Below are positions 1 through 64,000 of a DNA stretch of 64,000 nt, piece by piece; within the stretch, counting starts at the first letter, position 1; each line of letters starts with the position of its first letter. Origin of the DNA: Chlamydoabsidia padenii. Lineage: Eukaryota > Mucoromycota > Mucoromycetes > Mucorales > Cunninghamellaceae. The DNA lies in assembly GCA_025330725.1 (NCBI GenBank), contig JAIWND010000065.1, positions 1-64,000 on the forward strand, written 5' to 3'. The notes under the pieces are model-generated. The model made no database searches. It was not told where the DNA came from and saw nothing but the letters and a program-made list of their open reading frames with translations. The translations under genes were made by a program, and so were the position numbers.

Positions 1-2700
1 CACATGAAAAAAGGGAACCTTTGGTCAGGGATATCTTTTGGAATATTCTACAAGTGTATGAAACGAACAATCGATTTGTTCAAGCCCTTCAAGCACGCCA
101 GAAACTTGGAGCCGTGATTCATCAGGTGGGAGACATTGTATTGGAACATGTGGTTCATTTTACGCCCTTTGTCGACTATGGTGCCCATCAGATCATTGGC
201 AAATCTATCTTTCAAACTGAAAAATCAACCAATCCTGACTTTGCAGCCTTTGTTGAAGTAGGTAGAATTATCCAACACTTTTGATCAACACCATGTTAAT
301 GTTTTTCTTTTTTTTTTTTTTTTACTCTTTGATATAGACAACAGAACGTTTACCAGTGTCCCGGAAATTGGAATTGAATGCCTATTTGACTCGACCCACT
401 ACTCGATTAGGTAATCAATATCAATATTATGATGCATGATCTTGTTACTGACTTTTTTTTTTTTTTATGTGGTGGGAGGACGCTCCTTTTAGGTAGGTAT
501 TCTTTGCTACTTCGAGAAATCTTGAAACATACACCCAAGGACCATCCGGATCAAGACAATATTCCAAAAGCAATCAAGATTATATCTGAACATCTTACCA
601 ATGTCAACCATGAAACTGGGAAAACTGAAAACCGATTCAATCTACAGCTACTGGCGGAGAAACTTCAACATTCGTCTGCTCATCATGATATGGTAAAGAT
701 GCTTAATTAGGCGATAGTAGTAGGTAGATGCTAACTAGGTTTATTATATTTATTAGGATCTGAATCTACTAGATGAAGATAGACAGATTGTTATGAAGGG
801 ACCACTGAAACGAAAAGGAATTGGCTCCGAATCATTGGCTCTACAAGTGTATCTTTTGGACCATTGTTTGATCATCACCAAGCAGAAATTCACAGACAAT
901 GTGGAACAAGTTAAACTCTATAGAAAGGTAAACATCATCTGTAAGTTGGTGCCATATTGACCAATTTCTTTCTCCGTTACGCTAGCCCATTCCTATTGGA
1001 CTCTTGGCCATTTCATTACCCGATCAAACCAAACGAGCCAGCGTGATTCTTCCTTATGGTCAACACAATACTTCCAGCATCTCAATGGACCCTGTGGCTC
1101 TCGCCAGTCCTTCTCCTGGCACCACCACTACTACTACTAATACGAAAAGCGGCTACCCAATCAGCTTTGTGCACTTAGGTCGACATGGTGGTAATACAAC
1201 AACCCTATATGCCAGTACATTTACCAGCCGACGACAATGGGTAGACAAGATTGAATCCTATCGATACTCGTTGACGGAAAAAAATAAAGTGGCAGAAGTG
1301 GTACCTATCAACAATGACTTTTTTAATGGCATGAACAAGGTGAATTGCGCGACCACATTTGGTAAGTTTTATGAATACATCTAGAATTGGACTAAACGAT
1401 GGAGAATCCTTTCTCTTTTTTTTTTTTTTTTGTTTTTACTACGTTGTTATATGTTAGGTGGCTCGATCATTATTGGCAGTGATCAAGGAGTCTATCTTAC
1501 CTCAGGCACCAAATCTCATCGAAAGGTGACACGATTGTTGGATATGGACAAGGTGTCTCAGATCGAAATACTGGAAAACAAGTTTATATTGATCCTCGCC
1601 GATAAGACATTGTATACTTATGGAATCGATCTGTTAACGACGAACGATGATGATAATGATGATAATGATAAAGACGATAACGACACCATGTTTGGCACTC
1701 GACACTTTCGATCCACCACAGACACAGAATTATCATCACAGCCGCGTGGTCGTAAACTCAGTAACCACGTGTCATTCTTCAAGGTGGGCAAAGTGATGGA
1801 CAAATCGCAACAAGATAATGAACTCGGGGTGGAACGATCCTTGGTGTGCTATGTTCGATACAATGCCATGACCTCGACCATCCGGGCGCTGGAAGTCCAT
1901 GATACATCGACGATCAAGAAAAAGAAGAAGAAGAAACAACAAAGTCTCAGGCGCAAAACAAAACAACTCGGCAGTTTGTTACGACCACAACATGAAGGAT
2001 TACGAGTATTCAAGGATCTTTATATACCTGGTGAAGCAACATCGATACAGTACTTTAAAAACATTCTTTGTATTGGTAGCGCCAAAGGGTTCCAAATGGT
2101 GGATATTGGTTCGGCTGGAGTATTAAGTAAGTGGACACTATAGGGGAGGGGGAAAGAAGGCACTCATTGTTTTGGTTTTATTTTATTTGACTAGGTGTCC
2201 TGGATCCTAATGATAAAAGTCATAATGTGATGGCTTCTAAATACGATCTTCGACCCATCTCCATGTTTCGTCATCCAAATACAAATATCCTTTTATGCTA
2301 CAATGGTAAAGGACTTTTATGTGATTCACATTTTACTGACTTTTTTTTATTTTAGATCTGGCTTTTTATATCGACAAGAAAGGACGACGAGTAAGAGAGG
2401 ATTGGATGATGCAATGGGAAGGCCATCCGACCGCATTTGCATATCATTACCCTTATTTGGCTGCCTTTGACACCAGTTTTATTGAAATCCGTGAAATAGA
2501 AACTGTAAGAAAAGGGAAAAACAATGGGGTTGTGTCTTGATTTATTTTATTTTTTACTCTAGGGTCATCTGGCACAAGTCATTCCTGGTAACAACATTCG
2601 TTGTCTGAAACCTGATCCTTCGGATGTGATTCATTGTGTGATGGAAGACGGGATCAATGGTACTGAATTTATATTCCAGCTTCGCTTTATTGACACATAA
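1..2700 (+). CDS. Rho1 guanine nucleotide exchange factor, Rom2-like (DH-PH-CNH), 5' partial
   Basis: Likely activates a Rho1-type GTPase in cell-wall and polarity signalling at the plasma membrane. Exons read as 1-257, 338-410, 493-692, 757-927, 986-1361, 1458-2126, 2195-2305, 2356-2504 and 2563-2700; all junctions are GT-AG and all phases agree. The window opens inside the RhoGEF (DH) domain: motifs such as GAHQ, FAAFVE, RYSLLLREILKHTP and GKTENRFN are typical of the fungal Rom1/Rom2 family. A PH-like domain follows (about 757-1290), then a CNH (citron homology) domain from GSIIIGSDQGVYL (about 1458) to the end. A basic, Lys-rich insert and an Asp/Asn-rich low-complexity stretch interrupt the CNH part. 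The N-terminal region (often with a DEP domain) lies upstream of the window. Converges on the homeobox gene downstream, with 227 bases between stops. Family assignment is strong; the exact paralogue is not resolved. Confidence 0.9.
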
Positions 2701-2927
2701 ACCCACCTTCTTTTTAGTGTAGCTTTATTTAAATATGATATACTTCATCTTTTTACTGTCTTGCTTTTTATTTAAAACATACCCAACATACAATAAAAAC
2801 AACCTATATATATATATATATATTTATACCATCTAGCTTTATTTATTTATGATACAATACAAGAGGGGAAGATGATAAAAGATACAAACGGAGGGAGGTA
2901 CTGTATAAATAGATATGTAAATGACTA

Positions 2928-4383
2928 CTAGACTAGGTAATTCATCATGCTTGGCTGTGCTTGATACATAGATGATGGGGATGTCCAGTAAGAGGTTGAT
3001 GGGATATAAGAAGAGGCAAAGGTAAAATCAAGATCAACATCCGCCATGGGTTGTTGTTCAATAAATCGAATCCAACGACGCGTATCCGGGCATTGATCCA
3101 TCAACATTATCAAATCTTGTTTCATTTGTTGAGATATTCCTTTCAAAGAATGTCGGAAGAACCTTGACGCTTGTTTGCCTTCGGTAAAATCGCTACATTG
3201 CACCCAATTGGTTATTCCCGTCGTCGTGGTTTCCATGTAGAACAAGGGACTTGAGCTGATATCAAAGTGTATGTCGGCCAGACCATTATTGTCCTGGACG
3301 AAATCAATATTGGCCACCGAGCTGAGAGGAATTTCCATCTTGAAATGACATCCAGCATCTTTTATATGCCATTCGAATCGATTGGTTGTAAAGAGACAGA
3401 GGAGATCAGAGGCATGGAGTTTGAGGCGGTGCCAAGTACCGATGGTTAAGGTGGTGCCGTTGAGGTAGAGATCAGAAGGTGAGGAGTGGTTGATCATTAG
3501 ACTGGAAGGATCGATGGTTGTCATTGGTGGGTTACTGAGTGATTTTTCCAGAGGATGGATGGTGGTTGATGATTCTGTGCAAGTGAATGATGATGATGAT
3601 TCAGCTACAGCTTCTGATTGTGATCGCATGGCATCTAATAATAAACAAATAAGGAAAGAGGTTCATACTACATATATACATATATAACAACTTACGTTGA
3701 TGAGGAGAAGACCAGATATCCTGAGGACTAACCGTGCCTTGATCCATCACTGCATTCGAACAAGTAGAAGAAACCGAGGATGTAGAAGACGTGGAAGAAG
3801 AAGACAAGGATGGAGTGGCCAACATGGCAGTAGGACCAGCATCAGGCACAGGCACCAACAATGGCATTGAAGAGACATAATCTGGGCTTGGTGAAGGAGA
3901 CAAAAGACCGGTTTGTAAATAATCCATTGGGTATGTAGAGGGTATCAAAGAAGTGGGTGATGAGGGATATAAGCAAGTACTATCTTCACTAGATCTTGGT
4001 ACAGGATAAACTTGTTGTTGAGGCAATATGGGAGGTCCACCATAAGGTTGATAGTGTTGTTGATGATGGTAATGATACATTTGTGCACGGATGGAGGCTT
4101 GTTGCATTTGCATCTGCGCCCGTTTTTGCATGTGCTTAACTTTGGCACGGCGGTTTTGGAACCAGATTTGAATGGATCGTTCGCTCATCTGTAGTCGTTC
4201 AGAGAGTTCCTTGCGATGTTTGCTGTTGGGGCTGACATTGGCGGCAAACGTGTCTTCCAATACAGAGAGTTGTTCTGCCGTGGCACGGGTTCGTTTTCGC
4301 ACAGTGGTAGGTGCTTCCACTTGTTCAGGAGAATGGGGTTGAGTGTCGGTGTTAAGAGGCGTGTTGGTTTCAAGCAAGGTCAT
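2928..4383 (-). CDS. Homeobox transcription factor (copy 1)
   Basis: Predicted sequence-specific DNA-binding regulator, 464 residues. Two exons: 4383-3697 plus base 3696, and 3634-2928; the single intron (donor at 3695, acceptor at 3635) is phase 1 and restores one frame. The start at 4383 is chosen because the longer in-frame extension upstream is Phe/Ser homopolymer that looks like a pyrimidine-rich leader. The homeodomain spans about residues 29-88, with recognition helix IQIWFQNRRAK (Gln at homeodomain position 50) and no TALE insertion. A Gln/Tyr/Pro/Ser-rich linker follows. The second exon holds a conserved-looking C-terminal module (IGTWHRL...WHIKDAG...WVQCSDFTEGKQAS) that also occurs in the homeobox gene at 8737-10129, and which I associate with fungal homeodomain factors of the Phx1/Pah1 type (recollection, not searched). 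Target genes unknown. Confidence 0.88.
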
Positions 4384-7300
4384 TGTATGGTGGTGATAAT
4401 GGGGTACGGTAATAAGGAGAGTGTGTGGTAAAAGGGAAGTAAAACAAAGGAGGTTATAAAAGACAAGGAGAGAGAGGGAGAGGTAAAGGAAAGGTTGTAT
4501 GGTTTGATAAAAAAACCTAAAAGGAGAGGAAGAAGGAAAGAAGGTGTTGGAAAGAAAGAAAAAAAAAAAAGGAAAGAAAGAGAGAGAAAGAAAAGGGGAT
4601 AAAGAAAAGAAAGAAGAAAAAAAGAAAAAAAAGTGTCCTAACGACCAAATCGGGGTTTTAAATACGGAGTTCTTTTCAGGCAACCAAAGTTGGAAGATGC
4701 CCTCCATCGCAAAAAAAAAAAAAGGCGGTTTCTCAAACACTTGTTGTATTTGGTTTAGACTCTCACCAGGTCCGCCATGAACTGTAGTCTTCTATCATAA
4801 CCATCACACCGATTGAAACCCTGCTGCCTGTCTCCAAAGGGTTTTGAAATCAGGGCCGTCAACCCGGTGCCCTTTTTTTTTTTTTCTTACACTCTTCTTT
4901 ATCTTCTTTCCAGTCTCGAACCAAGTTTTACTATAAACGTGCAGGCTATCAGAAAAGAAACAGGTTATGTTTTTTCGCACGCGAAAATCTTCAAGTATCA
5001 CAAGATACTCTTGAAGAGGCAATACACCACGCTCTAAAGTCGGAGATCGAAAACAAGAAAAAAAAAAGCTTAAAAGTTCTGATCAGTGAGAACAATGATT
5101 ATGAAAGGATGATCAAACATTATTTATTTTTTTCGTGCTGACTGATACCCATTGATGAACAACTATACCGATGCACATGCAACCAAAAAAAAAAAAAAAA
5201 AGGATCTGCAGTTTCATAGTAATGTATAAAAATAATTATAGAAACCTGACCAACCCACTTGGATTCTAACCCACATGGCTAGCACCTAAACCTTCCTGAA
5301 TTTCTCAACCAATCAGCAACTCTTCGATGTTTGAAAATTCAGTTTCCATCTGTTGCATTTTCCGTGTCATCAGCTACCTCACTGCACATCCCAAATGGAG
5401 TATTCAACGATGGCTCCAAATGGGAACATCTGTTTCTGCATGCATGCATATCATCGATCTCGGGAAAAGGAAGAGAAAAAAAAAAAATAAAGGTCTCGGA
5501 GTTCCAAAAGTAGAACATTTGCCACTATATGGAAAGTTGGCCGAATTGAGTTTGAAAAAAACAGACGTTTTTTTTAAAGTTCTTCTTTTTTACTCTTGAG
5601 CCTGTACGATGAGGACCTTGTCTCGTGAACAAAGTCAAGCGAACGGGGAACAATTTACCTTTTTTAAGTTTGTGAGTGATAGGTGTTTGGTCAAAAAGAT
5701 TACTTTGATGGGATCTTTTTTAGCATAAGTCGGGGTGTCAAATCAGGCCCAGCATCTTTGTTTCAATCCAAACGGTCGGGCCGTATCACTTTGTCCTGAT
5801 TTTCTCAAGCTGCATAAAATTCCATGCTCAGAAGGAAACTCGTTTTTTTTTTTTTCCACTCCCGCTAGCACTACAAGGGGAGAAAGCATACATTAGATAG
5901 TGAAACAGCCAAGTCAAACATCACATTTATAAATCAATCTCATATGGGACAATCAGTTTAATAGAAGAGTTAAATAAAATGGTAATACAAACTATGACTG
6001 TATAACTAATCTAAACATATTCATCCATGCCGGAGATCCATAAAGGGTTCATCTTGTTTCATGGGAGTGGCCGACCACATCGGGAAAAGTATATTCCGAA
6101 CTTGACGTCTTGATCATCAGGTACCAAAGCATGTAATTAATATTCAAAATGAGACGCGACTTGATCATTACCGTTTTTCCCTTTTTCTTTACCTATTACC
6201 GAGGGTTTGATGAGATGGTATTTTTATAGGCTATGTCGTGCAACCCAGAGATCATCCAGGTAGAGAGTTGGCGCCTGAATGAGGTCCATTGTATATGTCT
6301 GTTGGTTGTGATGAGTGTCGGTGGTGTTTGCATGAATTTTTGATTTCCCCGCCGAGTGTCCTATGTGTAATCTACTTGATACAACATTAAAATGTTGTTT
6401 TTAGACAGTGATTCAATCCGTATTTGATGGATAGATGCCGCCATTCGAGTCCCCGTGTGCCTTTGCTTCAGGATTGATGCGATCTATTAAAAGAGAATGC
6501 GTATACTCCTTCCAAAGAGAGTTGGTGTGATCAAATGGTAGGTCTCCTAAACCCTAATGCTACTGTTCGACTCCTGCTTTCTTCTTTAGTTTACTTTACT
6601 TGACGTACCACACTCTTTGTGCCACGTTTTGGTGTTTTCTTCATTTCGGCTGCTTGACATTTCTGCATAAAGACGGTTAGAAAAAAAAATCGTATTGGAG
6701 GGATAAATACCTTATGGTTGAACTCATACCAGCAGAGAAACCCTCCCCACACGTCAAGACATGATGACATAGAGGTGATATGACACAAAAGTGAGTACCA
6801 TTAAAAAAGTTGAGCTTACCTACTGTTTATGTCTGCACACCACAGTCTAGATAAAAATAAAAAAAAAAAGCCAGAAAGAGAAGAGGGGGGATTTTCCACT
6901 CCTACCAAAATAAAATAACGGGAGGCAGTCGGCGTTTGAAATTCAGGGGGTCGGCCTCCCTTTTACTTTTTCATTTTTGTGCATGAAAGAACTTTCCCTT
7001 TACGTTAATTGATAATACAAAAAAAAAAGTGGTGTGATATGTCAAGGGAAAGAAATCATTAACCTGGCTGTATGGTTGGAATACTCCTTTTCGTATGGAT
7101 TTATCAAACTAGATGCAGAGACGTTTCTGTATGAGATCTTGGAAATCATGCACTTTTTGTACCCGCGGGTTTTGAAATCGAATAGCGATCAAGGCGAGAT
7201 GGTATCAACTTTCATGTTAGAAGACAACATTGTTAGCATTTGTAAGACAACATGTATCGAAAAAGAAAGAATGTCATGATGAGTTTTACAATTGAAAACA

Positions 7301-8736
7301 AGTAAGAGGGACGTTGATAGTTAGTAACAGTACTGTCTTCAAATCCCGCCTGTCCTTTCGTGGGATTTTCTTTTTCTTTCTCTAGATGGTATTAGCCCCC
7401 TCCCCTTATATTTGCACCTTGGTTCAAGTAATTAAGAGTTCATGATATGAATACTAAGGTAAGACTATTGAGCTTGACTGATCTATCTTACATTTTATAC
7501 TAGGTGCTTTGCACAGTTGGACAATCCATTGTTTGGCAATCACAAAAGAACTATTGATGACTAGCTTTGACCGCACTTTAAGAAGAAATCAATGGATTTC
7601 CCCCGTCAACTTGAATAACATCTATATTCAGACAGACGTCTAGTTTGCCCAACCACTCTTAGGAATTGCAAAAAAGGTAACATCATAAAGAACCTTTGAT
7701 GATGCTTATCCTCCTCTTTGTTACATTGTAGACTCGCATAGTTAATATATGTATAGTCTTACCTTTGTAATAGTTATTTATCATCGCATGATCACTAATA
7801 AAGCTTATCATCCGTTATTTGGATTTGAATTGATTTGTTCAGGATCGATGGTTTCAAGGAGAATCCCTAGATGGAAATGTCAAGCTACATCATTGGTCAC
7901 CTTAACAAGCGGCCACCGAAAGTCCAAACTGTCGTTATTCTTCTTCTTCTTCAGCAAATACATGATCTCTTTTTTTGAAGAGGGAGATTCGGCCATACCA
8001 GAACAAATAAATGGTTTGAGAGCATCTCCACTCTCACATACGAGCAATGACTTTTCCTTTCACCATGATCAAGACAATGACAACTAACTCGAGTATGACA
8101 ACATCAGATGATAAGGCGGCGTTCGAATTTTTATTTCCTTCTCTAATCATTGGCCCAAGATCGATCTCCCCCCCCCAAAAAAAAAGAACAGTAGGAAATA
8201 AGGGGCAACTCATATACACGCACCAGTTGGAAAGCAAGAAGAAAGCATTCAAGATATCGTTTGGTATGCATCCATGTAGATCAAAAACATAATATTTGAA
8301 AGGTTAAAAATAGTTTGTTTTTTTTTCTACTACGAGGTTCCAAAAAAAAAAATCAACCCAGCCATGCATCCAATGATTTGGACAATAAAGGTCAGATGTC
8401 TCTTTTTTTAACGTTAAAGAAAAAGGGATAGGCTTGGCAGAAAAAGCGTTCACTTTTTTTTTTTTTTTCATTGCCAGTCCGGTGGTGTGTGAGTCTGTGT
8501 AACGAATGGCCCTTAGTGGCATGTCGTTGCTCCTTTTGATATTCAACTCCGCCTACCCCCCATTTTCCATAAATTAGCAAAAAGAAATTTTTTTTTCTTA
8601 TTTCCCTCTTTTCTCTTTCTCTTTACCCTTCTTATTTATTTCGTGCTGGTTCACGCTATTTACTTTGTATATTCCCAACCCACTCATTATCCCCTTCTTT
8701 TACTCTATCCACACCATTCTTTTTTTTTTTCCCAAC
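4384..8736. promoter_or_regulatory. Long shared 5' spacer between two head-to-head homeobox genes
   Basis: About 4.35 kb without a convincing gene. Both flanking genes are preceded by pyrimidine-rich leaders on their own coding strands: roughly 4434-4650 upstream of the minus-strand gene and 8585-8645 upstream of the plus-strand gene. The interior has many A or T homopolymers and short ORFs (for example 7034-7279 and 7749-8087) with no recognisable domain or splice pattern. I infer that it contains the promoters and upstream regulatory sequence of both regulators. No individual binding site could be called. Confidence 0.45.
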
Positions 8737-10129
8737 ATGATCACCAATCCACTCACCACTCACCACAACAACAAGAATAACCTCACTAATGGTATCCCTC
8801 GTACTATTAGGAAACGAACTCATATCACTGCTAGTCAAATAGCCTCTCTTCAAGCCTCATTTGCCACCAACTCCTTACCTGATTCTTCTACACGACATGC
8901 TCTCGCCTTGTCACTTGGTATTACTGAACGGACAGTCCAAATCTGGTTCCAGAACCGGCGGGCAAAAGCAAGGAAAATGGATGAAAAGTTGAACAATAAG
9001 ACTGGCTCGCATTCGACAACAAACATGACCACCACCACATCAACCGCTACTCCTTCAACTGCACCTCGATATCAAGCAACTTTTAGATCTATGATGACAC
9101 CTGAATTATTTGAAGAAATGAAAGCGACACAATCACCGACTGCTGCTGCTGGTATCGAGAAACGTCGTCGACCTCGATCTGCATCCAAACCTGAAAAACT
9201 TAAATCTATTCCAATGGTCCCTTTAGCTCCCAGGGCCATGTCTGAAGAAACCGAGGTTTATCGTAAAGGTAATGAAAACTAAGAGTTTGCATTGTTTCAT
9301 GCTTTTATTTATCTCCTTACTTTTTTTTTTTTTTTTTAATTTAGAACCTTCTTCCTCCTGTTTGAATGCAATCACCACCGCCACCACCACATCTTCATCT
9401 TCAGCCGTACAAACTTCGGACAATACGATATTGGATCCATCCACTATTGTGTCACTTTTACCTGTGCAATTACTTCGTATTGGTGTTTGGACTCGATTTG
9501 CTAGTACCACCAATCTCATGTTATCACCACCTCTCGATAATACTTCTGAATGGGGACTTGTATGTTATTGCACCAAAGACCAATTGATTTGGCAAATCCA
9601 AGCACAAGGTCAGCAATTCCGAATCCATCTTCCTTTGCCTGCTATTCAACAATTATCCTTTGGTCAAATGGACACAACGACCGGTCAACTCATTATCCAA
9701 TTAGATCCTCAACAATTGATGTTCACCATGTGTCTGAATGGTCAACAATGGGTACGATGTGGCGACTTTTCTCAAGATCAACAAGCAAGTCAAATGATGA
9801 TCCATGAAATACAAGGTAACCACGATCTCTTGCAACAATCTCTCTTGGCTCTGTTGGCAACCGTTCCTGAATTGGCTCCTAAATTCAACTTGATCATGAT
9901 ACCTTCTGCGTCGTCTCCCTTGTTATTGGATGATTTGTGTCGTGATTTTACTCTGTCTCCTTCTGCTACTCCTGAACCTTCTTTTATGATGATGAATGGG
10001 GCCAATCCCATGTATCCAAATCACCCTTCTGCAATCATGGACAAATCGATGATGTTACAGGCTCCTTTTTATTATTACCCCTCTTCTTTTGATGATCAAC
10101 AGATTTATGATCAAATCATGATGTTGTGA
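8737..10129 (+). CDS. Homeobox transcription factor (copy 2)
   Basis: Predicted DNA-binding regulator, 438 residues, from exons 8737-9268 and 9345-10129 (GT-AG intron, phase 1). The ATG at 8737 follows a pyrimidine-rich leader; the in-frame TTG further upstream lies within that leader and is less likely. Homeodomain at about residues 25-84 with VQIWFQNRRAKARK. The C-terminal module in exon 2 (LRIGVWTRF...WQIQAQGQQF...WVRCGDFSQDQQAS) matches position by position the module of the gene at 2928-4383 (IGTWHRL...CSDFTEGKQAS), and the intron sits at the same place and phase between the two domains. The pair is therefore best read as an old, divergently arranged duplication. The C-terminus is rich in Met/Pro/Ser and ends QIMML. 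Function beyond transcription control is not inferable. Confidence 0.88.
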
Positions 10130-10992
10130 TTCTTTTTTTTTTTTTTTTTTGTTTTGTTTTGTATTTAGCGTGTATAGTTTCTCCCCCCTTTGTTTATAAC
10201 TTATTCATCCTTCCTTTTACATATCTCTCCCTTCTCCATCTTCCATCCATCAATCTATACTCCGAACTAAACTGGTCCCCCCCCCATCATTATTTATTCT
10301 TGGTATTATTAGAATAGGAAATCTTGGAAATAAAAAACAAACAACTTTTATTTAACCTCTGTGAATGTCATTTATGTTGGATATAAAGAAGGTTAAAGTT
10401 TACGTGCTGGGTTGGTGTATGCCACGTTGACGTTAGGGGTGTAGTCGGAACTTGAACCTGATGAATGGGTTTTAATATTCTCATCTTGATCAAATGATTC
10501 CTTTTTACACCAGGAGACATGATGATTTACTAACCTTTTATATCACTATTTCGTTTGGCATGTCATTGTTAATTAGAAGAGTCTATCTCCAATATACATT
10601 TACTTCTCATGGTCCGAGTTCACCGAGCTCGCGCGAAGCTTTTTATTTTAGTTTCAAGCGCCTATTAAAACCGAACCAACGGTTTTTCTTCTTTTCTCGA
10701 GGATTGACATAATGGTTAAAGTGTCCGAGCGTATGTGTATGTCTGCTATGAATAGGATGGGGCCTGTTTTTGGTTTTGGCTTTCGGTTTCGTCCATGTAA
10801 AACCTATTATGGTCTTCTTGATATACATCTTGCATAGATTTCAAGTACTGGTACCACCATGATACGTCTCACAACATCATTCCCTCCTCTTTATTACATT
10901 CATTATTACCACTCTATTGTTCATTATCAAACATTTACAAAATAACCTCTCTAGTTAATTTTTTATTATTCATTTACCCAATTTCATTTGTA
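10130..10992. other. Convergent intergenic region, nothing recognised
   Basis: 863 bases between the stop of the plus-strand homeobox gene and the stop of the minus-strand membrane protein gene. It begins with a T-run followed by pyrimidine-rich sequence that probably holds the homeobox 3' UTR. Short ORFs here lack domain signals. Confidence 0.5.
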
Positions 10993-11583
10993 TCACTTTG
11001 ATAATTGGCAACCAAAACGCAAGCCAGCGACGGCGAGACAGGACACTTTGACAAAATCAAGGCCAACGAATACTTGGTGGCGTTTCACAAACGAGCCATC
11101 GTGCCAGAGTTCGGAAGCTTTACCTTCACCACGGGCCACCACTTGGCGATGATAAGGGGGTAAAAGACAGAATGCTTGCAGTACCGAGATGGCAACGGGA
11201 GCGATCATCAAGCTTGTCACACAAGGAGGTACTTGCACACGTTGGCTATACATGTAGAACACATCTAGTACGGCCAGACCACTCACAAGATCAAGCTTAT
11301 TCACCAAACTCCGACGGTAACTATTCAATGTCAGCTTTTGGTCCTCGGTCAAACATGGTAACCGGTCGATAATGGGGGTTTCGATCCAGCTTAGATGCAC
11401 ATTCAGAGCAAATCGACCTACTGTGCCCGCCATCAAAACAACTGCTAAAGTACGAGTGGTTTTATGACTCCAGAACTTGCAATGAAGGATGGATTGAATG
11501 GCTGCTCCGGGAGCAAGGACTTTGAGGGTGGCATATGGGTCTCGTAAAAGGAATTTGTCCAATTGGAAACTACAGCAAGACAT
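10993..11583 (-). CDS. Small predicted membrane protein, function unknown
   Basis: Single-exon ORF of 196 codons beginning MSCCSFQLDKFLLRD. I do not recognise the family. Several hydrophobic segments are visible (around TLAVVLMAGTVGRFAL, LVSGLAVLDVFYMY, CVTSLMIAPVAISVLQAFCLL and VKVSCLAVAGLRF), suggesting three or four membrane passes with a basic loop (YHRQVVARGEGK) between the later ones. Codon use and length look like a genuine gene rather than a shadow: nothing better is found on the other strand and the upstream region is a compact divergent promoter shared with the alpha-actinin gene at 11812. Which membrane it occupies is not shown by the sequence. Confidence 0.65.
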   Translation of the reverse strand: MSCCSFQLDKFLLRDPYATLKVLAPGAAIQSILHCKFWSHKTTRTLAVVLMAGTVGRFALNVHLSWIETPIIDRLPCLTEDQKLTLNSYRRSLVNKLDLVSGLAVLDVFYMYSQRVQVPPCVTSLMIAPVAISVLQAFCLLPPYHRQVVARGEGKASELWHDGSFVKRHQVFVGLDFVKVSCLAVAGLRFGCQLSK

Positions 11584-11811
11584 GACAATAGTGGATAAAG
11601 AAAAGGAAAGTAATATAGAAAAAGTGAGTCTATTTATCTATAAAGGAAAAGAATCCTCCTCGGTGGTTTGTAAAAATGCATGAATTTCCTGGGCGGTGGT
11701 TTTGAATTTCATATTCCGCCTTTTTTCGGAACGATCAAAATTGAATTTCTCCTCTTTCTCTTTTTCCTCTTCCCCTTTTCTTTTACCCCAACTACTTATT
11801 TTGGTATAGAC
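11584..11811. promoter_or_regulatory. Divergent promoter region (228 bases)
   Basis: Lies between the start of the minus-strand membrane protein (11583) and the plus-strand alpha-actinin ATG (11812). The part next to the actinin gene is a pyrimidine-rich stretch (about 11740-11790), like other leaders in this window. The short distance implies a shared or overlapping promoter. No specific factor site is called. Confidence 0.5.
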
Positions 11812-14545
11812 ATGTCAAAACGTGCTTCTTTTTTACCCTCTGCTGCATCCCAGCAACCTGTCGAGGATACCGGTAAGACACACTCTGACAACTTGCATCT
11901 TTTTACTCATTTCTTCTTCCTAATTAATGACAGTACGCATCATGGATAAAACGTGGGAATCGATTCAACAAAAAAGTAAGTCATATTTGCAAAAAGATAA
12001 CTCACAACACATTACTCTACACGTTACTAATTTGCTAATTCTAATTTGTCTTCTTCTTTTTTAGCCTTCACGAAATGGTAAGTGAGAAAAGATCCCGGAA
12101 CTTTTTTTTTGGGGGGGGAATGGCGGTTGTATTATGAATAGGAAGAAAAACACCGGCTGACTGTATATATCTTATTTGATAAAAAAAAAAAACTGTAGGC
12201 TCAATAATAAACTGGATGTCAAAGGAGTACCACATATTCAAAACTTGACAGAAGATCTTGCCAGTGGTGTGACCCTGATACAGTTACTGGTAAGCTTGAA
12301 AAAAAAGTAGTAATGAACAGATAAAGACTAAATTGTGGGGGGGATCCAAAAAGGAAATTATTGGTGATGTCTCAGTTGGTAGATATAATAGAAATCCTCA
12401 AATGCGGATTCAATTTGTGGAAAACGTCAATTTAGCTTTGGAAGTCATCAAACAACGTGGGGTGGGGTTAACTAACATTGGAGCAGAAGGTGATGAACAA
12501 AACTAATACAGCATTGGAACTAAATACAAAACCTTCTTCTTTCTTATAGATATTGTCGACAAGAACTTGAAACTGACTCTTGGGATGCTTTGGACTATCA
12601 TTTTACGATTCACTATTGCTGATATTAGGTAAGGAAAATGGGGCTAAATCAAAATAGGTACTGTCTAACGTTGTTTTTTTTCTTTTATGATTCTAGTCAA
12701 GAAGGTAAAAACGCCAAAGAAGGTTTACTATTATGGTGTCAACGTAAAACTGCCCCTTACCATGAAGTGGATGTGCGTGACTTTACATATAGTTGGACTG
12801 ACGGACTTGCATTGTAAGTATAAATCAAAACAAAAGTGATATCAAATAATATACTTACCTTTTGTTTATATGTTAGCTGTGCTCTAATTCATCGCCATCG
12901 ACCCGATCTACTGGATTATGATTCATTGGACAAAACGGATCGACATGGTAACACGACTTTGGCATTTAATGTGGCCGAACAACACCTCGGGATTCCTCAA
13001 CTCTTAGATGTGGAAGATGTGTGTGATATCCCCAAACCAGACGAACGATCAGTTATGACTTATGTGGCAGAATACTTCCATGCATTCTCAGCGTTGGACA
13101 AGGTGGAAACGGCAGGCAGGCGAGTGGCCAAGTTTGCCGAGGTAATGGCATCAGTTTGGCAAATGCAGTATGATTACGAACAACGGGTGCTGGCTTTGAT
13201 GGAGGCTGTACAACTGGCTCAACAAGAATGGCAATCAACACAGCTCACTGATCAATATGTGGCAACAAAACAGAAAGGTACGGAATTCAATCACTACAAA
13301 AACACACAGAAACGGAAATGGGCGGCGGAAAAACGTGAAATCGACTCTTTATTGGGCAATATTCGAACAAAACTCAAGACGTATAACCTCAAGCCTTATT
13401 CCCCGCCTGAAGGATTGGATCTACAGGTAACATTTGATATTAAACATGATAAATGTCTTTCTATTAACTTTTTTTTTTTTTTTTTTGAATCGGGGAATGA
13501 TGTATAGGATTTGGATAACGTATGGGGCGAACTTTTACAAAATGAAGCACTTTACCATCGCAGCATCAACAGTAAAATGCGAGAGTAAGTTCATTGATAT
13601 AATGTAACTACTTACCGTATACTAAAATCCCTTTTATTGTTTTTAGAATCAAGGAAAACTTACGAAAAGCATATGCCCAGGCTGCTAATGACTTTCAGCA
13701 ACAACTAGATAGTCTATCTTCTGAACAATCTCTATTGGATGGTGATCTCGATGTAAGTAAAATGGAAATAAAAAAGATTGCTATTTACTCATCTTTCCTT
13801 CTTCTCCTTGATAGAATCAACTTCGAAAAGTCCAAAGTCTCCAGACAAAGGCTGAACCACTAAACACGAAATTACAACAAGTACAAGTATTGAATCAAGA
13901 ATGCATCGACGCCAACACTGAAGAAAATGACTATACCGTTTACTCTGTGGAAGACTTGACATTTGGGTTAGACCTACTACAAAAGGCTTTACAAAAGAAG
14001 AATGCATTTATTCAAAACCAGGTAAACTAATATGAAAATAACAAAAAGGACATACTCATCATCATCCCCCCCCCGCTTTTTTTTAAAAAAAAAATCAGAT
14101 CGTCTCTCGTAATATGACCAACTTGACACCAGAACAACTTGAAGAATTTGAACAAGCTTTCCGCCACTTTGACAAGGATGATAGTAACACCTTATCAGCC
14201 ACCGAATTCAACGCTGCTCTGGCCAGTCTAGGGATCTTTTATGATGATGATGCATTCGATCAAGTTTTTAGCAGAGTGACGGGACGACAAGAACATGCTT
14301 CCTTTGAACAATTCATCCAATTCATGGTGTCGGTGACTGAAGACAAATCGACTCCGGAACAGATTCGGGAATCTTTTCGAACAATTGCTGGTGATAAAAC
14401 CTATGTAACTGAAATGGATCTCAAGATGTGTTTGGTGCCTGATGAAATGATTGATCATTTGAAATCGACCATGCCTTCTGCCCAGGTGGTGGAACATCCC
14501 GATGCGATGGAATATGATCAATATATTAATACTGTGTTTAGATAG
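11812..14545 (+). CDS. Alpha-actinin (actin cross-linker), 12 exons
   Basis: Cross-links actin filaments, probably in the cytokinetic ring and cortical patches as for the fission yeast homologue Ain1. Exons: 11812-11872, 11934-11975, 12065-12077, 12199-12289, 12354-12489, 12550-12628, 12697-12813, 12877-13426, 13508-13584, 13647-13752, 13815-14021 and 14099-14545. They sum to 1,926 bases (641 residues) with every phase consistent, close to the short fungal form and much shorter than animal alpha-actinin. Two calponin-homology domains form the actin-binding region: CH1 from about residue 28 ([18 protein letters not shown]) and CH2 from about 145 ([39 protein letters not shown]). A short spectrin-like rod follows. 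The C-terminus has an EF-hand whose loop [12 protein letters not shown] (about 518-529) keeps the calcium-ligand pattern; the second loop ([12 protein letters not shown]) does not, so at most one site should bind calcium. Exon 3 is only 13 bases. Confidence 0.94.
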
Positions 14546-15083
14546 ATAGATAGATAAACCTCCCCCCTATTTTTTATATTACATTTACACATTACTTTTA
14601 ATATAATGATTACCTTATAATAAAATCATTATTATTTATTTGACAGTATACATCTTATTATGTGCTTCTACCTATAAACTTATCAATAAAGCATGACTTT
14701 ATCTATTTATGCATAAATTCTTCATGCATAATTTTTAACCATTTGTAATTCCGACCTTTATTTTAGCCCCGACAACCATTAGCATCATTAGTATAGGTAC
14801 ACCCACCTATCCTTTCCCCGTCCCAGAAGGCAGTTACGCAACAATTAACAAAATAAAAATTTGATGGTATATATAGTAGTTTTTTATTATTTGATTGGAT
14901 AAGTATAAAAATAATACCAAAGTAAAGAGATAAAATGACAATGTATTTCGGTGGAAAGCCGTTTTGAGAGTGGCATGGCTCCTGCATCGTTCAAAGCATC
15001 CTTTGAGAGTCCAGCCCAATCCTAAATTCGCGAACAAATTGTCGATCCTTGTTGCCGGGGGGGGTAGATTCATCATCATCATA
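14546..15083. other. Intergenic, nothing recognised
   Basis: AT-rich 3' flank of the alpha-actinin gene, including a GATA-type tetranucleotide run at the stop and probable polyadenylation signals (AATAAA-like) near 14620-14690. No gene seen. Confidence 0.45.
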
Positions 15084-15927
15084 TTATATCGGGGTGACAT
15101 CGGCACTCGTTGATTCCTGGCATTGGTATTTCATACGTTTGGCAAACAAGATCCCATCTTCAGCGCATTTGTTGGCCCTTTTGTTGCTGGTCGTGGGAGG
15201 TTCGGAGCTAATTGTCTTTATAATTTTTTCGAATGGTAAGCAGGCGACATCACAAAAGTTGATGAGGTTGGTGTTGCTGTTGGCATCGAGATTGTGGTGC
15301 TTGGTGAAAGAATAATAGGCCGCACTATAAATTAATTGGAGCGTCGGATCATCATATTCATCTAGAGCCAACAAGTGCCGCTGTTTTCCAGTTAAAAGGC
15401 GAGTAAGAGCCACAATAGGATCCAGTGGTGATAATGCCAGGTGGTCGGCGATGGAGTCCAGGTTGTAAATAAACGCTTTTTTTGGCCCAAATTTGACGTT
15501 CACAGGTGTAATAAGGTCCTTGTCCAATAGTGAATGTCTTGTCGCAGAATGCTTTACCAACAAATCCATCCACATTAAATACCGCCAAGATCGGCAATAC
15601 ATCAGTTTCTTTTAATATGTTTAAACAATAGTGGAAAGCGCGCCCGACAAACTTGTGATTCACGTTTTGTTGTACTTCCACAACAATGGGGGGGGTATAT
15701 CGGCGGTCGGTTTTGTATTGGGCAAGTATACAGTATCAGTTTTTCTTCCATCGTGCCGTTCACAGGAACCAACATGATATATTTCACCGGTAACGCCTTT
15801 GCCAGTAATTGAAGTGATGATGATGTTCTTGAAGTAGCAGCTTGCTTGATAAATCAGATCCAGGTAAAAGAAGAAGCGTAGTCAGTAACATGTCTTCTTT
15901 TTGAATGGTGTTGCTATCAGTAGACAT
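15084..15927 (-). pseudogene. Decayed PD-(D/E)XK nuclease-like gene (copy 1)
   Basis: Minus-strand coding sequence spread over at least three frames, starting at an ATG at 15927 and ending at a TAG at 15084. The readable blocks, in order, include HVGSCERHDGRKTDTVYLPN, then RRYTPPIVVEVQQNVNHKFV, then LPILAVFNVDGF, CDKTFTIGQGPYY, SPLDPIVALTRLL and KQRHLLALDEYDDPTLQLIY. An Asp in a short strand followed by a VEVQ strand and a helix is the layout of PD-(D/E)XK nucleases of the Rpn/PDDEXK_2 type with a Gln in the last motif position; this is inference by pattern, not a search result. Frame changes fall near 15780 and near a seven-base G run at about 15688, so it is unlikely to be expressed as a full protein. 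A second, more decayed copy lies inverted at 18157-18650. Confidence 0.6.
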
Positions 15928-18156
15928 CTTGGGTAGATAATAAAATCAATGTATAAAGGGTAAAAGTAAAACAAGAAGAGAAAGAAGAGTAAAGGGGAAT
16001 TCTACGCGTAAGTCCACTTTGATGGTTTTTTATTTCTCAGGTCCTACTTGGGATTTATTTTTTCAAATCCCGCCGGCTCGCCAGGAAGATCTTTGACAAG
16101 AACACCCCAGGACAAGTCGCGCTTTTCAGTTCAATTCCCGATTCATGCAAATCAACTCGTGCGATTCCTTTTAACATCATCAGTTATATCGTATGTATGT
16201 ATTTGGACAATACAGGACCCACTACACTACCCAAGATTTTTTCTGTTTATCACAAAGTGCCAAGTATAAAATGTTGAGTAGAGATGATTATTTTTATTAT
16301 ATTCAGTTTAAAACAAAAATCATCTATATATTGTTGGCTAAACCATTGGCTAAACTATGACTAAACTATGATAAGATGGAGGATGTGATGATGGTAAAAA
16401 AAAAGAAAAAAAAAGGGGGGAGACTAAAGCTATGTGACGGGTGAAGGGAGGGGAACAGAGATAAATAAATAAAAGACCAATCAGTATCACTACCTTGTTT
16501 CATTGTTAGATCTAATCCAATCCAATAATGATTGTTGATTGGCCGTTTTTTTTTTTTTTTTTACCTATCTGAATCCATCGTTGTTGATCATCATCCAATC
16601 CAGCACACATATGATAAGAGAAGAAGCAAGATCATCGATTTAGCCACAGTCATCCAAGTCGCCTTTCGCCATTTATCATCATCATCATCATTTTGTTGTT
16701 GTTGGTGGTGGTAGTATTTAGTGGTAGTGGTAGTGGTCGTGGTTGTAATTGCTCACCCAATCCATATGTCTTCATTTGAGACGCTGATGAGAAGCCTGCC
16801 CATTTCCAAATCTACCGAGATGGAAGTTTTCGTAATAATATGGTTGCTGACTACGTGTTCATGTACCCCGTTTGCCCGCATAATCTGATGTCTTTGTCAA
16901 AAAAGAAGGTATGTAATTGATTATATGTCGACAACTAATGGTGTGGCAATGGTCAAATAGTCGCAAGTCGCTACCCTGCTAAAGTTCATTCATTGTTTTA
17001 TTGACTTTTTTTTTTTGATATGATTGTCGATGTTGTCCGCCCAAAGCCAGATGCAGTGACTTTAATTCTACCTAAACATAAAGATGAGAGAAGAAGAGAA
17101 ACAAAGATAGTAGTATCAGAGTCTTGCTGAAGGTGTTCATCCAAGAAGAAAAAAGACAGTATCCGCTACCACCTCATTCTTTTTACGTGTGTTTTTGTTT
17201 CTTTACCTTTGCCACGTTGAGATCCACTTCGATGAGTTACAATTGAGTTTCGGCTATCAGTAGTAAGATGTCACCCATTACCTCAGAGTCAGTTACCTAT
17301 TGTGAAGAAGGCCAGTGGAGAGAAGGTTCGTCCATTATTATTAGGATTCACACATTATAGTCATACCGTCGCCATGTTAAAAACGATAAGTGATTAAGAG
17401 GGAAGGGGAGGGGAGAGGGGGAAAAAGGTGTTTGATTTTTTAATTTTTCGCGGCGGGATTTAAATAGCTATTACAGGTAACAAGTTTTTGGTGTGGAGGC
17501 TCTATGTTTTTTCTGTTCTCTTTCATCTTCCTCTTTTTAATTGAAGTCTACCCCCCCCCCTTTATGAAAATACCCCCTAGTCGAATATAACTGATTACTT
17601 GGATAGGTGATACCAGTGACAACTCCACAGGAGACCTAATGAAACAATGGGGCAGGTAAAAGTAAATCAAGTAAACTGGATCGTGGCAAACCCAGCTCCT
17701 TCGCTCAGTTTGCCAAGCAAATGGAAATAGATACTGATATCTTGTCTTTTTTTTTATTACTTTTTAGGTCAACCAGGATAAAGTGCACGTCATTCATCAA
17801 AAGGACAACAGCAAAATGGGAGTCATCAAAACGTTTTATCGCTGTGGTTGGCTACATCCAAACGAACCGGGCCCCTTCCTCTTGAACAATCACAAATTTG
17901 TTGTCGATCTCATCGGTGCGACATATGCCAGGTCAGCCATCTCGGGGTAGCAATTAAAAAAGGTAAGGAAATCAATAGAAAAAAGACCGGTGTATGCTAA
18001 TAGGATCCATAAACTAGCTTGATCTTTTTCTGCTTTGTGGTAGGAATTATGTCCTATTGTATTCAACAAGTAATGGCCTTTACCCTCCTCCTCTGTGTAG
18101 TAACTGGGCAATGCAAATTTTCTGGCTCTCTATTGGATTAATATATGTAGCACGTT
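15928..18156. other. 2.2 kb spacer between two inverted decayed gene copies
   Basis: No complete gene recognised. Simple repeats occur at 16675-16745 (CAT/GTT/GTG-type trinucleotides). A short coding-like block at about 17768-17935 (for example IKTFYRCGWLHPNEPGPF on the plus strand) could be a remnant exon, but has no partner blocks I can join to it. Confidence 0.4.
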
Positions 18157-18650
18157 AGGTCGGTAGTACTGCCGATCTTGGTGGTATTTAACGTTGATGG
18201 CTTTGTTGGGACACCCTTCTGTGATAAAACATTCACCATTGGACAAGGGCCTTACTACACATATGAATGTCATATTTGGGCCAAGGAAGTGTTTTTCTAC
18301 AACTTGGACTCCATCACCAACCACTTGATTCTATGGTGGCTCTTACTCGCTTCTTTACTAAAAAACAGCGACACTTGTTGGCTTTAGATGAATGTGATGA
18401 TCCGACTCTCTATCTCATCTACCGGGCATCATATCACCCATCCATCCAATAACACAAACATGATACCGATGGCATCACCATCTTCACTAACTTTTATAAT
18501 GTCGCCTGCCTGCAATTCCAACCCCCTCCCTCACAGTCATCAACAAAAAGGACCAAGAAGTACGCCAAATATGGAATCCTGTCTGCAAAACAAATGAAAC
18601 ATCAATGCATGGAATCCACAAAAATCGACATGACGCCAATCAAGTATGAA
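18157..18650 (+). pseudogene. Decayed PD-(D/E)XK nuclease-like gene (copy 2, inverted)
   Basis: Plus-strand remnant of the same family as the pseudogene at 15084-15927: VVFNVDGFVGTPFCDKTFTI, GQGPYYTYECHIWAK and FYNLDSITNHL align with FNVDGFVGKAFCDKTFTIGQ, GQGPYYTCERQIWAKK and IYNLDSIADHL of the other copy. The reading frame changes after about 18330, where KKQRHLLALDECDDPTLYLIYRAS continues in another frame, and the N-terminal part with the putative catalytic Asp and VEVQ block is missing. The two copies differ at many positions, so this is not a recent duplication. Confidence 0.6.
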
Positions 18651-20054
18651 GCTGAAAGATCGACAATTTGTGGAAATTTTAGAAATAGACCAATTAGTTT
18701 TACTTATATTACATCAATAAATAAAAAATACTTTATATCATTGTTAATTAATCGTTTGTTCATTGTTGTCTGGTTATGGTTGGGGTTTATGTGAGAGGGT
18801 GGGGACAAAGTAACGGAGCAAAGTAACGGAGTAACGGAAATTTTTTCCCCTATGATTTCAGGCCAACTTGAACCGGGCGGGTCAGAGTTGGGCGTAAGTC
18901 TAGGCGTATATTTAGGAGTAACGGGACAATTCAAGCAATGTGTAACTTGAAGGGACAACATATAAGCCGAATGATACTTAAAATTAGGATCATCATCAAT
19001 GGAATAGCAGTTTTAATATACATAACATTAACGTGTTCAATCTTTTTTTTTATTAAGATATGTTTATATAAAACTATAGAGATAAAGAGCTATAACTAAT
19101 GGAGAGGGAGAAGGGGAAGATGAGGGTGGAAGGGATGTCTAATGTGTAAAATGTAACTAAGAAACCAAGTAGGAATCCAAGAAATGGCAGAATACAAAGG
19201 ATTTCTATTGCTAAGGAGACAGATACAGACAAGTCTTGCAAGAATGTCCAACACTATCTAGAGAGACAAAAGTCATTTCAACGAAGAAAAAAAAAAAGGA
19301 TGAGAGATTAGTATGATCCTATTTGTATTCCACCTACTTTGCCTATAGTAGTTTACCTTTTTACTTGAAGTATTACAGTACCATCGTTTATTCTATTATT
19401 AAGTAAAGAGTACCAATTTTATTGCTATCTTTCTATACTAAAGCTATTCTGAACACTACACTACTTCTATGTCATTATATTTGTATCGCATACTAAATTG
19501 AGTCTATGTAATGAAGGGGTTCTTGTGAGAGTTAGTAAGAGACTATACAAGTCAGGTTTTGCAGTTAGAGTAAGATAAGTTTTTATTTATTGTTCATCGT
19601 TTAGCTATTTATACTGAGTAGAAGGAGATATGATATATATGGAGATAAGTTTAAGTACCAATAAGATGTATGCTAAGTGAATGTAGATAAAGAGGGAAGA
19701 AGAGCGAAAGCCAAAAGAGAGAGAGAGGTCCAAGTCTAGGAATAGGAATTTCTTGTTGACCAATCAGAAGTCGCCTGTTACACAAACCCTTTCTCCGTTA
19801 AACTTCGACATTGATTGACCGATCCACAAGAATATCATGAGAGATTCTACAACCTTCTTTATAATTAATACAACACCAATAGTTTCACCTCGAGTATATA
19901 TTATTAATAGACATAAAGGAAGTTGCTTGAACTATAGAATAGTATAAAAATGTGTTTATTTTACTATCAATAAAGGACAGCAATTAACAATCGCCGTTTT
20001 AAATTTAAAACACCGACTCTCTGCTTTATATACTACATTAAGATTGAAATATCA
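18651..20054. other. AT-rich spacer with an LTR-like tail next to a tRNA gene
   Basis: No gene seen. A short AAGTAACGGA motif is repeated around 18805-18840. The last part (about 19930-20054) shares an ordered set of short motifs with LTR-like sequence at 59890-60005 and 60180-60300: a TAGAATAGT block, TTTATT...CAATAAAG, a 20-30 base gap, then CTGCTTTATATACYACATT. I read it as the decayed 3' part of a solo LTR ending six bases before the tRNA; ends and target duplication could not be fixed. Confidence 0.35.
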
Positions 20055-20060
20055 TCGGAG

Positions 20061-20134
20061 GCCTTCGTGGCGCAATTGGCTAGCGCGTCTGACTGTTAAT
20101 CAGGAGGTTGGTGGTTCAAGCCCACCCGGGGGCG
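20061..20134 (+). tRNA. tRNA-Asn (GUU)
   Basis: 74 bases, intronless. The acceptor stem pairs GCCTTCG (20061-20067) with CGGGGGC (20127-20133, two G-T wobbles), with discriminator G at 20134. The anticodon loop is CTGTTAA with anticodon GTT at 20095-20097; the stem TCTGA/TCAGG and the T-arm with GGTTCAAGCC are intact, and the D-arm shows TGGCGCAATTGGCTAGCGC. Decodes AAC/AAU. Internal A and B boxes for RNA polymerase III are present, and a T-run follows shortly downstream (from about 20140) as terminator. Confidence 0.96.
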
Positions 20135-21168
20135 ATTTCTTTTTTGTTTTAAACTGCCTCCAGCGGAGTTGGAAAATATTGTGTCGGGATTGGTTTTGGT
20201 GGTGTTTCGACTTTATTAACAAAACTCCAGGACTTTCCTTTGTCTCTCACGATCCTTCCATCCCTTTTAGTTTAGGTGATTAGTATAATTATAACCTCTT
20301 TATGGAACAGTAAAGTATTATCCCTCGTTTGATCCTATTATCTACTCAACACTCGACGAAGAAAAGAGAATTCACTAGAGTTTTAAGTATTAAAGTCCGC
20401 TTGTGCCCAATTTACAACGTTGGAAAATCAACTTCCGCGGAAGTACTTATACCAAGTGGACACAGCCAACTGCTCAAAACGAGCTTAAATTAGTGATTAG
20501 TAAAAGTAAAAACTTGCGTTTTCAAAAGCGTAAGTATGTATCAAAGAGAAGTTTGATAAAAGCCGAAGCGTCACTTTTTTTTTGTTCCGCTTTAATTTCC
20601 TTTTTTGTGAAATTTTGCATTGATTTCATATTGCTTGATCAATACAGTGATATCAACTTGTATCTCATGTTGTATAGAAATGAGATTTGGTACAAGAATC
20701 CAGACTCTTTTGGTATGATGAATTACTTATAAACAATGGCAGTTTTGATGAATTTCATGCTTAGACTTGAGGTGCTTGTGCCATCGAAATAAAGCCACAT
20801 GTCAAAAATCCTTACGTATCCTTCCAGCTACTATTGTTTATTTGTACATTTTAAAGTTTGTCCATTGATATCTTTTTCTTTGGAGTGATAGTTTGCACTA
20901 TGACATGATTTTATAAAATGGTAGCAAGAGTACTTGGAGTTGATTGTGGGGTTGAGCAAATAGCGGAATTTCAAAAGTTACACTTTTAGCCTAAAAAGAA
21001 AACGTGAGCGATACTTTTTTTTTTCTCCCTTTATACATTTCTTCGACAATGCAAACTATATTAAATCACGTAAGGTTTCAGAGAAGAATGATAAGAAAAA
21101 AAAAAATGAAGCAAAGACGGGGTTACTAAAGTTTGTATTCAACATTAGTAGCTCAAGGGACCAAACAC
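20135..21168. other. Spacer, nothing recognised
   Basis: About 1 kb between the tRNA and the next gene. One ORF at 20403-20732 (109 codons) is rich in Lys, Phe and Tyr with no domain signal; I consider it chance. Confidence 0.4.
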
Positions 21169-22588
21169 ATGTATGCATCCTCAATAGCTACTCATTCAAC
21201 AACACCGTCAAGACGCCCCCCTGCTGTAAAAAAGCGTCGTGAACAACAGCAACAACAGTACACAACTCCAGTGATAAATGACGATGAAGTATCTTCAAGT
21301 ACATTCTTGTCCGAACGCATTCCTAAGGGCTATAATCAGCAACAGCAACAACAACTCTATAATACCACCACACAACCTGAAGAGTTTAGTTCTGGTTACT
21401 CACCTTCAAGCTTCTATGACTGTGGTACGTCCCCCCAAAGATATCAAGGATTGGCTACAACAAGATGACGAAGGTAACGACATGATCATCAATATAAATC
21501 ATTCCTATTAACATTTTAACGTCACTTTTTTTTTTTTTTTTTTTTCTGTATAACCATTAGATACTATTATGAAAAACATGTTACTACAACGTCAAGTGGT
21601 CGAACTTCAACATATTTTGGTGGAAAAGGAACTGGAACTATACTGCAAATATATGCACTTTCCTATCGATTTTGTAAAAGAACGTGCCCGGGAAACATGT
21701 GATCAACGACAACAAGAAGGTGTTAACGATGTGGATGATCTCACTACTGACACGGTATTAGTAAGTTGAATTTTATTCACAAGTGTCGGGGATCTTGTGC
21801 TTGTACTCACCAGTAGATTCTTTATCAACGCAAGGAAACATGATCAACTCTAATACAATTCTTTTATTTTTAAGCCTGGAAATCAATAGGAATACCTTCA
21901 AGAACATTGTCATGCATTAATACCCTCTTCCCTAACGATCGCTGTTGATTACTTTAAACAAGAACTGGAAAAAGTACGCAACAAAACCAAGAAACAGATA
22001 CGTAATTGTTTGATATTATCCTTCATCATTACTAATATTTGAAATTGTATTAGCTACTACGAGTCCAGAACTACAACAAAAAAAAAAAAAAAAAAAATGG
22101 GATCAGCCAGTCGAGAAGGTGCGCTTCTTGATTCTAGGAAAATCTCGGTGGGACAAACTTACGGAACAGGAACGAACTCTAATCACTGGGAAATATGTTT
22201 TTCAGCGGTGTCGATTAGAGGATCTCAAGAAGCGCAACGCCAAAATCCAATGGGACAAGCTACAAAATGAATTTGATCGCTATGGGAAGGACAATTGGGA
22301 ATCCATATCTGTTAATTGGCTTTTGCAAGATCGACATTGGTTTGAGCAAAGGAAAAAATTGGAATCAATGCCGAATGGAGGTATGTCAACTCATCTTTTG
22401 TCCACCCTGCTCCTCTTATTCCACCACCATCACCACCGCCATCTCGACTTTTGGGCTCCTCTACAGCCATTTCTGATAATACCACCAACGATATAACCAC
22501 TTCTGAAAATACTACCTCACTCATGGCGGATCATGCGGAATTGCTTTTGATTCACAGCACCATATCACACCACTTGATACATTTTTAA
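21169..22588 (+). CDS. Uncharacterised basic, Gln-rich protein (5 exons)
   Basis: I do not recognise the family. Exons fit as (21169 or 21416)-21473, 21561-21760, 21890-22001, 22054-22380 and 22467-22588, all GT-AG with matching phases; from the ATG at 21416 the protein is 272 residues. The middle has amphipathic, probably coiled-coil helices (LLQRQVVELQHILVEKELEL), a Lys run encoded by an A-tract near 22081, and a compact Trp-rich basic block (SRWDKLTEQERTL; WESISVNWLLQDRHWFEQRK) that resembles a Myb/SANT-like fold only loosely. Upstream, an open frame from 21169 encodes a Ser/Thr- and Gln-rich stretch (KKRREQQQQQ) that runs into a different frame at a six-base C run (about 21431-21436). Either translation starts at 21416, or that run has suffered an indel in the genome or assembly. 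Confidence 0.6.
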
Positions 22589-22890
22589 CTTGGTTTAGTT
22601 TATATTTATTTGTCTTATGCTTATTGTCAATTACATTTATATACACTAATAAAATGATTGATGTTAATCGTGATCCAGTAATGTTTTTTTTTTGATGGGT
22701 ACCTTGGGGAATCGACGTTAAAAAATATAAAAGGCGTGCGTGTGACAGCTTGGTGCATGGTAATGGCAGGATACTAATCAAAGTGATAACATTAATAAAG
22801 GAAATCATAATATTATAACAAAGGATTAATAAAAACAGTTTATTTATTAGGTTCATCAATTAAAGAATCTAAAAGTCAAGGTGAATGATA

Positions 22891-24127
22891 TCAAGGAACC
22901 AGAGCCCCTTTCACAAAATCCACCCAACGATCTAAACTACGTTCCCAATCTAAACTATTACTAACAAAAGGTAATCCTAAAAGCGTACCCAGATGTATTT
23001 GACCAGGTGATTGTAAAAGAGTGACGCCTGGACAGCCGGATTCCCTAATCTTCGTAGCCAACCAAGAAACGTCGTCCAATAATACTTCATGTCCACCTAC
23101 ATCAACCAGTATCATCGGTGGTAAATACTTGGCCCATTCATCCGATTTTTCAAGATACCCAAATGCTGATTCGTTTTTCTTACTAGTCGTGGAGGAGAGA
23201 GTACCATTATAATCATCATCATCATCATCACTGGCTTCATTGTTATGTTGAGAGCTATAGGCACCTTCCATTCTGTCGATGGCACCGGGTGTAATTATAT
23301 CCAAATTCCCATTGTCGTGCCATGATTTCCCACCAGGATCCAATCCAATATATGGTGATGATAGTATTAGACCGCAAGGTTTGTCTTGTGGTTTGATTTT
23401 ATAGTAAAGAGCATCCAGTCCAATGGCTGCACCAGCATCATCCGCCCCTATTAAAAAAAAAAAAAAAAAAGAGAGAGAGAATGTATCATTGGCATCCACA
23501 GATCGATCTTTTTTTCCCTTACCCCACATCAACTTGGTTCTTGGTACACCCATATCATTTAAAAGCCAATAGTGAATAGTGGTGATATCTTCCATAGCAG
23601 CAGGAAATGGATGATTTGGATAGTGTCCTATAAATCATCAAAGTGATGGAATTATCTATTTAGTACTCATGTTAAACATCATGATCCAAGTATAAACAAC
23701 ATACTTACGATAATTTGCTAGTAATATTGTGCATTTGGTATCTTTAGCAGCCAGTTTTTTGATCCAATGAATAAGTGCAGGCAGATACAGTTTTCTCAAG
23801 TCAAATCGGAATCCTCCCCCTACAATTAAAAAAAGGTCATTATTGATACATTTAGCCCATTGAATGTTTCTTCTTACCTGGTACCCATAATATTACAACA
23901 TCGCTAGTAACAAGTCGGTCCGATAGATTTTCCTTCTTGTCAGAAGAGATATGATTACCCAACCAAAGTCCACGGGGTTCGTCGTATAGAAGCCAAGAAT
24001 CGTCCACACCTTTTAACAAAAGTTGAAGGCAGTAAACGAAGAATCGACAGTGTGCTGGTCGTATGGAGATAAAGGCATATTTAAGTAAAGTAACAATAAG
24101 CCAATCGCGAAAAGACGCTAATGACAT
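22891..24127 (-). CDS. Alpha/beta hydrolase, HSL-like, with Asp in place of the nucleophile Ser
   Basis: Four exons: 24127-23878, 23819-23709, 23627-23523 and 23447-22891; phases agree and give 340 residues. The fold is that of the hormone-sensitive-lipase-like (steryl acetyl hydrolase) group: a hydrophobic N-terminal helix, an oxyanion block VPGGGF (residues 82-87, Pro where HGGG has His), RHYPNHPFPAAMED, and a late acid/His region with GGHEVLLDD and GQIHLG. At the nucleophile elbow, where GDSAG is expected, the sequence is GADDAG (156-161), so residue 159 is Asp, coded GAT well away from the splice junction. Either this is a pseudoenzyme, or it uses an Asp nucleophile as other alpha/beta-fold enzymes do. 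An acidic low-complexity insert (SDDDDDDY) sits in the cap region. It starts 56 bases after the stop of the cystinosin-like gene on the same strand. Confidence 0.82.
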
Positions 24128-24183
24128 TGTGTGTGAGAGAGAGGGAAAGTTTGCCAGTTTTTTTTTTATTAAAAAAGAATAAT

Positions 24184-25375
24184 TTAAACACCGCCTGTGC
24201 CATGAGAGTATACCTGTTCACCAAGTAATGGAGATTCTTCTTCAGAAGGTTGACGATAGAAGATCCATTTTTGAGACATAAATAATAGTCCATAAGTCAT
24301 AGATACAACACCAAGACCTCTAATATTGAAACAAAAAAAAAAAAAAAAGAAAGAGAGTAAGTACCTGTTTTAACCTTTTTTCTTTTTCCCATACAATTTG
24401 ACAGAATCACCCGCGATCCCAGACCAGTCGCCTTCGATGTACGCATCCAAAACCAGCTGGAGAATCGAAAGAGCCCCACCTAGCGTATCCTAGTAATAGC
24501 ATAACCATAGTTATTCCATTAGTACACATACATCGTATTCTCTACTTACCATCAGTATCAAATAGGCACTCCATCCTTGGGTTGATTTTCGTTTATAATT
24601 AAGCCATATCTATATATACGTATAAAACAAATCATTAATTAATTAATCAAACTACATTATCCTTTTCTTGTACTACTTACCTGGGGTAAAAACTTGAATG
24701 TATCTGATCCAAGTTTGACATAACTGAGATAATACATCACATGGATCCATTCACTATTCCCATAATGGACGGAAAACACCGTCAGTAGACATCCAATAAA
24801 CGTTAACCAAGTGATGATAGCCGTAAAAGGTGTCAAGTGATGCTTGATACCCTTGTAGATATATGTCTGACCCAATAGAACCAATGACACCACCAAACCA
24901 TGGATTGCAAATGCAACATCATTCGATCGCACCAAGTTTCCTGCATTGTGTCGTTTGTCGTCTATATATATATATATATATAAAGGCAAATCAGTCAGTT
25001 CCCACACCAACTACCTCATTCCCTATCCACCCAGCTTACACTCGTCTTGGATTTCCTTGTTGAAAAAGAAGGCCAACGTGAAGATTGTATAGCACAGGAA
25101 TCCAATAATACTATAGTTTAAAAAGTCAGACGATAGACCACGGACACTATAAAATAAAATAAAAAGTTACCAAGTGACAAGTTCATTTACAAGTAACTTA
25201 CCTTTGTCTTCGCCAGTTTAAATATAACTGAGGATACAGGCTAAATGACCAAGCGATAAAATAAGTCTACGGTTGACAAAAACGTATATTGTATCTAGTA
25301 GCAGCTAGACAGGATGATTCATCATAATGTATTTACCCAGCCAAGGAGTTCAGACAGTATATCTAATGCATTCAT
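24184..25375 (-). CDS. Cystinosin-like PQ-loop transporter
   Basis: Predicted lysosomal/vacuolar cystine exporter of the cystinosin/Ers1 family (proton-coupled, seven membrane helices). Seven exons: 25375-25337, 25266-25202, 25146-25040, 24961-24681, 24609-24550, 24489-24375 and 24317-24184; they sum to 801 bases, 266 residues, with consistent phases. Both PQ-loop motifs are present: SLYPQLYLNWRRQSVRGLSS (P25-Q26) and KFLPQIWLNYKRKSTQGWS (P163-Q164), followed by DTLGGALSILQLVLDA, the characteristic helix after the second motif. The C-terminus is ...GEQVYSHGTGGV. Intron 6 uses a less usual donor (GTTAAA) and the second of two adjacent AG acceptors; other choices meet a stop codon. A TA dinucleotide run (about 24963-24981) lies in intron 3. 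Confidence 0.9.
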
Positions 25376-26113
25376 TAATGACGTCCAGAATTGTAAAGTT
25401 GCAAAAAAAAAGGAAAGATTTTTTTTTGTAGGGAAGCCGGAGCTTCAATTTTACTTTATCAGTGTTATGTGAACAAGTGTTCAAATAAGGGATCTAATAA
25501 AGGACGTAAAAACATAACAAAACATAGAACTAATATCAAGAAGGAGGGATGAGTTTAATGATAGATTTGTAAAAAGATTGGAGCATAGAGGGAACCAGAA
25601 GAGGAGATTGATCATATACCAGGTGCTAGTGAGCCTGCCAAAGGCTGGAGAGACCACACCTGGTGAGGGTGAAGATACTGAGAGAGGGATGGATTTAAAG
25701 AAGGAAATCGAAGAACGGTCAAAACATCATTAAAGATAGCCCCAAGGTCGGTGGTGGTGGAGATCGGGCAATCAAAAAATTCACCAAAAAATGATTTTCA
25801 AAAAACGATTTTCAGGGGACAGAAAGTGGTAATCATTGTCCATGTTGATCGAGCACATGAAACACAAGGGAGATTGGAATACACTTGGCAATCGTTTATA
25901 AAATTTTTGCCGAGTGGGAAGGGAGCGGTGGAATAAACGGAACCAAAGAGTGCGTTGTGGATGGGACATACTCCAAGACCAAAGTGTTTTCCAAGTCGTC
26001 GGAAGAATGGGATATGAGATAGTGGAGAGACGCCTAATGGCTGGAGGAAGAGAAACCAATGACTGATACTTCTTGGTAGGAAGGTTGATGAATGAGGATG
26101 GAAGGTCGAGAAG

Positions 26114-26890
26114 ATCTAAATATGATGATAGGTCTCAGATTTTAAATTATTATCCATCTCATGCAATTTTTTTTAACATTCCATAATTTTTAAATATATC
26201 TTCTATTTCTTTTAAAATATCTTTTACATAAATATTATTTTTACAATTACTTATATTATTCACTTTTATAAAAAGTTTTATATATCTATATAATTTTTCA
26301 CATAACTCATCATTTTTATAATCACTTTTAGATGTTTCTTTATCAATATTTTTATTCTTATTTATACTTACAACTTTTTTATTATCATAATTTATATTTG
26401 TAATAGTGTTTTTTTTATCTTTATCTTTATTTATAAAATCTAATTGTTCAGATATATGGCAAGGAGGAGAATTAATATTGTTATCAATATTATATTCAGA
26501 TGAATTGTCATATGTCTTTGTATTTCCTTTGTTGATATTCTCATCATCTAATAATCTTCTTTTTTTAATATTATCTTTGTATTTTTGTTTTTTCTTTCTT
26601 CTTTTTATTTTATAGTCGATATAATAAATATCTGTTTTATTTTTCATAATATTAATTTTAAAAGATTTTGTAATCTCATCAAATTCTATATTTATTTTTT
26701 TTATATCATATTGTTCCATTTTTTTCATTATAAACATACGTTTTATATTTTTTAAAAATAAATCGTCATAAATTATATCCTCAAAATCTATATTATTGTC
26801 CATTTCAACTTTTTTTTATTTTTATCAAAATTCAATTTTTATCCATTTCGTACACTTTTTAAAATGTGAGAGTTATCTTCATAATATACC
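26114..26890 (-). mobile_element. 777-base AT-rich element, copy 1
   Basis: Flanked by a perfect 10-base direct repeat GGTCGAGAAG (26104-26113 and 26891-26900) lying in LINE sequence. In its own orientation the element starts GGTATATTATGAAGATAAC and ends TCATATTTAGAT; the two ends form an imperfect inverted repeat (TATGAAGATAACTCTCACAT against TATGATGATAGGTCTCAGAT). It has the same length as the copy at 63085-63861 and its single ORF is identical in translation. Composition is far more AT-rich than the host genes. I see no known transposase; it may be a non-autonomous element that carries a gene, or a member of an unrecognised family. Confidence 0.75.
26159..26803 (-). CDS. 214-residue Lys/Asn/Ile-rich protein of the AT-rich element (copy 1)
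   Basis: Unrecognised protein starting MDNNIDFEDIIYDDLFLKNI. It has an acidic/hydrophobic N-terminus, a strongly basic central segment (KIKRRKKKQKYKDNIKKRRL, about residues 87-106) that could bind nucleic acid or act as a nuclear localisation signal, a low-complexity Asn/Lys middle, and a C-terminal helix-rich part (ELCEKLYRYIKLFIKVNN; VKDILKEIEDIFKNYGM). The ORF fills the element between its terminal repeats and is identical over all 214 residues to the ORF at 63172-63816, which argues that both copies are recent or that the ORF is under selection. Codon use (AAA, AAT, ATA, TTA) is unlike neighbouring host genes. No function is proposed. Confidence 0.55.
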   Translation of the reverse strand: MDNNIDFEDIIYDDLFLKNIKRMFIMKKMEQYDIKKINIEFDEITKSFKINIMKNKTDIYYIDYKIKRRKKKQKYKDNIKKRRLLDDENINKGNTKTYDNSSEYNIDNNINSPPCHISEQLDFINKDKDKKNTITNINYDNKKVVSINKNKNIDKETSKSDYKNDELCEKLYRYIKLFIKVNNISNCKNNIYVKDILKEIEDIFKNYGMLKKIA

Positions 26891-27848
26891 GGTCGAGAAG
26901 TTGATCATACAAGGGAGCAAGAGCATCCAAAGAATTAGAAAGAAAAGTAAGAGGAAGTGAGGATGCATAAGATGGAGAAAGAGTAGCAAGTAAGGAACGA
27001 AAAAGAAGAATTTGACCAGCTTGCATGGATTGGCTAAGGGATGCATAAGTAGCCGAAAGAGAATTCAAATCCCGCAACTGAAGGAAGGAACCATCTGAAG
27101 ATTTTGGCAACAGGGGATCGATGAAGCATTGCACCATGTTGATTAAGATCGCCATCATGAGGAATGATTCAAGTGCCCAAAGGGAGAAGAATCCATGCTG
27201 ATGCGGAGAGTTGGATATTCGGAGTTTGACGTCGTGGAAGAAGATTCAGGGCCGGTGACCTAGAGAACCAAATGCATTAGAGGGTCCCCACAAATCCGTA
27301 AACAAATAAGAAATATGAGGAGAAGATTCTCGACCATGTTTACAAAGAAGAGAGGCAACTGGACGGAGAAGGGGAGGCAGCAAAAACGATGGTTGAAAAA
27401 GTTGGCGGATGAGGCGGAGTTGTAATGCGGGTTGTTGGATCGGGGGATCGAGAAGACCAAGACCCCCTGAGATTTAGGAGGCAAGAGTTTTGCATAACCA
27501 ATCCTGGGAAAGTTTTTGCCAGCCATAAAACGGGATACCTGACTCCGGATTTTGGAGAAGTATGTGACAGGAACAGGACAAAGACGAAGAATATGCCAAA
27601 GGGTAGATAAGACCACAGTATTGGATATGGTGGCACGACCTAACACAGAGTGTAATGTTTTGTGTAGTCAATTAGAGGAATAAGTGATATCAAGGGTTGT
27701 AGTTTTTATTGGATGGAATAAAAGGGTAATGGATGATCGGCCTATCAAGTATAAATTTTTACTAGATCTAATCTCAGGTCGGTGCCTGAGATCCTTTTCC
27801 ACGATGGAAAATTTTGACCCGTCCGAGTGTGTATAGACACATGGCCAT

Positions 27849-28633
27849 ACGAACCTTCCCCTTTCCTCAAAAATCACGTAAACTGAACTTCCGACAGACT
27901 TTGAATTACGGGTTTACCTTGGAATTGTTAGCAGAGCTCTACTGCCTCAATGCACAAGTGAAGCTCATTACAAAAGTGACCAGGTGCATTTCTTAGCCTA
28001 TTTCCAACAAAGTTTACATAAGGGTCATTATACCAAGTTCACTTTAGTCATTAGCATCACTTGTCCCTTAAGGCAGTAGAGTCCTCTTAAGATTCCAGGC
28101 GAGAGTAAGCGGGTTTTGAACCAAGTTTTGTCTTGTGTGTCAATTTTTCATTCTGCAACTTTTTTTTCACAAAAGTCAGGTTAAAACGATCTTGAGGCTA
28201 TACTGCTACATACAGTGGACTTGGTATAATAGTCCTTATGTAAACTTTGTTGGAAATAGGCTAAGGATTGCACATGGTCACTTTTGTCATTAGCATCACT
28301 TGTTCATTAAGCTAGCAGAGTCCTCTTAAGATTCAAGGCGAGAGTAAGCGGGTTTTGAAATAAGTTTTATCTTGCGTGTCAATTTTTATTCTGCAAAAGT
28401 CAGGGTAAAACGATCTTGAGGCTATACTGCTCCATACAAGGTACTTGGTGCATTAGACATTATGTAAATTTTGTTGAAAATGGGCTAAGGAATGCTCATA
28501 GTCACTTTTGTCATGAGCTTCACTTGTGCATTGAGGCAGTAGAGCCCTGCTAACAATTTTAAAGTAAACCCGTAGTTCAAAAGTTTGTCGGGAATTCAGT
28601 TTACGTGATTTTTGGGGGAAGGGAAAGGTTCGT
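27849..28633. repeat. Foldback element with long inverted arms and internal tandem units
   Basis: The left arm begins ACGAACCTTCCCCTTTCC (27849) and the right arm ends with its complement (GGTTCGT at 28627-28633). The arms match imperfectly over at least 170 bases, including AAAATCACGTAAACTGAA, CTCTACTGCCTCAATGCACA and AGTGAAGCTCAT. Inside, a unit of about 240 bases containing AGAGTCCTCTTAAGATTC, GGCGAGAGTAAGCGGGTTTT and AAAACGATCTTGAGGCTATA occurs twice (about 28040-28260 and 28270-28450). No ORF. Typical of foldback/MITE-like DNA elements; no target duplication was evident. Confidence 0.75.
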
Positions 28634-29441
28634 TTAAATGCCCGCTATTTTTCACTTCTTTTTCTCCTTAGCATCACACTTTATTTCCAGTGAGCTAAAT
28701 TCATTCTACTCTCCACTTATGTCATTTGGTGCCTTCAAATCAACCTGTAACAAGTCAACTGACGAGGTAATAATAAAGTGGATGATGTAATAATCATGTA
28801 TTAACCTTTTTTTTTTTTTGGCACATTAGTCGAACCGAAACAACAACTCGATACAAACTTGCCAAACTTTGGACGACTTCACATCTGATTGCATGGTGTA
28901 GAAGGTCAAGCATCAATACACAGTACCAAACGCGCGCGTCCGATTGCTGATCAGCCAGAAGAAGCCGAATCCTCTACATCTTCACACCAACTAAAACGTG
29001 TGCGTCTAATCGTGAACCGACCTGATCAGGTAAGGATATAATTGAAATAATACATTTCTCACAATGAACAATAATGAATAACGTACTTTGTATTTTAGAC
29101 TAATGACATCAAAGAAACAGACGAAGACGCGAATGAACAAGAACTTCAAGCAGAAAAGGTAGGAACACTCGTGAAATAAGAAGAATGATTGTAGCTAATA
29201 CTATATTTGAATTTGTAGTGGGCTGCAGTGGTCAACACGTATGAGGCCAAAATCAAACTTGGGCCGACAATTGTGTGTGGTTGTTGTGGGCGATTATGGT
29301 TTAATGAATCGACTTTCGTTATCAAGAAAGAAAAGCTCTATATTATTGGATTCACCGATGACGAAATCGATATGGTAAAAGCTTCAAAAAACAAAAATGA
29401 AAGATTACCAATAGGACTAATACTAATATGTTTTATCTATA

Positions 29442-29662
29442 GAGAAACATTTCTATTTCCCCTAAATTTAATAACAATACTTTTTTTACAATTTTATATA
29501 ATCTTTAAAATTTCTAATAAAACACTATTTTCTAAATTTTTTTGAATTTCATATGATCATCTGACTTTCAATATTCAAGAAATATCTTATAAAAGTTATA
29601 TCTCATTAATATTTATATATTTTACTATATCTAATATTATACCTCACCAAGAAATGTTTCTC
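29442..29662. repeat. 221-base terminal direct repeat, left
   Basis: Same length as, and apparently identical to, the block at 31456-31676. Ends are GAGAAACATTTCT and AGAAATGTTTCTC (inverted). No ORF. Confidence 0.85.
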
Positions 29663-29741
29663 AGGCTATATTTTTAAAGAAGAGAAAAAGTCATGACTTT
29701 GTATGATGAATGTGTAATATTGTATTTTTCCTATATAATTA

Positions 29742-31196
29742 TTATATAATAGTGTTCCAGTATTGTTCTATAATATCCTTACTATTAAAGTCTGTCTCTT
29801 TTACCCAAGAATTACTATTTTTATTATATCCTTTCCATTTTACATAATATTCTTTACTATTATCTATATTTATTTTATGTTCTATTATATATGATACTTC
29901 ATAACATTCATCATTTTTATTATCCAAATCAGTCATATGTAAGTCATCATTAATACAATTTGTATTATTATTCAAGTTATTATTTTCATATATAATTTTT
30001 GTAAATAATTCATTTTGATAATTTCTTATTTTTTGTATATTTGAAATCTTGTATGAAACAGTAGGTGCAGTAACATTTATTTTTGTATCAGGAAAATCAA
30101 AGTTATCTTCTGTCCATCTTTTGTGAAGATATGTAACATCAATATTGCCAATTTCAACAAATTTTTTTATATTTAACAGTAAGCATGCTAGCTTCAGTTG
30201 TAAATTATAAGTTTTGAATTTTGTAATTCTAACATTTTTATGAGGGTCAAATCTTTTAAATGTTTTAGATAATGTAGCAAAATACGTTTCAATTATAGAT
30301 CTATATCCCCCTAAATGTTTATTAAATAAATCTTCGTCTTGTGTTAATTCTATATTTTTTTGTTTTCTGACAGGATATATAAAATTATCTTCATTTATAT
30401 TGAAATCAATATTATTATATTTTTTAATTACTTCATTTAAAGTATTTGAATATAAACCGTCAAATGTTAAACAATCTCCATATTTAAAAAATTTATTAAG
30501 TTTTACATTATTCATAAACATTATATCATCATTATTATTTTTACACGGCAAACTTTCAGATATATATAATACCATTTCATTATTATCTATTACAATTTGA
30601 CTATTTAACCCTCTTTTCTTTAATTTCCAACTATATAAATCTTTTTTATTGAAATCTATATCTTCATAAGTAATTTTATTATGGTGACCATCCATAATCA
30701 TTGTTGATTGTTTTAATAATTCAGGATTTTTATAAAAACTTGTTAATAATCTTATATTTATATTTGAGAAATAATTTTCAAACATATTATCTATCCATTT
30801 ATTTAATTCAACTTCTTCTTTAATATACAATTTTTCATAAATACGATAAAATGTAGTATCGTTTACGAATAATTCCATTTCATGTGTAGAATAACCTTCT
30901 AATAATTGATATAATAAAAGCAATCCTTTTTCCACATTGTTATGAGGCCCTGTAAAATAATAGTTATTACAAAAGCTTGTTAAAAATATATAGGGGCCTA
31001 TGATACCCAATTTGTCAATAATTGTTTGCTTTATTTTATTTATATGAGGTATTTCTTGTAAAATAGTTCTGTGATATCTTTTATTCTTTATCTTAACATA
31101 TTGTTTTTCTAATATTTTCACCCAATATTTTTCATATATCTTTTTAAATTCTTTTTCTAAAATTTTCTCCACATCAATATTTTCAACATCTGACAT
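29742..31196 (-). CDS. DDE transposase (PIF/Harbinger, DDE_4-like) with C-terminal chromodomain
   Basis: Intact single-exon ORF of 484 residues starting MSDVENIDVEKILEKEF. Catalytic triad candidates are D169 (TMIMDGHHNKI), D246 (GDCLTFDGLYS) and E303 (YRSIIETYFATLSKTF), with spacing and flanks like the IS5-related DDE_4 endonucleases of PIF/Harbinger elements. The N-terminal 150 residues are helical and probably bind the ends. The last 53 residues (432-484) read as a chromodomain: YEVSYIIEHKI, then EYYVKWKGYNKNSNSW, with the aromatic residues that normally read methylated lysine. This would direct insertion or excision to heterochromatin. The ORF has no internal stop and lies between the 221-base repeats, so the element may be functional. 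Codon use is extremely AT-biased. Confidence 0.82.
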   Translation of the reverse strand: MSDVENIDVEKILEKEFKKIYEKYWVKILEKQYVKIKNKRYHRTILQEIPHINKIKQTIIDKLGIIGPYIFLTSFCNNYYFTGPHNNVEKGLLLLYQLLEGYSTHEMELFVNDTTFYRIYEKLYIKEEVELNKWIDNMFENYFSNINIRLLTSFYKNPELLKQSTMIMDGHHNKITYEDIDFNKKDLYSWKLKKRGLNSQIVIDNNEMVLYISESLPCKNNNDDIMFMNNVKLNKFFKYGDCLTFDGLYSNTLNEVIKKYNNIDFNINEDNFIYPVRKQKNIELTQDEDLFNKHLGGYRSIIETYFATLSKTFKRFDPHKNVRITKFKTYNLQLKLACLLLNIKKFVEIGNIDVTYLHKRWTEDNFDFPDTKINVTAPTVSYKISNIQKIRNYQNELFTKIIYENNNLNNNTNCINDDLHMTDLDNKNDECYEVSYIIEHKINIDNSKEYYVKWKGYNKNSNSWVKETDFNSKDIIEQYWNTII

Positions 31197-31455
31197 TTTT
31201 TTTATAATACATAAAGTACATAACCTTGAGATAAATTGTTTTATTTATATTATATATTCACTTTTGTCCAAAATTGTATGCATAATTTATTTTTTGTGTA
31301 ACCATTGAACAATAAAAATATAAATTCTCAACGATAAAAACGATGGAATTTATTATTTTTATAATCGGACTTTGAAAATATATAAATCGGGATTTTAAAT
31401 TATAATTTACAAAATTGTCTGCGACGCCCTTACCCTTTTCCTTTTTATTTGGCCT

Positions 31456-31676
31456 GAGAAACATTTCTATTTCCCCTAAATTTAATAACAATACTTTTTT
31501 TACAATTTTATATAATCTTTAAAATTTCTAATAAAACACTATTTTCTAAATTTTTTTGAATTTCATATGATCATCTGACTTTCAATATTCAAGAAATATC
31601 TTATAAAAGTTATATCTCATTAATATTTATATATTTTACTATATCTAATATTATACCTCACCAAGAAATGTTTCTC
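31456..31676. repeat. 221-base terminal direct repeat, right
   Basis: Partner of 29442-29662, same orientation. Short internal landmarks such as CCCCTAAATTTAATAACA and CATATGATCATCTGAC occur in both at the same offsets. Confidence 0.85.
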
Positions 31677-31680
31677 ATAT

Positions 31681-34250
31681 GTGTTTTTTGTTGATCCAGA
31701 ACGTGACTCTTACCCTCTGTACTCATCGTGCCATTCATACATCAAGAAAAAGAAAACCCGACCTCTTTGCCTCAGTAATGGTCTTGATTTCCCAGTGGTG
31801 CCTCCCGAAGTCACAACTCTTACACGGTTAGAAGAACGTCTTGTGGCTGGACGACATGTCTTCCAGACGGTGTGGTCTGTTTATGGTCCTCTTGGTCAAT
31901 ATCGTTCCAAAGTTGGTATTGTCATTGTACCTTCCCGAGCTGAAACTGTTGCGCGTATGATCCCTCGACCTTTAGATGACATCAATACTTACCATATGAA
32001 ATTGGAGCGAAGAATGGCTTATCAACGGTCATGCATTGAAGGAAATGTCCGCCCAGCTCTTGTACTCGACGCTGCACAGGTTTTGGTATCTACAGAACTC
32101 TATAAGCAACATGGAATTGGGCTTTCGCCTTCCACAAACCACGAAGCGACAAATCTAGGTGGTCAAGAAAATTTGGTTTCTGATGATGACTTTGATTTGG
32201 GTGGCATCAATTTGGATGATCTCTTCAGCTTGATCGACGATGGCGAAGAAGATACAGGTGCGGATGTGGATGGTGATGGCGATGGTGGGGAAGATGATTC
32301 AGTGAATCCAAGCAATCAAGAAACTTTGGTATCAGGTGATAAAGGCCTACGACTGGCGCCAGCAGAAGGGGATGTGCCTTTTTCAGTCAGCACCGACATT
32401 GACAGCGAATTCCTGGCATTCCCAGTACTTTTTGGTGGGCAAAAAATGTAGGGGGTCAACTATATATCTTACGCTGATTTCTATAAATCAACCATATGCG
32501 CTTTGATCGTCGTGTGGCGGGAAGACATGATTGTCTTTTATTCATGGATCGTAAACGCCAACTCTTAACACTACAACATTCTCGGCAAATAATCGCACGA
32601 CAACAAACAATTGGATCTGATCCTTTGATTGCTGCAAACTTCTTGTCTAGTAACTATGTGGAACAGCTTACATCAAAAAATCAAGCATTCTAGGTGATCG
32701 AAGGGCTCCGGTCATCGTCTTAATATTGGAAGAAGGAAAAGGGGAAATTGATGGCGAAAATTCGGCAATTTGGTGTCCCTACTCTTTTTGTCACACTCTC
32801 TGCGGCAGAAACTAAATGGCCTGAACTGTTGGTCATACTCAAGAAAAATGTGGATAACCAGGTCATAACTGGAGAAGAAGCCGATGCACTACCATATAAC
32901 GACAAAGCTTCTCTCATACAACAAGATCCAGTAACATGCGCCCGTTACTTTGACAAGCAAACCTCTCTATTGCGTAAAACTTGGAAGGATACACAAAGGC
33001 CATTTAAAAATTATCCGATCAAGTATTGGTATTACAAAGTGGAATTCCAGCATCGTGGCTCTCCTCATCTTCATATGATGCTTTGGCTAGATGATCCACC
33101 TACTCTCCCTGGTCAAACACCTCCTGTTAATGATGATCCTGATTCTAGTGATGTTTTTACTCATACTTCTGATGGTGTTGGTACCTCTGACCAAGTCACT
33201 GGTAATAACTCTGCTGATGCTCGTGGTGATGACGAAAACCTTCAACAAGCTACTGGCGATGGTTTAACTCAACCTTCTGGTAATGATGTTGTTAAACTTG
33301 ATCTTTGCGCTTTTATCGACAGTATGATCAGCTGTAAAGGTTTTGGTGCCAGCTCTATTCCAAACGAAATATTAGAACGACAGATACACCAACACACAAG
33401 AACATGCAAACGAAAAGGAAGACCTGATATCAAATGCCACTTGGGAATACCGTTTTTTTCCTATGGACAAAACACGCGTGCTAGTGCCCTTTCGTGAAGG
33501 TCGCTAACCACCTGCTGATACGAAACAAATTTTGGTCATGATTCGGGAACGACTAGAGACAACAGACTTTACCTTGGACAACAATATGCTCTTCGACAAA
33601 TTTGTGGACTCTTTGGGAATAATTACTGATCAATACTTCAATGTAATACGATTTGGTCTGAAGAAAGTAAAAGTCTTCTTGGAACGGCTTGTCTGTGATA
33701 TACATGTCAACAACTACAACCCAATGATACTGGCAACCCATCGTGCTAATATGGATATACGATTCATTCTTGATGCCTATGCTTGCTGTACTTACGTCGT
33801 CGATTACATCAACAAGACTGATCGTGGACTTGGTGTATTCCTGAATGGCCTCTACAAAGAAAGTCTGACAACAATCAAGGTGTAAAAGACGTCATCAAGG
33901 CAATAGCGTCAGGATTCTACCACCGAAGTGAAGTCTCTGTGCAAGAAGCGGCTTACAACTTGTTGAAAATCCCAATGTCGAATTCCTCAACCAAAACAAT
34001 CTTTATTCCTACGACATTTCAACAAAAGGAATCGTATGGTCAAGTCCAAAAAATACCTTCTGCGACTCGACGATCACTCGACGGATTGTTTTTTGAAGAA
34101 TATGGTCGACCACTACATCAAGAGACCGCTTGATCTGGAAAACAATTGCTTGGCATGAAACTACTCGTGCCAAGGACCCTTCTGCTGAAAACGAACCTGA
34201 TGATGGCTCTGGACTTATTGACTCAACTGTTTTTGAAAAAGAATAAACGA
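31681..34250 (+). pseudogene. Helitron Rep (HUH) region, several frame breaks
   Basis: Blocks in order: PLCLSNGLDFPVVPPEVTTL and RLEERLVAGRHVFQTVW (N-terminal region); RRVAGRHDCLLFMDRKRQLL; then the HUH nickase core FQHRGSPHLHMMLWL (33049-33093, HLH being the metal-binding pair); MDIRFILDAYACCTYVVDYI (33748-33807) with the candidate catalytic tyrosines; and VQEAAYNLLKIPMSNSS, the usual segment between Rep and helicase. Stops or frame changes occur near 32450, 32693, 33497, 33885 and 34133. Asp/Gly-rich low-complexity inserts follow the HUH motif. In the intact family this protein nicks and rolls out one strand; here it cannot be made as one piece. Confidence 0.72.
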
Positions 34251-34454
34251 CCTGTGAAGGTGCTGCTCGTGCTTTAAACCCACCAATTCCTTTACAAGAT
34301 GGATCCAGATACATAAAGAAACGACGTACTCCCAAGGTGATCCAATACATCCGAGGCAACCCTAGTCAAGCTGTGGAAAACTATTGTCGTAAAATGATTA
34401 TGTTGTTTTTACCCTGGCGTGACGAGAATACCGAAAAACAAGCTTCAACATCTG

Positions 34455-34660
34455 TCGAACCCAGTTTTCCGTTGTCTCAACACAGGCTATAACGATTCAC
34501 AAATCCCAAGGGGTGACTTGTACCAAAGTGGCGGCCCATCTTGATCATATTGAAAAAAATCGTAAATCATTGTATATGGGGTGCTCTCGTTCAACAAGTC
34601 TGAATGGTTTATTCCTTATTGACCCGACTTTTAACTCTCCTCCACCACTTTAAGAATCCA
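34455..34660 (+). pseudogene. Helitron helicase C-terminal remnant
   Basis: Contains QAITIHKSQGVTCTKVA, the late SF1/Pif1-type helicase motif, followed by LYMGCSRSTSLNGLFLID, the conserved C-terminal end. Sequence just before it (FLPWRDENTEK, about 34408-34440) belongs to the start of the helicase region, so the Walker A and all middle motifs are missing: an internal deletion of most of the helicase. The element is therefore non-autonomous. Confidence 0.7.
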
Positions 34661-34739
34661 GTAACACTTGGAAGGAAATCCGGCGACTCCACGAACAAAC
34701 ACTTGGCTCAACCTTTGCAATAATCCGCCAACCAAAACA

Positions 34740-35848
34740 GCAATCACTGATGCGGATCATGCATCATAACGTACAAAGTATCATTAAACATAAGGACAAC
34801 ATAGTATCCGACCCAGCATACTTAAACGCTGATGTCCTTTTGTTTGGGGAGACTTGACTGCTTGACCATGGCAATTTGGATGGCCCAATCCCTGGATTCA
34901 CACTTGTATCCAATACTTGTCTTCCACAAGATGGTCGGAAAGCATCTGGTGCCTGCATCTTTGTAAGCAACATTACGAAACAATCAACATATGGAAATAC
35001 TTTATCTGGTCCGGATTTGTCGATCAGCGTGGCTGGTGCAATTTGCAACTCGATCATCTACGCTACTCCTAAATCAACCGCCGCTGATATCTTGTCCGTT
35101 TTGGTGGAAGTATTGATGGCTTGGAGCAACAAGGCAATTGTTCCCTCATTGTCATCGGTGGGGACTTCAATATTAACTTTACCAATGATCGCAATGCTTT
35201 GGTGGATGGTTGTTGTGTGTGGTAGATATAGATATAAAATGCTAATAAAATCAAATAAAAGACAAGTGAATACGATGGGATCCTTTTATACTTTATTGCC
35301 GTTGCTTATTCCGTGGACGTCAGCTTTGTTGTAATAAATCATGATAATCAAATAAGTACAGAAATAACTAGAAGTGTTATATATACAAAAGGACTAATAC
35401 ATGGGTTCTACAAATAGGAGAGATATTTATCTGGAATGTGAGAGAGTGTATTGAGCTAGGGAAGATTATGTTTTCTTTTTTTCTTCTTTGTTTTATTAAC
35501 TAGGGTTTGTATATAGTTGGGGTTCATTTGATGATACTTGAATAATATAGATGGCCAATCTATTTATCCGAATCATCAAAAATGTGAATCCATGCAAACA
35601 TGTCAAGCGGGACTCAAATTGAAAGACCGCTTTCTCTCTTTTATTCTACTACCCATTATTTCATGATACGACAATGGTCTTCGTTGGAAAAATCTCAAGC
35701 CTGTCTTCCCACCTGTTTCTCTACGACAAATGGGAATACCTCGATCGATCAAATCTTCGCCAATATCATGCCACGATCTCACAGACGTTATGTCTCTTTA
35801 TCTAGCTATCACGACATAGCTTATAATTTGAATGAATCATTTAATTAA
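34740..35848 (+). pseudogene. EEP (apurinic-like) endonuclease domain of the Helentron-like element
   Basis: RIMHHNVQSI (Asn of the EEP core, about 34752) and ADVLLFGET (Glu metal ligand, about 34825-34855) are followed by a stop, then LDGPIPGFTLVSNTCLPQ, GACIFVSNI and SISVAGAICNSIIYATP. Near 35175 the coding block breaks off into non-coding sequence (about 35225-35590). A later block at 35600-35848 (GNTSIDQIFANIMPR, SSYHDIAYNL) looks like the distal part of the same domain, implying a further insertion between them. An EEP domain after the helicase is the diagnostic feature of Helentrons, as I know the group. Confidence 0.6.
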
Positions 35849-35855
35849 TAAAAAC

Positions 35856-36230
35856 CATTGCTTATTACCTAGATAAAAGACTTGATAATAATGTGTAGGG
35901 GTGGGATCATGTAGTCTTTGGGTTGGTGTGCTTTTAAAAAACCGCCACAGCCAAAAAAAGCTTTGTGTTGTATGACGATAGAAATTCCCCGCGAATCTCA
36001 CTCCGTAAAGATTGGGCCTGCTTTGACGTGTTTTTTTTTATGACATAGTTTTGTATGGCTTCAGTGATAGGTATAGCTTTTGGTTATCTGGTAAAAGAAG
36101 ATTGAAGTAATGCTGAAGATAAATAAAAGAAAAAAAAACCCCCCTGATTTTTCAAATCCCGAAAACGAAAATGCCATGAATTTTCAAAAGGTCGGGATAT
36201 TTATGTACATGATAATGGACATAAATCTAC
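35856..36230. other. Spacer between Helentron-like and Tnp2-like remains
   Basis: AT-rich, no gene recognised. Probably contains undetected element ends. Confidence 0.3.
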
Positions 36231-38452
36231 CTAATGACGTTCTTTCTCGGTTACACTTTGACACCAGAAGAAAAAGTCTTTCTTTTCAGCATTGTTTGTT
36301 GGAATGTTGACCGATTTACTGATGTATTTCACATTAATCAATGTCATTGGGTCTTCGTTGATGTTGGTAAAGTACGATGATGTTATATCATCTTGTTTAG
36401 TGTTTCGAATTGCCATTAGTGCATATGTTTTGTAATTAAGATCTAAATATAGTACCGCTTGGCCGAAATATATGTGTTTTTTAGTCGAGCTAGTGCAAAA
36501 TCAAAATCAGTGTTAGTAACCAGCTATTATAGCAATGAATTAATCCCATGATTGACGACGAAGGGTCTGGTGCTATAAATATAAATTGCTTTTTGCCCCA
36601 TTTACAATTATTGTGGTGACAAGTATCACTGATCGTGATTTGCTCGACATCATAAAAGAACGAAGAATGGACCAAGAAGAAATCACGAAGAGAGATGGGC
36701 CAGGTTTGCATCGTCGGGGTATATAAAGCTTTTTGATTCCCACCAAGAGTTGTATATCCCTTCCTTTCATCGCCGTCTTCATCATCAGAATCATTTGAAT
36801 CATCCGTATCCCAGCAATCAGATCTATGTCGGAGTGTAAATGAATATATGATAATGCCGCCATATCTAACATTGCATTTACCCCTGAATCACTATTAGAT
36901 CTATTGATCTTTCCATACACCGTGTTGAATATCCTGCCAAAGGTCCAAGTCGACGGATTGCCTCGGTTACATGCTGCATGTAATGATGGTTAGGCGTAGA
37001 AAACTTGTGGTCGATGATCCTGCGATCCAACATTGATTGAAGTTGATAATTCCAGTGCCAGAGATCGTTGTCCATCTGATCCAAATCGGTGTTTGTAAGA
37101 GACTTTAGTTGCGATAGCTGTATAAACCTGACAAAAGTCATTAGAGCTTTAGCATCGCTTGTTTACATCGAAGGAACAATCAGGGCAGGAACCACGTAGC
37201 ATACCAAATCAATCCAGTCAACAGCACGAGTATTATATTTCGACCACGGGTACTGAAAAGAGCCATTAAAATTGGCGATATTTATGTTTTTTGTGATAAT
37301 TGAAGATCGGATTTGAATGTTTTGAGCCATTTGTTAGTTTTAGAGAAAGATCCTTGCTTAGCATTGACACCGTTGAAGTCCCCGTTTATAAACTTGAATA
37401 CTTGTTTATAACACCCTTCAGTTTGATGAAGCTTGTCCAAACCAAAGAAAAAGGACCCACTGAGGTTTGGTAGATTTGCAAGTTCTGTTCCGTATAGGTA
37501 GTACTGAAAAAAAAGGGGTCAGCAAAAAAAAAATCGGGATTTGAAAAATGCATGAATTTTGTAAAAACTTACTATATCGCCGTTGAGGAAGCTTTTTTTT
37601 TTTGGTGCGCAGGGCTTCGTTTGTATAGTAGTCGTCTAGGGAGTCTAGCATCTTTATTCGGTCGAAGTTAAGACACCAGACATATGCGACATGGCCTGTA
37701 ACATGGGTGACCATCATGACCAGCCAAGGGAGCGACAGCCGGCATGTCACCAGTAAATATCAACGTGTGTACTCTTTTGGTGCGTTGAATTCCATTATCA
37801 CAAATTACAGATATTCCTTCTCTTGCTAGTACACGAAGTTCTTGGTAAAGTGGTTCCATGTACGTCCAGAAGTTTTTCTTGTTTGGTGACACAGGACTGG
37901 GAAAGATTGTGTAGTTAATCATGTACGAGGATTTGTACCTGATTGCAGGTGAAAAGTTATAAGTGACCAAATGGATTAATTCCAAATATTGTGATGTTTT
38001 GGTGTATGATGTGAATCCCTCCATATATATTCCAATATAGATGTCACCAAAGTTGTACATCATTTCCATGTGGTCGTCATTGTCTTCATGTTGCATATAA
38101 AAATCATATTCAAAACCATCACTATAGCAACAGAGGGGTTCAGATCAGTATTGGTTCGGACGAATGTGCTTGTCATATGACACGGTATTACCATTCTTGT
38201 TGAAAATTGATATTTGAGGGAGATTGAGCGGTTGATTTCATTGCATCAAAAGTTGACGCAGTTTCTTGATTGCTAAGATATCATATATTGTTAGTACTTT
38301 CTTATAAATAAGTACAAGCTTGATAAAACTTACGGATCATCAGCATTGTTTATAGATCCAGGGCATATTCTCTTATGTACGAGCGCACTACGATAAGGCT
38401 CTTTGCATTCATTACAAACTTCAAAAATACGGCGAGTTCGCATGGCAGCCAT
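36231..38452 (-). pseudogene. Tnp2/Plavaka-like (CACTA superfamily) transposase, decayed
   Basis: Begins at the ATG at 38452 with a zinc-binding block (CNECKEPYRSALVHKRIC) in a first exon ending near 38334. Further downstream: GDIYIGIYMEGFTSYTKTSQ (38050), NYTIFPSPVSPNKKNFW, LVREGIS-like block, then FTGDMPAVAPLAGHDGHPCY and RPCRIC (37760-37680), the signature of Tnp2 transposases. A FNGSF...RAVDWIDLVCYVVPALI block follows (about 37280-37180), then HYMQHVTEAIRRLGPLAGYS and TRCMERSI (37000-36900), and a C-terminal part to 36231. The frame changes several times (37668, 37418, 36878, 36573), so it is not functional. CACTA ends were not located. Confidence 0.72.
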
Positions 38453-38662
38453 TACTGATGTTTTATGTTTAAATCTTACCCCTTTTTATAAGAAATTTAT
38501 CGTACCTTGGCGTTTAAATGCCAATGCAAATGGTTGGGTAGGTTTTATTTTAATTTCCAATTCAAGAGCTTTTTAATTGGACAGCTTTAAATTAATTCAC
38601 CGCCGATTTTTTATTGTATTTCTTCTCTCTTTTACTCTTTAAAACACATTCGATTATCAACT

Positions 38663-39311
38663 ATGGCAAACCAACAAGCTCTTCCAGGATATGTTTGATT
38701 GTATGAAGTCCAACTTCAATCGAATCAACAAGGAACTTGCGGAACTGAGGGACATAAAGTCAGCCCCTAGATCATGTACCTTGGAAGTCTCAATGCCTTT
38801 TACCCAACAAGATCGTCAACAATTTACAAAGCAGGTCACCATTCAGGCCTTGTACGATCACATCTTGGTCGACTCCCTTGTTGGCAGCAATGTGGCCCTT
38901 CTTGATCCGGCGGATGTGACGGGGCAGCTCACTCTCAAAGAAGAAAAGGCCCTCTCACTTTACTACTTTTTGGCGACTCTGGCGGGCAAGATTGTGATGC
39001 GACACTTTATTGGTATGGATAAGATCGTTAAAGATGATCGAGGACAACTGATCGACGATCTGCATCGACAGGCAAAAGAATTCGGGATTCACATCGATCG
39101 ACGTGAAGGCTCTTAGATGGCAAATGGCATGCTTCGCCGGCGTGTGGAGACGTTGGAGAATAGCGAAGCGAATATTCTCGACAAGCTCTTCCTCAACAAC
39201 TTCAGCAGCATCTATCATACGTCGACTTCTACTGACAACAACAACAAAATCAAGGCTATCAACGTTGGCTACTACAGATGCAGTCAACATCTAGCCAACC
39301 TTCGCCGGTAA
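38663..39311 (+). pseudogene. Element-associated coiled-coil ORF, broken
   Basis: Starts MANQQALPG at 38663 and runs out of frame within about 35 bases. The main block (38691-39116) reads MFDCMKSNFNRINKELAELR, then a globular part ending GIHIDRREGS and a TAG, after which MANGMLRRRVETLENSEANI continues to 39311 in the same direction. I do not recognise the protein. Its position, divergent from and 210 bases upstream of the Tnp2-like gene, suggests the accessory protein of the same CACTA-type element (compare TnpA/TnpD pairs in plants); that is inference only. Confidence 0.45.
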
Positions 39312-39479
39312 AATTAAAACTAGTTTAACAGAACTTGCATTTTTTTCTTTTGTAGAAATCAAGATCATCTGTTGTAATTGGCATGGACTGCAAACTCTTG
39401 ACAGGCATCGGGAACACTATCGAAAAGGTATCATTACTCATGGCTCTTTTTTTTTAGTTTTTTAGTTTTTACATGAAAT

Positions 39480-40000
39480 TGTAAAATATAAGGTTTTTGT
39501 AGAAAAATAAATAGATGTATGTAAAATAAAAAATAAAGACAAGTACGGTGAGAATCCTTCCTAGCCTTTATTTATCAAGAGTAAAAAGTAGATGAAGAAA
39601 AATATGTTAACGGGGGACGAGAACTATTTATACATGTATGTGATTTTATGAGACGAGTAGTAAGGACCATTTGCAGTCATTAATCGATCATGAAGTTACG
39701 ATGGAAAGTGTCTTTTGATGTGATGTATCATGGACAGAATCGTTCTGTCTTGTAATGATGTGATACGGTGCTTGTATTGAAACCCCGCATGACAGAACGT
39801 TCTTTTTCTTTTTTCTTTTTTTTTCTCTTTGTTAAATGACCGTTCCATTATTACTTTCATGATCATATCATACCATATGAATAGATCATGATGTTTCTCT
39901 TTTTATAATCATTTAACGTGTGAGTTTTTGTTCGTACGATCGGAGACAGACTGACTGTGTCGATCGTCGATCTCTTTTTTATTTTAAATCCCGCTCGGGG
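39480..40000 (-). repeat. Solo LTR remnant (inverted relative of the LTR at 61955-62529)
   Basis: Reverse complement of the solo LTR at 61955-62529 over nearly its whole length, with scattered differences. Matching landmarks include AAGACAAGTACGGTGAGAAT, TACATGTATAAATAGTTCTC on the opposite strand, GACAGAACG and GATCGTCGATCTC. It starts TGTAAAATATAAGG at 39480. The other end is obscured by a small inverted-repeat element at about 40001-40166, so the target duplication is not visible. Confidence 0.75.
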
Positions 40001-40166
40001 GACGAACTTATTTCATGCCGAATTTTTTTTTGTTTTAATGAAATTTGACACCCGCCATCAGTCACTTCCGACGGGATTCATTTACCGCTCAATTTTTTTT
40101 CAAATCCAGTTGGCGGCCTTACCGACTTTACCGAAAAAAATTTTCGGCATGAATTAAGTTCATCCT
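40001..40166. repeat. Small MITE-like inverted repeat
   Basis: GACGAACTTATTTCATGCCG at the left is matched by the complement of CGGCATGAATTAAGTTCATC at the right, about 25-28 bases of imperfect terminal inverted repeat bounding roughly 165 bases without an ORF. It sits at the end of the solo LTR. Family unknown. Confidence 0.6.
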
Positions 40167-40182
40167 TATCAAGAATAACTCC

Positions 40183-41335
40183 ATGGCCATGGCATCCGAC
40201 ATAAACAGAACGAATCATCAAGCTCACCCGCCGGCATATCCCTTTTATATAAGTTCTCTCAAACTCGCTAAGGTGGGTGAAGATATGATACTAACCAAGC
40301 GCAATATACCTTTGGAACACTTTAATGGAAATTGGGATGATATTGTGAAACGACAAGGTGCCAGAGCGGTGGACTGGATGTTGTACGTGGTGCCGGCCCT
40401 GATTCTTCCACATATGTATCATTCAAGACCAAAAAATACTCCTAAAGCTCATCCAAGCGATGCATATCTGTACTAGGTGGAAAGTGCGAAAATCCAACCT
40501 ACAATTTGTCCGAAAGTAAGTCTTTTTGATTATAAACATACAAACTCTAATTACTCTTTATTCTCAATAGTGCAACAACATCATTTCAAAAACTCTTATA
40601 CAATGAAGTTGCCGACAACCACATACAAATCAACTGCTGCACAATAACGATACGTTATCTTGGACACGTGGATTATATAATGGAGCGCCTTGGTCCGATG
40701 CCTGCCTACTCATGTCGCTCCTTGGAAAGAACTATCGGGCACATCAAAAACAAGCGGTTATCGCCATCATTACCTGGTGCAAGTCTTCGTAAGTAGTAAA
40801 ACAATATATAAAATAAAAAGTTTATCTCTATTTTACTAATGGTGTACCACTCATTTTTTGTTAGAACGACTGGTGGAAACTGAAAGTGCCCTGAATCATA
40901 TGCAGACTATATCAAACTTGACGAAAAATGCTGGCAAGATCCGCCCAACTGTCACTTTTTTAGGCAAACATGCAGTGCAGTCATCACCACTGATGTTTTG
41001 ACATCTTCTCTCCAATACTACTTCGACAAACACAACATTGAACACCAGACCAATGCCATCCAGACGACATACTTCCGATCTATGGAAATGAAAGGGCTAC
41101 ATTACCGAAGCCTGACTTACCGAAGTTCATCAACAAAAGAAGCCAGTGCTGGTCAAGCCACGGTCCTCGTCTCGAATGGCTCTAATCAATCACCAAAACT
41201 TCCAATATTATTGACGTTGTGGGAATACTCAATGATAGCTCCTGTGACGATATACGACCATTGGTAACTCCTGCGACATTTGTGTGGGCGATGGATCTGA
41301 TCACCAACGTTGAAACTATCAAGTCATTGTTTTAA
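40183..41335 (+). pseudogene. Second Tnp2/Plavaka-like fragment (C-terminal half)
   Basis: EHFNGNWDDIVKRQGARAVD and WMLYVVPALILPHM (about 40315-40415) align with FNGSFQYPWSKYNTRAVDWI and YVVPALIVPSM of the minus-strand Tnp2-like remains at 36231-38452, so this is the same family on the opposite strand. Later blocks, interrupted by apparent introns (about 40515-40570 and 40790-40865), include LQYYFDKHNIEHQTNAIQTT, YFRSMEMKGLHYRSLTYRSS and a tail to 41335. The N-terminal zinc and catalytic regions are absent. Confidence 0.55.
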
Positions 41336-42474
41336 ATCTCCGATTTTTTTTACTCTCTGTTTTTCTGTTGAGCAATTTTTTGTCTCTTCTTCTTCATCAT
41401 CCTTAAACATGATGATTAAGTCATTTTTTACTCCTTGTTGTTGGCAATAAGATAATATATCAGTAATCCTTTTATAACCATCCTTTTGTCTTTTGCACTT
41501 ACATAAAACTATAACTTTTTTATATATGTTGAATGGTACTGTCTTCTGTTTCTTCAAAATGCTATCCCTTCTGTGTTGCCTCTCCTCCAAAAGTCTTAAT
41601 ATCTAGGTGGTATAATCTGGTCACTGCTCTTGTCTAGTTTTGCTCATCTGAACTATGATGTGCAATGCTTTGACTTTGCTGAAAAGGTAAAATCAACAAC
41701 AACAGGGGTGGGGATGCCCATTACGTGCCCTTCTCTTACGCCCGATTTCTCTCTAAGAGTTGCGTGGAAGCTCATGGAACAATTGTCACTGCTACTATTA
41801 TCATGGTAATCAATCAAGTTAAATACACATCAAGTTATCACTGCTTACTTACTTCTGCTACCTTTTATCATACAGTATGCTGCCCAAAGGTAAAGGAAAA
41901 AAAAAGAACTGAAACGCAATCCTTTTACTCACACTTACTTTTCGTAGTATCCAATCTGCCCCTGTCTATTCCTGGAAGAAGTACACTGCCGCTGCTCTCT
42001 TCAAGGTAATCATCCGAATCAAGTCAACATGTCATTACTATCATCGCTAACTCTTGCTTTGTTCTTTTATATAGGATGCTGCCCAAAGATTAATATAGAA
42101 CAAGAAGAACAAGAAGAAGAACAACAACAATAAGTGTTTTAGAATAGTATAGATATAACCTCTTTTTTTAATACCATTATTATCGTCGTTATTATAATAA
42201 TAAATCTGTTTTAACCTATTTATAATGTTTATTTCGGAACGATACGTGTAAAAAAGTATGTGTAATATTAAGGAATATGGTTGGATGATGTTGTCATACA
42301 AAGTAAAAATGATTAGATAACGTTTGTCAGAATAATCATCAAAATGATTCCAAAATGATGAAAATGATTAAACACATCAAAAATAATCACTAGGAATCAC
42401 TGTGATTCAAACCTTATTTAAGCGGCGATACAATCATTTTGAATCATTTTAATCACTTTTTTTCCCGTAGTGCT
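41336..42474. other. Uncertain region with repeated exon-like ends and an ATGATT-rich repeat
   Basis: Two exon-like ends, TATGCTGCCCAAAG (about 41876) and GATGCTGCCCAAAG (about 42076), each follow an AG acceptor on the plus strand and may be parts of a lost gene. 42302-42474 is rich in ATGATT/AATCATTTT, partly self-complementary, and ends TTTTCCCGTAGTG against truncated LTR sequence; possibly one end of another small DNA element. Nothing firm. Confidence 0.3.
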
Positions 42475-42517
42475 GATTTTGACGTAGGTGTTTTATAAAC
42501 CAGATTCCGATCTTTCA
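42475..42517 (-). repeat. Truncated 3' LTR of element A
   Basis: GACGTAGGTGTTTTATAAAC and CAGATTCCGATCTTTCA match the end of the LTR at 47368-47662. The remainder is replaced by an ATGATT-rich repeat. Confidence 0.7.
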
Positions 42518-42570
42518 ATTACCCCCTTTCAGGCCTTTCCACGATTTTTGTTTCTTTCTCTTATTCTTCC

Positions 42571-43893
42571 TCAAACGCCAAGACGACTAATCCACGCTTC
42601 GAACTGTTGGGCTGCACGGGATACTTGTACAGCAGGAATCATATTCTTCTTTGCACGATACGGAACTAAACAGTCGCCATTTACTGCATCTTCTAAACGT
42701 CTTCCTTGGGGTTCATCAAGCCAATACGTACCGTTCTTGTTTACTATTGTCACCAACATGGGACCTAACCATTTGTTTGCAAATTTGGACGGAGGTACTT
42801 GGTCTTTCATTAAAACTTGCTCACCTATCTGGAATCTTGGTCTTGTTGCTACATTGGAGTCATATCGCTTCTTCTGCTCTTTTTGCTTCGCCGCCACATG
42901 TCGTCTTGCTTCTACGCGGAATTCCTCGGCCATTCTTTTTATGTCTTCGACCCTGTTTGCAACCTCACCAATAATGTCACCTTCCATGTAATCATCCCTT
43001 GGCGCAGGCCAGGTACTAGGCGTCCGTAAGTCATATCCAAAAAGTAATTTGCCAGCAGTATAACCAGTAGACTTATTCTTCATAGTGCGTATAGCAAGTA
43101 GTGCGGAATCCAGATACTCGTCCCAACGGTCTTCAGTTCCACGGTCTTGGATAATCTTGGATAACGTTTGCACCAGCGTTTGATTCATCCTTTCGCAGAG
43201 TCCATTGGTTTGCAGTCGATAGGAAGTAGTAGTAATGTGTCTACACCCGAGTTGATGAAGAAAATGTCGCACATAGCCAGAGGTAAAATTGGAACCACGA
43301 TCAGTCAAAACAAAATTGGGAACACCATATTTAACCACCACTTGTTTGTATAGGAAATCAGCCGTAGTCGTCTCGTTAATATTGGGAACAGCCTTCGCCA
43401 TGGGCCACTTTGTCAAATAATCAACGGCAACGAAAATATAACGGTTTTTAGACTTGGATTCTACCACCGGGACGACAGCATCACAACCAATCATGAAGAA
43501 GGGATCTCTTGGTAATGGAATGGGTCTTGCAACTTCGGTACGCTTGTGCATCTTCTTTGCACGCATTTGACAAACCAAACAAGTACGGACGACGTCAACC
43601 ACATGCTCCAGCAATCTCGGGGCTGTAAATCGGATTTTCATCTTGTCGTAAGTATTACTAATACCTAAATGGCCTTCACGATGTACTTGATTAATGATAT
43701 TTTCGATATTCCCTTCATGTAGTAATTCCAGGCCTATTTCACCAGTGTCCACCCGAGTATATAGTCTTCCACGATGGGCAACATATTTGGCTCCTTGTTT
43801 TTTGATACGTCTCTTGATGACCTCGGTAGAATCAATTGGATAAGTATCTTGGATCAAATACTGGTACACGGCAACGTAGGTAGGGTAATCCAT
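42571..43893 (-). CDS. Element A integrase (440 codons, intact)
   Basis: Begins MDYPTYVAVYQYL. An HHCC zinc-binding region (HREGHLGISNTYDKM ... CLVCQ) precedes the core with D (MIGCDAV), D (LTDRGSNFTS) and E (NGLCERMNQTL), the DDE triad of retroviral-type integrases. The C-terminal part has QVLMKDQVPPSKFANKWLGP, a GPY/F-like module. The ORF has no stop over its whole length. It aligns closely with the element B integrase at 48043-49416. It may originally have been part of a longer pol polyprotein. Confidence 0.85.
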   Translation of the reverse strand: MDYPTYVAVYQYLIQDTYPIDSTEVIKRRIKKQGAKYVAHRGRLYTRVDTGEIGLELLHEGNIENIINQVHREGHLGISNTYDKMKIRFTAPRLLEHVVDVVRTCLVCQMRAKKMHKRTEVARPIPLPRDPFFMIGCDAVVPVVESKSKNRYIFVAVDYLTKWPMAKAVPNINETTTADFLYKQVVVKYGVPNFVLTDRGSNFTSGYVRHFLHQLGCRHITTTSYRLQTNGLCERMNQTLVQTLSKIIQDRGTEDRWDEYLDSALLAIRTMKNKSTGYTAGKLLFGYDLRTPSTWPAPRDDYMEGDIIGEVANRVEDIKRMAEEFRVEARRHVAAKQKEQKKRYDSNVATRPRFQIGEQVLMKDQVPPSKFANKWLGPMLVTIVNKNGTYWLDEPQGRRLEDAVNGDCLVPYRAKKNMIPAVQVSRAAQQFEAWISRLGV

Positions 43894-44099
43894 TGGCTCG
43901 ACTCCAACTTGAAGTAATTAACTAGGCTTTCCAATTTATATAGATTGGTTGGATACAACAAACGATTGTTTATTTAGAAGATAAGTTTTAAAAAAATAAT
44001 GAAAAAATCAAAATATGAAAAAAAGGTGTCGATCTTTTTTTTGACACAAAAGAAAATTTTATACTAATCGACCTAGTTACTTCTCCGATTATTGTAGGT

Positions 44100-45462
44100 T
44101 TATCAATCACTAATCAATCGCGACAACGAATCCGCGGGATTCTCTTTTCCCGGTTTGTAGATGACTTCAAAATCATATTCCATAAGGGCGGCGGTGACTC
44201 CTTATTAAAAATAAACACCAAGGCGAAATGAAATGCGTCCAGCTAAATAATGACGGAAGGTCTTGACACCCCAAACAACCGCGGTGGCGGAATACCGAAG
44301 CTCAGGTCCACGAAACGTACACGACTTATGTATGCGACAACTGTTTCATTGGTTGGATCGTCAGGTGGATGTTATGACAAAATACCACCAAGGCCGCGAC
44401 CAGAAGCATCCGTAGTTAGAACTTGTATACAGCTTGGATCAGGGTAAGATAAAACAAGCGATGTAGTCAAGACTCTTTTTAAATTGACCACAGCTTCTTC
44501 ATAATCGGTAGACCAGGTGAACTCCACATTCTTCTTCAAGAGAATGGTTAACGGCAAGGCAAGTTCGGCAAAATTTGGGACAAAACGACGATAGTAATTT
44601 GCTGTACTTAGGAAGGACCTCACACCATCAACAGAATTGGGCGACTTCATTTGCAACAACTTCTCCACGTTCCTTTGACAGGGCGATAATCCAGCGGCTC
44701 CAACAACATGTCCTGGATATTCCACCTTCGATCGACCAAAAACGACATTCCGACTTCTTCAAACGTAAATTGGCTTTATCGCACGTTTCGAACACCTTAG
44801 ACAAATGGACAGTATGCTCCTCACCGACGGCGAAAAGACAATGATATCATCAATGAGGACAAACACAAATTTCCCAAGGAAGGCAGACAATAAATTGGAC
44901 ATCACTCTTTGGAAAGTACTTGGTGCAGAAGTTAAACCGAACGGCATGGCCAGAAACTCGTAAGTACCCCTTTTCGAAATAAAACCAGTCTTGCTAATAG
45001 AGTCTTCTCCCATAGGTACTTGCCAGAATCCACTTGCGGCATCCAAGATGGAAAATATACTTACACTTCCCAAGGAATCCAGTAAATCATCAATATTTGG
45101 CAACGGGAAGGAATCTTCATAGTCATAGAGTTCAGCTTGCGATAATCAATCACCATTCGTAAATCACCACCACGCTTCTTAACGAAAAAGACAGGACTTG
45201 CCCACAAACTATTGGACGGGCGTATCAAACCAAGCTTCAGCAATTCCTCAATCTCTTTCTGTAGATGATTGTCTTCTTCCCAAGTTAAACGGTATGGCTT
45301 CGACCTAATTGGCGGCGTTGGCAAAAGAGGAATATTGTGTTCCACACCTTGCACTCTTCCAAGTCCAGACACTTCCACGAAACAATAATTATACTTCTCG
45401 ACGATTGGGACCAAGGTACCTGGCATCTCTTCTCCATCATCATCACTTTGGGGTAACATCAC
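44100..45462 (-). pseudogene. Element A reverse transcriptase and RNase H, frame-broken
   Basis: RT blocks: LGLIRPSNSLWASPVFFVKK, DLRMVIDYRKLNS, FSILDAASGFWQVPM, FLAMPFGLTSAPSTFQRVM and VLIDDIIVFS, where the usual Tyr before IDD is Leu. The connection/RNase H start is LTTDASGRGLGGILS, after which the frame is lost (44372). Frame changes near 45080 and 44760 split the ORF. The family assignment is firm; the protein is not intact. Confidence 0.8.
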
Positions 45463-45483
45463 ATCATCGTATGCTTCAAGATT

Positions 45484-46560
45484 TTAACGTAGGCGGGCAC
45501 TCACCGAATAAGCAGCAGCTTCAGTAGGTAGACTAGGTAAGCGATCACCATATAATTCAACGGACTCCGTGTTATTCTTGGTTGGGATTATTAATTTTCT
45601 TGCTTGTACGTCTTGCTTCACTCCATAGGTGTCAAACCAGGTCATACCTAACAGTAACATGTCTTCTTGGTCATCTTCTTTGATACACATGTGTTCAGGG
45701 CGCAACTTGCCAGCAACACGGACCGGTACATCAACAACAATTGGGCGTGGATAACGGGCTTTCTTGTCGAACGAAGTCCATGTCAAAACGTCGCTAGTGT
45801 GCACCAACCCAAGCTTGTCAGCCAAATCACGGCTGATTACTGATACACTTGCACCTGAATCGAAGGTTGCTTTCACCTCGGTAGATCCAATTACGACCGG
45901 CGCAATAAACGGCTTGCTGTCACGCATCTTCTGAAGGTCGTATGGGTACGGATACTCTGTGTCGTCGGAATCGTAATCGAGGTCATTGTCATTATTACCA
46001 TCAGTAACCCAGGAATCGGAGTCATTGGAATCATCGGCACTAGATTCATCAGAAAAATCTTCCACACCAAGGACACCAGCGATTGAGTTGATTTCACCTT
46101 CATCAAGACCAACTCCGAAATTGCCAACACAGGTACTGATACCGTCAAGATCCGATTTGTCGCCAAGAATAATATTAGCGATGCGATGTCGCCAAATCAT
46201 CCCATCTTCACCGATAGTACGAGGGCCAAAAGCACCCAGACCAGATCGTTTTCCTCTTGCACCAATACGATCACTAGCACCATCGGAGCCATTGGAACAA
46301 TTGACAGAAAAATCGCCATCTTTGTCATCATTATCGAACACTTGACGCAGGATCATGCCATCATCGTTGATTACCCGAGAATCCAGGCGGCCACCATTAG
46401 CTTCGGGGTTTTCTGTACGCGTCAAACCAACCTTATTAATCACATCAGTATTAGCCGGCTTTGACCGTTTTCCATACAAGTAGCGCAAATCGTCACGGAC
46501 ATCTTCATAGGCACTACAATCCAAGGACAACCAATCGACAACAGACAATCCAGAATCCAA
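45484..46560 (-). CDS. Element A aspartic protease region (358 codons)
   Basis: Long acidic N-terminal part followed by the retroviral-type protease: TFDSGASVSVISRDLADKLG (active-site DSGA at about 45870) and LLLGMTWFDTYGV (the later hydrophobic ILG-like motif). It is the only one of the paired elements A and B that retains the protease. Gag ends at 46796 in a different frame and a stop lies near 46575, so how it was joined to gag is unclear. Confidence 0.75.
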   Translation of the reverse strand: MDSGLSVVDWLSLDCSAYEDVRDDLRYLYGKRSKPANTDVINKVGLTRTENPEANGGRLDSRVINDDGMILRQVFDNDDKDGDFSVNCSNGSDGASDRIGARGKRSGLGAFGPRTIGEDGMIWRHRIANIILGDKSDLDGISTCVGNFGVGLDEGEINSIAGVLGVEDFSDESSADDSNDSDSWVTDGNNDNDLDYDSDDTEYPYPYDLQKMRDSKPFIAPVVIGSTEVKATFDSGASVSVISRDLADKLGLVHTSDVLTWTSFDKKARYPRPIVVDVPVRVAGKLRPEHMCIKEDDQEDMLLLGMTWFDTYGVKQDVQARKLIIPTKNNTESVELYGDRLPSLPTEAAAYSVSARLR

Positions 46561-46795
46561 TCACATCAGCTTGGACCACACATTACGCTTCGGAAAAACA
46601 ATGGGCAACTTGCGGACAGGAGTCTCTTGATTTTGACAGGGGCCTTCCTTTTCGGGTCTGGTTTGGATGTACTATCGGAGGGCGACGATCTTTTAGCAGC
46701 AGCAAATAACTTTACATCATCACACTCTTCGGAGGGCACAGCTTCAACAACATGGACAACACTAGGTGAATGTTTAGGGACGTCAGTTTCACAAC

Positions 46796-47323
46796 TTACT
46801 GACGCCCCAGGCCTTTTCCCGAATGGTCTTGTTCAGCTAACTTGGGACACAAACGACGAGGATGACCACCTTGACCACAGTTCCAACATTCCAAAGGCTG
46901 TTTAGGACGACCAGATTCTTGCACAGGGTTCCGCGAACCCAACTTTAATGTTTGCACTTCGGCGGACAAGGACTTGACAATCATCGACAATTCTTCATAT
47001 GACGGCTTGGCTTGCGTGTTATTGACAGCAGAATAAAATTGGGTAGAAGAAGACGAAGGAATAACAGTACCATACTTCCGATTGACCTTATCTATATTGA
47101 TCACTTGGGCTGCAACACCGTCATACGACTTCGCCAAACCAGAACGCTCGACACACCAAGCAACATCAGGATCAATAGCCTTCAATAACGTACGGATCAT
47201 CAGGGTTTCGTTGTCGATGTTTACTTGTCCAAACAATCTCTTCAATTCAAGGGCAACGTTTTCCACTGTTTGTCCAGGGCCTTGATGGATATTGGCGATT
47301 TCTTCCCAGTACGTGGCCTCCAA
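46796..47323 (-). pseudogene. Element A gag, N-terminally truncated
   Basis: 175 codons with a CCHC zinc knuckle (CWNCGQGGHPRRLCPK) near the C-terminus. WEEIANIHQGPGQTVENVAL and LMIRTLLKAIDPDVAWCVER align with the middle of the element B gag (WEAILRVKQSPACSVEEVAG; LMVRTFLNATDPNISLLVER), showing that about 100 N-terminal residues are missing. The current ATG lies inside the ancestral protein. Confidence 0.75.
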
Positions 47324-47367
47324 ATGTAGATAAAATATATAATTGTCCCTGGTTGTCTCACCAGAAA

Positions 47368-47662
47368 TGATAGGATAAAAGGATGAGGGACAAGCAAAAT
47401 GACTGAAATGGAAAAAGATAATGTTTATTAATACAAATCAATAGGTCCTTTTATAACAGTAGTATAGATTCCGACTGGTAGTGTAGATTTATCTCGATTA
47501 TAATAAAAATAGGGATCTTTTAAATGCCGATTTGATAATTGAAAGACCGAATTGAAATAGCGATAAGACGGAAAATGAAACAAATAGAGGGGGAAAAGGG
47601 CGCTTGGTAGGAATCACGTGATTTTGACGTAGGTGTTTTATATACCAGATTCCGATCTTTCA
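47368..47662 (-). repeat. 5' LTR of element A
   Basis: 295 bases, TGATAGG...TCTTTCA on the plus strand. Its inner edge meets the primer-binding region shared with element B. Identified by TG/CA ends, the short 3' match at 42475-42517 and position next to gag. Confidence 0.7.
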
Positions 47663-47666
47663 TTCA

Positions 47667-48012
47667 TGACAGGGTTAAAAAGTAGTTTTGGGGTAAAATA
47701 ACTTAAAGTAAAAGAGATATCGTTTATTTGATCTAGACTTCAATTCTAAATATAAAGTACAATAAAAAAGGGAACTGAAACCAATTATATAATATCAAGA
47801 GGAGTGTGAAGAGGAAAGTGAATGTAGTCAGGGACCATTGTCGAGGAAGGGTTCATTCCAAATTAGGGAGTCGGGATTTGAATTCGATAGAGACCTTTAT
47901 ACTGTTTACCGATCAATACAACCCTGTTAGCGCGGCCGATACAAATAAGGTAAATCACGTGAGTTTTTGAAAGAGGTGATTTATATACCACATTCCGATT
48001 TCTCAAGTTTCA
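47667..48012 (-). repeat. 3' LTR of element B
   Basis: Starts TGACAGGGTTAAAAAG on the plus strand and matches the LTR at 52794-53140 along its length (for example CAACCCTGTTAGCGCGGCCG), with point differences. Confidence 0.88.
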
Positions 48013-48042
48013 CCCACCAGGCCACGCTACAGCCATAAATCG

Positions 48043-49416
48043 TCAACGTCCACCCCATTCCAACCAAGCGTTGAACAATTCACCGTTTTTTCTTGTTTGT
48101 ACGTCAGGGACCATATTCATCTTCATTCTAAAGGGCACCAAATTATCACCATGCACTGCCCCTTCAAGTCTTCTTGCATTTGGACCATTCAACCAATAAG
48201 TACCATTCTTGTTAACTTGGATCACTACCATTGGACCCAACCACTTGTTTGCAAACTTGCTGGGAGGATTTTGATCTTTCATCAATACTTGTTCACTGAC
48301 TTGGAATCTTGGTCTTGGAGCCACCACTTGATTGTATCTTCTTGCCCTCTCTTGTTGCATAGTTACCACCCGATTCCGAGCGTCAACCCTGTATTCATCT
48401 ACTAGGTTCTTGATTTCCATAGTTCTATCCGCCACCGCATCGATAAAATCACCTTCCGCGAAGTCTTCTCTTGGGGCTGGCCAGGTAGATGGAGTCCTCA
48501 TTTCGTAACCAAATAGCAATTTTCCAGCGGTCTGACCGGTCGAATCGTTTTTCATTGTGCGTATAGCCAACAGGGCGGAATCAAGATATTCATCCCATCG
48601 GTCTTCAGTGCCACGTTCCTTGATAATTTTAGACAGTGTTTGTACCAAAGTTTGATTCATTCTTTCACACAATCCATTAGTTTGAGGTCTATAAGCAGTT
48701 GTTGAAAGGTGTCTACAACCCAAGTTAGAGAGGAACTGTCGTACATAACCCGAAGTAAAGTTAGAGCCACGATCCGTAAGAATAAAGTTCGGTACACCGT
48801 AATTGACCACCACTTGATTATATAAGAATTCACCAGTTGTCACCTCATTGATGTCAGGAACCGCCAGAGCCATGGGCCATTTGGTTGAGTAATCAATTGC
48901 AACCAAGATGTATCTATTGTTGGACTTGGAGATCAGGACAGGACCTACGGCATCACACCCAATCATTGAAAAAGGTTCCATGGGAGGCTTGATCGGTCTA
49001 GATACTTCTACCCGACGACGAGGTCTCTTTGCGCGAAACTGACAGACGGAACAACTGCGCACGGCTTCCATCACCTTGTCCTACAGGCCTGGGGCAACAT
49101 ACCGGAGACGCATATGATCATATGTATTCTTGGCACCCAAATATCCTTCATTATGAACCTGTAAGATCACATCACCAACATTGCCTTCATGTAGTAGCTC
49201 CAATTCATGGCCACCATTATTATCAGCAGAGAAGAGACGATTTCCAATAACCACATACTTGCCAGCTAGCCTCCTTAGACGGCGCTTCCCCACTTCGGAG
49301 CAATCAACTGGGAAAGTCTTCTTAGTAAGGAGTTGATGAATAACGACATAAGTCGGATAGTCCATAGCCAACGATAGATAAACACCTGTCTTGAGGATGA
49401 CTGTCGTATCCGGCAT
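48043..49416 (-). pseudogene. Element B integrase with one nonsense codon
   Basis: Reads from MPDTTVILKTGVYLS (49416) through the HHCC region and the DDE core (MIGCDAVGPV; LTDRGSNFTSGYV; NGLCERMNQ) to 48043 in a single frame, except for a TAG at 49081-49083 in the zinc region between APGL and DKVMEAVRSC. Very close to the element A integrase, including the VLMKDQNPPSKFANKWLGPM block. Apart from this stop the domain looks complete. Confidence 0.82.
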
Positions 49417-49419
49417 TGT

Positions 49420-49802
49420 TTATTTTTTATTTTTATTGATTGATTACATAAAGTAATCAAGTCAAGTTTTTTATTTTTTATTTTTGAAGAGATGATCGAC
49501 ATATGTCAAGACCCTGACAGTCGATCAATCACGTTTTTATTTTTTTATGATCGGGATTCAAATATCCAGATCAGTTTTTTTTTTATTTTGGAATCGTAAT
49601 TTACTTTGTGAACACAAGAAAGAGACCAGCCAACCAGGATTCGTATATCGAATAAATGAAGCTGTGTCATCATTAATCTTTTTTTCTTTTTTAACAAGTG
49701 TGTGGGTAATCTGATATTTCTTTTTTCTTTACTCTTATTTTTATAATAAAAGGTTACTTTTCAAACTCGTATTCCATATACTATATACATATCACACCAA
49801 CA
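49420..49802 (-). repeat. Solo LTR-like repeat D inserted in element B
   Basis: Reverse complement of the sequence at about 62957-63084 plus 63862-64000. Its end at 49802 reads ...ATCACACCAACA (TGTTGGTGTGAT on the opposite strand). In this copy the site occupied at 63085 by the AT-rich element is empty: the stretch around 49675-49690 contains TCATTAATCTTTTTTTC once. It interrupts element B between RNase H and integrase. The left boundary is approximate. Confidence 0.65.
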
Positions 49803-50027
49803 CCACAATGACAAAGGTAAAAAAAAATTTTTTTTTTTGTAAAAATTTTTCAGTCAAAAATTTACTGTAGAGAAAATTAAGTGAAGAAGAGATGATCAAA
49901 AGTGAATAATTTCTAAAAGAGTAGAGAAAGAGAAAATATAAAAATAGCTACAGAGAGATAATGATGAGGAGATTCTACATGGACCAATATTTTTTTTTCT
50001 TCGAGTAGTTGTCGTGAAAAGTGAAAC

Positions 50028-51523
50028 TTAACGAATTGGCGGAGTTTCGATCAACCGAGACAATGCATCAGCGGGATTTTCTGATCCTTTTCGATGTATG
50101 ATGTCGAAATCATATTCCATTAGAGTAGCGGACCAACGTAATATCTTTCTGTTAACTGAGGAAGGCTTGAATATAAACACCAGGGCAGAATGATCCGTGC
50201 AGAGCTTGAACTTGCGGCCAGAGAGGAAATGACGAAAATGGGATACGCCCCAGACCACACCTAGAGCTTCCAAACGAGTTGCAAAATGTCTCAATTCTGG
50301 GCCCCGGACGGCACGACTTGCATAACCAACTACGGTTTCATTTGTCGGGTCATCGATAGGATGTTGAGAAAGGATAGCACCCAGGCCACTTCCTGAAGCG
50401 TCCGTCGTAAGAACTTGCATTTGAGTAGGATCCGGATAAGCCAGTAAAGGAGGAGACACCAGACATATCTTGAGTTCGCTGACCGCTTGCTCGCACTGAT
50501 CAGACCATTCGAACGCCACATTCTTCTTTAGTAGTCGACTAAGAGGAGCCACGATCTTGGCGAAGTTAGGGATGAATCTTCGATAGTAACTAGCAGTACC
50601 CAAAAGAGATCGCGCATCACCAACAGACTTCGGAGTAGACATTTCCAAGAGCTTTTCCACATTTCTCTTGCAAGGGGAGAGGCCAGAACCAGCAACAACG
50701 TGTCCTAAGTATTCAACTTCGGTCTTTCCAAAATGACACTTCGACCTTTTCAGCTTGAGATTTGCTTCGTTACACACCGCGAATACTTGAGCCAGATGTG
50801 CCTTATGTTCTTATATGTTGCGAGAAAAAATAATCACATCATCGATGAAGACGTAGACGAACACACCGAGAAATTCTTAAAGGAGAGTAGACATCACGCG
50901 TTGGAAAGTAGAAGGAGCCGATGTAAGTCCGAAAGGCATAGTCAGGAATTCAAAAGTGCCCCGCTTAGTTACAAATCTAGTTTTAGAGACGGAATCTTCA
51001 TCCATAGGAACTTGCCAAAAACCAGAAGCAGCATCAAGCGTCGAGAAAACCTTAGCACCTCCAAAAGAATTTAGGAGATCATCAATCAGAGGAAGAGGGT
51101 AAGCATCCTTGTGAGTTACTGAGTTCAACTTCCTATAATCAATCACCATCCTGAGGTCACCAGCACGTTTCTTTACGAAAAGAGAGGACTTGTCCAGAGG
51201 CCATTTGAGGACCTGATCAAACCAAGAGCCAGCATCTTGTCCAATTCTTCTTCCCAAGTTAGGCGAAAGGGTTTCGACCGAATAGGTTGAGCACCACGTT
51301 TCAAAGGAATCGAATGAGAAAAACCACGAACTTGACCCAAACCGGATGTTTCAACGAAGCAATGATCGTAGTCTTGGATCAAGGTAACCGATTCCGGATG
51401 AACCACAGCTTCTTCATAGGTCTCTAAGTTGTCTTCTAATCGCACATTTACAGAAAAGACATCGTTACCATCGTCGTTGCCATGGAAGAAATCTTGATCC
51501 ACCGGATCACCAAATAGTTGCAC
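50028..51523 (-). pseudogene. Element B reverse transcriptase and RNase H, frame-broken
   Basis: RT: DLRMVIDYRKLNSVT, FSTLDAASGFWQVPM, FLTMPFGLTSAPSTFQRVM and FIDDVIIFSRN; then connection and RNase H as one 249-codon ORF (50777-50028) with YLGHVVAGSGLSPCKRNVEK, LTTDASGSGLGAILSQ and KLCTDHSALVFIF, ending in a stop at 50028. Frame changes near 51180 and 50815 break the upstream part. Residues before the catalytic DD differ from Tyr (Phe-Ile), as in element A (Leu-Ile). Confidence 0.8.
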
Positions 51524-51835
51524 AAACTAAGAATCATTCTTGGTAGGGATAATTAACATTTTGGATTTGAGATCTTGCTTAATACCATATGTAGTGAACC
51601 AGGTCATACCAAGAAGAAACAGATCCTTTTGGCCATTCTTTTTTATGCACATGTGCTCTGGACGGAGCTTTCCAGCCACACGTATGGGTACATTCACCGT
51701 GATAGGACATGGGTATCTACCTTTTAAGAGCCATATCTTACTCTATAATATCTTTATATATATGCTCCCGATGATATAATAGTCATCTATGATACCTCCT
51801 GAGGGGTGTAATTTTAGGAGCACCAGGTTCACCAC

Positions 51836-52735
51836 TTACTGGCGCTCCGAGCCTTTTCCCGACGACTTATCTTCCTTGTTGTTCTTGGGACACTGATGAG
51901 ACCAATGACCAATTTCACCACAGGTACGACAAGCATTGGAACTAAACCCTTCCTTGTTGTTTTTCTTAGGTTTTTGAGTTTCCTTGGCAACGGTTCGGAG
52001 GGAGGCCACCATTTTAGTCAATTCCTGGACTTGTTTTGCCAGGTCGGCGACCGGATCATTGGTAGAGATTGCGTTATTGACAGAGGAAAAAAATTGAGTA
52101 GAGACAGAACCGACGTCGTTACCACCCAGATCACCATGGCCGTCACCATGACAACCGCCAGGAACACCACGACCAACACCAGGGTTGCCATGACTACCGC
52201 CAGGAATGAAACCATAGCGCGAATGCACCTTTTCAATTGTCACAGCACGAGAAGTGACACCATCATACGAGTTTGAAAGGCCTTCACGTTCCACTAATAA
52301 CGAAATGTTCGGGTCAGTTGCATTTAAGAACGTACGTACCATAAGAGAAGTGTTCGAAATTTGGACAAGAGCGAATAGATTTTTCAACTTCCCAGCCACT
52401 TCTTCAACCGAGCAAGCTGGACTCTGTTTTACTCTGAGAATTGCTTCCCAGTGCACACCATCATCCAGCAAGTTACAATACTTCATATCAAATACAATCT
52501 TGAAATCCAACCATTTAGTCAACTTGTCTTCGTGAATAGCAAACCAACCTTCAGCAGCACCGCGCAGGTATGAACCAACCATAAGGAGAGTGTCCTCATC
52601 CGAGAGACCAGCACCCACACGAATTCGGTTCATGATTCGGAACCAAGATCGTGGGTCTTCATTTTCACCACCAGAGAAAGGGGTTGGGTCACCAACAAAA
52701 CGAAAGACCTTCTTGTTGTGAGAGGCTTGAGACAT
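51836..52735 (-). CDS. Element B gag
   Basis: Start chosen at the ATG at 52735 (MSQASHNKKVFRFVGDPTPF); a second ATG ten codons upstream is possible. Capsid-type region with DPRSWFRIMNRIRVGAGLSD and LRGAAEGWFAIHEDKLTKW, a Gly-rich linker, and one CCHC knuckle (CRTCGEIGHWSHQCPK). It ends GKGSERQ. Intact over about 300 codons; forms the retrotransposon particle in functional relatives. Confidence 0.82.
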   Translation of the reverse strand: MSQASHNKKVFRFVGDPTPFSGGENEDPRSWFRIMNRIRVGAGLSDEDTLLMVGSYLRGAAEGWFAIHEDKLTKWLDFKIVFDMKYCNLLDDGVHWEAILRVKQSPACSVEEVAGKLKNLFALVQISNTSLMVRTFLNATDPNISLLVEREGLSNSYDGVTSRAVTIEKVHSRYGFIPGGSHGNPGVGRGVPGGCHGDGHGDLGGNDVGSVSTQFFSSVNNAISTNDPVADLAKQVQELTKMVASLRTVAKETQKPKKNNKEGFSSNACRTCGEIGHWSHQCPKNNKEDKSSGKGSERQ

Positions 52736-52793
52736 TATATGAAATGTAATGGATGATAGTTGCAATAAGTTCCCCTGGTAGTCTCACCAGAAA

Positions 52794-53140
52794 TGACAGG
52801 GTTAAAAAGTAGTTTTGGGTAAAATAACTTAAAGTAAAAGAAATATCGTTTATTTGATCTAGACTTCAATTCTAAATATAAAATACAACAAAAAAAGGGA
52901 ACTGAAACCAATTATACAATATCAAGAGGAGTGTGAAGAGGAATGTGAATGTGTTCAGGGCGCATTGTCGAGGAAGGGTTCAGTCCAAATTAGGGAGTCT
53001 GAATTTGAATTCTATAGAGACCTTTATATTGTTTACCCATCAATACAACCCTGTTAGCGCGGCCGATACAAATAAGGTAAATCACGTGAGTTTCTGAAAG
53101 AGGTGATTTATATACCACATTCCGACTTCTCAAATTGTCA
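52794..53140 (-). repeat. 5' LTR of element B
   Basis: 347 bases with TGACA/TGTCA ends. The inner edge is followed by the putative primer-binding region (CTGGTAGTCTCACCAGAA). Matches 47667-48012. Confidence 0.88.
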
Positions 53141-53172
53141 GAATCGACACACCTGAAGACATACGATTCGAC

Positions 53173-56129
53173 GCAAGAATTTAATTTTGTGTGAAATAAG
53201 GCGGGTTTTAAAATATCAGTAATAAAGTAAGTGGCTTAATGGCGGTACTTTTCTTTTTGCTTTCGCAAAAAAAAACAATTCGCTCCTCTTCCTCTTTTAT
53301 ATCTCATTCTTATTTAACATGAATAACATGAATTTTATTAATAGATAAAAAGAAGAACAAAACATACTTTGCCAAACGAATAAAGATAAAAGATAAGGTA
53401 ACTGTCATAAAAAGAAACATAGATTTAAGAAAAAAAAGTATAATGAAGCATATAACTAACTATATTCTTCTTTGGTGATGGTTAGGTTGACTCATAGGAT
53501 ATTCCGCATCCTTCAAAAGAGACCAAACATTCGACAGGAGCTCTGCAGCGTGCTCTATCTCGGCACTAGCATGTTCATCATATCGAACATCAGCATTCAG
53601 TAGGTCCTGCAATCTGGTGTTGTTGGTCGTCAAACTAGAAATAGCATTAGTTATATCATCATTATTTAAACTTTTAAAATAAAATGTGGGGTACTTCGAT
53701 TTATGTCTACTTACATAGTCTTTGCTCTGGCAAGTTTTGCTTGGTTGTTTGCGTGGGTTTGATCTGGTGATTCTTCGATTCTTGGTTGAATGGCTGTAAT
53801 TGGTTCCAAAACGGGCAAACTGCAATCAGGGAATCCAATGCGTGCGTGTAAGTTCGCAAGGAACATATGCTTGCAAATAGTACTGGAAGTGGTATATGCA
53901 AGACAATTACAGTTGGTCATGATATTTTGCTCTTCATCCACTGTGATGGTATAGACATTGTCAGATTCCGCGGTGAATGAGTTTACCTTGATGATACCAG
54001 GCTCGTCAGTGTTAATCATCAATAGTGCATCATCCACATGAACAGCTGCTGCTCGTCTTTGTCTTTTTTTCAGCAGCGGTCAGAACACCACTTTGGAACA
54101 AAGCCATACTTTTGATAGAATCGGCCATGCAGTCAGGGGCCACCAATTCTACTGAAATATACACAAGAACATCTACGCGCTGACTTCTTAGACCACTCAG
54201 GTAAACTTCCTTGAGTGTACGGGTGCCAACATTCCACTTAATTGTTGGTATTTGTATGAAAGTTGTTCGAACACAATGATTTTAAAATAAAAAAGATGTT
54301 TATTGTCAATAATAATAATTAATGCATAAAAAAAATATTCTATAACAGTAAAATAAACTAGTCTATACTAAATTTTATCATCCCATCACCCCATCCACAC
54401 CATACGCCACCCAAAGACTTGCCTGTCTCCATGCTTGTCCCTAGTTTTCCTTTTTCCGGAGGTATTCCTTGTCAAGTATACGGCCAAAGCAGAGGAGTCA
54501 TAAACCTCGGCGAAAGCGTTGTTGAAATTCTCGAATTCATGATACGCCTCGTCAAAGTCATCGCTTGTTTCTGACTTCATTATTGCCACCATTTTTCCCA
54601 TTACTATATCCCGGTGTGCAGCTCGTTCGTCAGCCGTTGGGATTCTTGTTTGACCAGGCACCACCTTCACCTTCGTTCGGACAACCTGCCTCCAACACTT
54701 CAAAATATGCCAGTGGCAAATCAGGATCTTGACACCATCCCCATAGGCAGCCTGGATTCCAGCAATTTCCATATCCGAGTTGTCGATCATGACACGTTGC
54801 GGCGTGAAGTTGATATCATAACGGAGCCATTTCAGCCAGTATTCGACAGGAGGAGCACCTGCATGATTCGTAATCATGAAACACAGCGGTTGTCCCTTGC
54901 CTGTTATCGACGAGCGAACCACCAAGGTATACAGATAACAATACCTTTTAGGGCCAATTACACATGTCTTGTGAGTAGAATCCATACACACAATCCTACC
55001 GTCTTTGCGTAGACACTCCAAAAAAAAAATAGCCTTACGTCTAATTGCCATTTGGTACCAAAAGCAAACAGAAACATACCGTCGTTCATAGTATCCAGAT
55101 TCTTCGCATAATACTGACCACCAGATCCAGCCAGAGCTTCACCCCATAGTGCCAAACTTTTGTTCAAAAGAGGGTCCCGGAGAGCACACTTTTTCATGAA
55201 CTTACCCATGGCGTGATAGACTGATTGGTAAGATAGGCGCATGGATTCTTCAATGATCGCGTTATCACCCGCTTCCAAAATGGTGGCAAGCTTGCTTGCA
55301 TTAGGACGAAGGAAGTGCTTGATGTTCTTCCAGTTCATCTTGTTTTCCACCAATTGTTGCAATGCCAAACGAGAATTACGGCTGACAGGAGCAGATCCCA
55401 AATCTTCAATGCTTCCTGGGATGTGTCCAACATGTTTCCAATTATAGGTAACTGTCACCATGGAAGGACGGTCTTCTGTTGTGTACCTTGATGTACGAAG
55501 AGCATTCACAAGGAATTGGATCGTACCTACGGTTGGGGTTGGCGCGCACCTTGGGTTTACCAGACCGATGGCAATAATAAGACTAAAAAAAATTGAGTAT
55601 GAAGATATTAATCAGACGAGTAAACAAATACTTGCCTCCGTAAACATCAACGGAATTCTTCGTTTCTTGACCACAGCATTCGAGCCACCAGTAACCACAA
55701 CCATTGAAACATCAGTGTTCACATTTCCAGTACCACCTGTATTATCCAAGCCAATAACTTCGTAAGTTGTCCCATTATGATTGACAAACTTTAGAAGAAA
55801 TGTAGCGTTCTTTTGCCGAGTGCGAGAGTCGGTACGATGATAAAAAGTGGTGTTAGTACGTTGAGATTCCCGTTGAAGGAACAGATCCCAATCCCTGCGA
55901 GGCATGTCGAGTTTAATGGGGCAGATACCATTAACGTCAAAGTCAGTTACGTCGCCTGTTCTACGAGAGTTGATTAGTTGAAGAGCAGAAGTAATAAAAG
56001 ACATGTTGAATAAGATTGAGAGGAAGAGGAGCGAATTGTTTTTTTTTGCGAAAGCAAAAAGAAAAGCACCGCCATTAACCCACTGATATTTTAAAACCCG
56101 CCTTATTTCACACAAAATTAAATTCTTGC
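53173..56129 (-). mobile_element. MULE (Mutator-like) element with long TIRs and 9-base target duplication
   Basis: Perfect 9-base duplication CGATTCGAC at 53164-53172 and 56130-56138. Terminal inverted repeats start GCAAGAATTTAATTTTGTGT and extend about 130-150 bases (53173-53321 and 56002-56129), with one insertion of about 12 bases in the left arm. The right TIR reaches the ATG of the transposase gene. The 9-base duplication, long TIRs and encoded MULE/SWIM domains agree on the superfamily. Confidence 0.9.
53460..56004 (-). pseudogene. MULE transposase, broken
   Basis: Starts MSFITSALQLINSRRTGD at 56004 at the edge of the TIR. A FAR1-like N-terminal region follows (exon junctions near 55640 and 55585), then a block with TYNWKHVGHIPGS, and the MULE catalytic domain with D in IVCMDSTHKTC and D in RVMIDNSDMEI, plus ICHWHILKCW. 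The region that should hold the third acidic residue is missing after about 54386, where the frame ends. The SWIM zinc finger (CNCLAY...CKHMF, about 53935-53865) and a C-terminal tail to 53460 remain. The frame also appears shifted near 55465. It probably cannot make active transposase but may still be moved in trans. Confidence 0.78.
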
Positions 56130-56138
56130 CGATTCGAC

Positions 56139-56520
56139 GATTGCGGAGTCCCAATGGTTAGAAGAGCTGGATTAAAGCAGAGAAAGAAGCGGAGGTCCTC
56201 TTTCTCATTAAAAGCCCGCCTCTCTGGATAGTGCACGCCGTTAAATACTGCCGGAGGCTTCGTCGACCTTTAGAGGAAAATCTTCACAAAGTCACTCGGT
56301 AAAGTAAAAAGAGGCTAACTTCCACAAGTATGATTGTAAGACAAGAGACAATTAAACAGTATATATATTTTTAAAGACAAAATTTTATTATATAAAAAAA
56401 GAATCACGATAATAATAAAGAGGGATAAGAATAAAAGTGTTTATAGTATAATGGATAATAATAAAAAATGAATGTTGATAATTGTAAAGTCTATAAAAAA
56501 GTGATTGTGGGTGGAAGAAG
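56139..56520. other. Spacer between two MULEs
   Basis: Non-coding. From about 56360 it is very AT-rich and probably includes the 3' UTR of the MULE gene that ends at 56521. No TIR matching the right flank of that gene was found. Confidence 0.35.
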
Positions 56521-58018
56521 CTAGATTTGCCGCAAAGTATGGTGATTTTTAGTGGTGATATCGTCAACAATAGCGAGGATGGTGTTCATTTTGTCAATTA
56601 ACCGTTCCATTAGTTCGCAGTTTTCGCCAGATTGAGCCACAGCTGAATCAAGTAACCGGGCCAGTTTCGCGTGACGAAGCGAAAAGGTTTCTTTCAGTTC
56701 AAGTAAACGGGAGGAGTCATTCACAATTGTAGATGGTCTTGCTGGTATACATGTTGATGTAGAAAGAGGAGCACGCACGTTAAAAGGAATGAGCTTCGTT
56801 CTTGATACCAAAAACATGTGTTTACAGATACCAGTCGGTACGGGACAGGAGCAGGACACAATACAGTTGTTGATGGGGCTAACTTTGTACTGGACGTTTT
56901 CAACGGTAAATGATTTACAAGTAAATTCCTAAAAAAAAACTGCTTTTAGTATATGCTATTATGACTGTCGCCTATTACTTACGTTTCCATTCACAGGTAA
57001 GACCATAGAGCATGCCACACTAATGTTGATTTCATCGGCAAGGTTCTTGGAGATTTTTTCGGCTTTGGTCATTCTAAAGTTCTTGACACCATAGAGGACT
57101 TGAAGAGCATCTTGGCGGTAGTCATAAACGACAACTTGAGATAACAGATATATGGTCCTATCCATTCGATTCTTCTTTGTACGGCCTAGATAAAACGTCT
57201 TGAGCTGGTTGTGGTAAGATTCAATGAGGTTGTTTGTGTGGAAGGGAGCATCCTAATTAGACAAGTTAATAAAAAAGGAGTTAGTTCATACATAAAAAAG
57301 TTTGTATGATATTGGGTGCTTGTTGCTTGTTGCTACTTACTAATCTAAAAGCTTTTGACCATAGTTCTTTCCTTCGGTACCAAGTAGTGTTAAAGTAGTC
57401 CAAGAAAGCCGGAGATAGATTGTTCCTTTCATCACAAAGGAGCGCATAAAGATTACCAAACTTGTCAGGGCATGAGGTGTACATAAGTTCATCAAGCATT
57501 CGTCGTGTCTTGTCCTGCCTATGGATAGTTTCATTCTTTTCATTGCCTTTTACCTATACCAAATCAAATATGTTAGAGTTTATACGCAATTGGTATTACG
57601 TTTTTTATTTTATTACTTACGAGTTTTTTGATTTGCAGTTCCCACGCACGCTTGATGTGCCAATGGCACAAGAAGACAGCAACATCATCAGATCCAAACA
57701 CGTTGTTAATAGCAGTTATTTCAGCACAGGAGCAATCGATCATGATTCGACGGACGTTGAGTTGGTTATTTTTCTTGATCCAAGTGAGCCATTTCTGTAT
57801 ATTGATCGTGTATTCATTTGAAGTAAGCATAAAGCAAACGGGTACACCTTTATTTGTAATGGGAGACCGGACGACAATGGTATACAGATAACAATAAAGA
57901 TTAGGATCATTCATAGAGCGACATGTTTGATGGGTTGAGTCAATGCACCAATCTAAAGATTCTTCCAGTAACTATAAATGATAAACAATGGGGAAGTGTT
58001 GGTATAAAAAAGTAGAAG

Positions 58019-58052
<34 letters not shown>

Positions 58053-58846
58053 AACTTACTTTTTTCTGCCAAGATGAATACCACGATACAATAAAAGGAC
58101 CATTATCGTTATCAATGAAGAAAGTACCATATCCTTTGGAAGTCAATTCATTAAACCAGAGTCGGACGCTATTACGATCAATAGGATGTTTCTTGGAGAG
58201 TTGATTTAGTTTAGCATGGATAACATTTTTCACGTCTTGATGTTTGATAAGGAGAGCAGGACGACCACTAGAGTTGTTTTCAAGCTAAGAAAAAAGAATA
58301 AGATAAGAATCAGAGGAAATGTAAGAGCATCATATTGTATAATTGACTTACTTCACCAAGTTGATCAGGGTTTAGCCGTAGTAGTGATATAATAGATTTC
58401 CAGTCCATGTGAAGGTCAACCTTTTCTTTGATCCATAGCTTTAATTCTGGTGACATTAGTGATTCAATGTAGTCTTGGATGTCGGCAGGGTTATGGTTGT
58501 TATGTATCCAGAAGTATTCAACAGAGACAGGTCCACCACTTTTGACAAAGTACTTGCACAACTTGGCTTTACAACCAACCTTGATAGAAGCTTGTCGGAT
58601 CCGCTTGGGAGGGGAAGAGCTTGAAGAGTGTATACGAGGAGTTCCGGCATAATCACATTCAAAAGTTTGTAAGATTCGATTATCATTTGCGTGAGGATAT
58701 TCCCTTCTTTTCACCCATTTGGAGTGTTTACAAGCAATAGATTCGTACCAATCAGCAAATTCACTTTCGTTTTGGAATGTTTCTTTGTATACTTCTGTTG
58801 GATAGTTGGGTTCAAAACGGTAGGGCAGACAAGTTGTTAAAGACAT
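56521..58846 (-). CDS. MULE transposase, intact, 6 exons
   Basis: Exons 58846-58352, 58284-58060, 57971-57621, 57553-57341, 57252-56983 and 56928-56521 are all GT-AG, all phase 0, giving 653 residues without a stop. Domain order is complete: a FAR1/WRKY-like N-terminus (FADWYESIACKHSKWVKRRE; GCKAKLCKYFVK; YFWIHNNHNP), the MULE DDE domain with D251 (CIDSTHQTC), D319 (RRIMIDCSCAE), FLCHWHIKRAW and E439 (TNNLIESYHNQLK), and a SWIM zinc finger (CSCPVPTGICKHMF, from C544). Unlike the neighbouring MULE, no terminal inverted repeats or target duplication are evident around it. It may be an autonomous element with diverged ends or a gene under host selection. Intron 2 holds a TA dinucleotide run (about 58020-58050). 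Confidence 0.88.
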
Positions 58847-59088
58847 TATAAAGAGTATATGTTAAAAATACACCAGAGTTAAAAGGGAGATTACACCAAA
58901 AGAGCCAAGATAAGGCAAAACAATATATATATATTAAAAAACGAAACCAATCAAACAGAAGACATCAACAAAGGATAAGGGATGGAGGGTGAGAGATGTA
59001 AAAGTGAAAGAAGGATGAAAAAAAATTTTGTCTATTGATTCACTTTCATACCCTAGTCACCGCAAATTAAAATCCCGCCCCGACAGTA
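58847..59088. other. 5' flank of the intact MULE gene
   Basis: Non-coding; presumably holds the promoter of the transposase gene. No inverted copy found within 400 bases of the other end. Confidence 0.35.
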
Positions 59089-59776
59089 CAGTATTTCAAC
59101 TTTGAATTCGGACGATGTGCAATTTTTTTCGGACGGTCGGAATTACAAATTCGGACGACTGTAATTTTTTTTTCAGACGAGTGCAAATTTTTATTCGGAC
59201 GGGGATTAAATTTAATCAGACTGGTCAAAGATTTTATTGGGACGAGGCAAGATTTTATTTGGACGACAAAGAAAAGTTGAGATGAAGGGGAAAGGCGGAG
59301 GACAAAGAGAATGACAATGAAGCTATTTCAAACCGACTTCTTTTCTGAGACAACGATCCCAAAAGGTTTCTGAATGACGAATCCAACCTTGGCAATCATC
59401 GATGGTTACAGTCTGACAGGCCTCAGCTATACGATCGCTGAGCTGATCATCTTCGGTAAGGGGATTTCTTCTGATGTGTGCCTTAATTTTGGCCCAGCAT
59501 TCTTCGATTGGATTCAAAAAGGGCGAATATGGTGGCATGTATAACGGCTTATACCCTCGTTCCTTGATGAGTACTTTTTTCTCACCGTCCGAATTTTGCC
59601 TCGTCTAAATTTTTTGGCCTCGTCCCAAAAAAATCTTTGACCAGTCTGATTAAATTTAATCCCCGTCCGAATAAAAATTTGCACTCGTCTGAAAAAAAAA
59701 TTACAGTCGTCCGAATTTGTAATTCCGACCGTCCGAAAAAAATTGCACATCGTCCGAATTCAAAGTTGAAATACTG
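59089..59776. mobile_element. Tc1/mariner deletion derivative with ~190-base TIRs
   Basis: Flanked by TA on both sides (59087-59088, 59777-59778), the Tc1/mariner target. Terminal inverted repeats start CAGTATTTCAACTTTGAATT and continue about 190 bases with few differences, containing a recurring CGGACG/CGTCCG motif. Between them lies only the C-terminal end of the transposase. At 688 bases it is non-autonomous. Confidence 0.9.
59323..59538 (-). pseudogene. Tc1/mariner transposase C-terminal fragment
   Basis: 71 codons beginning MPPYSPFLNPIEECWAKIKA, the region around the final catalytic acidic residue of the DDE_3 domain (PYSPxLNPIE), followed by HIRRNPLTEDDQ and a C-terminal helix ending LRKEVGLK. 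Everything upstream, including the DNA-binding domain and first two Asp residues, is deleted. Confidence 0.85.
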
Positions 59777-60005
59777 TATTTAACGATATCGCTGGATAGT
59801 TTTACAGCTTTCTACTATACTTTCACTTCCCCAATCATAAACTGGTTAGTAATGAAGCCCTGGAGACAGGTAGAAGTATCCAGAAGACATAGAATAGTTT
59901 AAATATATGTTCACTTTTATTCAATAAAGATTATCTACAATCTATTCTATTTCATTTCTAAACCCCGATCCATCTGCTTTATATACCACATTCCGATTCT
60001 CAAAT

Positions 60006-60302
60006 TGTTAGATCTTGGCCAATAAACGAAGTTGGAACCCCTGAAGTGGTTCCCTCTTTAGGAAAGTGATTGGTTAAAAGATCCGCGCCACGCAAGCGGT
60101 ACTTTGGCGGAACTTCAAATACACTTCTTTAGTTAGTGAAGCAACTTCTAGTAATTTCTAAAGAATTTTAGTATAGTTTATATAAAGTATAAATATAAGT
60201 ATTTTATTCAATACAATAAAAAACATCTATTCTATTATCTACTTCTCTTCTAAAACCAATTTACATTTACCCAGTGATTTATATAGTACTTACGATCCAA
60301 CA
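60006..60302 (+). repeat. Putative 5' LTR of Ty3/gypsy element C
   Basis: TGTTAGATC...GATCCAACA, 297 bases, ending just before a possible primer-binding site (ACTGGTAGCTTGTG) and 20 bases before gag. There is only one copy, so the ends rest on TG/CA and position. Similar LTR-like motifs occur directly upstream (59890-60005), perhaps an older LTR. Confidence 0.5.
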
Positions 60303-60322
60303 ACTGGTAGCTTGTGTCAAGA

Positions 60323-61150
60323 ATGTCATCTAATTTCGAAGAAGCTATGATCCAAATGGCCAACGCCATCAATCTACTTATGACCCGTCAAGCTGGTGAT
60401 TCCGGATTCCAATCACACAAAGTAAAGATTCCCTTACCTGGACACCTAAGTGGAAATCGTGATGCCATGGAGGTCGAAAACTGGATCGCGGATATGGACC
60501 ACTACTTCAAGATGACCAACATGCCATACAACGATTGCCTGGATTTCGCTATTGCTTTGCTGGGACCGAAGGCTAAAATCTGGTGGAGAAGACTGCAAGC
60601 AGATAGTTCGTCGGATGTGCCGGAGAATTGGGATGAGTTGCGTGCTGCCGTAAAAGTATCGTTCGTTCCTGCAGGAGCCTACCATAATGCAAGAGACAAG
60701 TTAGCTAGGTTGTATCAATCGGGATCCGTGGTAAACTACATCGAGCAGTTTGAAGAACTTCGAATGGTAGTTGGAGATGTGTCGGATGCTGAAGCCCTGG
60801 ATAAATTCGTGCGTGGATTAAGGTCGGAAGGACAGGCGCATGTACGTACCTTCGCCCCTAAAACGGTTACTGCTGCTAGCGAGTATGCATTGGCGTACGA
60901 AGAAGCTCGTCAATCATCTGGTGAATCAAGATTCCGTTGGAAGAGAAAGACTGGTGCCGTGCCCATGGAATTGGACTATGCTGAAGCGTCGGCCAAGAAA
61001 AACAAAGACAAGGACAAGAAGAAGACTACCAAGCCGTCAAGAGGTCGTAAAGGATGTTACTGTTGTGGTAGTTCTGATCATTTCGTCAAGGATTGTCCAT
61101 TGGTGAAGAAGGTAACCGAAGGTTTAAAAGACAAGACGCAAGGACTGTAG
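60323..61150 (+). CDS. Element C gag
   Basis: ATG at 60323 (MSSNFEEAMIQMANAINLLM). Capsid region with VENWIADMDHYFKMTNMPYN, AKIWWRRLQ and LARLYQSGSVVNYIEQFEEL; basic linker; one zinc knuckle CYCCGSSDHFVKDC. It ends at 61150, overlapping the protease frame at 61093. Differs clearly from the gag of elements A and B, so this is a separate Ty3/gypsy lineage. Confidence 0.85.
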   Translation: MSSNFEEAMIQMANAINLLMTRQAGDSGFQSHKVKIPLPGHLSGNRDAMEVENWIADMDHYFKMTNMPYNDCLDFAIALLGPKAKIWWRRLQADSSSDVPENWDELRAAVKVSFVPAGAYHNARDKLARLYQSGSVVNYIEQFEELRMVVGDVSDAEALDKFVRGLRSEGQAHVRTFAPKTVTAASEYALAYEEARQSSGESRFRWKRKTGAVPMELDYAEASAKKNKDKDKKKTTKPSRGRKGCYCCGSSDHFVKDCPLVKKVTEGLKDKTQGL

Positions 61151-61566
61151 GAGGGTCGACCTTGCGTATAAAAAAAGGTCCTCATGCTGGCAAAGAGGTG
61201 GAAGATGCGTTGGTGATCGAGTCGAAGGTGGTGGCCGATAGTGACTATTGGAAGAAGGAGAGCAACCATTTGCATGAGATTAATACGACTATGGATTCTT
61301 GTGGATTACCTACTTACGAAGCGTATATCGAAGATGAGCCGATTAATGTGTTGATTGATTCAGGTGCTACATCCAACTATGTGTCAAAACGGTGGGCCAA
61401 AGGATTTAAGAAGACCAAGCTAGAAGAACCGTTGCCGATCAAAACAGCAGCGAAGGGTGTTATGTGGGTGAAGAACGTGGCGGAAATTCCGATTACTTTC
61501 CGGGGAAGTACAGGTGTAGAAGAAGAGTATGTCGTCCGAGCACTGATTTTTCCCAAGTCGTTTTGA
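61093..61566 (+). CDS. Element C aspartic protease region
   Basis: Overlaps the 3' end of gag in another frame, as expected for gag-pol frameshifting. LIDSGATSNYVSKRW (active-site DSGA about 61360) and a C-terminal block up to FPKSF, where a stop at 61564-61566 interrupts what should continue as DLILGLEWL just downstream. The frame is therefore broken at the ILG motif. Confidence 0.7.
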   Translation: MSIGEEGNRRFKRQDARTVGGSTLRIKKGPHAGKEVEDALVIESKVVADSDYWKKESNHLHEINTTMDSCGLPTYEAYIEDEPINVLIDSGATSNYVSKRWAKGFKKTKLEEPLPIKTAAKGVMWVKNVAEIPITFRGSTGVEEEYVVRALIFPKSF

Positions 61567-61567
61567 T

Positions 61568-62957
61568 TTGATTTTAGGGTTGGAATGGTTGAAGGGTGAA
61601 AATCCAAAGCCGAATTGGTCTGACCACACGTGAACAATTAAGAAGCCGAATGGAGAGATTATTCTGAAGCCGGAGATGCCTAAGCAAGATCCTGAGTTGA
61701 ATTTCGTCTGTAGCCCCAAACAAGCTGATCGTGCTGTCAAACATGGTGGTGAAATAAGATGGTTGCTAATAACCGAGTCGTCCGCACCTAAAGAAGATGA
61801 CATAAGTCCGTTACATATCAAGATGAAGAAGGATTATGCCGATCTATTCAAGGATGACTTACCTGATCTGCCGCCTGAACGTGATATTGAGCACGTTATC
61901 GATACTGGAGAAGCAAAACCCATTAGCCGTCCGCCATACAAGACCAGTCCCAGGTGTCGTATCATGCAAAATTCAATTAATAAAAGATAAAGCCCGCCCC
62001 GAAGCATCATGCCTCGAAGCGGGATTTAAAATATAAAAGAGATCGACGATCGACACAGTCAGTCTGTCTCCGATCGTATGAACAAAAACTCACAAGTTAA
62101 ATGATTATAGAAAGAGAAACATTATGATCTATTCATATGGTATGATATGATCATGAAAGTAATAATGGAACGGTCATTTAACAAAGAGAAAAAAAAGAAA
62201 AAAGAAAAAGAACGTTCTGTCATGCGGGGTTTCAATACAAACACCGTATCACACCATTACAAGACAGAACGATTCTTTCCATGATACATCACATCAAAAG
62301 ACACTTTCCATCGTAACTTCATGATCAATTAATGATTGCAATTGGTCCTTACTACTCGTCCCATAAAATCACATACATGTATAAATAGTTCTCTTCTCCC
62401 GTTAACATATTTTTCTTCATCTACTTTTACTCTTCACAAATAAAGGCTAGGAAGGATTCTCACCGTACTTGTCTTTATTTTTTATTTTATATACATCCAT
62501 TTTCATTCTACAAAAACCTATATTCTACACCAGGGATTTGAAGGAATTACAAGAACAACTTGCCAAGCTAAAGGAAAAAGGACTGATCGAACCTAGTCAT
62601 TCGCCGTGAGGTGCCCCTGTTCTGTTCGTTTGCAAGAAGGATGGATCCATGCGTCTGTGTGTTGATTACCGTGCTATCAACAAAGTCACCATTAAAAACA
62701 AGTATCCACTACCAAGAATTGACGAATGTTTGGAGCAATTGGGAACCGCCAAGTATTTTTCGACATTGGACCTGAAGTCTGGATATCATCAAGTACGCCT
62801 ACGTGATCAAGATAAGGAGAAGACCGCGTTCAACACAAGATATGGCCAATTTCAATTCAAGGTGTTGCCGTTCGGATTAACCAATGCCCCGCCAACCTTC
62901 CAGTCCCTAATGAATCGTGTTTTGGAAGAATTTAAAGATAAGTTTGCGCTTTGTGTT
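61568..62957 (+). pseudogene. Element C pol (linker and reverse transcriptase), interrupted and truncated
   Basis: Pol reading resumes at about 61568, contains a stop near 61631, and runs through DLPPERDIEHVIDTGEAKPI. It is then split by the solo LTR at 61955-62529, immediately after KTSPR, and resumes in frame with DLKELQEQLAKLKEKGLIEP. RT blocks: [35 protein letters not shown] and [20 protein letters not shown]. Just before the YxDD motif the sequence stops matching and gives way to repeat D (about 62957). RNase H, integrase and 3' LTR are not in the window. Confidence 0.82.
61955..62529 (+). repeat. Solo LTR inside element C pol, 5-base target duplication
   Basis: 575 bases beginning TGTCG and ending CTACA, flanked by CCAGG on both sides (61950-61954 and 62530-62534). 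It carries a TATA-like TATAAATAG (about 62382) and a polyadenylation-type AATAAAG (about 62440). Removing it and one CCAGG restores the pol frame. A reverse-complement relative is at 39480-40000. No internal domain remains, so it arose by LTR-LTR recombination of a complete element. Confidence 0.88.
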
Positions 62958-63084
62958 GTTGGTGTGATATATGAGTAGTATATGGAATACGAGTTTGAAA
63001 GTAACCTTTTATTATGAAAATAAGAGTAAAGAAAAAAGAAATATCAGATTACCACCACACTTGTTAAAAAAGAAAAAAGATTAA

Positions 63085-63861
63085 GGTATATTATGAAGAT
63101 AACTCTCACATTTTAAAAAGTGTACGAAATGGATAAAAATTGAATTTTGATAAAAATAAAAAAAAGTTGAAATGGACAATAATATAGATTTTGAGGATAT
63201 AATTTATGACGATTTATTTTTAAAAAATATAAAACGTATGTTTATAATGAAAAAAATGGAACAATATGATATAAAAAAAATAAATATAGAATTTGATGAG
63301 ATTACAAAATCTTTTAAAATTAATATTATGAAAAATAAAACAGATATTTATTATATCGACTATAAAATAAAAAGAAGAAAGAAAAAACAAAAATACAAAG
63401 ATAATATTAAAAAAAGAAGATTATTAGATGATGAGAATATCAACAAAGGAAATACAAAGACATATGACAATTCATCTGAATATAATATTGATAACAATAT
63501 TAATTCTCCTCCTTGCCATATATCTGAACAATTAGATTTTATAAATAAAGATAAAGATAAAAAAAACACTATTACAAATATAAATTATGATAATAAAAAA
63601 GTTGTAAGTATAAATAAGAATAAAAATATTGATAAAGAAACATCTAAAAGTGATTATAAAAATGATGAGTTATGTGAAAAATTATATAGATATATAAAAC
63701 TTTTTATAAAAGTGAATAATATAAGTAATTGTAAAAATAATATTTATGTAAAAGATATTTTAAAAGAAATAGAAGATATATTTAAAAATTATGGAATGTT
63801 AAAAAAAATTGCATGAGATGGATAATAATTTAAAATCTGAGACCTATCATCATATTTAGAT
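63085..63861 (+). mobile_element. 777-base AT-rich element, copy 2
   Basis: Same length as the copy at 26114-26890, same ends (GGTATATTATG...TTTAGAT). Flanked by AAAGATTAA on both sides (63076-63084 and 63862-63870). The related repeat at 49420-49802 shows the target once and no insert, proving insertion. Inserted into repeat D, which itself lies in element C. Confidence 0.82.
63172..63816 (+). CDS. 214-residue Lys/Asn/Ile-rich protein of the AT-rich element (copy 2)
   Basis: Identical in translation to the ORF at 26159-26803, with the same distances to the element ends (87 bases before the ATG, 45 after the stop). Unknown function: basic central cluster, Asn/Lys-rich linker, helical C-terminus. 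No catalytic motif recognised. Confidence 0.55.
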   Translation: MDNNIDFEDIIYDDLFLKNIKRMFIMKKMEQYDIKKINIEFDEITKSFKINIMKNKTDIYYIDYKIKRRKKKQKYKDNIKKRRLLDDENINKGNTKTYDNSSEYNIDNNINSPPCHISEQLDFINKDKDKKNTITNINYDNKKVVSINKNKNIDKETSKSDYKNDELCEKLYRYIKLFIKVNNISNCKNNIYVKDILKEIEDIFKNYGMLKKIA

Positions 63862-64000
63862 AAAGATTAATGATGACACAGCTTCATTTCTTTCGATGTA
63901 CGAATCCTGGTTGGCTGGTCTCTTTCTTGTGTTCACAAAATAAATTACAATTCCAAAATAAAAAAACTGATCTGGATATTTGAATCCCGATCATAAAAAA

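Follow-up and report, generated by a model that had tools for sequence, protein, structure and literature searches.

A chromodomain DDE_Tnp_4 transposon of Chlamydoabsidia padenii with LTR-like direct terminal blocks, most probably mobile as one composite unit

The analysed window, a 64-kb stretch of the genome of Chlamydoabsidia padenii (Mucorales, Cunninghamellaceae), contains a 2,235 bp composite unit at positions 29442-31676, in which a transposase gene lies between two long direct repeats. In particular, a left block (29442..29662, plus strand) and a right block (31456..31676, plus strand), each 221 bp long, are 100% identical, share the same orientation and lie 2,014 bp apart in a repeat comparison within the window; the 222nd matching base is an A that is common to both right flanks, and two identical copies of this length are not due to chance. 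Each block is MITE-like, starting with GAGAAACATTTCT and ending with AGAAATGTTTCTC, which together form a perfect 13-bp terminal inverted repeat (TIR), and the remainder of the block has no comparable symmetry. The outer left repeat (29442..29454, plus strand) includes the 12-bp near-palindrome AGAAAYRTTTCT, whose four occurrences in the window are the four block ends. ATA triplets flank the unit on both sides (29439..29441 and 31677..31679), forming a 3-bp target site duplication (TSD) at the outer edges only, and the inner junctions read CTC-AGG and CCT-GAG. All of this agrees with the sequence-only reading of the locus, which had described identical blocks of one orientation around an intact DDE open reading frame, inverted repeats as the block ends, and a target duplication restricted to the outer edges of the unit. 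By eye, the unit seems to lie inside a short GT...AG intron (29375-31699), directly upstream of a DUF6570 frame (31681-32451), which we take to be probably part of a Helitron-like protein.

Between the blocks lies an internal region (INT; 29663..31455, minus strand) of 1,793 bp, running from AGG to CCT, whose single-exon gene (29742..31196, minus strand) encodes a 484-aa transposase in a frame that is open from 31196 to 29742. Its Pfam matches are DDE_Tnp_4 (38.2 bits, cut-off 24.8), with the catalytic domain at aa 169-342 (30171..30692, minus strand), and Chromo (37.3 bits, cut-off 25.1), with a C-terminal chromodomain at aa 432-481 (29754..29903, minus strand) that was absent from the earlier reading. 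D169, D246 and E303, which are invariant across 23 aligned sequences, are predicted to be the catalytic residues. In a sequence search against solved structures, the chromodomain resembles HP1 chromodomains, its nearest relatives there being of the HP1 type, and it may have a targeting role; the catalytic part found no match among solved structures. A match to the IS5 family (14.6 bits) is far below the NCBIfam cut-off of 140. Besides the transposase, no frame of at least 70 aa lies wholly within the INT, giving no second gene in this family at that threshold; a 77-aa frame (31258-31491) straddles the INT and the right block, and no frame of at least 50 aa lies wholly within a block.

The unit recurs elsewhere in the genome. 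The 34.2-Mb assembly contains at least 10 block copies, arranged as three full units and four solo blocks at seven different sites (family 1), and all seven carry perfect 3-bp duplications within flanks that are all different. The full units are those in the window (TSD ATA), at C76:42115-44349 (CAA) and at C76:15517-17751 (TTT), and the solo blocks are in C23 (TTA), at C13:428524 (ACA), in C86 (TCT) and at C13:650870 (AAT). Three copies of the INT were found, each between two blocks, and no INT without blocks was found among them. The AGG and CCT inner junctions are present in 3/3 full units (for C76:15517, this follows from its being identical to the other C76 unit), so that the blocks of a full unit show no target duplications of their own. 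Moreover, two of these insertions have paralogous empty sites: the unit at C76:15517-17751 sits within another DDE_Tnp_4 element, whose uninterrupted copy at C47:82424-82682 has a single TTT and differs by one base of a nearby T run, and the solo block at C13:650870 lies within a repeated sequence whose copy at C44:81910-82093, the one aligned of 17 places that span the empty junction, has a single AAT. The block-gene-block unit is thus a mobile composite, as had been proposed, and neither result named beforehand as a refutation, separate duplications for each block or a direct repeat created by assembly, came about. These empty sites are paralogues of the target, not alternative alleles, and they were aligned at 5 of the 12 insertion sites besides the window's (C76:15517, C13:650870, C83, C52 and C41); for the window insertion itself there is no empty site, each half of the joined flanks matching only itself in the genome.

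The blocks had been described as MITE-like modules, and solo blocks with 3-bp duplications do exist; their own mobility is not implied, since solo blocks can arise from MITE movement or from recombination between the blocks of a unit. No excision footprint or single-block unit was seen, and no tandem multimer occurs among the three full units of family 1 and the two of a related family 2. The composite units of the genome are clustered on a few short contigs, where C52 has three complete units and a fragment, C76 has three complete units, and C83 has one and a fragment; this clustering possibly marks a transposon-rich compartment, which would fit targeting by the chromodomain.

The inner ends of the blocks, together with the first and last bases of the INT, create a second complementary pair: the left inner end and the four first INT bases (AGAAATGTTTCTC+AGGC; 29650..29666, plus strand) are complementary to the four last INT bases and the right inner end (GCCT+GAGAAACATTTCT; 31452..31468, plus strand). 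The inner triplets are reverse-complementary in families 1 (AGG/CCT) and 2 (TGT/ACA), with a chance of about 0.03 each by base composition for a pattern that was seen post hoc, and just two of three bases agree in families 3a and 3b. The INT was considered as a transposon with TIRs of its own; its complementary end bases number 4 in family 1, 3 in family 2 and 2 in 3a and 3b, and the candidate was rejected on account of these few shared bases and the absence of any block-free INT copy.

A search of the genome with the window transposase identified eight further long frames with 34-38% identity, as well as two broken frames; the nine transposases compared are all open and all keep D, D and E. 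Two of them belong to family 2 (C52 and C83), whose transposase is about 38% identical to the window's and whose units have identical 235-bp direct-repeat blocks with ends GAGGACCGGTC...GACCGATCCTC, unrelated to the 221-bp block. The TSD is TAA in the C52 unit and CTT in the C83 unit, whose empty site (C53:608-871) shows a single mismatch over 117 bp, and none of the four block matches in the genome is a solo block. Both units contain a second intact frame of 302 aa (L021:455-1363, minus strand, in C52; L022:458-1366, minus strand, in C83), of which the genome search found no further copy. Residues 123-230 of this frame have a sub-threshold match to a geminivirus Rep protein of the HUH type (20.0 bits against a cut-off of 24, E = 7e-4), the motifs FLTID, HLHLYIEW and YMLK can be recognised by eye, and a PDB search returned eight non-significant matches (E = 0.12-0.7), the best being aconitase and five being Rep proteins. 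A Rep-like nuclease on a DDE transposon would be unusual. A candidate HUH origin motif, TANTATTAC, is present beyond the blocks of the family-2 unit, and each block has one copy of a looser version; it was dropped because the DNA is AT-rich and, by a rough estimate, the count is about as expected.

Family 3 has a different kind of end. Its complete units (two in C52 and one each in C41, C35 and C76), with transposases 34-36% identical to the window's, contain no direct repeats; each end is instead a hairpin of about 284-293 bp with arms that are 94-100% complementary, starting with GGAGG and ending with CCTCC, and the two hairpins of one unit differ in sequence. Matching triplets flank 4/5 complete units (ATT, TTA, TAA for C35, and TAT), the C76 unit (L020) having non-matching flanks (ATT/TTT). 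Further, the units at C52:82752-85968 (TSD ATT) and C41:152095-155315 (TSD TTA) both have empty sites (C64 and C53), with no difference across the 117 bp compared. Family-3 units of 3.2 kb were therefore inserted whole, as one piece: their two ends are different sequences, and insertion with a TSD and an empty site needs the outermost ends of the entire unit. These insertions provide the best evidence that composites of this kind move in one piece. Overall, TSDs match in 13/14 complete insertions across the three families, with C61 (L017, contig end), the C43 hairpin and the fragments in C52 (L023) and C83 (L024, contig end) left out of the count; TNA accounts for 4/13 matching TSDs (TTA, TAA, TTA, TAA) and ANT for 2/13 (AAT, ATT).

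Several side features of family 3 were recorded. By eye, the two flanks of L018 (C35), and likewise those of L019 (C52), appear to come from different mobile elements even though their triplets match, and those of L041 (C43) look like oppositely oriented pieces of one gypsy-type reverse transcriptase; such flanks suggest that hairpin-capped units promote rearrangements. The C43 hairpin was examined as a solo family-3 module, being 97.6% like the L015 hairpin with no transposase in the 3.8 kb read, and was rejected because its flanking triplets are unmatched and its flanks look like two opposed reverse transcriptase pieces. By eye, L018:20-306 and L020:21-305 differ in the orientation of one terminal-hairpin loop, which in L020 is turned round relative to the element, an outcome that recombination between hairpin arms would produce. 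A second frame (L018:419-1216, plus strand; L015:3168-3935, minus strand, compared by eye) contains a zinc-knuckle-like CxGTTxxGxxCSR...CFQH motif, and in L018 it matches DUF5763 with 27.9 bits, barely above the cut-off of 26.3. Within the window itself, positions 51707-51800 are what is left of a hairpin arm of family 3, with 92% identity to that of C35.

The genome has 52 DDE_Tnp_4 matches, the composite units included, and four other DDE_Tnp_4 elements were read as controls, none of which has blocks. Three of these have plain TIRs (66 bp in C47 and C12, two copies of one element, and 27 bp in C57), and the fourth, in C10, has no clear terminal repeat within 3.6 kb; the flanks are ACA at C47 and TAC at C57, each duplicated, and an unmatched AAT/CGA at C12. 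This small sample suggests a layout typical of the chromodomain lineage rather than of the DDE_Tnp_4 elements of this genome generally. Related proteins are present in other fungi: at least 39 proteins match the window transposase among 8,000 scored candidates, and 191 match the family-3 transposase, the best 120 of the 191 being listed, and the named matches come from Apophysomyces, Rhizomucor, Mortierella, Linnemannia, Entomortierella, Dissophora and their kin. A scan of IMG/VR gave 34 pattern matches and confirmed no relative. In a tree of 48 chosen proteins (5 from this genome and 43 relatives; midpoint root only), families 1, 2 and 3 are three well-supported clades, so that no close sister relationship links the two direct-repeat families.

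The two blocks of a unit evolve together, as the repeats of an LTR element do. The window and C76 units of family 1 differ at block positions 84, 165 and 201, each time in both blocks, and at 2/1,793 INT positions, the two C76 units being identical to one another in both blocks and the INT; the family-2 units differ at block positions 82 and 144, again in both blocks, and have seven INT differences (six substitutions and one gap). Thus, across two families, 5/5 variable block sites have changed in both blocks, and the left block equals the right block in 5/5 direct-repeat units. Moreover, two solo blocks have an intermediate haplotype (84T, 165C) that is present in no full unit. The blocks vary more than the INT (pooled, 5/456 versus 9/4451; Fisher p = 0.007, from small numbers and sites that are not fully independent; p = 0.011 for family 1 and p = 0.16 for family 2). 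It is very unlikely that independent mutation caused the shared variants; they could stem from gene conversion, from unequal exchange or from units being rebuilt via single-block forms, and consensus polishing of short repeats during assembly could partly lie behind the identity of the blocks.

Overall, the window unit is most probably an autonomous composite DNA transposon of the form block-INT-block, moved by its own transposase as a whole 2.2-kb unit through cut-and-paste. The encoded chromodomain DDE_Tnp_4 transposase would bind the block ends through their near-palindromic motif, and joint use of the outermost left and right ends would move the entire unit with a 3-bp target duplication. 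As each block has a complete left and right end, it is potentially a MITE too. The direct blocks would recombine like LTRs, leaving solo blocks and keeping the two blocks of a unit identical, and block recombination could in principle also rebuild full units from solos. The sequence-only reading had derived movement in one piece from the missing inner duplications; the whole-unit insertion of family 3 upholds the idea, but the missing duplications do not compel it, because a solo block that gained an INT by recombination would look alike. Where the blocks are direct repeats, both routes would leave the same TSD and the same empty site, which do not distinguish between them.

The main competitor follows from that second route: only the 221-bp block would transpose, as a MITE, and full units would arise later by recombination of a block-INT circle, or of a donor unit, into a solo, a route of this sort being one of the options discussed for the KolobokP elements of animals (PMC9587614). 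It predicts what is observed in the TSDs, the empty sites and the unchanging inner junctions; the greater divergence of blocks than of INT looks like the outcome of exchange between blocks and a divergent pool of solos, and two solos have a haplotype that is absent from full units. It fails, however, for family 3, where two different terminal hairpins nevertheless come with a TSD and an empty site, and a single crossover between haplotypes would give complementary mosaics, whereas the blocks are identical in all five units (a small number); we consider it unlikely. An accidental origin, in which two unrelated MITE copies landed around a DDE gene and the trio then spread a few times, has a parallel in bacterial composite transposons, which arise by two elements landing around a segment, and the AGG and CCT junctions could be remnants of the duplications of two such landings. 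But the same layout is repeated around related transposases with unrelated blocks in family 2 and with hairpins in family 3, both blocks are present at 3/3 INT copies, and the inner triplets of families 1 and 2 are reverse-complementary (by the post hoc estimate given above), all of which makes such an accident very improbable.

Even less credence is given to a retroelement reading, in which a non-autonomous LTR or TRIM element took up a transposase gene and the blocks are true LTRs. Direct repeats, solos and matching block variants do look LTR-like, but the blocks run GAG...CTC with 13-bp inverted repeats and not TG..CA, no other frame of 70 aa or more lies wholly within the INT, the duplications are of 3 bp, and the hairpin-capped relatives have no direct repeats. 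Lastly, letter-identical blocks are what an assembly artefact that duplicated a 221-bp end would leave behind, a danger that the earlier reading had itself raised. Such an artefact is very unlikely: three units occupy three sites and two family-2 units another two, solos and unit-specific block variants exist, and, among the seven family-1 sites, paralogous empty sites are known for one full unit and for one solo.

An LTR-like layout of cut-and-paste transposons, whose one close precedent among the matches listed lies in an animal superfamily, is thereby extended to fungi and to a transposase of another superfamily; a single genome contains two direct-repeat families with unrelated blocks, as well as a sister family capped by hairpins. 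Comparing the three families could test what maintains such ends, given that each block could jump or recombine away, and the window unit, with 2.2 kb and one single-exon gene, is a compact system for testing how a transposase chooses between outer and inner ends. Further, because the DNA transposase is fused to a chromodomain, cut-and-paste insertion guided by chromatin becomes a testable idea. More tentatively, it is possible, if somewhat doubtful, that this Mucoromycota chromodomain DDE_Tnp_4 lineage has exchangeable, self-contained terminal cassettes (blocks or hairpins) that are replaced and homogenised via solo or circular forms, that the LTR-like architecture evolved independently at least twice (here and in KolobokP), and that the HUH-Rep-like accessory nuclease of family 2 may drive block recombination in a KolobokP-like way.

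Kojima and Bao (2022, Mob DNA 13:24, PMC9587614) studied KolobokP elements, which they describe as LTDR-INT-LTDR units whose LTDRs have their own TIRs and also occur as solos, and which the authors liken to composite transposons and LTR elements. The window unit is similar in that an INT with a DDD/E transposase lies between long direct repeats with short TIRs, 13 bp long against 11-18 bp in KolobokP, and in that solo repeats have short TSDs (four solos here). The differences are equally clear. KolobokP belongs to the Kolobok superfamily and to animals, and the unit here has DDE_Tnp_4 and a chromodomain in a fungus; autonomous units of the oyster families are 4.0-4.7 kb with repeats of about 450 or 660 bp, against 2.2-3.4 kb and 221-293 bp here; a His-Me finger nuclease is described there, whereas family 1 has no second nuclease and family 2 has a different, HUH-Rep-like frame; and the multimers and single-repeat copies reported for KolobokP were not found here. 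No C/DxxH was seen between D246 and E303 in families 1, 2 or 3, by eye in an alignment of the nine transposases of this genome. The window element is not a KolobokP, being set apart by its domains, the missing C/DxxH signature and the lack of a His-Me nuclease. Among the matches listed from the open-access literature, KolobokP is the sole close precedent, with no chromodomain Harbinger with terminal blocks and none from fungi; the earlier reading knew of no standard fungal element with this architecture, and the architecture itself was already in print from animals.

Other known systems share single features with these units. LTR retrotransposon features (reverse transcriptase or gag, TG..CA repeats) are absent from the window unit. 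Foldback-type elements resemble family 3 in ending in long hairpins, but the family-3 ends are complete hairpins with their own loops, and the two ends are unlike in sequence. Coe1 of sugar beet, as described in PMC2426827, also has a DNA transposase gene between putative LTRs, but its transposase is of the Tnp2 (En/Spm) type, it has retroelement genes, and its proposed ends lie outside the LTRs. In bacterial composite transposons, two short mobile-looking units likewise cap a centre and the outermost ends are used (see also PMC9587614); the transposase there lies in a flanking unit, whereas here the sole transposase frame is central and none is in the blocks.

By domain, the closest affinity is with PIF/Harbinger, as had been suggested for the enzyme, a group with IS5-type relatives in bacteria: a DDE_Tnp_4 domain with D, D and E scores above the Pfam cut-off, and the target duplication is 3 bp. 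PIF/Harbinger elements usually have plain TIRs without terminal modules and a second, DNA-binding gene that is Myb-like. Here, by comparison, terminal blocks take the place of plain TIRs, a C-terminal chromodomain is present, the second gene is absent from family 1, and other second frames occur in families 2 and 3. The target preference of PIF/Harbinger is classically TNA, and ANT in the Pangu subgroup, according to PMC12477816; the units here show no clear TNA preference (4/13). The earlier assignment thus holds at the level of the domain, without the TNA choice or the second gene, and a composite, chromodomain, Harbinger-like transposon is the nearest label for the window unit, assigned by domain and TSD length.
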